DNA of 64,000 nucleotides from Luteimonas sp. YGD11-2 (GTDB lineage Bacteria; Pseudomonadota; Gammaproteobacteria; Xanthomonadales; Xanthomonadaceae), in assembly GCF_004118975.1 (NCBI RefSeq), contig NZ_CP035376.1:1550001-1614000 (forward strand), read 5' to 3'. The notes below the pieces were generated by a model. That model was not told the origin of the DNA. It was given only the letters and a program-made list of their open reading frames with translations, and ran no database searches. Both the position numbers and the translations under genes were made by a program. Each line of letters starts with the position of its first letter. Position 1 is the first letter of the stretch. Below are positions 1-64,000 of the stretch, one piece after another.

Positions 1-423
1 CTGCGCGAGCGGGCGCGCATCGTGTTCTGGAAAGCGCGCCTGAAACCCGGCATGCCGGTGCTGCTGGCGGAAGGCGGGTCGCTCGGCAACGCGCTCTTCC
101 TGTGCCTGCCGGGCAATCCGGTTTCGGTGCTGGCCACCTGGCTCATGCTGGGGCGTCGGCTTACCGACGGCCTGCAGGGCCGGGTGGCGCGCCCGCTGCG
201 CAGTGCGCGGCTGTCGCGCGACTGGGACAAGCAGCACGAGCGCCTGGAGTTCCTGCGCGGCCGCCTGCGCGATGACGGCGACGGCCTGCTCCATGTCGAG
301 CCGAACCCGGCCGATGCCTCGCACCGGATGCGCGCGGCGGCGGATTCCGACGCGCTGATCGTGCTCGACGAGGGCGCCCGGCACTACCCGGCGGGCACGC
401 CGGTCGGCGTCATCGCGTATTGA
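1..423 (+). CDS. moeA: Molybdopterin molybdenumtransferase MoeA, C-terminal part (5' end outside window)
   Basis: This is the 3' end of a MoeA-type enzyme, which inserts molybdate into adenylylated molybdopterin in the last step of molybdenum cofactor synthesis. The open frame runs in from the first base, so the true start lies upstream of the window. The visible 140 residues contain the family signature LPGNPVS, preceded by the KPGMP segment, and then the small beta-barrel C-terminal domain (MoeA domain IV). The next gene, 74 bp downstream on the same strand, encodes the MoeB-like adenylyltransferase, which fits a cofactor operon. Family assignment is firm; whether the missing N-terminal part is intact cannot be seen. 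Confidence 0.9.
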   Translation: MRERARIVFWKARLKPGMPVLLAEGGSLGNALFLCLPGNPVSVLATWLMLGRRLTDGLQGRVARPLRSARLSRDWDKQHERLEFLRGRLRDDGDGLLHVEPNPADASHRMRAAADSDALIVLDEGARHYPAGTPVGVIAY

Positions 424-497
424 GCCGCGGCGGGTCCGCCCGGCAGGGGCCCGTGTCGCTTACCGGTGGTTGCGGCGGCGCGGGCGATAATCGGGCA

Positions 498-1634
498 ATG
501 AGCATCGAGGAAATCACTCCGCGCGAGGCGCTGCGCCGCCAGCGCGCCGGCGCGCGGCTTGTCGACGTGCGTGAACAGCACGAGCGCGAGCTGGGAATGG
601 CGGATGGCGCCACCGGCATCGCCCTGGGCGAGCTGGCTGCGCGCATCGCCGGGGCAGCACCGGACGCCGGTGACGAACTGCTGCTGATCTGCCAGTCCGG
701 TGCGCGCTCGCTGCAGGGTGCGCAACGGCTGCAGGCGCTGGGTTACCGCCGGATTGCGTCGGTCGCCGGGGGCACCAGCCGCTGGCAGGCCGAAGGGCTG
801 CCGATGGCGGCGCCGGCCGCGCATGTCGACCCCGATTTCCACGAGCGCTATGCGCGCCACCTGCGCCTGCCCGAGGTGGGCGTGGAGGGGCAGCGACGGC
901 TCGAACGCGCGCACGTGATGATGGTCGGCGCCGGCGGCCTGGGCTCGCCGGCGGCGTACTACCTGATCGCCGCCGGTGTGGGCCGGCTGCGTATCGTCGA
1001 CGACGACGTGGTGGACCGCAGCAACCTGCAGCGGCAGATCCTGCATACCGACGCGCGCATCGGCCATGCCAAGGTCGCATCGGCCGCGGCCGCCCTGTCG
1101 GCGCTCAACCCGCGCGCACGCATCGAACCGGTGGCCGAGCGCGTCACCAGCACCAATGTCGAAGCGCTTCTCGAAGGTGTCGACGTGGTGATCGACGGTG
1201 CCGACAACTTCCCGGTGCGCTATCTGGTCAACGATGCCTGCGTGAAACTCGGCAAGCCGCTGGTCTACGGCGCGGTGCACCGCTTCGAAGGCCAGACCAG
1301 CGTGTTCGACACCGGCGGCCGCCGCGGCGAGGCACCGTGCTATCGCTGCCTGTTCCCGGAGCCGCCGCCGCCCGAAGCCGCGCCCAACTGTTCCGAGGCC
1401 GGCGTGCTGGGGGTGCTGCCCGGCGTGATCGGCCTGCTGCAGGCAACCGAGACGCTGAAGCTGCTGCTGGGCATCGGTGAGCCGTTGCGCGGGCGATTGC
1501 TGCACTTCGATGCGCTGGCGATGCGTTTCCGCGAGACGCGGCTTGCTGCCGACCCCGACTGTCCGCTATGCGCGCCGGGGCGCGCGTTCCCGGGTTATAT
1601 CGATTACGCGGCGTTCTGCGCCGGCGGGAGCTGA
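498..1634 (+). CDS. moeB: Rhodanese-MoeB/ThiF fusion, molybdopterin-synthase adenylyltransferase
   Basis: The protein (378 aa) should adenylylate the C-terminus of the small molybdopterin synthase subunit MoaD. Residues about 5-105 form a rhodanese domain with the active-site loop CQSGAR (Cys65). Residues about 115-378 are a ThiF/MoeB fold with the ATP-binding GAGGLG (144-149) and two zinc-type pairs, CYRC and CPLC. The same frame is open upstream to 420, but the ATG at 498 gives a sensible N-terminus (MSIEEITPREAL) and was chosen. The rhodanese part could supply persulfide sulfur, as in fused sulfur-transfer enzymes; that role is inferred. It lies just downstream of moeA. A role as ThiF is possible but less likely beside moeA. 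Confidence 0.9.
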   Translation: MSIEEITPREALRRQRAGARLVDVREQHERELGMADGATGIALGELAARIAGAAPDAGDELLLICQSGARSLQGAQRLQALGYRRIASVAGGTSRWQAEGLPMAAPAAHVDPDFHERYARHLRLPEVGVEGQRRLERAHVMMVGAGGLGSPAAYYLIAAGVGRLRIVDDDVVDRSNLQRQILHTDARIGHAKVASAAAALSALNPRARIEPVAERVTSTNVEALLEGVDVVIDGADNFPVRYLVNDACVKLGKPLVYGAVHRFEGQTSVFDTGGRRGEAPCYRCLFPEPPPPEAAPNCSEAGVLGVLPGVIGLLQATETLKLLLGIGEPLRGRLLHFDALAMRFRETRLAADPDCPLCAPGRAFPGYIDYAAFCAGGS

Positions 1635-1711
1635 GCGCCAGCGCCTGTCGGCGTTCTTCACGACGGCATCGGCAGGATCGGGTTCCGCTCCGATCCATCG
1701 AGGTGTTCCGC

Positions 1712-2764
1712 ATGTCGTCGCGCTGGTGGTTGTTGTTGCTGCTGCAGGCCTGCCTGCTGGTGCCGGGCACTGCCAGTGCCGCGGATCCCTGTCCGCTGTT
1801 GCGTGCGCAGACCGGGGCTGTCGATGTCGCCACGCGGGTCGCGGCGATCGCCTGCGACGAACACCAGCTCTGGTACCGGCCGTTCATCGATGCCGATGGC
1901 CGCGTGGGCGGTTCCAGCGTGCGCGAAGCCGAGGTCAGCCAGCTGGCCAATGGCGAGCAGGCCTGGCGCCGCGTGGCCGGCTACTGGCGTGGCAGTGGCC
2001 TGCTTGCTGCCGTGGCGCATCGATCCGGAGCGGCGGAGTGCGAATACGCAGGCATGGGCGATGCAGCACTGCCGGCGTGCCGGACCTTCCTCATCGACAC
2101 GCCGTGGTCGGCGGCGTTCGTGTCCTGGGTGGTGCGCCAGGCCGGGGTGCCGGGCTTCAATGTATCGGCCAGCCACGTGTCGTATGTGCGCGATGCCTAT
2201 CGCCAGCCGGAGGCCAACGCATACCGCGTGGTCGCGCCCGAGGCGGCGCGCCCCGCGCGTGGTGACCTGCTGTGCTATGCGCGCTCCGCCGATCGGACCT
2301 TCGGCTTCGCCGGCCTTGCGCAGTTGCTGGCCGCGAGCGACGAAGGGCTGGGGATGCACTGCGACATCGTGGTCGATGCACAGCCGCACCGTGGGCTGGC
2401 GTGGCTGGTGGGTGGCAACGTGTTCGACGGCGTCACCATGCGCATGCTGCCGTTGACCCCGGGCGGCCAATTCCGCGACCTCCCGGTGCGCCAGCCTGCC
2501 GACCTGCCGTGCAGCCCGGACCACCCCGCGCACTGCAACGCCAACCGGCAGGACTGGACCGTGCTGCTGCAACTCAGGCCCGGGGAGGCGCTGGCAGCGC
2601 TGGTGCCGCCGCCCCCGCCGACGCCGGCCGCGCCCGCCCGGGCCCTGCCGGCCGGATTCCCGGTGCAGCCGGCGGGGACGCCTGCCGGGTGCTGCGTCTA
2701 CTGCGTCGCCGGCGATACCCGGGTTCCGCGCTGCCCGCGTGCGGCAGCGGGCGGCGCGGACTGA
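1712..2764 (+). CDS. Secreted DUF2272 (CHAP-like) protein
   Basis: The 350-residue product begins with a clear signal peptide: a hydrophobic stretch WWLLLLLQACLLVPG ending near ASA-AD at about residue 24. The body resembles the DUF2272 family, seen in the segments DTPWSAAFVSWVVRQAG and ARGDLLCYAR, which look like the Cys/His environment of CHAP/NlpC-type amidases. The DTPWSAAF segment and a later MHCDIVV segment could hold the conserved polar residues. The C-terminal 60 residues are Pro/Ala-rich and end in a Cys-rich tail. Activity on peptidoglycan is only a family-based guess. The ATG at 1712 was chosen over upstream starts because the signal peptide follows it directly. The last 67 bp overlap the convergent hydrolase gene. 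Confidence 0.7.
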   Translation: MSSRWWLLLLLQACLLVPGTASAADPCPLLRAQTGAVDVATRVAAIACDEHQLWYRPFIDADGRVGGSSVREAEVSQLANGEQAWRRVAGYWRGSGLLAAVAHRSGAAECEYAGMGDAALPACRTFLIDTPWSAAFVSWVVRQAGVPGFNVSASHVSYVRDAYRQPEANAYRVVAPEAARPARGDLLCYARSADRTFGFAGLAQLLAASDEGLGMHCDIVVDAQPHRGLAWLVGGNVFDGVTMRMLPLTPGGQFRDLPVRQPADLPCSPDHPAHCNANRQDWTVLLQLRPGEALAALVPPPPPTPAAPARALPAGFPVQPAGTPAGCCVYCVAGDTRVPRCPRAAAGGAD

Positions 2765-3564
2765 TCCATCCCGGCCGGGTCCGCTGCGGCTCCCGGATGT
2801 CGCAGAAAACGCGAGATCGCGTCGCCGTAGCCCGGATCGAGGTGGATGTCGTTGTGGCCCGCCTGCGGGAAGTCGAGCACCTGCGTGTGCTGCGGGCGCG
2901 ACGCCACCAGGCGGTCCGCGTGCACCGCCGGCACCACGGTGTCGGCCCCCGCGCGCAGGACCAGCGCCGGGCCCGCATAGCCTGGCAGGGCGGAGGCGGA
3001 CTCGTAGTGGTCGCGCATCAACAGGCGCACCGGCAACCACGGATAGTGGGTCGCGGCGACCGCGGCGAGGCTGTCGAACGGCGTCACCAGCACCAGCCGG
3101 TCCACCCCGCGCTGCGCCGCCAGCTGCACGGCGACGCCACCGCCCAGGCTGCGCCCGATCACCGCGATCCGCCCTTGCGGATGGCGGCGGCGAACCTCGT
3201 CGAACAGCGCGAGTGCATCGCCGACGAGGGCCGGCTCGTCCGGGCTGCCATCGCTGGCGCCGTAGCCGCGGTACGCCAGCAGATACACGCTGTGCGCCGG
3301 CAGCCACGCGGCGAAGTCGCGGCGGTTGTGCTCGACGCGTTCGGCGTTGCCGCCGAAGTACAGCACCGCGTCCTCCCGCCCGGGATTGACGATCCAGCCG
3401 CGCAGGGTGGCATCGCCGCGATCGAGGGCGAAATCCGTTGTGGCAGCGCTGGAGCGCGTGGCCTGCGGGAAGTAGATGAAGCTGCGCTGCTGCGCGTACA
3501 TCAACAGGCACACGCCGATGTAGAGCAGCGCGAGCAATGCGGCCAGGGAGAGGGCGGTACGCAT
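2698..3564 (-). CDS. Alpha/beta hydrolase, membrane-anchored, BEM46-like
   Basis: The protein (288 aa) starts with an uncleaved signal or membrane anchor (residues 3-22) followed by an alpha/beta-hydrolase domain. The nucleophile elbow is GRSLGG (Ser near residue 144), the acid is probably Asp in RAGADTVVP, and the base is His in AGHNDIH. The motif YRGYGASDGSP is typical of the ABHD13/BEM46-like group. The substrate is unknown; esterase or thioesterase activity is a family inference. The unusual 30-residue polar tail lies in the region that overlaps the 3' end of the convergent DUF2272 gene. The DUF1244 gene lies 7 bp upstream on the same strand, so the two are probably co-transcribed. Confidence 0.8.
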   Translation of the reverse strand: MRTALSLAALLALLYIGVCLLMYAQQRSFIYFPQATRSSAATTDFALDRGDATLRGWIVNPGREDAVLYFGGNAERVEHNRRDFAAWLPAHSVYLLAYRGYGASDGSPDEPALVGDALALFDEVRRRHPQGRIAVIGRSLGGGVAVQLAAQRGVDRLVLVTPFDSLAAVAATHYPWLPVRLLMRDHYESASALPGYAGPALVLRAGADTVVPAVHADRLVASRPQHTQVLDFPQAGHNDIHLDPGYGDAISRFLRHPGAAADPAGMDQSAPPAAARGQRGTRVSPATQ

Positions 3565-3571
3565 GTGTGGA

Positions 3572-3871
3572 TCAAGGATGCGCCTGCCGGGCAGCCTCGA
3601 ACGCGGCCAACTGCTCCGGCGTCGCTTCGCGCTGGTGGCGCGCCTTCCACTCGGCGAACGGCATGCCGTAGACGCGTTCGCGGGCGGCCTCCCTGCCGAG
3701 CGCGATGCCGCGCGCGTCCGCCGCCTCGCGGTACCAGTCGGCCAGGCAGTTGCGGCAGAAGCCGGCGAGGATCATCAGGTCGATGTTCTGCACGTCCGGC
3801 CGGTCCTGGTTGAGGTGCTGCAGCAGGTGGCGGAACGCCGCGGCTTCGATTTCGATGGTGGTATCGGTCAT
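3572..3871 (-). CDS. DUF1244 family protein
   Basis: A 99-residue protein of the DUF1244 family, recognised from the segments [11 protein letters not shown] and [13 protein letters not shown]. The paired Cys residues (FCRNCL) are typical of this family, which has no established function. The frame is open upstream to 4027, but the ATG ending at 3871 gives the usual family length. It is soluble, with no signal or membrane segment. It is probably transcribed together with the downstream hydrolase gene, 7 bp away. Confidence 0.8.
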
Positions 3872-3977
3872 CGCGAGGGCGCTTCGGGGTGGAACGCCAG
3901 CATCGCGCGCGTACGCGGCGCCTGCAAACCGCGGCCACCATCGGCGACAATGCGCCACCGCGTATCCGACCTGCCCG

Positions 3978-4856
3978 ATGACTCCAGCGCCCGACCAGAC
4001 CGCCCGTATCCTCGATGGCCGCCGCATCGCCGACTCGCTGCTCGACGAGTTGCGGCTGCGGGTGGACGCCCGGGTCGCCGCGGGAAGGCCGCGGCCGACG
4101 CTTGCCGTTGTGCTGGTGGGGCAGGACCCGGCGTCGCAGTCCTACGTGCGCAACAAGCGCCGCGCCGCGCAGAAGGTCGGCATCGGCGCCATCGACATCG
4201 ACCTGCCGGCGGGCACCAGCGAGGCCGAACTCGAGGCGCTGATCGACCGGCTCAACGCCGATACCGATGTCGACGGCATCCTCGTGCAACTGCCGTTGCC
4301 GGGCATTGCCGATGCCAGCCGCCTGATCCAGCGCATCGACCCGCTGAAGGACGTCGACGGCTTCCACCCGGAGAACGTCGGCCGGCTGGCGCTGCGCCAG
4401 TTCGGCCTGCGCCCATGCACGCCGCGCGGCATCACCACGCTGCTGGCCTATACCGACCGCGCGGTGCGTGGGCAAAGCGCGACGATCGTCGGCGTGTCCA
4501 ACCATGTCGGCCGGCCGATGGCGCTGGAACTGCTGATCGCAGGCTGCACGGTGACCAGCTGCCACAAGTTCACCCCGGCCGGGGTGCTCGAGCGCCACGT
4601 GGGCGAAGCCGACATCCTGGTGGTCGCGGTGGGGCGGCCCGGCATCGTGCCCGGGGAATGGGTGAAGCCGGGTGCCGTGGTGATCGATGTCGGCATCAAC
4701 CGTCTCGATGACGGCCGCCTGGTCGGCGACGTCGGTTTCGCTGCCGCTGCCCGCCGCGCCAGCTGGATCACCCCGGTGCCCGGCGGCGTGGGGCCGATGA
4801 CGGTGGCCACGCTGATGCAGAACACGCTCGAGGCCGCGGAGGCGTCGGACGCCTGA
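3978..4856 (+). CDS. folD: Bifunctional methylenetetrahydrofolate dehydrogenase/cyclohydrolase FolD
   Basis: This 292-residue enzyme interconverts 5,10-methylene-, methenyl- and 10-formyl-tetrahydrofolate in cytoplasmic one-carbon metabolism. Diagnostic features are the catalytic SYVRNK (Tyr and Lys), [10 protein letters not shown], the folate-site [15 protein letters not shown], the NADP-binding region [12 protein letters not shown] (the usual Arg of GRSxxVGxP is replaced by Asn) and the C-terminal [11 protein letters not shown]. The start at 3978 gives the normal FolD length; an in-frame upstream extension exists but is not supported. It lies upstream of guaB with a 214 bp gap, so it is a separate unit functionally linked to purine synthesis. 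Confidence 0.95.
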
Positions 4857-4864
4857 GTGTCCCG

Positions 4865-6528
<1,664 letters not shown>

Positions 6529-6529
6529 G

Positions 6530-6795
6530 ATGGCCCGCCCCGACCGCTCCTCCAGACCCGCTCCGCCCTCCACGCCGCGCCCGCCGCGCAAACGCCGGCT
6601 CGGCACCGGCATGGCCGTGCTGGCGCTGGTCGCCCTCGTGCTGGTCGCGTTCCAGTGGTATCGCGGCCACGAGGTCGTGCGCTCGTGCACCGGCAATGGC
6701 GGCAGCTGGGACGCCGAGCGCCAGGCCTGCACCTTCGGCGGCTCCGGCCAGTCGCCATCCTCTTCCACGCCCGCACCTCCCGAGCCCGACCCGCA

Positions 6796-6799
<4 letters not shown>
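6530..6799 (+). CDS. Small single-pass membrane protein between guaB and guaA
   Basis: An 89-residue protein of unknown function. A basic, proline-rich N-terminus (residues 1-24) precedes one membrane segment (about 26-43), so an N-in, C-out topology is expected. The periplasmic part carries the pattern C-x3-GG-x-W-x6-C (Cys53 to Cys67), suggestive of a disulfide-closed turn as in small DUF333-like proteins. The tail is Ser/Pro-rich. It starts 1 bp after the guaB stop and its own stop overlaps the guaA start (ATGA), so it is translationally embedded in the gua operon. A direct link to GMP synthesis is not evident; coding status is supported by position and amino-acid pattern. Confidence 0.7.
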
Positions 6800-8364
<1,565 letters not shown>

Positions 8365-8452
8365 CGGCTGGCGCAGGCGTGCGCGGCTGACCGCCGCGCG
8401 ACGGTCCACATGCCGTCGACGCCGGGATGGACCACCATCGCCGGCACCACCG

Positions 8453-8983
8453 ATGAGCGACGTCCACATGCCTTCCGCACCCGACACCCTGCTGCTGGCC
8501 CCGACGGACCGGGTCCCGAACAATCCGCGGCTGCCGGTGCTGCTGTACCGCTCGGTGGCACGTGGTGCCGACGGGGAGGGGACGGCCTCGGCGTTCGAGC
8601 GGCTGTTCGCCGCCAACGGCTGGCCGGCACAGTGGCGCGCGGGCATCTTCGACTACCACCACTACCACGCCACCTCGCACGAGGTGCTGGGCGTGGCGCG
8701 TGGCAGCGCGACGGTGCTGCTGGGCGGTCCCGATCGCGAGCGGGTGGAGATCGCTGCCGGTGACGTGGTCGTCCTGCCGGCGGGCACCGGTCATTGCCGG
8801 GTGCGCTGCAGCCCCGATTTCCTGGTCATCGGCGGCTATCCCGAAGGGCAGCAGGACTACGACCTGCAGACCGCGCCGCCGACGGACGGAATCCGCGCAC
8901 GCATCGCCGCGGTGCCGGTGCCCCCGCAGGATCCGGTGCAGGGACGGGACGGCTCGCTGGTGCGCCTGTGGGCTGCCGGCTGA
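8453..8983 (+). CDS. YjlB-type cupin protein
   Basis: The protein (176 aa) belongs to the cupin superfamily and resembles Bacillus YjlB: GIFDYHHYHATSHEVLGVARGSA is cupin motif 1 with the metal-binding His and Glu residues, and DVVVLPAGTGHCRV is motif 2 with a further His. No enzymatic function is established for this family. Two in-frame ATGs exist, at 8453 and 8468; 8453 is used. It lies 88 bp after guaA on the same strand and may be read through from it. No signal peptide is present. Confidence 0.75.
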   Translation: MSDVHMPSAPDTLLLAPTDRVPNNPRLPVLLYRSVARGADGEGTASAFERLFAANGWPAQWRAGIFDYHHYHATSHEVLGVARGSATVLLGGPDRERVEIAAGDVVVLPAGTGHCRVRCSPDFLVIGGYPEGQQDYDLQTAPPTDGIRARIAAVPVPPQDPVQGRDGSLVRLWAAG

Positions 8984-9143
8984 GGCTCGACACGCGCCAC
9001 CACATCCGTCGAGGCCGCGAGGAGCAACTGCGGCAGGCGGCGCAGGCGTGGGCTCTGCCGTGCCCTATGCGATCGTCGCGGATGCGCGCTCAGGATGACG
9101 TGTAACGGCATGTACCTGCGAGGCTTCGTTGTAGTGCGCGCTG

Positions 9144-9260
9144 CCCGTCGCGCGCACCGGGGCGTGTGCTCCCCCGGCCGGAGTCCGCGTCCGGCTACCA
9201 CGGCCGGCCGCCGGCCATCCATGGCCGGCTGGGAGCACACGCCCCGGTGCACGCGACGGG
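9144..9260. repeat. Palindromic element A with 30-base arms and an internal shared hairpin
   Basis: Arms 9144-9173 and 9231-9260 are reverse complements at 29 of 30 positions. The 57-base loop contains a second hairpin: GCCGGCCAT (9210-9218) and ATGGCCGGC (9221-9229) separated by CC. A 27-base stretch (9204-9230) recurs inverted in element B. The arms carry the sequence GGGGCGTGTGCTCC. No transposase is present, so this looks like a REP/MITE-like non-coding repeat. Confidence 0.8.
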
Positions 9261-9378
9261 CTATTGCCTGGGCACGCTTCGGTACGAAGAGCAGGGCGGT
9301 CACCGCGGGATCGTCTGCGTGTGCAGCTCGGGTGCTCTTCGCTTTTGATCTTCTTCCCCATGCCACGACAGTTCGGAG

Positions 9379-9490
9379 CCCGCCGCGGCCACAGGGGGAT
9401 GTCCGGAGCCGGCCATGGATGGCCGGCGGCCGGATGTGGGAGCAGGACGCGGAGATATCCGGCTGGGCATCCCCCTGTGGCCGCGGCGGG
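9379..9490. repeat. Palindromic element B with perfect 22-base arms
   Basis: Arms 9379-9400 and 9469-9490 are perfect reverse complements (CCCGCCGCGGCC-type ends). The interior holds a 27-base stretch (9407-9433) that is the exact reverse complement of 9204-9230 in element A, including the GCCGGCCAT-type inner palindrome (9408-9427). The outer arms differ completely from those of element A. It is probably the same repeat family with variable outer arms. Confidence 0.8.
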
Positions 9491-9570
9491 CCGCCAGGAC
9501 TCTCAGCAAGCGCGCCGGGATCCAGAGAAGAACCTAGAATTCCACTCACCTCCGTCGCCGCGGCGCTGTC

Positions 9571-10083
9571 TTGAACAACGAACCCCGGATCACCGCAGCA
9601 GCAACCGCACACACGGTCGACGACGAGCGCTGGATGCGCCATGCGCTGGTGCTGGCCGAACGCGCCGAGCGCGAGCACGACGAGATCCCGGTGGGCGCGG
9701 TGCTGGTGTCGGCGCAGGGCGAGGTGCTGGGCGAAGGCTGGAACCTCAACATCAGCCAGCGCGATCCCACCGCGCATGCCGAGATCGTGGCACTACGCGA
9801 AGCCGGCCGTCGGCTCGACAACCATCGGCTGCTCGGCACCACGCTGTACGTGACGCTGGAACCCTGCGCGATGTGTGCGATGGCGATGGTGCATGCGCGC
9901 GTGGCGCGCGTCGTGTACGCCGCCACCGATCCGAAGACCGGTGCCGCCGGCAGCGTGTTCGACCTGCTCGCCGATCCGCGCCACAACCACCGCATCGACG
10001 TCACCGGCGGCGTGCTGGCCGGGGAGGCGGGGATCCGGCTGACGAACTATTTCCGCCGCAAGCGCGGCAAGCCGCCGCTCTGA
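9571..10083 (+). CDS. tadA: tRNA-specific adenosine deaminase TadA
   Basis: TadA deaminates A34 to inosine in tRNA-Arg(ACG). The zinc-site motifs are clear: HAE (His69, Glu71) and PCAMC (Cys99, Cys102). The core [10 protein letters not shown] and the C-terminal [10 protein letters not shown] match the family. The longest frame begins with TTG at 9571 (170 aa), giving a 20-residue leader before the conserved WMRHAL. The only later ATG (9634) would cut into that conserved helix, and an in-frame stop at 9535 limits extension, so the TTG start is preferred. No good ribosome site is visible before it. Confidence 0.92.
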
Positions 10084-10101
10084 GGCGCTGCGGGCGCCGG
10101 G

Positions 10102-10593
10102 TCAGGGGGCCGGTGGTGGACGACGCAGGCGATGCGCGCGCGCGTGGGCATCGTCCATTTCGTGGTTCACCGCCGCCACCGCCAGCGAGGCCTCGCGGGC
10201 CAGCACCACGCTTGCGGTGAGCATGGCAAGCACCCCGAGCACGGCCAGCAGCGTGGGCAGCTGCGTGAGCCTGTGCCCGAGTAGTGCATCGCCGGCCACG
10301 CTCAGGCTGGTGCCGACGAAGCAGCTGATCGCGACGTAGAAGAGCTGGCTTGCGCGCAGCAGCATCCGGCTGCGGGTGCGCTGCAGGGTGATGCGTTCCT
10401 CGATCACCACCCGCTCGGCGGCGTCGTCGTTGTCGGCGAGCTCGCGCATCAGCCCGCGCGCGCGGTCGATCACCCGCGCAAGGCGCGAGTTGGCGGTGGT
10501 CAGCAGCGCCGCGGTGGCGGTCAGGAACAACGCCGGCGCCAGCATCGAGGTCAGGATGGCGTAGTGGCTGAGTGGCAGTGGTGGCATCGGCAT
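10102..10593 (-). CDS. DUF2721 membrane protein
   Basis: The protein (163 aa) matches the DUF2721 layout: an N-terminal membrane helix (about 12-33, [19 protein letters not shown]), the conserved cytoplasmic segment LARVIDRAR followed by a charged helix, and two further membrane helices (about 82-100 and 108-130). Function is unknown. It converges with tadA (18 bp between stops) and diverges from orn (62 bp between starts). Confidence 0.75.
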
Positions 10594-10655
10594 GGGGAGC
10601 GGAAGCGGTGGGATATGATGCGCCGTCGTTCAATGACACGCGAAAAAGGATGGCG

Positions 10656-11213
10656 ATGGACCAGGCGGGTGAGGGCAGGTTGATCTGGATCGACCTGGAA
10701 ATGACCGGGCTCGATACCGACCGGGACGCGATCCTCGAGATCGCCACCATCGTCACCGATGCGCAGCTCAACGTGCTGGCCGAAGGCCCGGATTGCGCGA
10801 TCGCGCAGCCGCTGACGGTGCTCGAGGGCATGGACGAGTGGAACCGCACACAGCACGGGCGCTCCGGCCTGTGGCGCCGGGTGCTCGAGGAGGGCGTGCC
10901 GCTGCCCGAGGCCGAAGCTCGCACGCTGGCATTCCTGCGCGAGTGGGTGCCCGAGCGCGCGTCGCCGATGTGCGGCAACTCGATCTGCCAGGACCGCCGC
11001 TTCCTGCACCGGCTGATGCCGTCGCTGGAACGCCACTTCCACTACCGCAACCTCGACGTCAGCACGGTCAAGGAACTGGCCCGGCGCTGGGCGCCATCGG
11101 TGCTGCACGGGGTGCGCAAGCAGGCCGCGCATACCGCGATGAGCGACGTGAAGGATTCAATCGCCGAGTTGCGCCACTACCGCGCGCACATGGGCATCTT
11201 CGCCGCCTGCTGA
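10656..11213 (+). CDS. orn: Oligoribonuclease Orn
   Basis: Orn degrades two- to five-base RNA and, in c-di-GMP signalling, hydrolyses the intermediate pGpG. The 185-residue protein has the DEDDh signature: IDLEMTGLD (Asp13, Glu15), [12 protein letters not shown] and a C-terminal [10 protein letters not shown] with the catalytic His and Asp. The ATG at 10656 follows an AAAGGA ribosome site by 5 bases; the ATG at 10650 overlaps that site and is less likely. It converges with cheB (10 bp between stops). Confidence 0.95.
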
Positions 11214-11223
11214 CGCCGCGGAG

Positions 11224-12288
11224 TCAGGCCTGCGCCTGGCCCGCCAGGGCCAGCAGGCGCGCGGCGATCGCATCCAGCGGCACGGTCTCGCTGGCCGCGC
11301 CGAGCTTCACCGCCGCGCCCGGCATCCCCCAGACCACGCTGGTCGCCTCGTCCTGCACCAGGGTCGCGGCGCCGGCCTCGCGCATCTCCAGCAGGCCGCG
11401 CGCGCCGTCGTCGCCCATGCCGGTGAGCAGCGCGCCGATCGCATTCGCGCCCGCCGCACGTGCCACCGAGCGGAACAGCACGTCGACCGCCGGCTTGTGG
11501 CGGTTGACCGGTTCGCCGTCATCGATGCGCAGGCGCCAGCCGGCGCCATTGCGCAGCACGGCCAGATGCCGGCCTCCGGGCGGCAGGTAGGCGTGGCCGC
11601 GCAGCACCGGCTCGCCGTCGCGGGCTTCGCGCACGGTCATCGCGGAGTGCCGGTCGAGGCGTTCGGCGAACGCCGCGCTGAAACTGGCCGGCAGGTGCTG
11701 GGCCAGCACCACGGCCGGCGCGTCGGCGGGCAGCTGTTCGAGCACCACGCGCAGCGCCTCGGTGCCACCGGCGGAGGCGCCCAGCGCGATCAGGCGCTCG
11801 TTGCTGCGCACCGGCAGCGGCCGTACCGCCCGCGGCGCCGGAGTCGCCACCGTGGGCAACGGCCGCGCCGGTGGACGCACCCGTGCGCGCGCCGCCTGCC
11901 TGACCTTGTCGACGATCTCCTCGGCATAGCGCTGCAGGCCCCGGGCGACATCGAGGCGCGGCTTGGACACCACGTCCACCGCACCCAGTGCCAGCGCCTG
12001 CAGGGTGGTCTGCGCGCCACGCTCGGTGAGCGACGACACCATCACCACCGGCATCGGCCGCACGCGCATCAGCTGTTCGAGGAACTCGAGGCCGTTCATG
12101 CGCGGCATCTCGATGTCCAGGGTGATGACATCGGGTTGCAGGCGCTGGATCTTGTCGCGCGCGATCAAGGGGTCAGCGGCGGTGCCCACCACCTCGATCC
12201 CGGGATCGGCGGCGAGGATCTCCGACAGCATCTGGCGTACCACCGCGGAATCGTCGACCACCAGCACCCGCGCCCGCGCCGCGCTCAT
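11224..12288 (-). CDS. cheB: Chemotaxis protein-glutamate methylesterase/deamidase CheB
   Basis: CheB removes methyl groups from receptor glutamates and is activated by CheA phosphorylation. The 354 residues comprise a receiver domain (phospho-Asp58 in [11 protein letters not shown]), a Pro/Arg-rich linker (about 140-165) and the methylesterase domain with catalytic Ser in GASAGGTEA, His in AQHLP and Asp in [10 protein letters not shown]. It is the last gene of the cheR-cheD-cheB unit, and its ATG overlaps the cheD stop by 4 bp. Confidence 0.95.
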
Positions 12289-12875
12289 TCGAACAGCTCC
12301 ACGCCACCGCTGGTCGGGGTGCCGGACAGGCGCGCGCGCACCGCGGTTTCGGTCGCGGCCACTTCGGCCTCGTGCGCGTGCGGCAGGCGCTGCACCATCA
12401 CCCGCCCGCTGTCGGGGAAGAACCACACCTTGCGCGGATGGATGCCGCGCAGGTCGGAGGCGACCACGGGGATATGTTCGGCGGCAAGGTAGGTGCCGAC
12501 GAAGTCCGCATTGCGGCTGCCCACCGGGTTGCTGGTGAAGCCGCGCAGCACGTTGGCTCCGCCGAACACCTTGGCTTCCAGCCGGCGCCGGTTGGCGCCG
12601 CGCTTGAGCAGGTCGTTGATCAGCAGTTCCATCGCGTGGCTGCCGTAGCGCGCGGGCGCGCCGTCGTCGGCGCTGCCGTCGGGCAGCATGAAGTGGTTCA
12701 TGCCGCCGATGCCCAGCAGCGGATCGCGCAGGCACGCAGCCACGCACGAGCCCAGCACCGTGACCAGCGCGGTGCCGTCGTCCACCACCAGGTACTGGGT
12801 GGGCAGCAGCTTGGCCGCCTGCACCTGGAAGCGCGTGTCGCGGTAACGCAGCACGTCCTCGGCGGCGACGCTCAT
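12285..12875 (-). CDS. cheD: Chemoreceptor glutamine deamidase CheD
   Basis: CheD deamidates specific receptor glutamines to glutamates, making them available for CheR. The 196-residue protein carries the catalytic Cys in [13 protein letters not shown], His in GGMNHFMLP and the conserved [16 protein letters not shown] and [10 protein letters not shown]. The ATG overlaps the cheR stop, and its own stop overlaps the cheB ATG, both by 4 bp. The presence of cheD without cheC is typical of gammaproteobacterial arrays. Confidence 0.95.
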
Positions 12876-13741
12876 CGCGCCGTCTCCGCGCGCCGGTACA
12901 GGGTGCGGCCGCAGGGGCGGATGAGGTCGGCGGCGTGCAGGTAGTTCTCGGAGTGACCGGTGTAGAGCAGGCCTTCGGGCGCCAGGTGCGTGACCAGCCG
13001 CGACAGGATGGCGCGCTGGGTCGGCTTGTCGAAATAGATCATCACGTTGCGGCAGAACAGCGCCACCACGTCGCCGTCGATCGCGTAGCGCGGATCGAGC
13101 AGGTTGAGCGGCTCGAAACGCACCAGCGCCTGCAGCTCCGGGCGCACCCGGCAACGCCCGGCCTGCGGGCCCTTGCCGCGCAGGAAGTAGCGGCGCAGCA
13201 GTGCCGGTTCCAGCGAGGCCACGCGCTCCAGCGGATAGACGCCTGCGGCTGCGGTGGCCAGCACCTGGGTGTCGATGTCGGTGGCGATGATGCGTACCGG
13301 CGGGCTGAGCGTACCGAAGGCTTCGCACGCCGCGATCGCCATCGAATACGGTTCCTCGCCGGTGGAGGCCGCGCATGACCACAGGCGCAGCGGACGTCGG
13401 GTGGCGGGCGCGGCCGCGTGTGCCAGCAGTTCTTCCTTCAGGCGCTCGAAATGGTGCGGCTCGCGGAAGAACGCGGTGAGGTTGGTGGTCAGCGCATTGA
13501 TGAAACCCTGCAGTTCGTCATCGTCGCCGCCGTCGATGCGGTCGAGGTATTCGCGGAAGCTGTCGATGCCGAGCGTGCGCAGCCGCCGCGACAGGCGGCC
13601 GTACACCATGTCGCGCTTGGCCGGGCCGAGCGCGATCCCGGCATGGCGATGGATGAGTTCGCAGACGCGGCGGAAGTCGCGGTCATGGAACTCGAACTCG
13701 CGCGCCTCGGGGGGCGCGGGCAGAAGGGAACTGGCCGACAT
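12872..13741 (-). CDS. cheR: Chemotaxis protein methyltransferase CheR
   Basis: CheR methylates receptor glutamates with S-adenosylmethionine. The 289-residue protein has the N-terminal helical domain ([22 protein letters not shown]) and the SAM-binding domain with [24 protein letters not shown] and [14 protein letters not shown] beta-subdomain that binds receptor pentapeptides is expected, and the chemoreceptor upstream ends in such a pentapeptide. It is the first gene of cheR-D-B. Confidence 0.95.
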
Positions 13742-13765
13742 CGGTCCGTCTCGGATGGCACCACG

Positions 13766-13791
13766 TTATCGGCCGCCGGCATGCGACCTGA
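13766..13791 (-). promoter_or_regulatory. Possible sigma-28 promoter of cheR-D-B
   Basis: Read on the minus strand: TCAGGTCG, 10 bases, then a perfect GCCGATAA. The -10 is ideal, but the -35 is degraded and the spacer is one base short of the usual 11. It lies 25 bases before cheR. Confidence 0.45.
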
Positions 13792-13832
13792 AGCACGCCG
13801 GCTGGCCGGCGCGGGGTCGCGTCCGCACAGCA

Positions 13833-13857
13833 GAACGCCGGCCCGGGGCCGGCGTTC
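13833..13857 (-). terminator. Hairpin downstream of the chemoreceptor gene
   Basis: Perfect 11-base arms (GAACGCCGGCC and GGCCGGCGTTC) with a 3-base loop, starting 23 bases past the chemoreceptor stop. No T-tract follows on the minus strand, so it may act as an mRNA 3' stabiliser or a weak terminator that separates this gene from cheR. Confidence 0.6.
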
Positions 13858-13879
13858 CGCGTACGACGTGTGCGGCAGG

Positions 13880-16249
13880 TCAGAACTCCTGCCAGTCCTC
13901 GCCGGCGGTGGCCAGTGCGGGCTCGACGCGCTTGCGCGGCGCGGCGGCACGGCCCTGGCCGCGCGCGGCCTGCGGGTTCGCGGCCGCGCGGGTTGCGGCA
14001 GCGACCGGGTCGACCTGTGCATCCGACGCATGCATCTGGAACACCGAGACCACGTCGGCCAGCTGGCCGGCCTGTTCCTCCATGCTGCGTGCGGCCGCCG
14101 AGGCTTCCTCCACCAGCGCGGCGTTCTGCTGGGTGGTCTCGTCCATCTGGGTGATGGTCTGGTTGACCTGTTCGATGCCCGAGGCCTGCTCCTGCGAGGC
14201 CGCGGAGATCTCCGCCATGATGTCGGTCACGCGCTGCACCGAGGCGACCATCTCGACCATGGTCTTGCCGGCTTCCGACGCCAGTGCGGAACCGTTGCCG
14301 ACCTTGCTGACCGAATCCTCGATCAGGCCCTTGATCTCCTTGGCCGCAGTGGCCGAACGCTGTGCCAGCGAGCGCACCTCGGCGGCGACCACCGCGAAGC
14401 CGCGGCCCTGTTCGCCTGCACGGGCCGCCTCGACCGCGGCATTGAGCGCCAGGATGTTGGTCTGGAAGGCGATGCCGTCGATGACCGAGATGATCTCGGC
14501 GATGCGCCGCGAGGACTGCTCGATCTCGCGCATCGTGCCGACCACCTGGCCGACCACGTCGCCGCCGCGGGTGGCGACACCGGCCGCGCCGATCGCCAGC
14601 TGGTTGGCCTGGTGGGCGTGTTCGGCGTTCTGCTTGACGGTGGAGGTGAGCTCCTCCATCGAGGCGGCGGTTTCCTCGAGGTTCGCGGCCTGCTGCTCGG
14701 TGCGGCGCGACAGGTCGTTGTTGCCCGACACGATCTCGCTGGAGGCGGTGTTGATGGCACGCGAGGCGCGCTGGATGCTGCCGACCAGGCTGGTCAGCTG
14801 GGTCACGGTGCGATTGGCGTCGTCGCGCATCTGTGCGAACACGCCCTGGTAGTCGCCTTCCATGCGCGCGGTGAGGTCGCCCTCGGCCAGCGCCTGCAGC
14901 ACGTTGGAGATGCCTTCCAGGCTCTTGCCGTTGGCATCGAGCAGGCGGTTGAGCTGGCCGGCAAGCTGCAGGTAGAAGCCCTGCTTGCCTTCCAGGCCGA
15001 TGCGCTGCGACAGGTCGCCGGCAGCCGCGGCCTGCAGCACGCCGGCGAGCTCGGCTTCCACGCGCACCTGTGGGGTGCGGTCGCGCCACTCCACCACGTA
15101 GCCCAGCAGGGTGCCGTCGGCGTCGTCCACGCGGGCGACGGTCTGCACGAAGTGCGCGTCGCCCATCGAGATCTCGCCCTGGTGGGTGCCCTGCAGGCGC
15201 TCCAGCATCCCGGCGATCGTGCCGGCATCGCGGTGGAAACCGTCGATATTCGTGCCGATGAGGTTGTTGAAGTCGAAGTGCGGCAGGTCCTTGTGGATCT
15301 CCGCCTCGTACTGGCCGAGCAGGGTGGTCACCGCCTGGTTGGCGTAGATGATGCGGCGCTCGGGGTCGGCGATCATGACGCTGGTGCCGGAGCTGTCGAG
15401 CGCGGTGCGGATGCGCAGGTTCTCGCCGGCGACCTGCTGGTCGCGTTCGATGCGGGCACGCAGGTCGCCCTGCATGTGCTGCATGGCCTTGAGCAGGTCG
15501 CCGATCTCATCGGCGCGGTCGACGTCGATCTCGTTGTCGAGCTGGCCGCCGGCCACGTTGTTGGCGACCTCCACCGCGCGGCGCAGGCTGCGGGTCAGGG
15601 CTGCCGCCACGAACCAGGCGATCGCCAGGCCGCCGGCCACGCCGGCCAGCAGCATGATCAGCGTCAGGGTGATGGCGGTGGCGTAGGTGCGTTCGGCGCT
15701 GGCCTGCGCGGCCTCGGCCAGCACGCTCTCGTGCGCCACCAGTGCGTCGACCGCGGCCACGGAGGCGTTGTGCAGGCGCTGGGTGTCGCCCAGGAAGGTG
15801 TCGAGTGCGTCCTCGGGCAGGTCGAGGTCGATCATCTCGTTGACGTCGCTGTAGGACTGGCGGGCCTCGGCCCAGCTTGCGGTCGCGGCCTCGTACAGGC
15901 CGCGCTCCTCGGACTCGCCAGCGGGCAGTGCCGCTTCGTAGCGCTGGAAGGTGCCCTCGATGCGCTGGTCGAATTCCTGCGTGCGCTCGCGCGCCTGCGC
16001 CTTGACCGCATCGCTGGCGCGGATCAGGCCGCGGTAGGCGTTGTTGCGGTACTCGGCCAGCAGCAGTTTGGCCTCGTTCGCGGTGGCGACCGAGGCCATG
16101 GTGTCGTTGACGAGCAGGTCGGTGTCGCGCGCGAGCGACGACATCCCGCCGTAGGCCACGATGCCCTGCACGACCATCAGGACCAGCACGATGCCGAAAG
16201 CCAGCATCAGCTTGAGGGAGAGCTTGAGGTTGTCGAGGCGCTGCATCAT
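13880..16249 (-). CDS. Methyl-accepting chemotaxis protein with HAMP and PAS domains
   Basis: The 789-residue receptor has a first membrane helix (about 12-33), a periplasmic helical sensor region of about 155 residues, a second membrane helix (about 190-213), a HAMP domain, a PAS-like domain ([26 protein letters not shown], about 285-390), further HAMP-like helices and the signalling hairpin with its conserved tip around [14 protein letters not shown]. The extreme C-terminus is DWQEF, the tethering pentapeptide type for CheR/CheB. Two adjacent ATGs exist; 16249 is used. An in-frame upstream extension to 16300 is rejected. The ligand is unknown; the PAS may sense redox or an intracellular signal. 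Confidence 0.93.
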
Positions 16250-16331
16250 GGCGAGTGTGTCCGTTGGAGCGGGTGGCTGGCGCGTGGCACGCCTGTGCAT
16301 GCCACGCAGCCTGCTTGCAGGTGGATCGGGA

Positions 16332-16715
16332 TCAGCGGATGTCGGCGAGCTTGATGTTCGACGGCGAGCTCACCGCGATCTCGGCACGGCTGGCATCGCG
16401 CTGGATGTTGCCCACCACGCAGATGTCCTTGCCCTGCAGTTCCTCGGGCGACGGGCGGAAATTGCCGCGGATGCTGCCGGGGATGCGTGCGGAGAAGGTG
16501 TGGCGCGGGAAGCTGCCGCCCATGTACAGGAAGGTGGGCTCGCCTTCGGTGTTCTGCGCGTGGCGGGCGCGGTCGACGCGGCCACAGACCATGCCGGTCT
16601 TGCCGACGTGGCGCACGGCCTGTTCGGCGGGAATCATGTCCTGGGCGGCGACCGGGACGGCGGCAAGGGCGATGAGCGCGCCGACGGCAGCGGCGAGCAG
16701 GCTCTGGGTGTTCAT
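16332..16715 (-). CDS. Secreted OB-fold-like protein of unknown function
   Basis: A 127-residue protein with a signal peptide (residues 1-21, cut near VAA-QD). The mature part contains [29 protein letters not shown] and [10 protein letters not shown] followed by IAVSSPSNI, a strand pattern like the bacterial OB-type folds found in small exported or nuclease-related proteins. Two Cys residues could form a disulfide. No catalytic residues can be assigned. It sits between cheW and the chemoreceptor and has a good sigma-28 promoter 65 bases upstream, so it is probably expressed with late flagellar genes. The upstream in-frame start at 16760 is rejected in favour of the signal-peptide ATG. Confidence 0.7.
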
Positions 16716-16779
16716 GCAACGGCTCCTGGGGAGTGGATCTGGGTGGGGGACCGGCGGCACGTGGCCACCGTTGCCCCCA

Positions 16780-16806
16780 CTATCGGCTGGCGGCGGCGCG
16801 GCTTTA
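16780..16806 (-). promoter_or_regulatory. Sigma-28 promoter before the OB-like gene and chemoreceptor
   Basis: Minus strand reads TAAAGCCG, 11 bases, GCCGATAG, close to the flagellar consensus TAAAGTTT-N11-GCCGATAA. It lies wholly in the gap between the cheW stop and the OB-like gene and about 65 bases before its ATG. Confidence 0.65.
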
Positions 16807-16814
16807 GCGCCGGG

Positions 16815-17297
16815 TCACGCCGCGGCGTCCTCGAGCGCGTCCGCGCCGATGTCGGCCCAGTCGATCAGCGACTGGATGTCGAGCAGGATCACCATGTGTT
16901 CGTCGGTGGTGCCGATCGCGGAAATGAAACGGGTATCGACCGCGGCGCCGAGTTCCGGCGTGGCACGGATCTGGTCGACACCCAGCTGCACGACGTCGGA
17001 CACCGCATCGACCACGATGCCCGCGGTGCGGCCGTCGAAGTTCAGCACGATCATCACCGTGAAGGCGTCGTAGCGCGCCTCCTTCAGCCCGAGCTTCATG
17101 CGCAGGTCGAGCACCGGCACGATCGCGCCGCGCAGGTTGACCACGCCGCGGATGTAGTCCGGCGTGTCCGGGACACGGGTGACCGAGTCGTAGCCACGGA
17201 TCTCCTGCACCTTGAGGATGTCGAGCGCGTAGTGCTCGTCGCCCAGGGTGAAACCGAGATATTCGCCGGGCCCGGGAAGGGTGTCCGTAGTGCTCAC
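16815..17297 (-). CDS. cheW: Chemotaxis coupling protein CheW
   Basis: CheW links chemoreceptors to CheA. The 160-residue product is essentially one CheW domain (YLGFTLGDEHYALDILKVQEIRGY, VVNLRGAIVPVLDLR, VVDAVSDVV). The GTG at 17297 is chosen because GGAG precedes it by 6 bases; an ATG seven codons upstream overlaps that site. It follows ycgR by 88 bp and has its own sigma-28-like element. This is the only plain CheW in the window, so it probably serves one or both CheA proteins. Confidence 0.93.
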   Translation of the reverse strand: MSTTDTLPGPGEYLGFTLGDEHYALDILKVQEIRGYDSVTRVPDTPDYIRGVVNLRGAIVPVLDLRMKLGLKEARYDAFTVMIVLNFDGRTAGIVVDAVSDVVQLGVDQIRATPELGAAVDTRFISAIGTTDEHMVILLDIQSLIDWADIGADALEDAAA

Positions 17298-17346
17298 ATG
17301 CCGCTCCTGCAGTTGCATGGCCGCCGGTTGCCGGCCTGTGCCTGCG

Positions 17347-17373
17347 TGATCGGCCGCGGCGGGTGGAACTTGA
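17347..17373 (-). promoter_or_regulatory. Possible sigma-28 promoter of cheW
   Basis: Minus strand reads TCAAGTTC, 11 bases, GCCGATCA: six of eight and seven of eight matches to the flagellar consensus with ideal spacing. It lies 49 bases upstream of the cheW GTG, in the ycgR-cheW gap. Confidence 0.55.
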
Positions 17374-17385
17374 GCCCGCGCTCCG

Positions 17386-18156
17386 CTAGACCGCGCGGCG
17401 CTCGCGGGCGCTGCGTTGGCGTTCCACCCGGAAGATGTAGTTCTGGATCGCGCGCTCGGCGGGCGGCGGCAGGCGTTCGAAACGGCAGCCGATGCGCAGG
17501 CGCGGGGTGCCGTTGCGGGTGTGTTCGATATAGCTGTGCGCCACCGAAAGTTCGAGCACGATCGGCGCGGCGTCGGGCAGCAGCAGCGTGCACGTCCCCA
17601 GCCGGCTGGTGCCCGGCAGCACGAAGCCTTCGGCCGCGGCCAGCGCCAGGCCGCCGGCGCTGAGGTCGAGTACGCGCAGCTCCACGCCATCGCTGCCGTC
17701 CTCCGCGTCCGGCAGGCGGCAGTGCACCGGCTGCATCGGCGGGATCTGCAGGCGATAGGTCTCGCGGCGCTGCAGTTCGATCACCGCGGTCGGCAACGGC
17801 GCGACGAACGCGGTGTAGCCGTCGTTCTCGACGCGCGTGAGCCGCTGCACCCTGAAGCGGATCTGCACCCGGTCGAGCTGCGAGGTGCACACCAGGTGGT
17901 GCGCCTGCAGCAGCCGCTGGTTGAGCGGTTCCTGCGGGTGTCCGTCGAGAAGCACCGATCCGGTGTCCACCGCCAGCACCGCGGTGGGGCAGCTGATGCT
18001 GCCCGGCACGATCTGCGCGGTGACCAGCGCCCGGGCCGACACCAGCGCACCGAGCAGGCGGCGCACGTCGGCCGGATCGCGCTTCTCGTAGCGCAGCTCA
18101 CCGCCATCGCCATCGGCGGCGGCATCGACGGGCCCGTTCTCGCGGAAGGGATCCAT
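17386..18156 (-). CDS. ycgR: YcgR-like flagellar brake protein (PilZ, c-di-GMP binding)
   Basis: The 256-residue protein has the two-domain YcgR plan: an N-terminal YcgR domain (about 30-130, with the VRIRF-like strand VQIRFRVQRL) and a C-terminal PilZ domain with both c-di-GMP motifs, RRETYR (RxxxR) and DLSAGG (DxSxxG). In enterobacteria YcgR binds c-di-GMP and slows the motor at FliG/MotA. It is immediately downstream of cheA in the STAS-cheY-cheA unit (21 bp gap), consistent with a late flagellar gene. FlgZ is the equivalent name in pseudomonads. Confidence 0.88.
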   Translation of the reverse strand: MDPFRENGPVDAAADGDGGELRYEKRDPADVRRLLGALVSARALVTAQIVPGSISCPTAVLAVDTGSVLLDGHPQEPLNQRLLQAHHLVCTSQLDRVQIRFRVQRLTRVENDGYTAFVAPLPTAVIELQRRETYRLQIPPMQPVHCRLPDAEDGSDGVELRVLDLSAGGLALAAAEGFVLPGTSRLGTCTLLLPDAAPIVLELSVAHSYIEHTRNGTPRLRIGCRFERLPPPAERAIQNYIFRVERQRSARERRAV

Positions 18157-18177
18157 GCGGGCGTCCGGCCGCGCGGC

Positions 18178-20115
18178 TCAGGCCGCCTGCGGCAGGCGGC
18201 GACTGCGGGCAAGGCCACCCACGTCGACGATCAGCGCCACCCGGCCGTCGCCGAGGATGGTCGCGCCGGAAATGCCTTCCACCCGGCGGTAGTTGCGCTC
18301 CAGGCTCTTGACCACGACCTGCTGCTGGCCGAGCAGCGCATCCACCTCGACCGCGAGGCGGCAGCCATCGCCCTCCACGACGACTGCGACGGGTGCATCG
18401 GTTCCGGCGCGCCCGTAACCGTAGGTGTCGCCAAGCGACAGCAGCGGCAGGAATTCGTCGCGCACCTTGAGCATGCGGCCCTGGCCCTTGACGGTGCGCA
18501 CGTCGCCGGGCCCCGGCTGCAGTGCCTCGCGCACATGGGTGAGCGGCAGCACCAGCGTCTCGTTGCCCACCGCCACGGTCATGCCGTCGAGGATGGCGAG
18601 CGTCAGCGGCAGGCGGATGGTCACCCGGGTGCCACGGCCGAGATGGCTTTCCAGCTGCACGCTGCCGCCCAGCTGGCGGATGTTGCTGCGCACGACATCC
18701 ATGCCCACGCCACGGCCGGACAGGTCGGTGACGGCATCGGCGGTGGAGAAGCCGGCCTGGAAGATCAGGTCCCACACCTGCGCGTCGGTGGGCTGCTCGG
18801 GCACCGCGAGCCCGCGCTCGCGCGCCTTGGCGAGGATGCGGTTGCGGTCGAGGCCGCGGCCATCGTCGCCGACCTCGATGACGATATGGCCGTCCTGGTG
18901 CGAGGCGGCGAGGGTGATCGTGCCGGTGGGCTCCTTGCCGGCGCCGCTGCGCGTGGCCGGGTCCTCGAGGCCGTGGTCGATCGCGTTGCGCACCAGGTGC
19001 ACCAGCGGATCGGCGATCTTCTCGATCAGGCCCTTGTCGAGTTCGGTCGCCTCGCCACTGGTCTGCAGGCGCACGAGCTTGCCGAGGCGCCCGGACAGGT
19101 CGCGCACCAGGCGCGGGAAACGGCGGAACACCGCGTCCACCGGCAGCATGCGCACGCCGATCACGGCGTCCTGCAGGTCGCGCGTGTTGCGCTCGAGCTG
19201 CTCGAGCGCGGCCTGCATGCGCTCGGCCAGCGCGCCCTCGAGCCCGGCGCCCAGCGCCTGCAGCATCGACTGGGTGATGACCAGTTCACCGACCAGGTTG
19301 ATCAGCCCGTCGATCTTGTCGACGCCGACGCGGATCGAACTTTCGGCTTCCGCGCCGGTTGTCTTGTTGGCCCCGGCGGCGGGGCCGGTATCGACCACCT
19401 GCTCCTGGATCGCCTCGATCTCCAGCCGGCATTCGTCGGCGACCCAGGCGAACACGTCGTCGATCGCGGCGCGCTTGACCGGCGCGCCCAGTTCCAGCGT
19501 CCAGCCGATATGCGCCTGCAGCGGATCCAGCGCATCGAACGCGGGCAGGGCGTCGAGCCTGGCCTCCACCTTCAGCGGGCCGAGTTCCTCGAGCTCGCGC
19601 AGGATCCGCAGGGGGTCGTTGCCGCTCATGAACAGCGACGGTTCGGGCTGGAAGCCGATCCGCCAGCCGATCAGGCGCGCGCCGGCGTCGGCGGCAACGG
19701 GTGCATCGGCGACCACGGGCACGGCCTCGCCTCCGAGCACCGCCGCAAGCCGCTGGTGGACCGCACGCACCTGCGCCGGGTCGGCCGGGCGCTGGTGCTC
19801 CGCCTCGTCGAGCAGTGCACGCAGCACGTCGACCGACCCCAGCATCGCGTCGAGCGCGGCGGCTTCCACCGCGCGCTCGCCGGCGCGGATCTGGTCGAGC
19901 AGCGTTTCCAGCACATGGGTCAGTTCGGCCGTCGCGGCGAAGCCGAAGGTGGCCGCGCCCCCCTTGATCGAGTGCGCCGCGCGGAACACCGAGTTGATGA
20001 GCTCGGCACCGCGTTCACCGGCGTCGAGCGCGAGCAGGCCGGCCTCCATCGCATCGAGCCCTTCGCGGCTCTCCTCGAAGTAGGTGGCGTGGAACCGCTG
20101 CAGGTCGATGCTCAA
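18178..20115 (-). CDS. cheA: Chemotaxis histidine kinase CheA, form with a P2 domain
   Basis: A 645-residue CheA with the complete domain set: P1 with the phosphorylated His in FRAAHSIKGGAATFG (near residue 48), a globular P2-like CheY-docking domain at about 149-230 (IGFQPEPSLFMSGNDPLRIL), P3 dimerisation (about 275-340), P4 kinase (NAIDHGLE, DDGRGLD, GRGVGMDVV) and P5, CheW-like, at the C-terminus. It is the second CheA of the window and differs from the one at 24092-25936 by having P2. It lies between a stand-alone cheY and ycgR. Confidence 0.95.
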   Translation of the reverse strand: MSIDLQRFHATYFEESREGLDAMEAGLLALDAGERGAELINSVFRAAHSIKGGAATFGFAATAELTHVLETLLDQIRAGERAVEAAALDAMLGSVDVLRALLDEAEHQRPADPAQVRAVHQRLAAVLGGEAVPVVADAPVAADAGARLIGWRIGFQPEPSLFMSGNDPLRILRELEELGPLKVEARLDALPAFDALDPLQAHIGWTLELGAPVKRAAIDDVFAWVADECRLEIEAIQEQVVDTGPAAGANKTTGAEAESSIRVGVDKIDGLINLVGELVITQSMLQALGAGLEGALAERMQAALEQLERNTRDLQDAVIGVRMLPVDAVFRRFPRLVRDLSGRLGKLVRLQTSGEATELDKGLIEKIADPLVHLVRNAIDHGLEDPATRSGAGKEPTGTITLAASHQDGHIVIEVGDDGRGLDRNRILAKARERGLAVPEQPTDAQVWDLIFQAGFSTADAVTDLSGRGVGMDVVRSNIRQLGGSVQLESHLGRGTRVTIRLPLTLAILDGMTVAVGNETLVLPLTHVREALQPGPGDVRTVKGQGRMLKVRDEFLPLLSLGDTYGYGRAGTDAPVAVVVEGDGCRLAVEVDALLGQQQVVVKSLERNYRRVEGISGATILGDGRVALIVDVGGLARSRRLPQAA

Positions 20116-20139
20116 GGTCGCGCTCCGGTGTGGCGTGGA

Positions 20140-20505
20140 TCAGCTGACCACGCGGCGCACGGTCGCCACGAGCTGGTCCGGGTCGAACGGCTTGACCAGC
20201 CAGCCGGTGGCGCCGGCGGCGCGGCCATCGGCCTTCTTGTCGGCCGACGACTCGGTGGTCAGCATCAGCAGCGGGGTGAACTTGTAGTCCGGCAGCTGGC
20301 GCAGCTCGCGGATCAGCGAGATGCCGTCCATGTTGGGCATGTTGACGTCGGTGATCACGGCGTTGAAGCGCGCGCCGCGGGCGCGGCCCAGCGCGACCTG
20401 GCCGTCTTCGGCCTCCTCCACGGCATAGCCGGCCGAGGTGAGGGCGAACGAGACCATCTGGCGCATCGAGGCGGAATCGTCGACGACGAGGATACGGGCG
20501 CTCAT
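20140..20505 (-). CDS. cheY: CheY-like response regulator (stand-alone receiver)
   Basis: A 121-residue receiver with acidic DD at 9-10, phospho-Asp53 (VITDVNMPNMDG), Thr in MLTTESS and Lys in LVKPFD. No output domain. It overlaps the STAS gene by 4 bp and lies 24 bp before the P2-containing cheA, its probable kinase. Frame extension to 20655 is rejected: the ATG at 20505 begins the conserved MSARILVVDDS. Confidence 0.93.
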   Translation of the reverse strand: MSARILVVDDSASMRQMVSFALTSAGYAVEEAEDGQVALGRARGARFNAVITDVNMPNMDGISLIRELRQLPDYKFTPLLMLTTESSADKKADGRAAGATGWLVKPFDPDQLVATVRRVVS

Positions 20506-20813
20506 GGGGTTCTCTCCATGGGGGAAGTGGGGTGTGCCGGGGCGTCCGCGATCGCGAGTGCGGGCTCCAGGCTGAGGGTCCGGGCGGCTGCACGCAACGG
20601 CTCGCCGATATCGGCCCAGCGCGTTTCGCGGGCGTGCAGCGTGCGTGCCTGCCACCAGGCCGCAAGCACCTGCAGGCTGGCGGTGTGCACGCGTTGCACG
20701 CCGGCACCGTCGACCACGATGGGCGCATCGACGGCCACGTGTGCGGCGAGCATGTCCTTGAGCCCGGCACTGCTCTCGATGCCGAGGTCGGATTGCAAGG
20801 TCACCGTGTCCAA
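20502..20813 (-). CDS. STAS-domain protein
   Basis: About 103 residues with a STAS-like fold (anti-sigma factor antagonist/MlaB type): DTVTLQSDLGIESSAGLKDML, APIVVDGAGVQRVHTASLQVLAAWW, where the Ser of TAS sits at the position phosphorylated in SpoIIAA-like proteins. Start is uncertain: TTG at 20813 or GTG at 20804. It is the first gene of the STAS-cheY-cheA-ycgR unit and follows a sigma-28 promoter. STAS proteins occur at the same place in other chemotaxis operons, but their role there is poorly defined. Confidence 0.75.
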   Translation of the reverse strand: MDTVTLQSDLGIESSAGLKDMLAAHVAVDAPIVVDGAGVQRVHTASLQVLAAWWQARTLHARETRWADIGEPLRAAARTLSLEPALAIADAPAHPTSPMERTP

Positions 20814-20848
20814 AGATCAGCCCCCGGGGTTGCGGACGGTTCGCAGCG

Positions 20849-20875
20849 GTAACGGCCGGATCGCGGCGATCTTTA
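20849..20875 (-). promoter_or_regulatory. Sigma-28 promoter of STAS-cheY-cheA-ycgR
   Basis: Minus strand reads TAAAGATC, 11 bases, GCCGTTAC. Spacing is ideal, and the -10 resembles GCCGTTAA seen upstream of fliC. It lies in the only gap between the ParP-like gene and STAS, about 36 bases from the proposed start. Confidence 0.65.
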
Positions 20876-20890
20876 GCGCCGTGACGTCGC

Positions 20891-21571
20891 TCATTGCGGC
20901 CGCAGCGGCATGTCCATCAGGCGGGTGGCATCGAGCAGCAGCATGACGTCGCGGCCGATGCGGGCGATGCCGTGGATACGGCGGTCGCCGACCGGTGCCA
21001 GCCGCGAGGCGTGGGCATCCTCGATCTGCGCGTCATTGATGATCACCACGTCCTCGACCCCGCACACGCGCAGCCCGAGCACCTCGCCGCGTTCCTCCAG
21101 CACGATGATGCGGGTGCCGGCGGAATCCGGCGCCGGGCTTTCGCCGAGCTGTACGCCGAGGTCGATCACCGGCACCACCTGGCCGCGCAGGTTCATCACC
21201 CCGGCGACGCTGGGCACCGCGCCGCGCAGCGAGAGCAGCGGCATCGGCCGCACCACCTCGCGGATCTTCAGCAGTTCCAGCGCGTAGGCCTGGCCGCCGC
21301 AACGCAGCCGCAGCCAGCGTGCGGTGCGCTCGCCACGCCGGCGGCGGCGCTCGCCGTGGGCGGCTGCCTCCGCAGGCGCCGTCGTGTCCGTGCGTGTCGA
21401 CGGAGAAGCGACAGCAGCAGGCGAAGGAACCGGGGCCGCAGGCGACGCTTCGGCGATCGTGGGCGTCGCGGCAGTGGGAGCGGGAGGCTCGCTGGCGACC
21501 GCGGCCAGTACCGGGGTGCCGGTACCCAGCAGCAGGTCCACGTAGTCGTCCACCTCGCGCAGCGCGTTCAT
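20891..21571 (-). CDS. CheW-like protein with N-terminal linker, ParP type
   Basis: The 226-residue protein has a disordered Ala/Pro-rich N-terminal part (about 1-85) and a CheW-like domain (WLRLRCGGQAYALELLKIREVV, VMNLRGQVVPVIDLG). This layout, directly after a ParA-type ATPase gene (4 bp overlap), matches ParP, which in polarly flagellated bacteria links ParC to CheA arrays. The first residues contain VDDYVDLLL, an acidic/leucine motif like those in FliM and CheA here. Annotation as a second CheW is the alternative. Confidence 0.75.
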   Translation of the reverse strand: MNALREVDDYVDLLLGTGTPVLAAVASEPPAPTAATPTIAEASPAAPVPSPAAVASPSTRTDTTAPAEAAAHGERRRRRGERTARWLRLRCGGQAYALELLKIREVVRPMPLLSLRGAVPSVAGVMNLRGQVVPVIDLGVQLGESPAPDSAGTRIIVLEERGEVLGLRVCGVEDVVIINDAQIEDAHASRLAPVGDRRIHGIARIGRDVMLLLDATRLMDMPLRPQ

Positions 21572-22350
21572 GCCGCGCGCTCCAGCTGCTGCTGCTCGCT
21601 GGCCAGCAGCCAGTCGAGTGCGCGGGCATAGGCGGTCATCGCGCGGCCGCCCGGCTCGCCATGGAAGACCTGCTGTGCCAGCGCGTCGGCGTTGGCGAGC
21701 TGGGTGTCGACCGGGATCGCCTCGTCCCAGGCCAGTGCGCGGTATTCCTGCTGCAGCTGGGCGAGGGTGTCGCGGCCGGCGCGGGTACGGCGGTCGAACA
21801 GGGTCGGCAGCACCGACACCGGCAGCGGCCGCTGGCGCGAGCGTTCCACCATCGCGCCGGTGCGCACCATGCCGGCCAGGCCGTGCAGCGCCAGCGGTTC
21901 GCACTGGGTCGGCACGATCAGCCGGTCGGCCGCGGCCAGCGCGTTGACCATCAGCAGGCCGAGCGTGGGCGGGCAGTCGAGCAGCACCACGTCGTGCCCG
22001 CCGGTGTGGCGGGTGATCGCCTGCGACAGCGCCAGGCCCAGGCCCGGCTGGTTGGCGCTGCGCCGCTCCAGGGTGGCCAGCGCGGTCTGCGCGCAGACGA
22101 AATCCAGGCCTTCGACGGGAGCCGGGCGCATCACCCCGGCCAGGGTGGCCGGCGGGGCGCCGAACAGGTCCACCACGCCCGCGGGCTGCGGGTCGCTGGG
22201 GATGCCGAAGGCACGGGTCAGCGAGGCATGCGGGTCGAGGTCGACCAGCAATACGCTGAGCCCGCGCAGCACCAGGCTGCGGCCGAGCGCGAGCGACGTG
22301 GTGGTCTTGCCCACGCCTCCTTTCTGGTTGGCGATCGCCCACACGCGCAT
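21568..22350 (-). CDS. ParA-family ATPase, ParC-like (polar positioning of chemotaxis arrays)
   Basis: A 260-residue MinD/ParA ATPase with the deviant Walker A motif QKGGVGKTTTSLALG at residues 9-23, the LLVDLDPHASLT switch and LLDCPPTLGLL Walker B. Context (motC-motD-this-CheW-like) matches ParC of pseudomonads and vibrios, which places chemoreceptor arrays at the flagellated pole. It is not a replicon partition gene: no parB or parS-like repeats are nearby. Its ATG overlaps the motD stop by one base. Confidence 0.85.
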   Translation of the reverse strand: MRVWAIANQKGGVGKTTTSLALGRSLVLRGLSVLLVDLDPHASLTRAFGIPSDPQPAGVVDLFGAPPATLAGVMRPAPVEGLDFVCAQTALATLERRSANQPGLGLALSQAITRHTGGHDVVLLDCPPTLGLLMVNALAAADRLIVPTQCEPLALHGLAGMVRTGAMVERSRQRPLPVSVLPTLFDRRTRAGRDTLAQLQQEYRALAWDEAIPVDTQLANADALAQQVFHGEPGGRAMTAYARALDWLLASEQQQLERAA

Positions 22351-23297
22351 CAGCTGTCTCCTCGCATCGTCATCGTGGCCGCACGGGGTGGGGCACTGGC
22401 CACTGCGGCCTGGTTGGAACCGGCCGGCTGTGGGTGGTCGACCGCACGCGCGCCGGCCGCATCGGGTGCGGCCAGCACCATCAGCACCACGCGGCGGTTG
22501 GCATTGCGGCCGGCATCGGTGGCGTTGTCGGCCTTCGGGCGGTGTTCGCCGTAGCCGACCATCACCAGCCGCTCCGGGGCCAGCTGCTCGCGCACGAACA
22601 GGTGCACGACGCTGGCCGCGCGCGCGGCCGACAGCTCCCAGTTGGACGGGAACTGCAGCGTGCGGATCGGCCGGTCGTCGGTATAGCCCTCGACGCGGAT
22701 CGGGTTCGGTGCATCGCGCAGCAGCGCGGCAAGTTTCGTCATCAGGCCCTGGGCGGCTGGATCCAGCGACGCCGAACCGGTCGGGAACAGGATGTCGCTG
22801 TTGATCTCCACCTCCAGCCACAGGTCGGTGCGGTGGATGGTGATCATGCGTGCGCGCACCATCTCCGACAGCGCGTCCTCCAGCTGCAGGGCGATGCGCG
22901 ACAGCTGCCTGCGCGAGGCTTCCAGCGCCGCCGCATCCAGGCCTTCACCGGTGCGATCGCTGCGCAGCTTCGATTCCAGCATCGGCTGCAGGGGCGAATC
23001 CAGTACCGGGGACACCGCCTGCGGGCCGCGGCGCGCACCGCTGGGAATCGGCGTGGGGCGGCCGAAGTCGGACTCGCGGCGATCGCTTTCGCCGATCTGC
23101 ACCGGGTCGATGGTGCGCGGGGTGCCGTTGAAGGCATTGGCCAGCGACTGCGACATCACCCGGTACTTGCCTTCGTTGAGCGAGGAGATCGCGTACATGA
23201 CCACGAAGAAGGCGAGCAGCAGCGTCATCAGGTCGGCGTAGGGGATTGCCCACGCCTCGTGATTGGTGTGCTCCTCGTGGTGCTTGCGGCGTGCCAT
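22350..23297 (-). CDS. motD: Flagellar stator protein MotD (MotB family)
   Basis: The 315-residue protein has a short basic N-terminus, one membrane helix (about 18-40, YADLMTLLLAFFVVMYAIS) with the proton-carrying Asp22, a plug/linker region and an OmpA-like peptidoglycan-binding domain with EGYTDDRP and SNWELSAARA. MotC-MotD is the second stator pair known from Pseudomonas and Xanthomonas. Start is the ATG at 23297 (MARRKHHEE), 4 bp after the motC stop. Confidence 0.92.
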   Translation of the reverse strand: MARRKHHEEHTNHEAWAIPYADLMTLLLAFFVVMYAISSLNEGKYRVMSQSLANAFNGTPRTIDPVQIGESDRRESDFGRPTPIPSGARRGPQAVSPVLDSPLQPMLESKLRSDRTGEGLDAAALEASRRQLSRIALQLEDALSEMVRARMITIHRTDLWLEVEINSDILFPTGSASLDPAAQGLMTKLAALLRDAPNPIRVEGYTDDRPIRTLQFPSNWELSAARAASVVHLFVREQLAPERLVMVGYGEHRPKADNATDAGRNANRRVVLMVLAAPDAAGARAVDHPQPAGSNQAAVASAPPRAATMTMRGDS

Positions 23298-23301
23298 GGC
23301 G

Positions 23302-24042
23302 TCAGTGCAGGAAGCCGGCAAGCCGCGCTTCGATATTGCGCGGGTTCTCGCCCTGGGCAATCGCGATCAGGCCTTCGATCACCAGTTCGCGCTCGCCGCT
23401 GCGGCGGCCGACCACGCTCTTGAGCTTGGCCGCCATCGGCAGGAACAGCAGGTTCGCCGAGGCGATGCCGTAGATGGTCGCGGTGAAGGCGGCGGCGATG
23501 CCCTGGCCGAGCTTGCTGGGGTCGGCGAGGTTCTGCATCACCGCCATCAGGCCGAGCACGGCGCCGACGATGCCCAGGGTGGGCGCATAGATACCCATGC
23601 TCTCGTAGATCTTCGCGGCGGCGAGGTCGTGGTGTTCCTCGCCACCGAGCTCGATCTCGAGCATGTGGCGGATCGCCTCGGGCTCGAGGCCGTCGACCAG
23701 CATCTGCAGGCCCTTGCGCAGGAACGGATCGGTCTGCGCCTCGACGTGGCTTTCCAGCCCGAGCAGGCCCTGGCGGCGGGCGACGTTGCTCCACTCCAGC
23801 AGCTGCGCGATCAGCGCCTGGCGGTCGGCCACCGGCGGCTTGATCACCCAGCGCGAGATCTTCATGGCGCGGGTGAGCACCGGGCGCGGTGCGTGCAGCA
23901 GGATGGCGGCGACGGTGCCGATGATCACGATCACGAACGCCGCGGGCGACCACAGGCCGGCAAGCCCGGCGCCCTTGAGGACGCTGCCGCCGATCAGCGC
24001 GACGATCGCGAGGACGAGCCCGACGAGACTGAAGATATCCAT
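23302..24042 (-). CDS. motC: Flagellar stator protein MotC (MotA family)
   Basis: The 246-residue MotA-type protein has four predicted membrane helices (about 5-22, 32-50, 146-168, 180-200) and a cytoplasmic loop between the second and third. The conserved ESMGIYAPTLGIVGAVLGLM and LGQGIAAAFTATIYGI identify the family; basic and acidic loop residues would contact FliG. A sigma-28-like element ends only 7 bases before its ATG, and no ribosome site is visible. Confidence 0.92.
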   Translation of the reverse strand: MDIFSLVGLVLAIVALIGGSVLKGAGLAGLWSPAAFVIVIIGTVAAILLHAPRPVLTRAMKISRWVIKPPVADRQALIAQLLEWSNVARRQGLLGLESHVEAQTDPFLRKGLQMLVDGLEPEAIRHMLEIELGGEEHHDLAAAKIYESMGIYAPTLGIVGAVLGLMAVMQNLADPSKLGQGIAAAFTATIYGIASANLLFLPMAAKLKSVVGRRSGERELVIEGLIAIAQGENPRNIEARLAGFLH

Positions 24043-24049
24043 GGTGGCG

Positions 24050-24076
24050 ATATCGGCGAAGGTGCGCGCGACTTGA
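24050..24076 (-). promoter_or_regulatory. Possible sigma-28 promoter of motC-motD
   Basis: Minus strand reads TCAAGTCG, 11 bases, GCCGATAT, in the 49-base gap between cheA and motC. The predicted start of transcription would fall at or next to the motC ATG, implying a leaderless message if the element is used. Confidence 0.5.
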
Positions 24077-24091
24077 GTTGCGCGGTGCCGA

Positions 24092-25936
24092 TCAGACCGT
24101 GCGCAACGCGTCCACGTCGAGGATCAGCGCCAGGCGGCCGTCGCCGATCAGGGTGGCGCCGGCGTAGCCGGGCAGGCCACGCAGGGCGCGTGGCAGCGGC
24201 TTGATCACCACCTCCTCGCGGCCGCGCACCTCGTCGACCACCAGGCCGAAGCGGGCGTCGCCGCGCTGCAGGACCACGATGGTGAGCAGCGGCGTCTCCG
24301 GTGCCGGTTGCCGCAGCCAGTGCCGCAGGTCCAGCAGCGGCAGCGTGTGCGAGCGGCGGTCGAGCGCGGCGCGGCCGTCGAACCAGTTCACCGCATGGGT
24401 GGGTGCATGCAGCACTTCCTGCACCCGCGCCAACGGCAAGGCATAGGCATCGCCGGCCGCCTGCACCAGCAGCGTCGGCAGGATCGCCAGCGTCAGCGGC
24501 ACGCGCAGCGAGAACCGGCTGCCGCGCCCGAGTTCGGAGTGCACCTGGATCTGCCCGCTGAGCTCGCGGATGCGCGACTGCACCACGTCCATGCCGACGC
24601 CACGGCCGGAAATGTCGCTGACCTCGCTGCGCGTCGAGAAGCCGGGCATGAACACCAGGTGCAGGCATTCCTCCACGCTCAGCCGCGCCGCGGTCTCGGC
24701 ATCGATCAGACCCTTCTCGCGCGCCTTGGTGCGCAGGCGCTCGGGGTCGATGCCGGCACCGTCGTCCTGCACCTCGATGCCGACATAGTCGCCCTGCTGC
24801 TGGGCGATCAGCCTCACCTTGCCGGCGCGCGGCTTGCCGGTGGCCTCGCGCAGGGCCGGTGCTTCGATGCCGTGGTCGATGGCGTTGCGCACCAGGTGCA
24901 CCAGCGGATCCGCCAGCGCCTCGACCAGGTTGCGGTCGAGCTCGGTCTCGGCGCCGACGAGCTCGAGGTCCACTTCCTTGTCGAGTGCGCGCGCGACGTC
25001 ACGCGCGAGCTTGGGGAAGCGCGCGAACACCTTGCCCACCGGCTGCATGCGGGTGTGCATCACCGCGCCCTGCAGGCGCGCGGTGGCGTTGTCGAGCGTG
25101 CTCACGGCACGGTCGAGCTCCTCGTCGCGCAGCCGCGCGCGCAGGGTCTTGAGGCGGTTGCGCGCCAGTACCAGCTCGCCGACGAGATCGACGATGGCGT
25201 CCAGGCGGCGGGTGTCCACGCGTACGGTGTGTTCGCGCTCGGCAGTGGCCGCTCCATTGGCGGCCTGCGGGGCTGCCGGCTTCGGCGCGGCGGCGGCAGG
25301 CGGCGCAGGTGCGGGCGTCGGCGTGCGCGGGGCGGCCGGCGGAGTCACCTGGGCTGCGGCAGCTCCGGGCGGGGCCGACCCGTGCAACTGGTCGAGCAGC
25401 GCCTCGAATTCGTCGTCGCTGATCGCCCCGCCGTTTCCGGCTGCACCGACCGGGCCCGGCGCCGCGTTGCCGTGCAGCTGGTCGAGCAGTGCCTCGAATT
25501 CGTCGTCGCCGATCATGTCGCCATTGGCGGCGGCGGCGGCGGGCGTGGCGGTCGTGGCCGGCGGCGCAAGCGAGAAGCCGTTGACGACCGCGGCGGGCGC
25601 GCGCGGCACCTCGCTGCCGGAGTCGATCGCGTCCACCATCGCCTGCAGCCAGTCCAATGACTGCTGCGCGGCATCGAAATGCCGCGCCTCCAGCGTCGCC
25701 TGGCCGCTGCGTGCAGCGCCCAGGGTTTCCTCGGCCGCGTGGCAGAGCTCCACCAGCGGGGTCACGCCGAGAAAGCCGGCGCCGCCCTTGAGCGTGTGGA
25801 ACGCGCGGAAGACCGCGTTCAACTGTTCGCGGTCGCCGGGCGTCTGCTCCAGCGCCACCAGCTGCCCGCCGAGGTCGTCGAGCAGCTCGCGTGCCTCGAT
25901 CACGAAGTCGGCGGCGATTTCCGGCGAGGCGTTCAC
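24092..25936 (-). CDS. cheA: Chemotaxis histidine kinase CheA, P2-less form with two FliM-like motifs
   Basis: The 614-residue kinase has P1 with His47 (FRAFHTLKGGAGF), then an Ala/Pro-rich linker of about 130 residues in place of a globular P2, P3 (HTVRVDTRRLDAIVDLVGEL, about 250-320), P4 (NAIDHGIE, DDGAGIDP, GRGVGMDVV) and P5. The linker holds two copies of DDEFEALLDQLHG spaced 30 residues (about 144-156 and 174-186). Start is GTG at 25936, 4 bases after the cheZ stop. Position after fliA-cheY-cheZ and before motC-D marks it as the main flagellar CheA. Confidence 0.95.
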   Translation of the reverse strand: MNASPEIAADFVIEARELLDDLGGQLVALEQTPGDREQLNAVFRAFHTLKGGAGFLGVTPLVELCHAAEETLGAARSGQATLEARHFDAAQQSLDWLQAMVDAIDSGSEVPRAPAAVVNGFSLAPPATTATPAAAAANGDMIGDDEFEALLDQLHGNAAPGPVGAAGNGGAISDDEFEALLDQLHGSAPPGAAAAQVTPPAAPRTPTPAPAPPAAAAPKPAAPQAANGAATAEREHTVRVDTRRLDAIVDLVGELVLARNRLKTLRARLRDEELDRAVSTLDNATARLQGAVMHTRMQPVGKVFARFPKLARDVARALDKEVDLELVGAETELDRNLVEALADPLVHLVRNAIDHGIEAPALREATGKPRAGKVRLIAQQQGDYVGIEVQDDGAGIDPERLRTKAREKGLIDAETAARLSVEECLHLVFMPGFSTRSEVSDISGRGVGMDVVQSRIRELSGQIQVHSELGRGSRFSLRVPLTLAILPTLLVQAAGDAYALPLARVQEVLHAPTHAVNWFDGRAALDRRSHTLPLLDLRHWLRQPAPETPLLTIVVLQRGDARFGLVVDEVRGREEVVIKPLPRALRGLPGYAGATLIGDGRLALILDVDALRTV

Positions 25937-25940
25937 GGTG

Positions 25941-26549
25941 TCAGAGCCCGAGGTTCGACAGCAGGTCGTCGGCGTCGCTCTGGCCCACGGTGCCGCGATC
26001 CAGCCCCCCGACCGCCGGGCCGTGGCCACGGTTCGGGCACGCCGGCTCGTCCTTCGGCGGCAGGCCGAGTTCGCCGAAACCCTCGTGCACGCCACGCACG
26101 ATCGATGCGACGCGGCGGATGATCTGCCCGCCGAGGTCCTGGTGGCTCTGTGCCAGCGCCATCTCGCGCAGGTTGTCGCGCAGCGCCTCGACGGTACCGG
26201 CCTGGCTGTCGTCGAGCGGGCCGTCCTTGAGGCGGGCGACCAGCGCACGGCTGTCGTCGATCAGGTCGAGGGTGCGATGGGTGGCCTCCTCGGTCATCGC
26301 CACCACGTGGTCGAGGCGGGCGCAGGCGTCGTCGAGGTTGCCGCCCGACGGTGCCGGGGGCAGGGCATCGAGCGCCTGTTCGAGCTCGCGCGCCAGCCGG
26401 CCGAGGCCGCTGACCAGCGTATGCGCGCGCGATGCGGCGATCGCATCGACGTGGCGGCGCCAGGCGTCCTCGTCGCCGCGCTCCAGCGCGTCGAGTGCAT
26501 CCTGCAGCAGGCGCGCGACCGGGACGTCGTCCGCCACCGCCGCGTTCAA
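25941..26549 (-). CDS. cheZ: CheY-P phosphatase CheZ
   Basis: The 202-residue helical protein has the catalytic segment [17 protein letters not shown] with the conserved Asp and Gln, and a C-terminal peptide [11 protein letters not shown] equivalent to the CheY-binding tail of enteric CheZ. It begins with TTG, whose last bases overlap the cheY stop (TTGA). CheZ shuts off the motor signal by dephosphorylating CheY. Confidence 0.92.
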
Positions 26550-26938
26550 GCGCCGCCCCCGAGGCGTTCGAACACCTTGTTGAGCTTCTCTTCCAGGGTC
26601 TGCGCGGTGAACGGCTTGATGATGTAGCCGTTCACGCCGTTCTGCGCGGCCTCGATGATCTGTTCGCGCTTGGCCTCGGCGGTCACCATCAGCACCGGCA
26701 GGGTGCGGAACTTGGCATCGGCGCGGATCTCGCGCAGCAGCTCGATGCCGGTCATGCCGGGCATGTTCCAGTCGGTGATCACCAGTTCCACCGCGTCCTG
26801 CCGCAGCACGGCCAGCGCGCTGTGGCCGTCCTCGGCCTCGACGGTGTTGTTGAAGCCGAGGTCGGTCAGCAGGTTCTTGATGATCCGCCGCATCGTCGAG
26901 AAGTCATCGACGATCAGCACGCGCATGTTCTTGTTCAA
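26546..26938 (-). CDS. cheY: Chemotaxis response regulator CheY
   Basis: A 130-residue receiver very close to enteric CheY: DD at 11-12, phospho-Asp56 ([11 protein letters not shown]), Thr in MVTAEA and Lys in GYIIKPF. It is encoded right after fliA (25 bp gap) and overlaps cheZ, so it is the motor-binding CheY of the flagellar system. The other stand-alone receivers in the window are less similar. Confidence 0.96.
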
Positions 26939-26963
26939 AGGGGGCTCCAGTAAAACGATGGCA

Positions 26964-27716
26964 TCAGTCGTCGTCGCCGATGCCGGTATCGGCGAGTTCG
27001 AACGCGGTCAGCCGCCCGCGCAGCCGCACCACCGCCTGGCCATGGATCTGGCACACGCGTGATTCGCTGACGCCGAGCACCGCGCCGATCTCCTTGAGGT
27101 TGAGTTCCTGCTGGTAGTACAGCGACAGCACCAGCTGCTCGCGTTCGGGCAGCAGGCCGATCGCGGCGGCAAGCTCGCGGCCGAATTCGCCACGCACCAG
27201 CGCCTCCTGCGGGGTGGGCCCGCCGCGACGCGCGGGCTCGACCTCGCCGTGGTCCTCCACGTGCGAGTCCAGGCTCAGCACCTGGCCGCGCGCGGCGTCT
27301 TCCAGCAGGCGCATGTAGTCGGCCAGCGGCAGCCCGAGCTTGTCGGCGACTTCCTGCGCCGCGGCGGCGCGGCCGGTGGCCTGCTCGATCGAACGGATCG
27401 CGGCGGCGGCTTCGCGCGCGCGGCGGTGCACGGAACGCGGCACCCAGTCGCCACGGCGGATCTCGTCGATCATCGAACCGCGGATGCGGATCGAGGCATA
27501 GGTCTCGAACGAGGCGCCCTGGTCGGCGTCGTAGCTGCGCGAGGCTTCGAGCAGGCCGATCATGCCGGCCTGGACGAGATCGTCGATCTCCACGCTGGCC
27601 GGCAGCCGCGCCGCCAGGTGATGGGCGATGCGGCGCACCAGTTCGGCATGCTGGACGATCGGATCCGGCGCGCTGCTGCGCTGGATGTCCTGGTAGTGGC
27701 GGGCGGCCATGCTCAT
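26964..27716 (-). CDS. fliA: RNA polymerase sigma factor FliA (sigma-28)
   Basis: FliA directs late flagellar genes such as fliC and chemotaxis genes. The 250-residue protein has region 2 ([39 protein letters not shown]), region 3 and region 4 with a helix-turn-helix ([24 protein letters not shown]). ATG at 27716 overlaps the flhG stop by 4 bp. The sigma-28-type elements listed in this window are its probable targets. No flgM anti-sigma gene lies in the window; it would be near flgA, outside. Confidence 0.96.
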
Positions 27717-28582
27717 GCCGGCACCCCCTGGCGCAGCATCCGCTCGACGAAGAACTCGACATGCCCGCGCGGCGCGGTCGGTGCCTGCCAGCGGGCGGTG
27801 CGGCGGGCGATCTCGGCCAGCGCACGCGCCGACGGGCTGGACGGGTAGGCGCGCACCACCGCCTGCTGGCGCTGCACCGACATCCGCAGCCATTCGCACT
27901 GCGGCACCGCGCCGAGATAGTTCAGCGACACGTCGCCGATGAAGCGCTCGCACACGCGCGACAGCTTCTCGTACAGGCCGCGTCCTTCCTGCGGGCTGCG
28001 CACCATGTTGGCCACCACCTGCACCTGGCCGACGCCGCGCTCGCGTGCCAGCACCTTGATCAGCGCATACGCATCGGTGATCGACGCCGGCTCGTCGCAG
28101 ACCACCACCAGGGTGTCCTGCGCGGCCTGGCAGAAGGTCAGCACCGAATCGGTGATGCCGGCGGCGGTGTCCACCACCAGCATGTCGAGATCGCGCTGCA
28201 GGTCGTTGAAGACGTTGACCAGCCCGGCATGTTCGGCGGGGCGCAGTTCCGCCATGTGCCGGCGGCCGGAGGCGGCGGGGACGATCATCACGCCCGACGG
28301 GCCGTCGAGGATCACCTCGTCGAGGCTGCAGCGCCCGGCCACCAGGTCGGCCAGCGTGTAGCGCGGCGACAGCCCCAGCAGCACGTCGACGTTCGCCAGG
28401 CCGAGGTCGGCATCCAGCAGCAGGGTGCGCTTGCCGAGCTCCGACAGCGCGATCGCCAGGTTCGCCGACACATTGGTCTTGCCCACGCCGCCCTTGCCAC
28501 CGGTGACGGCGAGGGTGCGCACGGGGGCGGGCACGGGCGGAACGGCGACGGACATCGGCGGCAGGGTCTCAGGCGACAGCAT
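27713..28582 (-). CDS. flhG: Flagellar number regulator FlhG (FleN), MinD-like ATPase
   Basis: FlhG limits flagellar number, in Pseudomonas by restraining FleQ. The 289-residue MinD-type ATPase has the deviant Walker A GGKGGVGKTNVSANL (about residues 28-42), LLLDADLGLANVDVLLG and VVDTAAGITDSV. The ATG at 28582 is preferred: GGAG lies 7 bases before it. It overlaps flhF by 14 bp. An N-terminal FleQ-contact motif cannot be judged from sequence alone. Confidence 0.92.
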   Translation of the reverse strand: MLSPETLPPMSVAVPPVPAPVRTLAVTGGKGGVGKTNVSANLAIALSELGKRTLLLDADLGLANVDVLLGLSPRYTLADLVAGRCSLDEVILDGPSGVMIVPAASGRRHMAELRPAEHAGLVNVFNDLQRDLDMLVVDTAAGITDSVLTFCQAAQDTLVVVCDEPASITDAYALIKVLARERGVGQVQVVANMVRSPQEGRGLYEKLSRVCERFIGDVSLNYLGAVPQCEWLRMSVQRQQAVVRAYPSSPSARALAEIARRTARWQAPTAPRGHVEFFVERMLRQGVPA

Positions 28583-30044
28583 GGGTGTGCTCCGGGGCGG
28601 AATGCTCGGATGCCATGGGCTTATCGGCATCGCGGCGGAGATCTTCAAGGCGAAGTACCAGGTGGGCCGCATTGGCCCGGCTCAGGTCTTCAGGGATGCG
28701 CTGGCCGTCGGTGGTCCAGGTCAGCGGCAGCTGGTGGTCGACCACCACCGACAGCGCGCTGCCGAGTCGGCTGGTCTCGTCGAGCTTGGTCAGCACCACG
28801 CCCTGCGGGCGCGCGTGCTCGAAGCGGCGGACGACTTCATCGAGGTCGGCGAAGTGGGTGTTGGCCGGCAGTACCAGCAGGGTGCGCACCTGGCGCGCGG
28901 CGCGCAGCCAGTTCAGCTGGCCGGCGAGGGCACGGTCGCGCTGGCTCAGGCCGGCGGTGTCCACCAGCACCAGCCGGTAGTCCTGCAGCTTCTGCAGCAG
29001 CTGCAGCAGGCCGGCCTCGCTGTCGGCCTCGTGCACGGCGATGCCGAGCTGGCGGCCGTAGCTGTGCAGCTGCTCGCGGCCACCGACGCGCGCGGTGTCG
29101 GTGGTCACCAGGGCGACGTCGCGCGGCTGGTACTGCGACGCATAGAGTGCGGCCAGCTTTGCAATCGTGGTGGTCTTGCCGGCACCGGTCGGGCCGACCA
29201 GGGCGATCACCCCGGCCTCGTGCAGCGGATCGACCGGGCAGATCGGCAGCCTGCGCGAGATCAGGCCGAGCATCAGCCCGCGCGCGCGGTGGGCCGGGGT
29301 GTCGGCGGGAATCTGCAGCACCACGTCGCGGGTGATGCCGGCATCGAAACCGTAGTCCTCCAGCAGTTCCATCGCCTGCGCGCGCACCGGCGAGCCGCGC
29401 AGGCGCTCGTCGGTGAGCCGCGCCATCTCGCGTTCGATCATCGTGCGCATCTGCGCCAGTTCGTCGCGCATGCGCGCCAGTTCGCCGTCGCTTGCAGGCG
29501 CGGGTGGCGTGGGCACCGCGGCGAGCGCCGGGGCCGGCGGAGCCGGTGGTTCCGGCAGCGGCTCGATCATCGGCGCAACCGGCGGACGGGTGCGCGCCAG
29601 CAGTTCGGCGAAGGCGGGGCCGTCGAATTCGTCGGCGACGTCGAGTGCATTGGCCACCGCGGTCGGCTCCGTCGCTACTTCGATCGCGCGCGGTGCGACC
29701 GGGATGGAGACAGGCGCAGGTGGGGTAAGAGGTGCGGGCGCGACCGGTGCGGCGGCAACCGCTGCCGGCGCGGCGGGCGGGGCGAGGTCGCGCAGCCAGC
29801 GCTCGGCCGGGGCCAGCGGGCGTTCCGGGGCGGCCACCAGCGGGGCCGGGGCTTCGGCCGCGGCGCGCGGCTGCGCCTCGAGGGCGCGCTGCAGGCAGGC
29901 TTCGTCGTAGTTGCTGGCCGCCACGATCTCCACGCCCTCGTCGGTGCGGCGGTTGGAGAGGATCACGGCATCGGGTCCATGGGCATCGCGCACCATCTGC
30001 AGTGCGGTGCGCATGTCGGCGGCGACGAAGCGGCGGATGTTCAT
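28569..30044 (-). CDS. flhF: Flagellar biosynthesis GTPase FlhF
   Basis: FlhF places the flagellum at the pole. The 491 residues consist of an N-terminal B domain (MNIRRFVAADMRTALQMVRD), a long Ala/Pro-rich linker (about 60-190), and the SRP-type N and G domains with G1 GPTGAGKTTTIAKL, TTDTARVGG and VDTAGLSQRD. The linker is lengthy but ordinary for high-GC relatives. The co-occurring flhG is its regulator. Confidence 0.94.
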   Translation of the reverse strand: MNIRRFVAADMRTALQMVRDAHGPDAVILSNRRTDEGVEIVAASNYDEACLQRALEAQPRAAAEAPAPLVAAPERPLAPAERWLRDLAPPAAPAAVAAAPVAPAPLTPPAPVSIPVAPRAIEVATEPTAVANALDVADEFDGPAFAELLARTRPPVAPMIEPLPEPPAPPAPALAAVPTPPAPASDGELARMRDELAQMRTMIEREMARLTDERLRGSPVRAQAMELLEDYGFDAGITRDVVLQIPADTPAHRARGLMLGLISRRLPICPVDPLHEAGVIALVGPTGAGKTTTIAKLAALYASQYQPRDVALVTTDTARVGGREQLHSYGRQLGIAVHEADSEAGLLQLLQKLQDYRLVLVDTAGLSQRDRALAGQLNWLRAARQVRTLLVLPANTHFADLDEVVRRFEHARPQGVVLTKLDETSRLGSALSVVVDHQLPLTWTTDGQRIPEDLSRANAAHLVLRLEDLRRDADKPMASEHSAPEHTHAVA

Positions 30045-30081
30045 GGTTGTTGCCCGTGTTGCGAAAGGGGTGATGCGTTGC

Positions 30082-32166
30082 TCAATTGATCGTGCCCACC
30101 AGCTTCAGGCGCCGGTCCTCCGGGACTTCCGTGTAGGCCAGCACCGACAGTCCGGGCACGCTGTGGCGGACCAGGCGCGCCAGCGCAGCGCGCACCTGGC
30201 TGGGCACCAGCACCACCGCCGGTTCGTTCCTGGCCTCCTGCTGGCCCGCGCAGTCGGCGAGGCTCTGCTGCAGGCGTTCGGCCAGGCCCGGTTCCAGTGC
30301 GGCACCGGCGCCCTGCGCGGAATCCTGCAAGACCCGTTCCAGCGTCGGCGCCAGCGTGTACACCGGCAGTTCGATGGCGGGCCCGGCGATTTCCTGGACG
30401 ATGAAGCGGCCCAGCGCGGTGCGCACCGCGGCGGTCAGCTGGGTCGGGTCCTGGGTATGCGCGGCATGCTCGACCAGTGACTCGGCGATGCGCCGCAGCT
30501 GGCGCACCGGGATGCGTTCGATCAGCAGGTTCTGCAGCACCCGTACGACGACCGACAGCGGCAGCGACTTCGGCGTCAGGTCCTCGGCGAGCTTCGGCGT
30601 GCTGCGCGCAAGCGTCGCCAGCAGCTGCTGCACTTCCTCGTGGCCCAGCAGTTCCGGCGCCTGCTCGCGCACCAGGTGCGAGAGGTGGGTGGCGACCACG
30701 GTGGCGGGGTCGACCACCGTGTAACCGGCGGCCTCAGCCTGGGCGCGCTGCAGCGGCAGGATCCACAGGGCGTCGAGCCCGAACGCCGGGTCCTTGCCGG
30801 GGATGCCCTCGATCGGATGCAGGGTGCCGCCGGGGTCGAGTGCGAGCAGGCGGTCGGGATGGATGTCGGCGGTGGCCACCGGCACGCCATGCACCAGCAG
30901 GCGGTAGGCGGTGGGTGCGAGCTCGAGGTTGTCGCGGATATGCACCGGCGGGATCAGGAAGCCGATGTCCTGGGTGAGCTTGCGGCGCACCGCCTTGATC
31001 CGCGCCATCAGCTCGCCCCCCTGGGCCTTGTCGACCAGCGGGATCAGCCGGTAGCCCACTTCCAGCCCGAGCGGATCGACCGGTCGCAGGTCGTCCCAGC
31101 CGAGCTCGGCGGTGGCGGCCTGTTCGGGCGAGGGCAGGGCGGGATCGGGATTGGCCGCGGCCTGCTCGGCCTCGATGCTGCGCTTGCGCATGTGCCAGGC
31201 CGCGTAGCCCACCACGGCCGCCAGGCTCAGGAAGGCCAGGTTCGGCATGCCCGGCACCAGGCCCACGACCAGCAGGATCGAGGCGGCGATGGTCAGCGCC
31301 TTGTACTGGCCGAACACCTGGCCGGTGACCGCACCGCCCATGTCCTGCGAGCGCGAGGCGCGGGTCACCAGCAGGGCGACCGCCGACGACACCAGCAGGG
31401 CGGGGATCTGCGAGACCAGGCCGTCGCCGATCGACAGCAGGGTGTAGGTCGCCGCTGCATCGCCGGCGCCCATCCCGTGCTGGAGCACGCCGATGGCAAG
31501 CCCGCCGATCACCGTCACGAACAGGATCAGCAGGCCGGCGATCGCATCGCCGCGGATGAACTTGCTGGCACCGTCCATCGCGCCGTAGAAGTCGGCTTCC
31601 TGCCGGACCTCCTCGCGACGGGCCTTGGCTTCCTCGCGCGTCAGCAGGCCGGCATTGAGGTCGGCGTCGATCGCCATCTGCTTGCCGGGCATGGCGTCGA
31701 GGATGAAGCGCGCGGTCACTTCGGAGACGCGGCCGGCGCCCTTGGTGACGACCACGAAGTTGATGATGGTGAGGATCGCGAAGGCGACGATGCCGACGGC
31801 GAAGTTGCCGCCGATCACGAACTCGCCGAACGATTCGATCACCTTGCCGGCAGCACCCGGGCCGTTCTGGCCGTGCAGCAGGATGACGCGGGTGGAAGCG
31901 ACGTTGAGCGCGAGGCGCAGCATCGTGGTGATCAGCAACACGATCGGGAAGATGCTGAAGTCCAGCGGGCGCTGCACGTAGATCACCGCCAGCAGCACCA
32001 CCAGCGAGATCGCGATGTTGAAGCTGAAAAGGATGTCGAGGATGGTCGGCGGCAGCGGCACCACCACCATCGCCAGCAGCGCCAGCACCACCAGCGGTGC
32101 GCCGAGGCCGTTGCGCAGCATGTCGAAGAAGCGCTTCGGCCCGGGCTGCATCAGCGCGGCGCTCAT
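30082..32166 (-). CDS. flhA: Flagellar export gate protein FlhA
   Basis: The 694-residue FlhA is the export gate of the flagellar type III apparatus. About eight membrane helices occupy residues 1-325, with the conserved cytoplasmic FHIPEP-family loop (EADFYGAMDGASKFIRGDAIAGLLI) between; the C-terminal cytoplasmic domain (about 345-694) docks chaperone-substrate complexes. Its ATG overlaps the flhB stop by 4 bp. It is followed by flhF after 37 bp. Confidence 0.96.
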   Translation of the reverse strand: MSAALMQPGPKRFFDMLRNGLGAPLVVLALLAMVVVPLPPTILDILFSFNIAISLVVLLAVIYVQRPLDFSIFPIVLLITTMLRLALNVASTRVILLHGQNGPGAAGKVIESFGEFVIGGNFAVGIVAFAILTIINFVVVTKGAGRVSEVTARFILDAMPGKQMAIDADLNAGLLTREEAKARREEVRQEADFYGAMDGASKFIRGDAIAGLLILFVTVIGGLAIGVLQHGMGAGDAAATYTLLSIGDGLVSQIPALLVSSAVALLVTRASRSQDMGGAVTGQVFGQYKALTIAASILLVVGLVPGMPNLAFLSLAAVVGYAAWHMRKRSIEAEQAAANPDPALPSPEQAATAELGWDDLRPVDPLGLEVGYRLIPLVDKAQGGELMARIKAVRRKLTQDIGFLIPPVHIRDNLELAPTAYRLLVHGVPVATADIHPDRLLALDPGGTLHPIEGIPGKDPAFGLDALWILPLQRAQAEAAGYTVVDPATVVATHLSHLVREQAPELLGHEEVQQLLATLARSTPKLAEDLTPKSLPLSVVVRVLQNLLIERIPVRQLRRIAESLVEHAAHTQDPTQLTAAVRTALGRFIVQEIAGPAIELPVYTLAPTLERVLQDSAQGAGAALEPGLAERLQQSLADCAGQQEARNEPAVVLVPSQVRAALARLVRHSVPGLSVLAYTEVPEDRRLKLVGTIN

Positions 32167-33302
32167 CGCGGTGCCCCGCGTGCGCCGTCAGCCTCGTCGA
32201 CCTCGATATCGGCCAGCTGCGGCTGCGGCGTGCCCGCCCGCCAGTTGCGCAACTGGTAGACGTAGGAGAGCACCTGGGCAACGGCTGCGTAGAGTTTCAC
32301 CGGGATTTCCTGGCCGATCTCCCCTTCCCGATACAAGACCCGTGCCAGAGGCGGTGCTTCGACCAGCGCGACCCGGTGCAGGGTGGCGACTTCGCGGATA
32401 CGCAGCGCCAGTTCGTCGACGCCCTTGGCGACCACCTTCGGCGCGCGCATGTTGCCGCCGTCGTACTTCAGCGCCACCGCGTAGTGGGTGGGGTTGACCA
32501 CGATCACGTCGGCGGTGGGCACGTCCTCCATCATCCGGCGCTGCGACATCTCCTGCTGCAGCTGGCGGATACGGCCCTTGACCTCGGGGCGGCCCTCCGA
32601 CTCCTTCATTTCCTCGCGCAGCTCCTGCCGCGTCATCATCAGCTTCCGGCGCCAGTTCCACTTCTGGTAGGGCGCATCCATCAATGCCAGGAGCAGCAGT
32701 GCCGCTGCGGTGGCCAGCAGCATCCACAGCGCGAAGTGCAGACCGCCGCGCGCGGCATCCTCCAGCGGCTGGTTGAGCATCGAGCGCAGCCGGTTGAGCC
32801 CGGGCCACAGGAACAGCGTGGCCGCACCGCCAACCAGGGCCACGCGCAGCAGCGACTTCAGCAGTTCCGCGAAGCCTTCGGGTCCGTAGATGCGCTTGAG
32901 CCCGGCCAGCGGGTCGAGCTTCTTGAGGTCGGGCACCAGGCCCTTGGTGGCGAAATTGAAGCCGCCCATCGCCGCCGGGGCGATGAAGCACGCGGCCAGG
33001 GTGACCAGCAGCAGCGGCGCCAGGATCCACAGGAAGCCCAGCATCAGCTTCGCGGCATGGCCGAACAGCAGATGCGGCGATTCCAGCAGGGCCAGGTCGG
33101 GGGTCAGCGCCGTGCGCATCCAGTCGAGCGCGCGCGCGGCGAATCCGCCGCCCATCGCCAGCAGCGCGACCACGCCCGCACCGAACACCGCCACCGTCGA
33201 CAGCTCGCGCGAGCGCGGGACATTGCCTTTCTCCCGTGCCTCGCGCAGCCGTTTTTCACTGGGCTGTTCGGTTTTTTCCTGACCGTCTTCGTTTTCCGCC
33301 AT
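32163..33302 (-). CDS. flhB: Flagellar export substrate-switch protein FlhB
   Basis: The 379-residue FlhB has a charged N-terminus (KTEQPSEKRLREAREKGNVPRSREL), four membrane helices and the self-cleaving NPTH motif (VVNPTHYAV) in the C-terminal domain, which switches export from hook to filament substrates together with FliK. A sigma-54 type element lies 34 bases upstream, so flhB probably begins a new transcript flhB-A-F-G-fliA. Confidence 0.95.
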   Translation of the reverse strand: MAENEDGQEKTEQPSEKRLREAREKGNVPRSRELSTVAVFGAGVVALLAMGGGFAARALDWMRTALTPDLALLESPHLLFGHAAKLMLGFLWILAPLLLVTLAACFIAPAAMGGFNFATKGLVPDLKKLDPLAGLKRIYGPEGFAELLKSLLRVALVGGAATLFLWPGLNRLRSMLNQPLEDAARGGLHFALWMLLATAAALLLLALMDAPYQKWNWRRKLMMTRQELREEMKESEGRPEVKGRIRQLQQEMSQRRMMEDVPTADVIVVNPTHYAVALKYDGGNMRAPKVVAKGVDELALRIREVATLHRVALVEAPPLARVLYREGEIGQEIPVKLYAAVAQVLSYVYQLRNWRAGTPQPQLADIEVDEADGARGAPR

Positions 33303-33335
33303 CGCTCACGGCCGCTGGTACCTGCCCGGGGTGGT

Positions 33336-33349
33336 GCAAGGCGCGTGCC
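33336..33349 (-). promoter_or_regulatory. Sigma-54 promoter of flhB
   Basis: Minus strand reads GGCACGCGCCTTGC: GG and GC are 10 bases apart, matching TGGCACG-N4-TTGCA. It lies in the 106-base fliR-flhB gap; the start site would be about 23 bases before the ATG. RpoN and FleQ are encoded in this window. Confidence 0.65.
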
Positions 33350-33408
33350 GCGAAGCGGACCCTCACCCGAGGGCAGGGCGTGGACCGCCGGAGATTCCCA
33401 CGGCCTGC

Positions 33409-34206
33409 CTACCCGCCGGTCGGAACCCGTCCGGCCGCATCGAACGCGGCGTCGTACAGCCGCTGCACCGGCGGGCCCATCTCCCCGGCCAGCATCGCGA
33501 TCAGGAACAGGCCGACCAGCACCGAGACCGGCAGGCCGAGCTGGATCGGGTTGAGTGCCGGCGCCGCCCGCGACAGCACGCCGAAGGCCAGGTTGATGGC
33601 CAGCATCGCCACCATCACCGGCAGCGCCAGCGTGACCGCCCCGCGCAGCACCAGCGAGAAGAACTGCGGGGCGATCTCCAGCGTGGCGCGCACATCGGGC
33701 AGGGCGGTGCCGATCGGCAGTGCCTCGTAGCTGTGCACCAGCAGCGCGATCAGCGCCAGATGGCCGTTGGCGGCGAAGAACAGCAACCCGAACGCGAGGT
33801 AGAACCACTGCGAGATGACACCGGAGTTCACCCCGCGCAGGGGATCGCTCATCTGCGCGAACGACAGGCCCGTGCCCTGCGAGATCAGCTCGCCAGCCAG
33901 TGCCCCGGCCTCGAACACCAGCCGCAGCATGAAGCCCATCGCCGCGCCGACCGCCAGCTCACGGGCGACCGACAGCACGGTGGCGGCATCGAAGCCGGAG
34001 AACGCCGGCGGCGCCGGCAGCAGCGGGGCGAGCGCCAGGCTGATCACCAGCGCGGCCATCACCCGGATGCGCGCCGGGATCGCGCGGGTGCCGATCAGCG
34101 GGATCGCCATCAGCAGCGCGCCCACGCGCAGCGCGGTCCACAGCAGGGTCCCGATCATGCCGAAGGCCTGCTGGCCATCGATCGCCATCTGGGTGGCGGG
34201 GTCCAT
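33409..34206 (-). CDS. fliR: Flagellar export apparatus protein FliR
   Basis: The 265-residue membrane protein has about six hydrophobic segments, including LLWTALRVGALLMAIPLIGTRAIP and a C-terminal LPVSVLVGLFLIAML. FliR forms the export-gate core with FliP and FliQ. It follows fliQ by 12 bp and is the last gene before the flhB promoter. Confidence 0.93.
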   Translation of the reverse strand: MDPATQMAIDGQQAFGMIGTLLWTALRVGALLMAIPLIGTRAIPARIRVMAALVISLALAPLLPAPPAFSGFDAATVLSVARELAVGAAMGFMLRLVFEAGALAGELISQGTGLSFAQMSDPLRGVNSGVISQWFYLAFGLLFFAANGHLALIALLVHSYEALPIGTALPDVRATLEIAPQFFSLVLRGAVTLALPVMVAMLAINLAFGVLSRAAPALNPIQLGLPVSVLVGLFLIAMLAGEMGPPVQRLYDAAFDAAGRVPTGG

Positions 34207-34218
34207 CCTCCGTCCCGC

Positions 34219-34488
34219 CTAGCCGATGAGGTGGGGAATGCGGTGGAACAGGGTGATCGTGTAGTCGACCAGGTAGCTCAGCAGAAACGCGCCGAGCGCG
34301 AACAGCGCCGCGGTCAGCGCCGCCGCCTTGGCCACGAAGGCGATGGTCGGCTCGTTGATCTGGGTGGCGGCCTGCACCACGCCGACCACCACGCCGACGA
34401 TCAGCACGGTCACAAGCAGCGGGCCACCGACCCACAGTGCCACCTGCAGGCCCAGGCGCAGTTCGGTGAGGGCGAGTTCGGGCGTCAT
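34219..34488 (-). CDS. fliQ: Flagellar export apparatus protein FliQ
   Basis: An 89-residue protein with two membrane hairpin helices (about 17-38 and 52-75) and the family pattern VGVVQAATQINEPTIAFVAK. It lies 4 bp after fliP and is part of the FliPQR gate. Confidence 0.93.
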   Translation of the reverse strand: MTPELALTELRLGLQVALWVGGPLLVTVLIVGVVVGVVQAATQINEPTIAFVAKAAALTAALFALGAFLLSYLVDYTITLFHRIPHLIG

Positions 34489-34492
34489 CGGC

Positions 34493-35257
34493 TCAGACCG
34501 CGTTGAAGCTGGCGGCGAGCGTGCCGACGGTGAGCACCCAGCCGTCGACCAGCACGAACAGCAGGATCTTGAACGGCGCCGAGACCAGCATCGGCGACAG
34601 CATCATCATGCCCATCGACATCAGCACGCTGGCCACCACCAGGTCGATGATGATGAAGGGGATGAACACCAGGAAGCCGATCTCGAACGCGGTCTTGAGC
34701 TCGCTGGTGACGAACGAGGCGACCAGCACCTGGAACGGCACCTCGTCCGGCCCGGCATAGCCGCTGTGGCCGGCGAGGCCGGCGAACGTCATCAGGTCGG
34801 TCTCGCGCACCTGCGCCAGCATGAACGCACGCAGCGGCGCGCTGCCGAGGTCCCAGGCGGCGCGGAATTCGAGTTCGCCGTTGAGCCACGGGCCGAAGCC
34901 ATTGGTCCATGCGGCCTCCCACACCGGCGTCATCACCAGCGCGGTCAGGAACAGCGCCAGCCCGACCAGCACCTGGTTGGACGGCGTCTGCCCGGTGCCC
35001 ATCGCCTGGCGCAGCAGCGCCAGCACCACGATGATCCGGGTGAACGCGGTCAGCACCAGCAGCATCGACGGGATCAGGGTGATCGCCGTCATCAGCAGCA
35101 GGGTCTGCAGCGGCAGGCTCACCGGCGCATCGCCGATCTGGCCCACGGTCACGCCCGGCAGCGAGGGCAACTGCGGCGTGGCCCAGGCCAGCGACGGCAG
35201 CAGCAGGCAGGCGATCGCCACCAGCGCCGCGACGCGGCGCACCCAGCGGGAGGTCAT
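34493..35257 (-). CDS. fliP: Flagellar export apparatus protein FliP
   Basis: The 254-residue FliP has a cleavable signal sequence (residues 1-26, ending LAWA), which is typical, then LLLMTAITLIPSMLLVLTAFTRI, VLALLRQAMGTGQTPSNQVL and the C-terminal helices IDLVVASVLMSMGMMMLSP. It forms the pentameric core of the export gate. The gap to fliO is 1 bp. Confidence 0.95.
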   Translation of the reverse strand: MTSRWVRRVAALVAIACLLLPSLAWATPQLPSLPGVTVGQIGDAPVSLPLQTLLLMTAITLIPSMLLVLTAFTRIIVVLALLRQAMGTGQTPSNQVLVGLALFLTALVMTPVWEAAWTNGFGPWLNGELEFRAAWDLGSAPLRAFMLAQVRETDLMTFAGLAGHSGYAGPDEVPFQVLVASFVTSELKTAFEIGFLVFIPFIIIDLVVASVLMSMGMMMLSPMLVSAPFKILLFVLVDGWVLTVGTLAASFNAV

Positions 35258-35258
35258 G

Positions 35259-35813
35259 TCAGGAATCCTTGCGCAGGCGTTGCGCGAGCAGTTGCTTGAA
35301 ATCGGGAAGCTGCTTCAGCGACGGCAGCCGGGCGGGCGTCGCCTCCGGCAGGTGCTCGGGCAACAGGTGCAGCGTGCGCACGCCACCGGCGCCGATGCCG
35401 ATCAGCAGCTGCTCGCCGCCCACCTGCACGACCGCCGCACGTTCGCGCGCACCCAGCGGAATGTTCGCGACCACGCGCAGGCCCTCGGCCTGGCGGAAGC
35501 TGCTGCCCGGCATGCGCTTGAGCACCCAGGCCAGGCCGAGGATCAGCCCGACCACCAGCAGCAGCGCGATCACCGCGCCGCCCAGGCCGGGGGCCTGCGG
35601 TGCGTGCGCGCCGATCGCGACGGGTTTTGCCGGGATGGCGACTTCGGCGTGCAGCTGCGGCGGCGACGCCACCGGCAGGGCGGCGGTGCCGGTATCCATC
35701 GCCGTGTCGTTGGCGGATGCAGGCGCGGCCGGCGTGACCGCCGCCGCGGTGGTGGCGATCGTCGCGGCCTGCGCGCTCGCCTGCACGATGCCGAGGCTGC
35801 CGGCAAGGATCAC
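35259..35813 (-). CDS. fliO: Flagellar biosynthesis protein FliO
   Basis: A 184-residue protein that assists FliP assembly. The N-terminal 70 residues are Ala-rich, one membrane helix lies at about 77-98 (GGAVIALLLVVGLILGLAWVL), and the cytoplasmic part has the conserved [26 protein letters not shown]. It starts with GTG overlapping the fliN stop (GTGA). Confidence 0.88.
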   Translation of the reverse strand: MILAGSLGIVQASAQAATIATTAAAVTPAAPASANDTAMDTGTAALPVASPPQLHAEVAIPAKPVAIGAHAPQAPGLGGAVIALLLVVGLILGLAWVLKRMPGSSFRQAEGLRVVANIPLGARERAAVVQVGGEQLLIGIGAGGVRTLHLLPEHLPEATPARLPSLKQLPDFKQLLAQRLRKDS

Positions 35814-36154
35814 CGCAGTCTCCGGATCCGCTCGCTCGGGCTGACCACGTCGGTCAGGCGCACGCCGAAGCGGTCGTTGATCACCACCACCTCGCCATGC
35901 GCGATGAGGGTGCCGTTGACGTAGACATCGAGCGGCTCGCCGGCGCCGCGCTCGAGCTCGATCACCGAGCCGCGGTTGAGCTGCAGCAGGTTGCGGATCG
36001 GCATGCGCGTGCGCCCGACTTCCAGCGAGAGCGCCACCGGCACGTCGAGGATGACGTCGAGGTTGAGATCGCTCGCATCGTCGGGGTTGTCGGCGCGCAG
36101 GTCGTCGAAACGGGCCGGCTCGGCGGTGGGAAAGACGGTGTCCTGGGTGTTCAT
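35810..36154 (-). CDS. fliN: Flagellar motor switch protein FliN
   Basis: The 114-residue FliN has the SpoA fold (LDVILDVPVALSLEVGRTRMPI, LLQLNRGSVIELERGAGEPLDVYVNG, VVVINDRFGVRLTDV). It forms the bottom of the C-ring with FliM and is a docking site for FliH. The ATG overlaps the fliM stop by 4 bp. The frame continues upstream inside fliM but is a shadow there. Confidence 0.95.
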   Translation of the reverse strand: MNTQDTVFPTAEPARFDDLRADNPDDASDLNLDVILDVPVALSLEVGRTRMPIRNLLQLNRGSVIELERGAGEPLDVYVNGTLIAHGEVVVINDRFGVRLTDVVSPSERIRRLR

Positions 36155-37164
36155 GCGGGCAGGTCCTGGGGGTCGGTGCGGCGCTGCGGCTGCGTGCCGG
36201 GCGGATGGGTCCGGGTGATCTTCACCACGTTGTTGCCGTTGGCGGTGCCGAAGCGGCCGGTGAAGACCGGGATGTCCTCGATGCAGATCGGCACCTCCTC
36301 GGGGAGGTCGATCGGGATGATGTCGCCCACCTTCAGCCGGGTGAGCTGGCGCAGGTCGATGCGGCGGCGCGCCAGCACGCTCGACACGTTGACCTCGGCC
36401 GACATCAGCTGCTCGCGCATCGACACGTTCCAGCTCTCGTCGCGGTCGACGCGGTCGGACTGGATGCCGGCATCGAGCAGCTCGCGGATCGGCTCGAGCA
36501 TCGAGTAGGGCAGGGTGACGTGGATCTCGCCGCCGCCGCCTTCGAGGTCCACGTGGAAGCGGCTGACCACCACGTACTCGCGCGGGGTGACGATATTGGC
36601 GAAGTGCGGGTTGATCTCGGAGTTGAGGTATTCGCACTCCACGTCCAGCACCGGTGCCCAGGCCTCGGCGAGGTCGGCGAAGGTCTGCTTGAGCATCAGC
36701 TGGATCACCCGCATCTCGGTCGCGGTGAACTCGCGGCCCTCGATGCGGGTGGGGTAGCGGCCATCGCCGCCGAAGAAGTTGTCGACCACCGAGAACACCA
36801 GCTTCGGCTCGAACACGATCAGCCCGGTGCCGCGCAGCGGCTTGAACTTGATCAGGTTGAGGTTGGTCGGCACGTAGAGCTGGTGCAGGTAGTCGCCGAA
36901 CTTGATCAGGTCGATTCCGCGCACGGAGATGTCGGCGGAGCGGCGGATCAGGTTGAACAGGCCGATCCGCCACAGCCGCACGAAGCGCTCGTTGACCATC
37001 TCCATGGTCGGCATGCGGCCGCGGATGATGCGGTCCTGGCTGGCGAAGTCGTAGGTGCGCGCGACGCCCGGGTCGGGCGCCGGCTCGGTGTCGACCACGC
37101 CCGAGTCGACGCCGTGCAGCAGCGCGTCGATCTCGTCCTGGGACAGCAGGTCGTGGGTGCTCAT
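36151..37164 (-). CDS. fliM: Flagellar motor switch protein FliM
   Basis: The 337-residue FliM has the N-terminal CheY-binding peptide LSQDEIDALLHG (residues 7-18), a flexible linker, the middle CheC-like domain (FVRLWRIGLFNLIRRSADI, GGDGRYPTRIEGREFT) that binds FliG and a C-terminal SpoA domain. The N-terminal peptide is relevant because the P2-less CheA of this window carries two near copies of it. Confidence 0.95.
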   Translation of the reverse strand: MSTHDLLSQDEIDALLHGVDSGVVDTEPAPDPGVARTYDFASQDRIIRGRMPTMEMVNERFVRLWRIGLFNLIRRSADISVRGIDLIKFGDYLHQLYVPTNLNLIKFKPLRGTGLIVFEPKLVFSVVDNFFGGDGRYPTRIEGREFTATEMRVIQLMLKQTFADLAEAWAPVLDVECEYLNSEINPHFANIVTPREYVVVSRFHVDLEGGGGEIHVTLPYSMLEPIRELLDAGIQSDRVDRDESWNVSMREQLMSAEVNVSSVLARRRIDLRQLTRLKVGDIIPIDLPEEVPICIEDIPVFTGRFGTANGNNVVKITRTHPPGTQPQRRTDPQDLPA

Positions 37165-37177
37165 GGCCGGTGGCCCC

Positions 37178-37660
37178 TTACTGGGTGACGAAGCTGGTGA
37201 ACAGCAGCGATTCGGCCTGTGGCGCGCCGGTTTCCTCGGTCATCAGCGCCTGCACTTCCTCCAGCGCCTGCGCGCGCAGCGCTTCCTTGCCCTCGCGGGT
37301 GGCGACGCCGTCGTAGGTCTGCTGGGCGAACAGCATCAGCAGCCGCGCCCGCAGTGCCGGCTCGTGGCGGGTGAGTTCCTGGGTGGCCAGCGGGTCGCGC
37401 GTGACCAGTTGCACCTCGACCTGCAGGTAGCGCGGGCCCATCGGGGTCTCGTCGAGGTTCACCACGAACGGCGGTGACATCGGCAGGTACTGCGCGGGCG
37501 CCGGCGGCTTCGGCGCATCGCTGTCGCCGCCACGGGTGTTGAAGTACCAGAAGCCGGCGCCGGCCAGGCCGAGCAGGGCGACCACGGCCACGATGGCCAG
37601 GGTGATGCGGTGCGAAGAGGACGAGGGCTTCTTGCGGGATGGGTCTGCAGCGACGGCCAC
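37178..37660 (-). CDS. fliL: Flagellar basal-body-associated protein FliL
   Basis: The 160-residue FliL has one membrane helix (about 19-37, LAIVAVVALLGLAGAGFWYF) and a periplasmic domain (FVVNLDETPMGPRYLQVEVQLVTRDP, then a C-terminal AQALEEVQALM). It surrounds the stator. It begins with GTG at 37660. In relatives fliL directly follows fliK; here an efflux operon lies between them, and fliL has its own sigma-54 element 35 bases upstream. Confidence 0.9.
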   Translation of the reverse strand: MAVAADPSRKKPSSSSHRITLAIVAVVALLGLAGAGFWYFNTRGGDSDAPKPPAPAQYLPMSPPFVVNLDETPMGPRYLQVEVQLVTRDPLATQELTRHEPALRARLLMLFAQQTYDGVATREGKEALRAQALEEVQALMTEETGAPQAESLLFTSFVTQ

Positions 37661-37694
37661 GTGGCGTTACCGGTGTGGATTCGAGCGGTCCCAT

Positions 37695-37708
37695 GCAATC
37701 GCCGTGCC
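37695..37708 (-). promoter_or_regulatory. Sigma-54 promoter of fliL-M-N-O-P-Q-R
   Basis: Minus strand reads GGCACGGCGATTGC, with GG and GC 10 bases apart, matching the -24/-12 consensus. The predicted start site is about 24 bases upstream of the fliL GTG. It lets the fliL operon be transcribed despite the inserted efflux operon. Confidence 0.65.
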
Positions 37709-37831
37709 GTTGCACCGCCGGAAAGCCGTCGCCGGGCGCGTGTCGGACAGTGGCCGCGCGGCTCGCTGGCCGAAATGCCGGGTTGGGCGCGCGGAAACTG
37801 AATGGACCCCGTGCAGGTGCTCGTCGGCGCT

Positions 37832-37860
37832 TTGACGGATTGAGAATGATCGTTCATTCT
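37832..37860 (+). promoter_or_regulatory. Promoter and TetR-type operator of the RND operon
   Basis: TTGACG at 37832-37837 is a good -35. A weak CATTCT at 37855-37860 lies 17 bases on. Between and across them is a palindrome, GAATGA-TCGT-TCATTC (37844-37859), of the type bound by AcrR/TtgR-like regulators. The TetR gene at the end of the operon is the likely binder, giving negative feedback. The -10 is poor, so only the -35 and operator are convincing. Confidence 0.6.
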
Positions 37861-37869
37861 TCCCGCCTG

Positions 37870-37900
37870 CCGCCGGCCCCCCCCGGCGGTTTTCCTTTTT
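37870..37900 (+). terminator. Terminator-shaped hairpin in the leader of the RND operon
   Basis: CCGCCGG (37870-37876) and CCGGCGG (37883-37889) with a C6 loop, followed on the + strand by TTTTTTTCC-like T-rich bases to 37900. It lies downstream of the operator and 19 bases before the adaptor ATG. It could be an attenuator, or stop background transcription. No alternative antiterminator or leader peptide was recognised. Confidence 0.55.
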
Positions 37901-37918
37901 CCGTGCAGGCCTTTCCCC

Positions 37919-39178
37919 ATGTCCACATCGTCGCGTCGGTTCGCCGGCCTCCTGATCCTGAGTCTCTTGCTGGCGGCCTGTGGCGCCGGCGGCGCACCGG
38001 AGGCACCGCCGCCGCCGGAAGTGAATGTGGTCACCCTGCAACCGGAAACCGTCACCCTGACCCGCGAACTGCCGGGGCGCACCAGTGCCTTCCTGGTCGC
38101 CGAAGTGCGGCCGCAGGTCAACGGGATCGTGCGCCGCCAGCTGTTCACCGAGGGCAGCCTGGTCAAGGCCGGCGAGCCGCTGTACCAGATCGACGACGCC
38201 AGCTACCGCGCCGCCGCCAACAGCGCGCGCGCGCAGCTGTCGCGTGCCCAGGCCACGCTGACCGCCGCGCGGCTGAGCGCCAACCGCATCGGCGAGCTGG
38301 CCGCCGTGCAGGTCGTGAGCCGGCAGGACGACGAGAACGCGACCGCGGCGCTACGCCAGGCCGAGGCCGATGTCGGTGCCGCGCGCGCGGTGCTGGACGC
38401 CGCCAACGTCACCCTCGGCCATGCCCGCATCACCGCGCCGATCGACGGTCGCATCGGCAGGTCGTCGGTGACCGTGGGTGCGCTGGTCACCGCCAACCAG
38501 CCGGCGGCGCTGGCCACCGTGCAGCAGCTCGACCCGATCCATGTGGATCTCACCCAGTCGTCCAGCGAACTGCTGCAGCTGCGGCGCGAATTCGCCGCCG
38601 GCACGCTGGAGAGCGGGCAGGGCCTGCCGGTGACGATCCTGCTGGAAGACGGCACGCCCTTCCCGCATCCGGGCACGCTGGCGTTCTCCGAGGTCGGCGT
38701 GGACCCGGCGACCGGCAGCTACGGCCTGCGGGTGACCGTGGACAACCCCGACCACGTGCTGATGCCCGGCATGTACGTGCGTGCGGTCCTCGGCAGCGGC
38801 GTGCGGCAGAACGCGATCCTGGTGCCGCAACAGGGCGTGACCCGCGACCCGCGCGGCAATGCCAGCGCGATGGTGGTCAATGCCGAAGGCATCGTGGAAC
38901 AGCGCCCGGTGCAGGTCAGCCGCACCGTCGGCGACCGCTGGCTGGTCGAGGATGGCCTCGTCGCCGGTGACCGGGTGATCGTCGAGGGCCTGCAGAAGAT
39001 CCAGCCCGGCGTGCCGGTGCAGGTCGCCGAAGCGCCGCCGGCCGGCGATTCCGCCCCGGGCACGTCGCCCGCCGCGACCCCGGCCACCGATGCGGCCACG
39101 CAGGCCGATGCCGCCGTGCAGCCCGCCGACCCCGACGCGGCCGCACCGGCGGCCGACGCTGCTGCCCAGCAGCCGTAA
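37919..39178 (+). CDS. RND efflux periplasmic adaptor lipoprotein (AcrA/MexA type)
   Basis: The 419-residue protein has a lipoprotein signal with lipobox LAAC (Cys21), then a barrel-sandwich half (VRPQVNGIVRRQLFTEGSLVKAGEPLYQID), an alpha-helical hairpin (about 95-165), the second half (ITAPIDGRIGRSSVTVGALV) and a beta-barrel and membrane-proximal domain. A 50-residue Ala/Pro-rich tail follows the fold. It couples the inner-membrane pump to an outer-membrane channel; no channel gene is in this operon, so a TolC/OprM-type protein from elsewhere is needed. Confidence 0.93.
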   Translation: MSTSSRRFAGLLILSLLLAACGAGGAPEAPPPPEVNVVTLQPETVTLTRELPGRTSAFLVAEVRPQVNGIVRRQLFTEGSLVKAGEPLYQIDDASYRAAANSARAQLSRAQATLTAARLSANRIGELAAVQVVSRQDDENATAALRQAEADVGAARAVLDAANVTLGHARITAPIDGRIGRSSVTVGALVTANQPAALATVQQLDPIHVDLTQSSSELLQLRREFAAGTLESGQGLPVTILLEDGTPFPHPGTLAFSEVGVDPATGSYGLRVTVDNPDHVLMPGMYVRAVLGSGVRQNAILVPQQGVTRDPRGNASAMVVNAEGIVEQRPVQVSRTVGDRWLVEDGLVAGDRVIVEGLQKIQPGVPVQVAEAPPAGDSAPGTSPAATPATDAATQADAAVQPADPDAAAPAADAAAQQP

Positions 39179-39190
39179 GCGGAGACTTCC

Positions 39191-42100
39191 ATGGCACGTT
39201 TCTTCATCGATCGCCCGATCTTCGCCTGGGTCATCGCGATCATCATCATGCTGGCCGGCATCCTGTCGATCACCAGCCTGCCGGTGTCGATGTATCCCAC
39301 GGTGGCTCCGCCCGCGATCGAGATCAGCGCCACCTACCCCGGCGCCTCGGCGCAGGTGCTCGAGGACTCGGTGACCCAGGTCATCGAGCAGAACATGAAG
39401 GGCCTCGACGGGCTGATGTACTTCTCGTCGCAGTCGTCGTCCAACGGCATGGCGACGATCACCCTGACCTTCGAGAGCGGCACCGACCCGGACATCGCCC
39501 AGGTGCAGGTGCAGAACAAGCTGCAGCTGGCGATGCCACTGTTGCCGCAGGACGTGCAGCGCCAGGGCGTGAACGTCGCCAAGTCGATGTCGGGCTTCCT
39601 GCAGGTGATCGGCTTCGTCTCCGACGACGGCTCGATGGACGAGGTCGACATCGCCGACTACGTGGCCGCCAACGTCGTCGACCCGCTCAGCCGCGTGCCC
39701 GGCGTGGGCAACATCCAGGTGTTCGGCGGCAAGTACGCCATGCGCATCTGGCTCGACCCCAACAAGCTGCACACCTACCGGCTGTCGATCCCGGAAGTCA
39801 CCACCGCGATCCGCGCGCAGAACGCGCAGGTGGCGATCGGTTCGCTGGGCGGCGCGCCGGCCATCGATGGCCAGCAGATCAACGCCACCATCAACGCCCA
39901 GGACCGCCTGCAGACGCCGGAGCAGTTCCGCGACATCGTCGTGCGCAGCGATGCCGACGGCTCGGTGCTGCGGCTGGGCGACATCGCCCGTGTGGAAATG
40001 GGCACCGAACTCTACGAGTTCACCTCGCGCTACAACGGCGAGCCGGCCACCGGCGTGGCGATCTCGATGTCGACCGGCGCCAACGCGCTCGACACCGCGG
40101 CCGGGGTCCGTAGCGCGCTCGACGAGCTGGAACCGTATTTCCCGGCGGGCATGAAGGTGGTGGTGCCGTTCGACACCACGCCGTTCGTGCGGGTGTCGAT
40201 CAAGAGCGTGGTGACCACGCTGATCGAAGCCATCGTGCTGGTGTTCCTGGTGATGTACCTGTTCCTGCAGAACTTCCGCGCCACCCTGATCCCGACGATC
40301 GCGGTGCCGGTGGTGCTGCTGGGCACCTTCGGCGTGCTCGCGGCGCTGGGCTTCTCGGTCAACATGCTGACGATGTTCGCGATGGTGCTGGCGATCGGGC
40401 TGCTGGTCGACGACGCCATCGTGGTCGTGGAGAACGTCGAACGCATCATGACCGAGGAGGGCCTGTCGCCACTGGAGGCCACCCGCAAGTCGATGGACCA
40501 GATCACCGGCGCGCTGGTCGGTATCGGCGTGGTGCTGTCGGCGGTGTTCGTGCCGATGGCCTTCATGTCGGGCTCGACCGGTGTCATCTACCGGCAGTTC
40601 TCGGTGACGATCGTGTCGGCGATGGCGCTGTCGGTGCTGGTGGCGATCGTGCTGACCCCGGCGCTGTGCGCGACCATGCTCAAGCCGCTGAAGAAGGGCG
40701 AGCACCACGACAGCGGCGGCGGGCGCATGGCGCGCTTCTTCGCCTGGTTCAACCGCGGCTTCGACGCCACCAGCGGCAGATACCGCCGTGGCGTGCGCGC
40801 GATCGTCTCGCGCCCCAGGCGCTGGATGATGGTGTTCGCCGCGATGGTGGTGGTGATGGGCGTGCTGTTCATGCGCCTGCCGACCTCGTTCCTGCCCGAC
40901 GAGGACCAGGGCGTGCTGATGGCGATGGTGCAGACCCCGGTCGGCGCCACCCAGGAACGCACGATGCGCTCGATCGAGGCGCTGGAGCAGCACTTCCTGC
41001 ACAACGAGACGGACGCGGTGGAATCGGTGTTCGCGGTGCAGGGCTTCAGCTTCGCGGGCATGGGCCAGAACACCGGCATGGCCTTCGTCAAGCTCAAGGA
41101 CTGGGACCAGCGCAGCGACGCGTCGCTCAGCGCGTCGGCCGTGGCCGGCCGCGGCATGGGCGCGCTGAGCCGGATCAAGGACGCCTTCATCTTCGTGTTC
41201 GCGCCGCCGGCGATGCCGGAACTGGGCGTCGCCGCCGGCTACTCGTTCTTCCTGCAGGACAACGGCGCGCAGGGCCACGAGGCGCTGCTGGATGCACGCA
41301 ACCAGCTGCTGGGCATGGCGGGGCAGAGCGGGCTGCTGGCCAACGTGCGCCCCAACGGCCAGGAGGACACGCCGCAGCTGCGCATCGATGTCGACGTCGC
41401 CCGCGCCGGCGCGCTGGGCCTGACCCAGGACGCCATCAACGCAACGCTCGCCACCGCGTGGGGCGGCCAGTACATCGACGACTTCATCGACCGTGGCCGG
41501 GTCAAGCGGGTCTATGTGCAGTCCGATGCGCAGTTCCGCATGACCCCGGAGGACTTCAACCAGTGGTCGGTGAAGAACAGTGCCGGCGAGATGGTGCCGT
41601 TCTCCGCGTTCGGCAGCTGGGACTGGGACTACGGTTCGCCGCGCCTGGAGCGCTACAACGGCGTGCCGGCGATGGAGATCCAGGGCGAGGCCGCGCCCGG
41701 CGTGTCCTCGGGTGACGCGATGGCCGAGATCGAACGCCTCGCCGCGCAGCTGCCGCCGGGCTTCGCGATCGAGTGGACCGCGCTGTCCTACCAGGAACGC
41801 GAGGCCGGTTCGCAGACGCCGCTGCTCTACACCATGTCGCTGCTGATCGTGTTCCTGTGCCTGGCCGCGCTGTACGAGAGCTGGAAGGTGCCGACCTCGG
41901 TGCTGCTGGCGGCGCCGATCGGCATCCTCGGTGCGGCGCTGGCGGCGACGGTGTTCGGCCTGGACCGCGACGTCTACTTCCAGGTGGCGATGCTCACCAC
42001 GGTAGGGCTGGTCAGCAAGAACGCGATCCTGATCGTTGAGTTCGCCAAGCAGAACCTGGAAGCCGGCATGGAGGTGATCGAGGCGACCATGCAGGCGGTG

Positions 42101-42370
42101 CGCGACCGCCTGCGGCCGATCGTCATGACCTCGCTGGCGTTCGGTCTCGGCGTTACCCCGCTGGCGCTGTCGTCGGGTGCCGGTTCCGGCGCGCAGAACG
42201 CGATCGGCACCAGCGTGCTCGGCGGCATGATCGTCGGCACCCTGTTCGGGCTGTTCCTGATCCCGCTGTTCTTCGTGGTGGTGCAGAAGGTGTTCGGCGG
42301 CCGGCGCAGGCCGGCGGTGACGGCACCGGCCGTGGCAGGATCGCCGGAGCCGGGCGCCACCGCGCCCTGA
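39191..42370 (+). CDS. RND multidrug efflux transporter (AcrB/MexB type, HAE1)
   Basis: The 1059-residue pump has the AcrB plan: membrane helix 1 ([15 protein letters not shown]), periplasmic porter loops, helices 2-6 with the proton-relay Asp pair in [14 protein letters not shown] (near residue 407), a second porter half and helices 7-12 ending [12 protein letters not shown]. Hydrophobe/amphiphile specificity is inferred from similarity; actual substrates are unknown. It lies 12 bp after the adaptor gene. A 17-residue Ala/Pro-rich C-terminal tail follows. Confidence 0.95.
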
Positions 42371-42375
42371 TGGTT

Positions 42376-42403
42376 GACGGCTGGCGTGTCCGCGCCAGCC
42401 GTC
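42376..42403 (+). terminator. Hairpin between the RND pump and tetR genes
   Basis: Perfect 11-base arms, GACGGCTGGCG (42376-42386) and CGCCAGCCGTC (42393-42403), with a 6-base loop, starting 5 bases after the pump stop. No T-tract follows. It may reduce but not abolish read-through into the regulator, or protect the mRNA end. Confidence 0.5.
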
Positions 42404-42454
42404 ATGGCCCGGGGATGATGTTGTCCACCGCATGCCGTATCACGGAGCACCTGG

Positions 42455-43063
42455 ATGAGCGCAAGACCCAGATCGGAAAAGGCCGAGGCGCGTGCCGAGG
42501 CGCAGCGCACGCGCATCCTCGATGCCGCGCAGCACTGCTTCATCGAGCACGGGTTCCACGGCGCGGGCATGGCGCTCATCGCCGAGACCGCGCAGATGAG
42601 CGCGGGGCTGATCTACCGCTATTTCGAGAGCAAGAGCGCGATCATCCGCGCGATCGTGGAGGAACAGCTGGAATTGCTGCGCGAGGACATCGCACGCAAC
42701 ACGCATCCGGACTTCCCGACGGTGCTCGCGGAGGAATACGGACGCCCGCACCAGTGCGAAGGCCGCCGCATGAGTGCCTCGCTGCTGCTGGAGATCTCGG
42801 CCGAAGCCACCCGCGACCCGCAGATCGCGGCCGCCCTCGACGACTACGACACCACGGTGCGCAATGCGCTGCAGGACTGGCTGACCCGCGCCCGCGAGGC
42901 CGGCGGAATGGCGCTTGACGGTGAAGACGCGCGCAGGCGCGCACTGATGCTGCAGTGCCTGATCGAGGGACTGAAGCTGCGCGAGACCCGCGAACCGGGG
43001 CTCGACCGCGACCTGCTGATGGCCGCGCTGCAGGACGTGGTGCCGCGGATGCTCGACCGCTGA
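42455..43063 (+). CDS. TetR/AcrR-family regulator of the RND operon
   Basis: The 202-residue protein has an N-terminal TetR DNA-binding domain (RILDAAQHCFIEHGFHGAGMALIAETAQMSAGLIYRYFESKSAII, about 18-62) and a C-terminal ligand domain. Location as the last gene of the unit, 84 bp after the pump, and the palindromic operator at the operon promoter suggest it represses adaptor, pump and itself. It ends 59 bp from the convergent fliK. Confidence 0.88.
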   Translation: MSARPRSEKAEARAEAQRTRILDAAQHCFIEHGFHGAGMALIAETAQMSAGLIYRYFESKSAIIRAIVEEQLELLREDIARNTHPDFPTVLAEEYGRPHQCEGRRMSASLLLEISAEATRDPQIAAALDDYDTTVRNALQDWLTRAREAGGMALDGEDARRRALMLQCLIEGLKLRETREPGLDRDLLMAALQDVVPRMLDR

Positions 43064-43122
43064 GCGGCGTGCGGCTGAGCGCGGCGCGACCCGTCATGCC
43101 GGCGCACGGCAGGCGCCATGGC

Positions 43123-44163
43123 TCAGGCGTAGGCGTCGAGCAGCCCCGATCCGCCGTAGCTGATCGCCGATGTCACGGCCGCGCCGGTGGCGGGCTCGTT
43201 GCCCGCGCCGTCGGCGGGCGCCGCTGGACGCGTGTCACCGCCGCGATCGTCGCCACCGGACTGCGCGCCGACATCGGCATGTGCGAGGTGGAAGCCGTGC
43301 TCGCCGAGCAGGTCACGCAGCCGTGGCAGGCCCTGTTCGAGCGCCTGGCGGGTATCGACATGGGCGCTGAAGAATTCGGCGCTGATGCGGTCGCCATCCA
43401 GTTGCAGGCGCACTTCCACCGGCCCGAGGCCGTGCGGCGTGACCTGGATGCGGGCGTGGCCGATCTTCTGTCCGGCCATCCACTGCAGCTGCGCACCGAA
43501 GCGGTCGCCGAAGTCCTCGGCATGGACGTCCGCGGGCGGCAGGGGCGTGGCCAGCACGGGCGGCGGCTCGCGCAGTGCGAGCGGCGCGCCGCCGGCCACC
43601 GCTGGAAGCGCGAACGCAGGCGGAGCCGGTGCGGCATCGCCTGCGGTCTCGAGTTCGACCGGCAGCGGCATCGCGGCCGCGCCATCGTCGAGGCTGGCGG
43701 CAAGCCCCGGTTCCTGCGCAGCGGCCACCGCCAGCGGCTGCGCCGCGGGCGATAGCGCGGTGCTGCTGGCCGCGGGCGCGGCCATCGCGCCGGCGAGGGT
43801 CTGAAGTCCGCCGCGCAGAGTGGTGGAAGCCGCCGACTGCGGTTCCGCATCCGCATCGGCAGGCATGACGATGCCGGGCAGGCCGGCGAGGCCTTCCGGC
43901 GGCCAGGGCAGGGTGGTCAGGGGCTCCGGCGTGAGCACCAGCGACGGATCCGCGGGAATACCCGGCTGCTCGTCGGCGCCCGGCTCCCGCTCCGCCGGCA
44001 CCTTCGCTGCGGCGGCCTCCGGCGCTTCACCGTCGGCCGGTGCCGAAGCGGCGTGCAGCGTGCGCGCGAATTCCCCGCCTCCCTTCGCTGGCGACGACCC
44101 GGATGCCGATGCCGGCGCCTTTGCCGCGGGCGGCAGCGGCGCCGACAGACCCAGCGGAGTCAC
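43123..44163 (-). CDS. fliK: Flagellar hook-length control protein FliK
   Basis: The 346-residue protein has a disordered Ala/Pro-rich ruler region (about 1-230) and the folded C-terminal Flg_hook domain (WMAGQKIGHARIQVTPHGLGPVEVRLQLDGDRISAEFFS), which contacts FlhB to switch export specificity. The GTG start overlaps the fliJ stop (GTGA). It is short for a FliK but complete. The adjacent + strand TetR gene marks the boundary of the inserted efflux operon. Confidence 0.85.
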   Translation of the reverse strand: MTPLGLSAPLPPAAKAPASASGSSPAKGGGEFARTLHAASAPADGEAPEAAAAKVPAEREPGADEQPGIPADPSLVLTPEPLTTLPWPPEGLAGLPGIVMPADADAEPQSAASTTLRGGLQTLAGAMAAPAASSTALSPAAQPLAVAAAQEPGLAASLDDGAAAMPLPVELETAGDAAPAPPAFALPAVAGGAPLALREPPPVLATPLPPADVHAEDFGDRFGAQLQWMAGQKIGHARIQVTPHGLGPVEVRLQLDGDRISAEFFSAHVDTRQALEQGLPRLRDLLGEHGFHLAHADVGAQSGGDDRGGDTRPAAPADGAGNEPATGAAVTSAISYGGSGLLDAYA

Positions 44164-44612
44164 GGGCCGGCGCCTTCCGCGGCCAGTGCAGCCAGGCGAA
44201 CCCGGCGTGCGCCAAGGTCATCGAGTTCGCGCTGCGAGCGGCGCTCGTCGACCACGCGCTCCTGCGCGCGGTAACTCGCCGCAAGCTGTTCGAGCACCTG
44301 CTTGTCGCGGCTGGCCAGCAGCAGGCGGCTGCGCTCGACCTCCACGGTCTGGCGGTGGTTGTCGACCGCGCGGCTCTGCTGTTCGACCGCGCTTTCCAGC
44401 CGCTCCAGGAACGCGCGGCGGTTGGCCAGCTGCGCGGGGCTGGTGGCGGCGAGCTGGCTCTGGCCGTACTCGGCGGCATAGCGGCGCAGCTCGTCGAGCC
44501 GCGACTCGTTCTGTTGCAGCGCCCGCTGGCGATCGGCCAGCACACGGGCGACGGCGTCCTCGTTGTCCTGTGCGCGGTTGAGCAGTGGATCGATGCGTGT
44601 GGACGACTTCAT
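44160..44612 (-). CDS. fliJ: Flagellar export protein FliJ
   Basis: A 150-residue, almost entirely alpha-helical coiled-coil protein with the FliJ heptad pattern ([24 protein letters not shown]). It is the central stalk of the FliI ATPase. It overlaps fliI and fliK by 4 bp each. Identification rests on length, coiled coil and position. Confidence 0.85.
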
Positions 44613-46033
44613 GCAGGGGACTCCTCGGTGTGCAGCAGGCTCGCGAGCGCGTCGCGGCTGTGGTTCAGGTCGGCGGCGCGGGCCACGTCCTGGCCCAGGA
44701 AGGCCATGATCTCGGGCCAGCGCGCCAGCGCTTCGTCAACCGCCGGATCGCCACCGCGCTGGTAGGCGCCGATGGCGATGAGGTCGCGGTTGGCGTTGTA
44801 GGCGGAAACCAGCCGCTTGAGCGCGCGGATGCGCTCGCGCCAGGTCTCGTCGGCGATCTCGGTGACGACGCGGCTGACCGACGACTCCACGTCGATCGCC
44901 GGGTACAGGCCGGCGTCGGCAATCCGTCGCGACAGCAGGATGTGGCCGTCGAGGATCGCGCGCGCGGCATCGGCGATCGGATCCTGTGGATCGTCGCCTT
45001 CGGTGAGCACGGTGTAGAACGCGGTGATGGAGCCGCGGCCCTTGGCGCCGTTGCCGGCCCGTTCGACCAGCGCCGGCAACTTGGCGAACACCGACGGCGG
45101 GTAGCCGCGGGTGGTCGGCGGCTCGCCGACCGACAGGCCGATCTCGCGCTGCGCCTGCGCGAAGCGGGTCAGCGAATCCATCAGCAGCAGCACGTTGAGG
45201 CCCTGGTCGCGGAACCACTCGGCGATCGCGGTGGCGCGGTAGGCACCATGCAGGCGCGCCAGCGGCGGCCGGTCGGCGGGTGCCGCAACGACCACCGCGC
45301 GACGCAGGCCTTCCTCGCCCAGGGTGCTCTCGACGAAGTCGCGCACTTCGCGGCCGCGCTCACCGATCAGCCCGACCACGATGACGTCGGCGGCGGTGTA
45401 GCGGGTCATCATCCCGAGCAGGGTGGACTTGCCGACGCCGGAGCCCGCGAACAGACCCACGCGCTGGCCGCGGCCGATCGGCAGCAGCGCATTGATCGCG
45501 CGCACGCCGACATCCAGCGGCTGGGTGATCGGCTCGCGCGCGAGCGGATTGATGGCGACGCCGGCCATGCCGACGCTGCCCTCGGCGCGGATGGGGCCCT
45601 TGCCGTCGAGCGGAATGCCGTCGCTGTCGATGACGCGCCCCAACAGGCCTTCGCCGACCTCGACGCCGCCGCGGCGATGCAGCGGCACCACGCGGGCGTT
45701 GGGCAGCAGGCCATGCAGTTCGGCGCTGGGCATCAGCGAGGTGCGGTCGCCGGCAAAGCCGACCACTTCGGCCTCCACCCAGCCGCCGTCGACTTCGACC
45801 CGGCAGGTGGCGCCCATCGGCGCCGCGCAGCCGACCGCCTCCACGGTCAGGCCGATCGCCCGGCGCAGGATGCCCTCGCGGATCAGGCCACGGCCCGCGG
45901 CGGGGTCGGGGCCGGTGGCGGCCAGCCGTGCCGCCAGGCGCAGGTTGCGCGCGCCCAGCCAGCCGGCAGGATCGGCCGGCAGCGCGGCATCGCGCAGGCG
46001 GGCGTCGTCCAGGGCAGAGCCCGCGCCGCTCAT
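44609..46033 (-). CDS. fliI: Flagellum-specific export ATPase FliI
   Basis: The 474-residue F1-type ATPase has the P-loop [24 protein letters not shown], Walker [20 protein letters not shown] and [14 protein letters not shown]. It energises flagellar export with FliH and FliJ. The ATG at 46033 overlaps the fliH stop; the longer frame to 46804 is a shadow over fliH/fliG. Confidence 0.95.
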
Positions 46034-46650
46034 GCGCGCGCCCCGGCACGACGCAGCACCGTATCGAGCGCGCCGCGCAGGCGTGCGTCGAGGCTGCCGT
46101 CGATGCGCACGCTTTCGGCGTGCACGCGCAGGTCGCCCCGCGCCAGCGCATGGTCGGCCACCAGCCGCGTGGCCGGTGCCAGTGACAGCAGCGGGGTCAG
46201 CGCGGCGATGTCGTCGGGATGCAGGCGCACCTCCACCTCGCGCGCCGCGCCGCCCACCGCATCCACGGCCTCGGCGACGAGGTCGGCGAGCAGCCCCGGG
46301 TCGGCCTCGTACACGCGCCCGACCAGTCCGCCGGCCACGCGCACGGCGAGGTCGCCAAGCGCCGCCACCACCTCGTTCTCGAGGCGGGCGAGGGGACGCG
46401 AGAAGTTGTCGAGGATGCCCTCGATCTGCGCGGTCAGCCGGCGAATCTCCGCCTGGCCCTGGGCGAACCCTTCGGCGTGGCCGGCCGCATAGCCTTCGTC
46501 GTGGCCTTCGCGATGGGCGTCGTCGCGGATGCGCTGGATCTCCTCCAGCGACGGCGGGCGCGGTAGCTCGACCGGCTCCTCGACCTGTAGGGCCGCGGTC
46601 GTGGTTTCCGCATCCATCGACGGCGCCAGCCAGCGCACCACCGCGTTCAT
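46030..46650 (-). CDS. fliH: Flagellar export ATPase regulator FliH
   Basis: A 206-residue protein: an N-terminal segment with Trp8 (VVRWLAPSM), which docks FliN in homologues, then a helical region with Gly-spaced repeats ([22 protein letters not shown]), typical of FliH, then a FliI-binding C-terminal domain. It overlaps fliG and fliI by 4 bp each. Confidence 0.88.
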
Positions 46651-47663
46651 ACCATCTCCTCGGTGGCACCACCGCCAAGGGTGACCGCGCCCTCATCGGC
46701 AAGCCTGCGCACCACCGCGAGGATCTCCTTCTGCGCGGTCTCGACATCCGACAGCCGCACGGGCCCGCGCGCTTCCATGTCCTCGAGCAGGATCTCGGCG
46801 GCACGCTGCGACATGTTGCGGGTGATCTTCTCGCGCACCTTGGGGTCGGCGCCGCGCAGGGCGACGCCCAGGCGCTCGCCGGACACCTCGCGCAGCACGG
46901 TCTGCAGCTCGCGGTCCTCGAGGTCGATGAGGTCGTCGAACACGAACATGAGGTCCTGGATGCGCTGGCCCAGCTGGGCGTCGACCTTGCGGATCGCCAC
47001 CAGCAGATTCTGGTCCTGGCCGGTGTCCATGTAGTTGAGGATGTTGGCGGCCACCTTCACCCCGCCCACCGCCGAGGACTTGAGGTTCTGGTTGCCGGCG
47101 AACTGCCGCTCCATGATCTCGTTGAGCTCGTTGAGCGCATTCGGCGGGATGCCGTCGAGGGTGGCGATGCGCAGCAGCACGTCGGCGCGGGTGCGCTCGG
47201 GCATCAGCTTCAGGGTGTCGGCGGCCTGGTCGGGATCGAGGTGCGACAGCACGATGGCGATGATCTGCGGGTGCTCGTTGCGCACCAGGTCGGCGATCGC
47301 GCGCGGGTCCATCCACTTCAGGGTGTCGAGACCGGTGGTGTTGCGGCCGAGCAGGATGCGGTCGATCAGGCTGCCGGCCTTGTCGGCACCCAGCGCCTGC
47401 ACCAGCACCGCGCGGATGTAGTCGTCGGCGCCCACGCCCAGCGAGGTCTGGCGGTCGAGTGCGCCCTGGAAGTCGTCCATCACCTTGCCGACCTGTTCGC
47501 GGCTGACCGCGCCCACCGTCGCCATTGCCAGGCCGAGCTTCTGCACTTCCTTGGCGTCCATGTGCTTGAGCACCTCGGCCGCGTCCTCCTCGCCCAGCGA
47601 CAGCAGCAGCACCGCTGCGCGCTGCACGCCGGTGAGGGACTCGCTGTTAAACGGCTGTTTCAT
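46647..47663 (-). CDS. fliG: Flagellar motor switch protein FliG
   Basis: The 338-residue FliG has N-terminal ([23 protein letters not shown]), middle ([21 protein letters not shown] with EHPQ) and C-terminal domains, the latter with the charged torque helix [21 protein letters not shown]. Its ATG lies 17 bases inside the fliF 3' end. Confidence 0.96.
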
Positions 47664-49335
47664 CGCCCAACCACCCCTTCACGACCTGTGCCACGCGCTT
47701 GGAATCGGTACGGACGGCCTCGCGCGCATGGCGCAGGCGGTCCTCATAGGCATTGGACGGCAGCGCGATCGGTGCGCGCTCGCCGGCGCTGCCGATCTGT
47801 GCGGTGTCGTCGGCCAGCGGCAGCAGTTCGTCCTCCACCAGCCGCACTTCGGCGGTCTGCGGCTCCGGCTTGCGGCGCGGCGCCGGATCGTTGATCTGGC
47901 GGATCGCCGGGCGCACCACGCCGAACAGCAGCGCCAGCACCACGATCGCGCCGAGCAGCAGCCGCAGGCCATCGCGCAGCTGCGGCATCTGCCACCACGG
48001 CGTGCCGCCACCGGCATCCCCGGCCTGTTCGCGCACGAACGGGGCATTCATCACCGAGACCACGTCACCGCGCGCTTCGTCGAAGCCCACCGCCTGGCGC
48101 ACCAGCGCTTCCACGCGCTGCAGTTCGGCCGCGGTCAGCGGCTGCAGGGTGGTCGTGCCTTCCGCACCCGGGCGGGGCACGTGGTCGACCAGCACCGCGG
48201 TGGTGACGCGGCGGATCCGGCCGGGCGGCTGGCGGGTATGGCTCAGCGTGCGGTCGAGCTCGTAGTTGCGGGTGGCGCTGCGCGAGGACTCGGTGGGGTT
48301 GCCGCCGGTCGCGGCCGCCACCGCGGCGTCCACCGCGTCCGGGTCCTCGACGGTCTCGGGCAGGTTGCTGGTGGCGCCGGGGATGCCCTGCGCGCCGGCG
48401 GTGGCCGCGCTGTTCTCGCTGACCTGTTCGCTGCGCAGCTTCGGCGGCTCGGCGTTGAACTGCTCGCGGGCTTCCTCGATCGCGGAGAAGTCCATGTCCA
48501 CGGTGACCTCGGCATTGACGCGGCCGGCGCCGGTCATCGGCTCGAGCAGCTCGCGGATGCGCTGGTTGAACGAGGTTTCCTGGCGGCGCACCTGCTCGAA
48601 CTGCAGCGTGCTCAGTGCCGCGGCGGCGTCCTGGCGGTCGTTGCTGAGCATGCGGCCGTTCTGGTCGACCACGGTCACGCGCTCGGGCGCGAGGTCGGGA
48701 ATGCTGGACGCGACCAGATGCACGATCGCATCCACCTGGCCGCGCTCGAGCTCGGCGCCACCGCGCAGTTCCAGCACCACCGAGGCACTCGCGGCCTCGC
48801 GCTGGCGGGTGAACGCGCTGGGCTTGGGAATGGCCAGGTGCACGCGGGCGTCGCGCACCGGGCGCAGCGCGCTGATGGTGCGCACCAGTTCGGTTTCCAG
48901 CGCGTGCTGGTAGCGCGCGGTCTCGACGAACTGGCTGACGCCGAAGCCTGGGTCGCGCTCCATCATCTCGAAGCCCAGGCGCCCGGATTCGGTGAGCCCG
49001 GAACCGGCAAGCTTCAGCCGCGCGTCGTGTACGTTCTGCTCGGGCACCGAGATCGCGCCGGTGGACTGGTCGATGCGGAACGGGATCTGCGCGGTACGCA
49101 GCAGGTCGGTGGCCTCGGCGGTGGCCTTGGCGTCGAGCCCGGCATACAGCGGCACGTAGCCCGGCTTCTGCGACCAGAAGAACACGATCAGCCCCAGCGC
49201 CACGGCGCCGGCCAGCAGCAGCATCTTCCCCAGCCGCCGCGCCAGCTGCATTTTCTCGAGCCGATCGAACACCTCGACCGCCTTTTCGCCGGCCTTGTCC
49301 GCGCGGAGCGCTTCTCTCGACAACGTGATCGCCAT
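47647..49335 (-). CDS. fliF: Flagellar MS-ring protein FliF
   Basis: The 562-residue FliF has two membrane helices (about 37-53 and 447-465) bounding the periplasmic ring-building motifs (VPLYAGLDAKATAEATDLLR, PGFGVSQFVETARYQHALETELVRTI) and a C-terminal cytoplasmic tail that binds FliG. The hallmark segment of SecA-YscJ/FliF is well preserved. It follows fliE by 36 bp. Confidence 0.95.
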   Translation of the reverse strand: MAITLSREALRADKAGEKAVEVFDRLEKMQLARRLGKMLLLAGAVALGLIVFFWSQKPGYVPLYAGLDAKATAEATDLLRTAQIPFRIDQSTGAISVPEQNVHDARLKLAGSGLTESGRLGFEMMERDPGFGVSQFVETARYQHALETELVRTISALRPVRDARVHLAIPKPSAFTRQREAASASVVLELRGGAELERGQVDAIVHLVASSIPDLAPERVTVVDQNGRMLSNDRQDAAAALSTLQFEQVRRQETSFNQRIRELLEPMTGAGRVNAEVTVDMDFSAIEEAREQFNAEPPKLRSEQVSENSAATAGAQGIPGATSNLPETVEDPDAVDAAVAAATGGNPTESSRSATRNYELDRTLSHTRQPPGRIRRVTTAVLVDHVPRPGAEGTTTLQPLTAAELQRVEALVRQAVGFDEARGDVVSVMNAPFVREQAGDAGGGTPWWQMPQLRDGLRLLLGAIVVLALLFGVVRPAIRQINDPAPRRKPEPQTAEVRLVEDELLPLADDTAQIGSAGERAPIALPSNAYEDRLRHAREAVRTDSKRVAQVVKGWLGDETAV

Positions 49336-49371
49336 GGTGTCCGGTGGTCCCCTGGAGCTGTTCGGGCCGCG

Positions 49372-49758
49372 TTACAGCGGCATGTTCATGACGTCCTGGT
49401 ACGCCTGCACCAGCCGGTTGCGCACTTCCACGGTGGCGCGGAAGGCGACCTGCGACTGCTGCGCGGCGACCATCACCTTGGCGAGGTCCGCGCCGGGCTC
49501 ACCCAGTTCGAACGCCCGCACCAGTTCACCGCTGCGCTGCTGCGCGCCGTTCACGCCTTCCAGCGCGCTGCGCAGGGTGGCGCCGAAGCTCGGCGTGGTC
49601 GCGGTGGCACCGCCGACGCCGCCGATCCCGCCCTGCAGCCCGCCGGGTGCGGGGATCGCATCCGACCGCGGCACATCGGCGCCCACGGTCTGGCGCACCT
49701 GGCCCTGGTAGCTGCGGATCTGCGAGAGGACGGAATCGATCGAATGGCTCATCGACAT
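49372..49758 (-). CDS. fliE: Flagellar hook-basal body protein FliE
   Basis: A 128-residue protein with the FliE C-terminal pattern (FELGEPGADLAKVMVAAQQSQVAFRATVEVRNRLVQAYQDVMNMPL), the adaptor between the MS ring and the rod. A Gly-rich linker lies at about 35-50. A sigma-54 element 29 bases upstream makes fliE the first gene of fliE-K. Confidence 0.92.
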   Translation of the reverse strand: MSMSHSIDSVLSQIRSYQGQVRQTVGADVPRSDAIPAPGGLQGGIGGVGGATATTPSFGATLRSALEGVNGAQQRSGELVRAFELGEPGADLAKVMVAAQQSQVAFRATVEVRNRLVQAYQDVMNMPL

Positions 49759-49786
49759 GCGGCTGGCGGGAGTCCCCGTTCACCAT

Positions 49787-49800
49787 GCAAGCCGCGTGCC
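49787..49800 (-). promoter_or_regulatory. Sigma-54 promoter of fliE-F-G-H-I-J-K
   Basis: Minus strand reads GGCACGCGGCTTGC, seven bases of TGGCACG intact apart from the first and a full TTGC, with GG and GC 10 bases apart. The predicted start site is about 18 bases before the fliE ATG. Confidence 0.65.
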
Positions 49801-49878
49801 GCAATGGGTGCCGCTCACTGGATCGTGGCTGATGACAGGTCGCCGCCGCGCGCCATCGAATGGATATGCGCCCGCCGC

Positions 49879-49928
49879 GACCCTTCTCCCGCCTGCGGGA
49901 GAAGGTGCCCCGAAGGGGCGGATGAGGG
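49879..49928. repeat. 50-base double-hairpin repeat, copy 1, abutting the fleQ stop
   Basis: This element contains two hairpins: CTTCTCCCGC/GCGGGAGAAG-like arms and GCCCC-GAA-GGGGC. It ends two bases before the fleQ stop codon. A second copy, inverted, at 58661-58710 matches at 48 of 50 positions. It may serve as a transcript end for fleQ. Such CTTCTCCCG repeats are dispersed in Xanthomonadaceae. Confidence 0.8.
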
Positions 49929-49930
49929 AC

Positions 49931-51381
<1,451 letters not shown>

Positions 51382-51385
<4 letters not shown>

Positions 51386-51777
51386 GACACGTCTCCGGCA
51401 CCGGATTCCGGTGCGTGCAGCGATTCCAGGATCTGCATGACTTCCTGGATGTAGGACAGCTTGCTGACGAAGTTGTCGGCGCCGGCACGGGTGGCGTGCT
51501 CGCGGTGCTCGGCATCGTCGAAATGGCTGGCGATGACGATGTAGGGCGGATCGTCCTGGGCCTTGATCAGGCGCGCGGCCTGCAGGCCACCCATCTCCGG
51601 CATCGCCAGATCCATCAGCACCACGTCGGGGCGAAGTGCCTCGGAACGCTCGATCGCCTCCAGGCCATTGGCCGCGGTGCCGATCACCTGCAGCCAGTCG
51701 ACCTTGCGGAAGTGGCGCAGCGCCGCGTTGATGAAACCCTCGTGGTCGTCGACCAGCAGGACCTTGATCGTGTCCAT
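51382..51777 (-). CDS. Stand-alone receiver protein before fleQ
   Basis: A 131-residue receiver with DDH at 10-12, phospho-Asp56 ([13 protein letters not shown]), a SHF segment in place of the usual Thr region and Lys in FVSKLS. There is no output domain; the receiver resembles NarL-type. It is translationally coupled to fleQ, so it may modulate FleQ. Its kinase is not in the window unless a CheA acts on it. Confidence 0.85.
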
Positions 51778-51788
51778 GATGTGGATCC

Positions 51789-53204
51789 TCAGCCCGTCCG
51801 GGCCAGCAGGGAACGTGGGCGCGCGTTGCGGCGCGCGCGGGCCGGTGCAATGTCGAGCTGCTCGCGGTACTTGGCCACGGTGCGGCGTGCGATGTGTACG
51901 CCCTGGCGGGCGAGCAGGGCGGCGATCGCTTCGTCTGCCAGCGGGCGCTGCGGCGGCTCGGCATCGATCAGGCGCTTGACCATGGCCCGGACCGCGGCCC
52001 CGGACACATTGGCGCCATCCAGCCGCACCGCGAAGAAGCGCTTCATCTCGATGGTGCCGCGCGGCGTCTGCAGGTACTTGCCGGTGGTGATGCGCGAGAC
52101 CGTGGATTCGTGCATGCCGATGGCATCGGCCACTTCCTTCAGCGTCAACGGCGCCATCGCTTCCTCGCCCTGCTCGAGGAACGCGGCCTGGCGCTCGACG
52201 ATCACCCGCGCGGTGCGCAACAGAGTGTCGTAGCGCATCGACAGGCCGCGGGTGAACCAGCGCGCTTCCTGCAGCAGCTCGCGCATCGGCGCGGTGGCGG
52301 CACCACCTTCGCCTTCGGCCACGGCGCGTTCGTAGCCGGCATTGATCGACACCCGCGGGGTGGAGCGCGGGTTCAGCGCCACCCGCCAGCCGGCATCGGC
52401 CTTCCACACCACCACGTCGGGCACCACGGCCTGGTCGACCTCCGGCGCTCCGGCCTCACCCGGCTTCGGATCGAGCGACAGCACCAGGCGCACCGCCTCG
52501 TGGGCATCGGCTTGCTCGCAGCCGAGTCGGCGCGCGACAGCACCAATGTCGTGCGCGGCCAGCGCATCGAGCGCATCACGGATCAGGCGTGCGGCCAGCG
52601 GGCGGGCAGCGACGCGACCGGGCAGGGCGTCCAGCTGCGCCAGCAGGCATTCGCGCAGGTCGCAGGCGGCGACGCCGGCGGGGTCACCGGCGAGCAGGCG
52701 CTGGCGTACGGCCTCGATCTCGCCGGCGCGGCGGTCGAACAGCGCGCAGGCGCGCCGGATCAGGGCATCGAGCGGGGCGGTCAGGTAGCCGGCGTCGTCG
52801 CAGTTCTCCAGCCAGTACGCGGCCACCGCGAGATCGTGGGCGTCGAGCTCATGCGCCAGCCGCTGCAGGATGCGCAGCTGCGGATCGCTGGACTCACCCG
52901 CGGCGATGCGCTGCATGCCGTCGTCGTCGGCATCGTTCCAGCTGGCGCCGCGCACGTCCCACAGCGAGGCTTCCGGCAGTTCGTCGAACGAGGCGACCTC
53001 GGCCTGCGCGTCGGCGGGTTCTGGCATCGCGCTTGCAACGGGTTCCTCGTCGAGCTCCAGCAGCGGGTTGTGCTCGAGCGTCCGGCGGATCTCCAGCTCC
53101 AGCTGCAGGCCGTCGAGCTGCAGCAGGCGGATCGACTGCAGCAGCTGCGGGGTCATGTGCAGCTGCTGGCCGAGCTGCATCGAGGTGGTGGCACTGGCCT
53201 TCAT
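51789..53204 (-). CDS. rpoN: RNA polymerase sigma-54 factor RpoN
   Basis: The 471-residue protein has the Gln/Leu-rich activator-responsive N-terminus ([21 protein letters not shown]), the core-binding domain and the C-terminal RpoN box [11 protein letters not shown]. The ATG at 53204 is preferred to 53228 because GGAG lies 7 bases before it. Xanthomonas has two rpoN genes, one inside the flagellar cluster (rpoN2); this is probably the equivalent. It lies 11 bp before the receiver gene. Confidence 0.95.
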
Positions 53205-53396
53205 GGCGACTCCGGAAACCCGCTTCATCGTGGGCGTGGAGACATCGTGAAGGCGCCGCGACGGGATCTGTATCAGGAAGAACCCGGGCCTGCCCGGTGA
53301 TCGACCGACACCCGTGGGGGATTCCCTTACGACCTTTCCGCCGGGGCCGGCGGAATTCCGACGGCAGTCACATCTTTACGTGCGGGTCGGGCTTGC

Positions 53397-53426
53397 CGTC
53401 ATCCCCGCGCAGGCCGGGATCCAAGG
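53397..53426. repeat. Dispersed repeat of the CGTCATCCCCGCGCAGGC type
   Basis: The sequence resembles the CGTCATTCCCGCGAAGGCGGG repeat found dispersed in many proteobacterial genomes. It lies in the 288-base gap upstream of rpoN; a hairpin TCCGCCG/CGGCGGA (53336-53353) lies nearby. No gene or clear promoter is recognised in this gap. Confidence 0.5.
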
Positions 53427-53492
53427 ACGGGGCACTCGTCATGCCAACCCGGGCCACCCGGATGACGGGCCCGAACCGGCCGCAGGTCCCCG

Positions 53493-54125
53493 TTACACCA
53501 CTTCCTGCAGGTGCCGCGCCGCCAGCACCACCAGCTCGTTGGCGCGCCGGCATCCCAGCGCTTCCATCATCCGCGCGCGGTGGGTTTCCACCGTCTTCAC
53601 GCTGATGCCGAGCTCGGCGCCGATCTCCTTGTTGCCCAGGCCGCGGCCGATCATGCCGAGGATCTGCCGCTGGCGCGGGGACAGCGCATCCACGCCCACC
53701 GCCTTCTCGCGACCGAACATCGGCGCCATCATCCGCGACGACAGCCGCGGGCTCAGGAACACCTGGCCCGACATCGCCGTACGCAGCGCGAGTTCCAGTT
53801 CCAGCGGCGCGGCATCCTTGACGATGAAACCGCAGGCGCCGCGCTCGATCGCCGTGCGCACATGCTGCGAATCGTCGTGCATCGACATGATCAGCACCCG
53901 CGTGGCGGGCAGCTCGTTGCGGATGGCCACCATCGCCTCGATGCCGCTGCGGCCGGGCAGCGACAGGTCCATCAGCACCACGTCGGGGCGATGGATCAGG
54001 CTGAGGTCGAAGGCCTCGTCGGCGCGGCTGGCCTCGCCGCAGACATCGACATCGCCGAAGCCCTGCAGCAGGCGGGCAAGCCCGGCGCGGACGAGGGTGT
54101 GGTCATCGACGATCAGTACGCGCAC
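53493..54125 (-). CDS. NarL/FixJ-family response regulator
   Basis: A 210-residue regulator: receiver domain (about 1-120; phospho-Asp in VVLMDLSLPGRSG, Lys in FIVKDA) and LuxR-type helix-turn-helix (LSPRQRQILGMIGRGLGNKEIGAELGISVKTVETHRARMMEALG, about 150-195). GTG start at 54125 follows GGGAG by about 10 bases. No partner kinase is adjacent. Its position between fliT/PilZ and rpoN suggests a flagellar role, as in Xanthomonas. Confidence 0.88.
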   Translation of the reverse strand: MRVLIVDDHTLVRAGLARLLQGFGDVDVCGEASRADEAFDLSLIHRPDVVLMDLSLPGRSGIEAMVAIRNELPATRVLIMSMHDDSQHVRTAIERGACGFIVKDAAPLELELALRTAMSGQVFLSPRLSSRMMAPMFGREKAVGVDALSPRQRQILGMIGRGLGNKEIGAELGISVKTVETHRARMMEALGCRRANELVVLAARHLQEVV

Positions 54126-54187
54126 CGGCCGGTGTCTCCCGCGGCCCCCTGGCCGTGTTGCCGGCCAAGGATACGCGACCGTGCGGT

Positions 54188-54745
54188 TCAGCGCCGGCGC
54201 TGCTCGGCGATCTGGCGGCGGTGCAGGCGGAACAGGTGGCGGTCGAGTGCTTCCACGAGGTCGGGGCGCAGCTCGCCGAAGGCCAGCCACACCCGGCTGC
54301 CCGAAACCTCCAGCACCGTGGCCGGCAATTCCAGATGGTCGGGCAGCCAGTCGGCCGGCTGCAGCCGCACCAGCACCGACGCGCGGGTCTGCAGCGCCGG
54401 GGCTTCGGCGAAATCGATGCGCAGGCCGCGCCGCGACCAGCGCAGGTCGTGTTCCGGCATGCCGTCGACCTGGCGCGCCAGGCGGCCGAGCAGGGCGAGG
54501 ATGAGGTCGAGCTTGGCGTCCATGCGCTGGGCCAGCAGCGGCAGGTCGCCGTGCTCCTCGCCGCCATCGTCCTTGCGCAGGTCTTCCACCTGGGCCAGGC
54601 CGGACAGCAGCGTCACCGCCTGCGCCTGGCGGCCGGCACTGTCGGAGGCGGCGATGGACACGGGCAGGGCGAGTTCGCAGCTCAACGCTTCGGCGAACAG
54701 CATGTGTTCGGCGCTGGTGCCGCCGGGCGCGCCGGTGGATGTCAC
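54188..54745 (-). CDS. PilZ-like protein, atypical, in the fliD-S-T operon
   Basis: The 185-residue protein resembles the degenerate PilZ proteins of xanthomonad flagellar clusters. The segment DLRWSRRGLRIDF is at the place of the PilZ DxSxxG strand, and VLVRLQPADWLPDHLELPATVLEVSGSRVWLAFGEL forms the following strands, but the RxxxR motif is absent, so c-di-GMP binding is doubtful. The N-terminal 110 residues are helical. It starts with GTG overlapping the fliT stop (GTGA). Confidence 0.65.
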   Translation of the reverse strand: MTSTGAPGGTSAEHMLFAEALSCELALPVSIAASDSAGRQAQAVTLLSGLAQVEDLRKDDGGEEHGDLPLLAQRMDAKLDLILALLGRLARQVDGMPEHDLRWSRRGLRIDFAEAPALQTRASVLVRLQPADWLPDHLELPATVLEVSGSRVWLAFGELRPDLVEALDRHLFRLHRRQIAEQRRR

Positions 54746-55044
54746 AGCGCGACCCCGACCGAGGCGTAGGCACGCGAGGCATGGCCGGCACGCTGGGCGT
54801 CACGGGCTTCGCGGCCCAGCGACTCGCGCAGTTCGTGCATCGTCGTCAAAAGTTCGTTCTGCATCCGCAGCAGGGTACGCAGCCCGTCCATCGGAACCGT
54901 GTTGCCGGCGCGCTCGATGTAGTCGCGCAGTTCGCGGTCATAGCTGGACATGATGGTCTGTGCGCGATCGAGATCGCGGCAGTCCAGCGCCGCCTCGAGG
55001 GAAGCCAGTTCCGACGCCAGCTGTTGCAGGGGTGGCAGGCTCAT
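54742..55044 (-). CDS. fliT: FliT-like flagellar chaperone
   Basis: A 100-residue helical protein, MSLPPLQQLASELASLEAALDCRDLDRAQTIMS. It has the size and coiled-helix composition of FliT-type chaperones and lies directly after fliS (overlap 4 bp). Sequence identity to FliT is weak and the name rests on position. Confidence 0.6.
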   Translation of the reverse strand: MSLPPLQQLASELASLEAALDCRDLDRAQTIMSSYDRELRDYIERAGNTVPMDGLRTLLRMQNELLTTMHELRESLGREARDAQRAGHASRAYASVGVAL

Positions 55045-55457
55045 GCGGTGGCACTCGCAGGTACGCCGCCGACCACCGCCGGACGGATGGCGTTCCACGC
55101 GGTCTCGATCTCGCCGAGCAGGGACAGGCACTCCCGAAGCGCTTCGGCATCGTTGTTGAGGTTCGCTTCGGTCAGCCGACGCACGACATAGTCGTACAGC
55201 GACGAGAGATTGCCTGCGACCTCGCCGCCAGCCTCATGGTCGAGCGAACCGTTGAGGTGCCCGACGATGGCGCAGGCTTCGCCGATCGCCTTGCCCTTGC
55301 GCGCGGGGTCGCCACGCTCCAGGCAGGCTTCGGCGAGACGGACGCGCTCGCAGGCGCCACTCAACAGCAGTGACACGAGCTTGTGCGGATCGGCGTCCAT
55401 CACCGCGCCCTCGAGCTGGCTCTGGCGGTACTGCTGGGCATAGTGGCGATGCATCAT
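55041..55457 (-). CDS. fliS: Flagellin export chaperone FliS
   Basis: A 138-residue four-helix protein with the FliS signature ADPHKLVSLLLSGACERVRLAEACL and GGEVAGNLSSLYDYVVRRL. It binds the flagellin C-terminus before export. It is 11 bp after fliD. Confidence 0.92.
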   Translation of the reverse strand: MMHRHYAQQYRQSQLEGAVMDADPHKLVSLLLSGACERVRLAEACLERGDPARKGKAIGEACAIVGHLNGSLDHEAGGEVAGNLSSLYDYVVRRLTEANLNNDAEALRECLSLLGEIETAWNAIRPAVVGGVPASATA

Positions 55458-55468
55458 CGGGAGTGCTC

Positions 55469-56875
55469 CTAGCGATTGCTGGTCTGCGCCGACAGCGCTG
55501 AAAGCTGCTGCGCCAGCGCGCTGCTGGTCGAGGTCATCTGCGCCATCAGCGAATCGAGCGCGACGAACTGGGTGCGGTAACGCTTGGCGGCGGCGTCCAT
55601 GCGGACGTCGAGCGCTTCGCGCTGTTTGGCGACGTCCTTGAGCTGGTCGTTGAGCCCCTTGGTGCGCAGGGTGAGTGCGCCGTCGGTGCCGACGTAACGC
55701 TTGACCACGTCGTTGAGCTTCGCGGCGAGGCCGGTTTCGCCGGTAAACGCGGCGATGACCTTGGCGGAGTTGTTGGCCATCGCCTCGTTGAACTTCGTCG
55801 AGTCCAGCACCAGGCTGCCGTCCGGGGTGGGGTAGCCCTGCGTCTGCAGGCCCAGGGTCTTTGCGTCGAGACCCTGCGCGGCAAGGCCGCCCAGCAGGTC
55901 GTTCATCACGTTGCGCAACTGCGACGCGGCACCGCGCATCTGTGCATCACCGGTCAGCGACGACGGCGTTTTGGTCTCGGCGTTGTAGGTGGTCGCGGTG
56001 GTGATGGCCTTCAGCGCAGCGTTGTAGGCCTTGACGAACCCATCGACCGCGGCACGGCTGCCGGCCGGGTCGGCGCTGACGTCGACGCGGCTGGTCCCGG
56101 CCTGCTTGAGTACCAGGGTCATCCCGGGTACGGCGTCCTTGATGGTGTTGCTGGCCGCGGTGGTCAGCAGGCCATCGATCATGACCTTCGCATCGGCTGC
56201 GGGAGACTGTTGCGCCAGGCCCTGGACCAGCGACTGCAGATCGCTGTCGCCTTCGAGCATCTCGATGGTGATCGCATTGGCCGCGCCGGTCTTGGCACTG
56301 CCGAGTGACAGGTGGTGTCCATCGTCGGACGTCAGCAGCGCGGCCTGCACGCCATGCTTGCCGGCGGCATCGTTGATCGCACTGCGGATGTCGGCCAGGG
56401 TGGCATCGGCCTTGACCGCGACATCCACCGCGTCCTCCCCGATGGTGACGCGCAGCGTGCCAGCGGCGAACTTGCTGTCGACATCGATGCCGGCGCCAAG
56501 CAGCTTGTGGGCGGTGGCCAGCGACAGCACTTCGACCTGATAGCTGCCCACCGGCGTATTGCGGCCCGCCGTGGGCGTGAGCACCGCATCGGTGGTTGTA
56601 CCGGCAGTACTGCCGGACGCGAGCGACAGCGCGGTGGAGGTGACCGTGCGCGCGCCGAGCGCATCGACCTTCTGCAGCGCGTCGAGCGCGGTCTTCAGTG
56701 AGTCGAAGGCCGAAGTCACGCTGCCCAGGCCCGAGAGCTTGAACTTGGTCGTGGACTCCAAGGTATTCAGGCGGGCGTTCTGCGGCGCACGGTCGGCCGC
56801 GACCAGCTGGCTGACGATGCCGCTGATGTCCAGCCCCGAGCCGATGCCGCCGTAACCGAAGGAATAGTCCGCCAT
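55469..56875 (-). CDS. fliD: Flagellar filament cap protein FliD
   Basis: The 468-residue cap has the FliD N-terminal domain (GSGLDISGIVSQLVAADRAPQNARL) and C-terminal domain with coiled coil (RTKGLNDQLKDVAKQREALDVRMDAAAKRYRTQFVALDSLMAQM). The body (about 90-370) forms the outer leg domains. A sigma-54 type element lies about 93 bases upstream. Confidence 0.94.
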   Translation of the reverse strand: MADYSFGYGGIGSGLDISGIVSQLVAADRAPQNARLNTLESTTKFKLSGLGSVTSAFDSLKTALDALQKVDALGARTVTSTALSLASGSTAGTTTDAVLTPTAGRNTPVGSYQVEVLSLATAHKLLGAGIDVDSKFAAGTLRVTIGEDAVDVAVKADATLADIRSAINDAAGKHGVQAALLTSDDGHHLSLGSAKTGAANAITIEMLEGDSDLQSLVQGLAQQSPAADAKVMIDGLLTTAASNTIKDAVPGMTLVLKQAGTSRVDVSADPAGSRAAVDGFVKAYNAALKAITTATTYNAETKTPSSLTGDAQMRGAASQLRNVMNDLLGGLAAQGLDAKTLGLQTQGYPTPDGSLVLDSTKFNEAMANNSAKVIAAFTGETGLAAKLNDVVKRYVGTDGALTLRTKGLNDQLKDVAKQREALDVRMDAAAKRYRTQFVALDSLMAQMTSTSSALAQQLSALSAQTSNR

Positions 56876-56967
56876 GTCAGATCTCCGTCGCCCGGCAGGC
56901 CGGGCAGGCCGCCCCGGCGCGCCGGGACATCAGGGATAGCGGCCAACGGCCGCGATCCTTGAGGCGT

Positions 56968-56981
56968 GCAAGTTGCGTGCC
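56968..56981 (-). promoter_or_regulatory. Sigma-54 promoter of fliD-S-T
   Basis: Minus strand reads GGCACGCAACTTGC; GG and GC are 10 bases apart and TTGC is intact. It lies between the fliC terminator and fliD. Confidence 0.65.
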
Positions 56982-57011
56982 TTGTTCCGCGCACAGGCCC
57001 ACAAAACAGAA

Positions 57012-57037
57012 AGGCCTCCGGACGGATCCGGAGGCCT
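57012..57037 (-). terminator. Intrinsic terminator of fliC
   Basis: Perfect 11-base arms AGGCCTCCGGA (57012-57022) and TCCGGAGGCCT (57027-57037) with a CGGA loop. On the minus strand TTCTGTTTTGT follows, a T-rich tail. It lies 43 bases after the fliC stop. Confidence 0.85.
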
Positions 57038-57079
57038 CTCGACCGGGCCTGCGAAAGCCGGCCCGATGATCCGCAGGAC

Positions 57080-58261
57080 TCAGCGCAGCAGGCTGAGCAC
57101 GTTGTTCGGCAGCTGGTTGGCCTGGGCCAGCATCGCCGTACCGGCCTGCTGCAGCACCTGGGTGCGCGACAGTTCGGCGGTTTCCTTGGCAAAGTCGGTG
57201 TCCATGATGCGGCTGCGCGAGGCCGACAGGTTCTCCGAGGAGGTCTGCAGGTTCGCGACGACCGAGCTGAAGCGGTTCTGCACGGCACCCAATTCGGCGC
57301 GCGACGAGTTCACCGCTTTCAGGGCCGCGTCCATCGCCAGAATCATGCGATCCGCGCCTTCTGCGGTCTTGATGTTCTCGTTCGCAAAGCCGTTTTCCGC
57401 CCCGCCGACAACCTCATTTGCGGTTACGGTGCCGTTGGCAATGCCGCTCGAAGCGGTACCGGCTGCGGTCGCCACGATCTCGATGTCCGACGCCGAATTC
57501 AGGATCACGCCATCGCCATCCTCGTTCAGTTCGGCCGTTACGCCACTGATATTGGCATTGTTGATGGCAGAGACCATACGGGCAGCCTGACTTTCGCCTG
57601 TCGCGTCAGGGGCCGATGCGCTGAGCAGCACGTTCGTACCGTTGATGACCAGGTCGCCGGTGCCGATCTGGGCAAACGTGGCACCACCCGTCTGGGTGGC
57701 GAGGGCGCCGCCCGTTGCGGTAGCGACGTTCGCGGTCGGCGCGGTCCAATCACCGAGCACGGCCGTATTCGCATTGGCGATGGAAGCGATAGTGATGGTC
57801 TGGCCCTGGTTCGCACCGACCTGGAAGGCCTGGGCAGTGAACGAGCCGTCAAGCAACTTCTTGTCGTTGAACGAGGTCTGCTCGGAGACGCGCTGGATCT
57901 CGGCCTTGAGCTGGGTGACCTCGGCGTCCAGCGCTTCACGATCGGACGAAGAGTTGGTGGCGTTGCGCGACTGCACCGCCAGCTCACGGATGCGCTGCAG
58001 GTTGTTGCCGATCTCGCCCAGGGCGCCTTCAGCGGTCTGTGCCAGCGAGATGCCGTCATTCGCGTTACGGGCCGCCTGGTTCATGCCGCGAACCTGGGTG
58101 GTGAAGCGCTCGGAGATGGCGAGGCCGGCGGCGTCGTCCTTGGCGCTGTTGATGCGCAGGCCCGAGGACAGGCGCTGGATCGAGGTCGACAGGCTGGCCG
58201 AGTTCGTCGCCAGGTTGCGCTGGGCGTTGAGCGAGATGGTGTTGGTGTTGATGACGGACAT
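57080..58261 (-). CDS. fliC: Flagellin FliC
   Basis: The 393-residue flagellin has conserved D0/D1 ends (SVINTNTISLNAQRNLATNS, RLSSGLRINSAKDDAAGLAI, and the C-terminal ANQLPNNVLSLLR) and a variable central part (about 175-290). The centre is visibly less GC-rich than its surroundings. It is the only flagellin gene in the window. Transcription is probably driven by tandem sigma-28 promoters and stopped by a strong hairpin. Confidence 0.97.
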   Translation of the reverse strand: MSVINTNTISLNAQRNLATNSASLSTSIQRLSSGLRINSAKDDAAGLAISERFTTQVRGMNQAARNANDGISLAQTAEGALGEIGNNLQRIRELAVQSRNATNSSSDREALDAEVTQLKAEIQRVSEQTSFNDKKLLDGSFTAQAFQVGANQGQTITIASIANANTAVLGDWTAPTANVATATGGALATQTGGATFAQIGTGDLVINGTNVLLSASAPDATGESQAARMVSAINNANISGVTAELNEDGDGVILNSASDIEIVATAAGTASSGIANGTVTANEVVGGAENGFANENIKTAEGADRMILAMDAALKAVNSSRAELGAVQNRFSSVVANLQTSSENLSASRSRIMDTDFAKETAELSRTQVLQQAGTAMLAQANQLPNNVLSLLR

Positions 58262-58363
58262 GATGCGGGTCTCCTGGTTTGGGAATCCGGCACGGGAACA
58301 GGGCCTGGCCGGTGGCTCCGCAGGGTGGTTGCCGTTGTGCGGCCCTGTCCTCTGCTGTGAGCA

Positions 58364-58390
58364 TTAACGGCGTGTCGTCGTCAAGCTTTA
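58364..58390 (-). promoter_or_regulatory. Sigma-28 promoter P1 of fliC
   Basis: Minus strand reads TAAAGCTT, exactly 11 bases, GCCGTTAA; seven of eight -35 and seven of eight -10 positions fit the consensus. It is 103 bases before the fliC ATG. Confidence 0.8.
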
Positions 58391-58436
58391 ATGCTGCGTT
58401 GCCGGCGATCCGCGTGCCCTTTCGGTCACGGGAGCA

Positions 58437-58463
58437 TTAACGGCAGGGTGGGGCGGGGGTTTA
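58437..58463 (-). promoter_or_regulatory. Sigma-28 promoter P2 of fliC
   Basis: Minus strand reads TAAACCCC, 11 bases, GCCGTTAA, 73 bases upstream of P1. The TAAA core and the -10 match; the rest of the -35 does not. Confidence 0.6.
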
Positions 58464-58660
58464 GGGGTGCGCGACACACGGGAGGAGCGCGTAGCGTCCC
58501 CGTTGCATGTCAGTTATCGGGCTAACCGCGTTGCCCCTCGGCTGCCCCGTGCGGGGCGCCCTCGTCCGCAGCGGGAGAAGAATCTTCACGCCTATCAACG
58601 TCCCCGCAGATCGCGGTCGATGACGGTCCGAATACGCTTCGCTTATGCAGCTACGGTGAG

Positions 58661-58710
58661 CCCTCATCCGCCCCTTCGGGGCACGTTCTCCCGCACGCGG
58701 GAGAAGGGTC
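58661..58710. repeat. 50-base double-hairpin repeat, copy 2
   Basis: Inverted copy of the 49879-49928 element, 48 of 50 identical. The two differences lie one in the first-hairpin loop and one in its arm. It is 57 bases past the flgL stop, so it may act in flgL mRNA termination. Confidence 0.8.
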
Positions 58711-58766
58711 GAGCGGATGCGGCGTGCGCTTCTCGCCTGCCCACGCGACCAGACGGAGCACGAGCG

Positions 58767-59969
58767 TCAGCGGATCAGGTTGAACAGCGACAGGCGCTGC
58801 ATCTGCACGAAGCTCAGCTGTGCGGCTTCGAGTGCGACCTTCTCGAGGTCGAAGCGGGCGATGGCGTCCGCGTAGTCGAGATCGCGAAGCCCGGAGAGCG
58901 TGGTCTCCAGGGTGAGGCCCTGCGTGTCACGCAGGCTGTCGGCGTTGTCCAGCGCGGAGAGCTGGGCACCGCCACTCGCACGCGCGTCGATCACATGTTC
59001 CTGCGCGGTGGAGATGTCGCGCATCACCGATTGCAGTGCGTTCTGCTGGGCCGCCTTCTGCGCATCGGTGGTGGGATCCATCTTCAACGCACCGAGCAGG
59101 CGATCGATCGTGGCGAAGACGTCGCGCGTCGCAGCAGCGGACAGCTCGAAGCTGTCGCCATCGGCCGGCGCGCCGCGCAGCACGATCTGGGCACCCGCGA
59201 AGTTGATCGCTTCACCCGCCACATGGGTACCCGTCGCGACCTCGTTGCCATCCGCGTCCGTCACCGTGTACGACGCATCGGCTCCGAAGCCGATGCTGTA
59301 GGGGCCACCGTCCCATTGCGCGGAATCGGTCAGGCCGAAGCTGCCGATCTGGCCGGTCCCGGTATTGCCGACAGCCGCTGCCGCATCGACGCGGCCGTCG
59401 CCGGTGCGCACGCGCAGGAAGACCTCGCTTCCGGGCAGGGCGTCGGCGACAAACATCTGCGGTGCGATCTCGACCTGCCGCTGGGTCTGGTCGCCGGCGT
59501 AGACGATGCCGGTTCCGGTACGGGCGAACGGGGCGCTGCCATCCTGCGTGCCGCCGAACAGGTAGCGGCCGGTGCCATCGGTGCTGTTGGCGAGGTCCAG
59601 AAGGCCGTCGCGCACGCTGGTGACCTCGATCGCGATCGCATTGCGGTCGGCGTCGGACAGTGCGCCGCCATTGGCCTGCACGGTCAGCTCGGTGATCCGC
59701 CCCATCATGCCGCCGGCCTGGGTGAGTACGCTCTCCTGCATGCCAAGGCGATGGCGCACGGTGTTGCCGTTGGCCTCGAAACGCTCCAGTGCGGCAAGCG
59801 CGCGGTCCATGCCGACGGCGGCGCCTGCGCCCACCGGATCGTCCTTGGCGGTGAGCAGCTTCTGCCCGGTCGCCAGCTGCTGCTGCAGTTTCGCCAGCGA
59901 TGCCTGCTTGGATTGCAGGGTGGAGATCGACTGCTGGTACAGCATCCCCGTCGAAATGCGATGGCTCAT
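58767..59969 (-). CDS. flgL: Flagellar hook-filament junction protein FlgL (HAP3)
   Basis: The 400-residue FlgL has the flagellin-like N-terminus (RISTGMLYQQSISTLQSKQASLAKLQQQLATGQKL) and a C-terminus ending SFVQMQRLSLFNLIR. It joins filament to hook with FlgK. Its ATG overlaps the flgK stop by 4 bp. Confidence 0.94.
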   Translation of the reverse strand: MSHRISTGMLYQQSISTLQSKQASLAKLQQQLATGQKLLTAKDDPVGAGAAVGMDRALAALERFEANGNTVRHRLGMQESVLTQAGGMMGRITELTVQANGGALSDADRNAIAIEVTSVRDGLLDLANSTDGTGRYLFGGTQDGSAPFARTGTGIVYAGDQTQRQVEIAPQMFVADALPGSEVFLRVRTGDGRVDAAAAVGNTGTGQIGSFGLTDSAQWDGGPYSIGFGADASYTVTDADGNEVATGTHVAGEAINFAGAQIVLRGAPADGDSFELSAAATRDVFATIDRLLGALKMDPTTDAQKAAQQNALQSVMRDISTAQEHVIDARASGGAQLSALDNADSLRDTQGLTLETTLSGLRDLDYADAIARFDLEKVALEAAQLSFVQMQRLSLFNLIR

Positions 59970-61843
59970 CGGCGCACGGCTCCCAGCAGGGTCTGGAACA
60001 TGGAATCGGCGGTGGAGATGATCTGCGCGGCGGCCTGGTAGGCCTGCTGCAGGCGGAGCATGTTGGCCGCCTCCTCGTCGAGGTTGACGCCGGAGACGCT
60101 GTCGCGCGCGGCCTGCGCCTGTTCGTGCAGCACGCCCTGCGCGTCGGCGGCGTACTCGGCCTGGCGCGCGGCGGAACCCACCGCGGTGGTCAGGCCGGCG
60201 ATTGCGCCGTTGAGGCTGAGGTTGCCGCCATCCAGGCTGCGGCGGTCGTCGAAGCCGGCGAGCAGGGCGGCATTGCCGTTGTCGCTGGAACCGGCGCCAT
60301 TGCGGCGCACCGTGAAGCTGTCACCGGCGGCGGGCACGCCATCGAGCGTGAACGACCAGCCGTTGGCGGTGATTGCGCTGCCGGGCGTATAGGGGAACGG
60401 GCCGTCGCCGTTGATCTCGTACTGGTCGCCGTCGAGGAAGGCAATCTGCACGTCGGTCGTCAGCGCAGTGTGGCCAGCATCGGCGACCCGCAGGGCCGTG
60501 GGCTTGCCAGTGCCGAGGTTGTCGAGCGCGGCCTCGACGCGCACCGGCGATGCGGCGGCGATCCGTGCCGGATCAGTGATGGCGACGCCGATGCCGCCGG
60601 CGGCCTGCGCGGTCGGCTGCAGCAGGAAGCGGTCGTCGGCCTGCGGCGTGCCGCTCATGACCAGCGCGAGGCCGCCGACCCGCAGCGGATCGGTATCGGT
60701 GCCGGCGCCGGTCATCGGCACCGCCACGCCGGTTGCGGCATCGGTTGCCGACCAGTCGCCGTCGCGCCACTGCAGCACCAGGTTGCGGCCATCGACCGCA
60801 CCGAGGTCCGCAATGCTGGCGGCCAGGCGCGCGTCACCTGCGTTGCCGGCATGGGCATTGACCGCAGGCGGTGGCAGGCGGAAGAAGTCGCCGCCCATCG
60901 CGCCGTGCTGGTCCATGCCCGCGGCATGGCCGGCATTGAATTCGGCGGCAAGCCCGAGCGCAATGCGTCCGAGTTCGGATTGCGCCGGGTCCAGCACCTG
61001 GTTGCGGAATTCCAGCAGGCCGCCGATGCGCCCGCCCATCGAGCGCTCGTCGATGCGGATGGTCTGCCCCTGCGACTGCAGTGCGAGCTGCAGGCGCTCC
61101 GGCCGGTAGGGGTCGGGCACGGTGGTGAGCTGCGACGGCTGCGTGCCGACCACCAACGCCTGGCCACCGGCGGTGAAGACGTTGAGCGCGCCGCCGTCCT
61201 GCTGCACGGCGGTGCCACCGGTGTAGGCCACGAGCTGGGTGACCAGCTGTTCGCGGCGGTCGAGCATGTCCGGCGCGGCGCTGGTGGCGGTGCCGATCTG
61301 GCCGTTCATCCGGGCGATCTCGCTGGCCAGGCGGTTGATCTCGTCGGCACCGGCCAGCAGCCCGCCGTCGACCTCGCGGCCCAGCATGTCGAACTGCCCC
61401 TGCAACTGGCCGAAGCGTGTCGTCAGCGCATTGGCCTGGCCAAGCATGTTCTGCCGCTCGGCCGGGGCGGCCGCACTCGACGACAGTGCGCTGACCGAGT
61501 CGAAGAACCCCGACCACAGCCCCGCGATGCCGGTTGCCTTGTCGGACATCAGCGCATCGACGCGGTTGGCCATCGACGACAGCTGCTGCAGGCGCGCGAG
61601 TTCGCCACCGCTGTCGATCAGGCGCGCGTTGGCGAGCTCGTCGGCCACGCGACGGATGTCGCTGATCTGGGTGCCGCGACCGACATAGCCGACCCCGATG
61701 TTGGCGGGGCTGCGCGCCTCGAAGTCGACCCGCTGGCGGCTGTAGCCGGGCGTGTTGATGTTGGCGACGTTGTGGCTGACCGTCGACAGCGCCCGCTGGA
61801 AGGCGATCAGTGCGCTGGTGCCGGTGGAGAGGACGTTGGGCAT
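59966..61843 (-). CDS. flgK: Flagellar hook-associated protein FlgK (HAP1)
   Basis: The 625-residue FlgK has the N-terminal rod/hook motif (STGTSALIAFQRALSTVSHNVANINTPGYSRQRV) and C-terminal VNLDEEAANMLRLQQAYQAAAQIISTADSMFQTLL. The central region (about 350-530) is the variable outer domain. It lies 12 bp after flgJ. Confidence 0.95.
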   Translation of the reverse strand: MPNVLSTGTSALIAFQRALSTVSHNVANINTPGYSRQRVDFEARSPANIGVGYVGRGTQISDIRRVADELANARLIDSGGELARLQQLSSMANRVDALMSDKATGIAGLWSGFFDSVSALSSSAAAPAERQNMLGQANALTTRFGQLQGQFDMLGREVDGGLLAGADEINRLASEIARMNGQIGTATSAAPDMLDRREQLVTQLVAYTGGTAVQQDGGALNVFTAGGQALVVGTQPSQLTTVPDPYRPERLQLALQSQGQTIRIDERSMGGRIGGLLEFRNQVLDPAQSELGRIALGLAAEFNAGHAAGMDQHGAMGGDFFRLPPPAVNAHAGNAGDARLAASIADLGAVDGRNLVLQWRDGDWSATDAATGVAVPMTGAGTDTDPLRVGGLALVMSGTPQADDRFLLQPTAQAAGGIGVAITDPARIAAASPVRVEAALDNLGTGKPTALRVADAGHTALTTDVQIAFLDGDQYEINGDGPFPYTPGSAITANGWSFTLDGVPAAGDSFTVRRNGAGSSDNGNAALLAGFDDRRSLDGGNLSLNGAIAGLTTAVGSAARQAEYAADAQGVLHEQAQAARDSVSGVNLDEEAANMLRLQQAYQAAAQIISTADSMFQTLLGAVRR

Positions 61844-61855
61844 GGCGTTCCTGCG

Positions 61856-63031
61856 TCAGCGAAGGACGGCCTGGCGCGCCGCATCGGCTGCGCTGGCGAG
61901 GACATTGGCGGGCTGCACGGTCGTGCCGGCGAGGTTGCGTGCCTGCGTGCCGATCGCCGACAGCGCACGCTGGAGCGTCGGCCCGTTGGCGATCGAGCTG
62001 ATCTTGTCGGCGTAGCGCGGGTCGGTGGCGTAGCCGGCCTGCTGCAGCGCGGAGGCGAAGCGGCGCACGTCGCCGCCGGATTCCAACGCCTGCCGGTAGC
62101 GCGGGTTCTGTTTGATCATGCGCACATAGTCGGCAAAGCTCTCGGCCGGCGAGCCATAGGCGCGGAAGTCGGCGCGCTCGGTGTGGCGCACCCCGTTGCT
62201 GTATTCGTGGGTGGTGGCGGCAGCGCGCTCGCCCTTCCACCCGGTGGCCTTGATGCCGAACAGGTTGTTGGCGGTGTTGCCGTCGCCGCGCTGGATCATC
62301 CGCCGGCCCCAGCCGGTCTCCAGCGCCGCCTGCGCGACCAGCGCCCGCGCATCCACGCCAAGCTCGCGCGCGGCTTTCTGTGCGTCGCTCCAGATCGAGG
62401 CGACGAAACCTTCGGGGCTGCGCGCACCGAAGCTGGCAGCCACCGCACGTGCGGCCGGTTCGATCACCGCATCGGCCACGGCCGCGGGTGCGCGGCCGAC
62501 CGCGGCACCGACTGCCTGCGCGGCGTCGCCGATGGCATCCATCGCCGGCTGCGCACGGCGCATCAGGGTGTCGATGAAGCCGTCCATCGGCGAGCGATCG
62601 GTTGACGGGTCGGTCGCGGGCTCACGTCCTGCAATGAGGTCCAGCGCCTGCGCGTTGAGCGCGTCCGGCACCGCATCGAAGCGGTGCATTGCCTGCTGCA
62701 GGGGCAGGGCGGCTGCGTCACCGGGTGCGGGCTGCAGGCGTGTGTCGAGAGCGGGCGCCGCGTCACCGCCACCGCCAAGCTGGCGGGCGATGACCTTCGC
62801 AAGCCCGAGGCCCTCGCCGTCGGTGAGGGATTTGGCCAGGCGCTGGTCGTAGAGGTCGCGGTAGAGCTGATTCTCGCCGGGGAACAGCGCATCGCCGAAG
62901 CTGGCGTCGCGCATGCTCTTGATCATCATCTGGGCGAATACGCCCTCGAACTCGCGCGCGACCTGGTCGATGCGCGCGGCATCGTGGCGCTGGGCGGGGT
63001 TGAGCTCGATGGGGGCGCCGGAGATGCGCAT
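61856..63031 (-). CDS. flgJ: Flagellar rod assembly protein/muramidase FlgJ
   Basis: The 391-residue protein has the N-terminal rod-scaffold domain (VAREFEGVFAQMMIKSMRDA) and a C-terminal glucosaminidase domain (LVAQAALETGWGRRMI with the catalytic Glu) that opens the peptidoglycan for the rod. A long Ala-rich linker (about 105-220) joins them. Start at 63031 (MRISGAPIEL); the upstream extension to 63064 overlaps flgI and is rejected. Confidence 0.94.
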   Translation of the reverse strand: MRISGAPIELNPAQRHDAARIDQVAREFEGVFAQMMIKSMRDASFGDALFPGENQLYRDLYDQRLAKSLTDGEGLGLAKVIARQLGGGGDAAPALDTRLQPAPGDAAALPLQQAMHRFDAVPDALNAQALDLIAGREPATDPSTDRSPMDGFIDTLMRRAQPAMDAIGDAAQAVGAAVGRAPAAVADAVIEPAARAVAASFGARSPEGFVASIWSDAQKAARELGVDARALVAQAALETGWGRRMIQRGDGNTANNLFGIKATGWKGERAAATTHEYSNGVRHTERADFRAYGSPAESFADYVRMIKQNPRYRQALESGGDVRRFASALQQAGYATDPRYADKISSIANGPTLQRALSAIGTQARNLAGTTVQPANVLASAADAARQAVLR

Positions 63032-63032
63032 G

Positions 63033-64000
63033 TCAGATGACCTCGAGCTCCGCGCGCAGGGCACCGGCCTGCTTGAGCGCTTCGAGGATGGCGATCAGGT
63101 CGCCGGGCGCGGCGCCCACCGCGTTCACCGCGCGCACGATCTCGTCGAGCGAGGTGCCGCCATCGAACTTGAACATCCGGCTGCCGTCCTGGTCCACGGA
63201 GACGTCGGAGCGCGGGGTGACCACGGTCGCGCCGCGGCCGAACGCCTCCGGCTGGCTCACGCCGATGCTCTCGGTGATGGTCACCGACAGCGAACCATGT
63301 GCGATCGCGGCCGGCATCACCTTCACCTGGGCGCCCATCACCACGGTGCCGGTGCGCGAATTGACGATCACCTTGGCCGGCGCGGTGCCCGGCGACAGCT
63401 GCACGTTCTCGACTTCGGCCAGGAAGCCGATGCGCGCGGCGGGGTCGTAGGGCGCGCGCACGGCCACGGTCACGCCGTCGACGGCGCGTGCGGTGCCCTG
63501 GCCGAAGCGGGCATCGAGCGCGGCCACCATGTTGGAGATGGTGCTGAAGTCGGCGCGGTTGAGGTTGAGGGTGAGCTCGCCGCCCTGGCTGAAACCACCG
63601 GCAACCTCACGTTCGACCATCGCACCATTCGGAATGCGGCCCACGCTCGGCACGTTCACCGACACCCGCGAGCCATCACGGCCCTGCGCGCCGAAGCCGC
63701 CGACCACCAGGCTGCCCTGGGCGATCGCGTAGACCTGCCCGTCGGCGCCCTTGAGCGGGGCCATCAGCAGGGTACCGCCGCGCAGCGACACCGCGTTGGC
63801 GATCGACGACACGGTGACATCGATGGTCTGGCCCGGCTTGGCGAATGGCGGCAGTTCGGCGTGGATGGCCACTGCCGCCACGTTCTTGAGCTGCGGGTTG
63901 ACGTTCGCCGGCACGGTCACGCCGAGCTCGTTCAACATGTTGCGAAGGCTCTGCACGGTGAAGGGCGACTGGCTGGTGCGGTCGCCGCTGCCATCCAGGC
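63033..64000 (-). CDS. flgI: Flagellar P-ring protein FlgI, C-terminal part (5' end outside window)
   Basis: The open frame continues past the right edge, so only about 321 C-terminal residues are visible. They show the FlgI pattern: [58 protein letters not shown], and [32 protein letters not shown] at the end. It builds the periplasmic bushing of the motor. The stop codon lies one base before the flgJ start. Confidence 0.93.

Follow-up and report, generated by a model that had tools for sequence, protein, structure and literature searches.

A tandem FliM/CheZ-like peptide in the P1-P3 linker of a P2-less flagellar CheA as a candidate docking site for CheY

In E. coli, the P2 domain of CheA holds CheY near the phosphorylated histidine of P1. 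A stretch of 64,000 nucleotides of Luteimonas sp. YGD11-2 (contig NZ_CP035376.1, positions 1,550,001 to 1,614,000; hereafter the window) encodes a flagellar CheA in which no such domain was found, and raises the question of how CheY is recruited to a kinase of this type. The case is a frequent one: in the survey of Berry et al. 2023 (PMC10782961), more than half of the CheAs are without P2 and have an unstructured stretch there instead, as does the CheA described here. The P2 section of that paper takes P2 as dispensable and offers no other route of CheY recruitment for P2-less CheAs, and the words 'motif', 'FliM' and 'disordered' are absent from its main text. A conserved peptide resembling those of FliM and CheZ, found in the linker of the window CheA and of many of its relatives, is a direct candidate answer.

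The flagellar cheA gene lies on the minus strand and is preceded by cheY and cheZ. Its relevant parts are the following, residues being counted from the GTG at 25936.

24092..25936, minus strand: flagellar CheA (P1-linker-P3-P4-P5), GTG start at 25936, from Pfam and AlphaFold2
25229..25615, minus strand: P1-P3 linker, about residues 108-236, predicted disordered outside three helices, those of the two motifs and a short one at 115-119
25469..25507, minus strand: motif copy 1, DDEFEALLDQLHG, D144-G156, from the sequence; predicted helix 144-155; conserved in 68 CheAs
25379..25423, minus strand: motif copy 2, ISDDEFEALLDQLHG, residues 172-186, from the sequence; predicted helix 174-185; conserved in 68 CheAs

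Pfam (E≤1) recognised the Hpt, H-kinase_dim, HATPase_c and CheW domains in this protein, and at the same threshold no P2 or CheY-binding model matched it. Within the linker, DDEFEALLDQLHG occurs twice, at residues 144-156 and 174-186 (D174-G186 is encoded by 25379-25417). An AlphaFold2 model of the protein was made with 68 sequences and had a mean pLDDT of 81.7. In the linker, pLDDT fell below 50 in residues 128-142, 156-172, 186-199, 205-210, 212-219 and 224-238, and two isolated helices, 144-155 and 174-185, coincided with the motifs (ten-residue block means of 65 and 70). At these values, each copy is predicted to be a short helix on a flexible tether, as in the FliM/CheZ type of motif. Neither Pfam, nor AlphaFold2, nor a home-made profile for P2-like domains (see below) found a folded domain between P1 and P3, and a PDB sequence search using the motif returned no match. 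An earlier note on this DNA had claimed that the motif stands twice in the linker, at about residues 144-156 and 174-186, and that no globular P2 is present between P1 and P3. Sequence and coordinates bear out the first claim, the Pfam search and the disordered AlphaFold2 linker the second; the hidden P2 fold that the note had named beforehand as speaking against its reading was not predicted in the linker with the 68 sequences used.

To see how far the repeat extends, a search for relatives of this CheA covered 61 genomes from the order and 274 from the class. Eighty loci around good matches, mostly of about 12.5 kb, were retained and gave, together with the window, 81 gammaproteobacterial CheAs. 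The motif was present in one to four copies, without a P2-like block, in 73 of the 81; this is no random sample, because the 80 regions were hand-picked from good matches, mostly one per family. The remaining eight had neither device (4, including one, L127, in which degenerate copies can be seen by eye), the P2-like block only (1), or an unreadable linker (3). One copy was found in 8 of the motif-bearing CheAs, two in 33, three in 29 and four in 3. A first linker tally could read 71 of the 81 proteins; the looser, later one left unread 3 of these 81, 5 of the 80 CheAs of the named set and 4 of the 21 paralogues described below. Its motif pattern is loose, and the paralogous CheAs act as its negative control.

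The motifs of these CheAs have a consensus of about E-I-T-D-D-E-F-E-A-L-L-D-Q-L-H-G, in which the E, F, L and D of E-F-x-x-[L]-L-D are nearly fixed. In an alignment of 68 CheAs, conservation was at least 90% at E146, F147, L150, L151, D152, I172, E176, F177, L181 and D182, a level that few other linker positions reached. Eight named CheAs were aligned as well, half of them from Vibrio, Salinivibrio and Photobacterium, and between the ends of P1 and P3 strong conservation was confined to the motifs. In the named set, which comes from one scan (n=80), the motif was found in 41 CheAs, absent from 34 and unread in 5. Carriers include Stenotrophomonas, Pseudomonas, Vibrio, Photobacterium, Shewanella, Marinobacter and Alteromonas. 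By their titles, the records without it belong to other classes or phyla or to the Betaproteobacteria, with the exception of a Lysobacter record (L152), in whose CheA a single degenerate copy can be made out by eye. In 34 of these 80 CheAs, mostly outside the classical Gammaproteobacteria, motif and P2-like block were both absent, which means that a lack of P2 does not require the motif. No CheA in the loci scanned combined the motif with a receiver domain. The alignment of orthologues for repeat number and conservation that the earlier note had proposed thus came out in its favour (1-4 copies in 73 of 81, core residues at least 90% conserved in 68 CheAs), and a chance repeat was rejected on the first linker tally and the conserved positions. 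We conclude that the repeated CheA motif is confirmed as a widespread feature, no quirk.

Two loci of the collection deserve a separate mention. The CheA linker of L109 (genome G250) has three longer repeats, LPEGVDPDG[ED]ITDDEFEALLNQRD, in which the FliM-like half is kept and the LHG end lost. A contig titled Klebsiella pneumoniae MAG (L148) encodes a motif-type CheA and a close ParC, and its title looks doubtful for that reason.

The N-terminus of FliM and the tail of CheZ are peptide ligands of CheY. All three proteins are encoded in the window:

37117..37149, minus strand: FliM N-terminal LLSQDEIDALL, FliM by Pfam, rank 1 against the 11-residue CheA-motif profile
25944..25976, minus strand: CheZ C-terminal tail, 11 residues, CheZ by Pfam
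26546..26938, minus strand: CheY, presumed ligand, Pfam Response_reg

We take LLSQDEIDALL of the window FliM to be the classic CheY-binding peptide. FliM was missed by a strict log-odds profile built from the CheA motifs, which probably reflects their invariant F at the position of the FliM I; the searches in both directions, from CheA to FliM and from FliM to CheA, were made with BLOSUM-averaged profiles. When all ORFs of at least 100 aa in the six frames of the window were scanned with CheA left out, the 11-residue CheA profile placed LLSQDEIDALL first among 87,289 positions. The FliM N-terminus ranked 4 with a 17-residue profile and 6 with a 12-residue profile of the C-terminal part, and the window CheZ tail ranked 52 with the 11-residue one.

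The reciprocal profile was made of 29 FliM N-termini only, and run over the window and 160 che loci, 1,496,424 positions in six frames (CheA ORFs make up 117,079 of the 1,565,874 residues scanned). It omits L224, one of 30 loci, which falls off the N-terminal pattern, and the pattern itself demands a FliM-like N-terminus. Its top 100 contained 57 CheZ, 33 CheA and 4 FliM matches, and 6 unlabelled ones. All 57 labelled CheZ matches lay at most 25 residues from the C-terminus, and all 33 CheA matches (27 proteins) had the EFE-type core. By Pfam, five of the unlabelled matches fall in four CheZ proteins (L132, L187, L193 and, twice, L178) and one in FliM (L200), so that the top 100 consists only of CheZ tails, CheA linkers and FliM. 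In the top 200, 95 matches were to CheZ, 84 to CheA, of which 82 show the core, and 5 to FliM; 16 were unlabelled. Pfam assigned nine of these 16 to CheZ or FliM, one (L215) with a score under the cut-off, and the other seven are neither, as far as checked. CheZ tails of the survey, mostly GQD[DE]VDDLLSSLGF, score high against the FliM profile, and the CheA copies have the S-x-[DE]-[DE]-[IVF]-[DE]-x-L-L-like core of the FliM/CheZ type. We conclude that, at the level of sequence, the likeness of the CheA motif to FliM exceeds chance. The alignment of the CheA repeats with the FliM N-terminus, which the earlier note had proposed, is upheld in both directions, and its placing of the CheZ tail in the same class agrees with the 57 labelled tails.

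In the course of these scans, CheZ-like proteins of Bacteroidota-type records (L178, L193, L201 and L202, the last below the Pfam cut-off) were seen to have SQDDIDALF-like ends, in tandem in L178.

Since the motif class is shared with the FliM N-terminus and the CheZ tail, both CheY ligands, the simplest reading would be that CheA works with a peptide of this kind as well. On these grounds, tandem short linear motifs of the FliM/CheZ type probably stand in for P2 in docking CheY to CheA. We infer CheY as the ligand, as well as the binding face, a weak affinity and an effect on phosphotransfer. The linker would offer two copies (one to four in relatives) of a motif of roughly [ED]-I-[ST]-[DE]-[DE]-E-F-[ED]-x-L-L-D-x-L-H-G, each copy probably forming a short helix that lies against the alpha4-beta5-alpha5 face of CheY. 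The copies would keep CheY near the phosphorylated P1 histidine, tandem weak peptides doing here the job of the E. coli P2, and the same face of CheY would be used in turn at the kinase, the phosphatase and the motor. By their titles, two works cited in PMC3774744 deal with the overlap of the CheZ-, CheA- and FliM-binding surfaces on CheY and with the CheZ C-terminal peptide; a passage of PMC12270135 also names the CheZ C-terminal CheY-binding peptide.

One surveyed locus, L116 (genome G160), has cheA directly after cheY, in the same frame and with no cheZ between. Reading through three stops gives a chain of CheY, P1 and linker, which was modelled with AlphaFold2. The three motif helices of this chain behaved alike (block means 81, 87 and 85, with the linker at about 39-57); the chain has one CheY, and one CheY presents one such face, so that like confidence in all three helices is no sign of docking.

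Compared with known ligands, the CheA copies resemble the FliM peptide in their x-[LI]-[ST]-x-[DE]-E-[IF]-[DE]-A-L-L core, predicted as a short helix on a tether. They differ in standing in a kinase linker and in tandem, with F for the I of FliM and a D-x-L-H-G end for its HGV. With the CheZ tail they share D-[DE]-[VF]-[DE]-x-L-L-[SD]-x-L on a flexible arm; that tail is terminal, whereas the CheA motif is internal and usually repeated. Like the P2 or CheY-binding domain of E. coli and T. maritima CheA, they stand between P1 and P3 with presumably the same task, but as peptides only, no folded domain having been found. We rate the type of peptide and its likely task as known, and the place in CheA and the tandem form as what is new.

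Another partner has been described for this part of CheA. According to PMC5706961 and PMC7534058, the LID lies in the same part of Vibrio CheA and has ParP as its binding partner; it is described as restricted to systems with ParC/ParP, and PMC7534058 places it between P2 and P3. The motifs thus share with the LID the part of the protein and the class of CheA, the difference being that the named partner of the LID is ParP. In the window CheA the motifs sit between P1 and P3 with ParC/ParP nearby, which is the described position by which the LID is known here. As the motifs are the sole strongly conserved P1-P3 stretches in the eight aligned CheAs, the LID probably overlaps or neighbours them.

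A division of labour can be imagined, overlapping with the docking of CheY proposed above, in which some copies bind CheY and the last one, with a GKGP-like end, binds ParP. The copies do differ in their ends, and their number varies from 1 to 4; the core is nevertheless alike among copies and the GKGP end is absent from both window copies, and we regard this arrangement as possible but doubtful.

We think it unlikely that the motifs are simply the LID, or its core, and serve, by binding ParP at its CheW-like AIF domain, to anchor CheA to the polar ParC/ParP system rather than to receive CheY. Besides the common location and the Vibrio-group linkers, which have no strongly conserved stretch other than the motifs, the GKGPS-like extra end on the last copy of the Vibrio group speaks for it, and a close ParC was found in 57 of the 81 surveyed loci, window included. 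The match to FliM and CheZ is left unexplained by it. Searches did not distinguish ParP from CheW, and the comparison therefore rests on ParC. ParC was searched for in 23 genomes, chosen mainly because the fetched locus had none: 11 had a match of 1e-53 or better, and 12 only matches of about 1e-13 to 1e-35. Among these 12 without a close ParC, the motif was absent from three (G127, G257 and G120) and copies were degenerate in G070, G250 and G084, both of which agree with the LID; one further genome (G330) was unread. Against it, recognisable copies were kept in eight of the 12 (G022, G070, G081, G213, G237, G250, G061 and G084; best ParC match about 1e-30 to 1e-35), four of them (G022, G081, G250 and G084) being listed as 100% complete, and the three genomes lacking both ParC and motif belong to another CheA subgroup, in which CheZ was not detected. 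By these matches, the motif outlives ParC in some lineages, yet motif and ParC are also correlated. Should the motif dock CheY as we propose, the LID may gain a second meaning, as ParP and CheY might be competitors for these repeats or use them jointly.

The suggestion of the earlier note that ParP itself carries the motif at its N-terminus (VDDYVDLLL) is not supported, and ParP was rejected as a motif carrier: this stretch ranked 93 of 87,289 against the 11-residue CheA profile, and three of six ParP candidates (ORFs beside parC with a readable start) had what looks like a different stretch, YL[ED][DE]LL. These ParP-like proteins, in L069, L089 and L152, have it near their start, where it is a candidate contact for ParC; in the part of PMC5706961 that deals with it, the ParP N-terminus mediates ParC binding.

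A further reading sees in the motif a SHOCT-like helix for oligomerisation or for an intramolecular contact, its likeness to FliM being convergence on a helix-start pattern. Pfam SHOCT matched 34 of the 68 CheAs (E≤0.01, best E 3.9e-9), and part of the FliM likeness may indeed reflect a general helix-start pattern. In the window CheA, the SHOCT model (PF09851) reached 13.8 bits against a cut-off of 27 and covered model positions 13-27 of 28, and a general pattern accords poorly with a FliM-only profile whose top 100 are FliM, CheZ and CheA only. We consider it improbable.

The window encodes a second CheA (gene 18178-20115), whose linker is of a different kind.

19417..19665, minus strand: P2-like block of the second CheA, from a match to the home-made profile and alignment, not called by Pfam or PDB sequence searches

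Twenty CheAs of another subgroup were hand-picked from the lists of relatives and gave, with this one, a set of 21 paralogues. In 18 of the 21, the window's second CheA included, some 85 residues form a conserved block (W-x-I-x-F-x-P ... G-N-D-P ... D-V-F-x-W-V). The profile was seeded by two sequences (L255 and L261) that meet a narrow pattern, and then matched the 18; an earlier seed, the window's second CheA alone, had matched 2 of 90. The block was not called P2 by Pfam or by PDB sequences, and the Pfam CheY-binding model matched 1 of the 21 proteins. With hhalign it weakly matched a piece of a CheA taken as E. coli-like (L267; probability 8.4%, P 0.004). From its position, its conservation and this weak match, we read the block as a probable P2.

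Motif and block did not occur together in the linkers read: the motif was found in none of the 17 paralogue linkers readable by script (4 of 21 were unreadable), and none was seen by eye in the printed linkers either. Over the three sets, no protein had both in 170 readable rows, 12 of 182 being unread. A hidden or shrunken P2 in the flagellar CheA linker, to which one might turn because Pfam misses even the block of the second CheA, so that absence of P2 by Pfam is weak evidence, is hardly credible and was rejected, as AlphaFold2 with 68 sequences gives a disordered linker and the P2-like profile, which matches 18 of 21 paralogues, matches no CheA read as motif-bearing.

Seventeen of the 20 paralogue genomes also have a closer match to the window CheA, and the motif was read in 14 of these (not in G032, G092 and G129). 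The three without a closer match are G331, G204 and G330; the first survey contains the last two as well, under L134 and L133. Two CheAs of one genome, those of the window included, seem to differ in the device that occupies this place. In this set, a paralogous CheA, apparently L255 (G092), matches a globin domain which, by eye, follows the P2-like block.

The class of CheA for which docking of CheY by tandem peptides is proposed includes CheAs of Pseudomonas, Vibrio and Shewanella. A tentative extension, to which we give somewhat short of an even chance, is that CheA is a multivalent depot for CheY, and that kinase, phosphatase and motor share one motif across much of the Gammaproteobacteria (Pseudomonas, Vibrio, Shewanella), the copy number setting the speed of CheY loading and release. 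Other P2-less lineages (Campylobacterota, Betaproteobacteria) would have linker peptides of their own in the same place, and docking by peptides rather than by P2 may be widespread.

No description of the CheA motif was found in the open-licence literature, a search outside which most subscription papers fall, and the string EFEALLD and four similar strings were absent from the open-licence texts searched. Work on Pseudomonas putida (PMC11978298) regards the region as an ordinary P2.

Linkers of other types were also seen in the records scanned. The CheAs of L173, L176 (Helicobacter) and L181 (Sulfuricurvum) have a receiver domain, no P2-like block, and a linker motif [ML]S-x-[AE]-[EQ]-VEAEI[EQ]RLL, present twice in L181, whose start is partly FliM-like against an approximate FliM profile (a rounded mix of three 11-mers). 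Five betaproteobacterial records (L180, L182 and L184-L186), with no P2-like block by the home-made profile, have in common a linker stretch that is not FliM-like, [PS][DV]W-x-x-L-x-x-A-[VL]-T/S-G-like.
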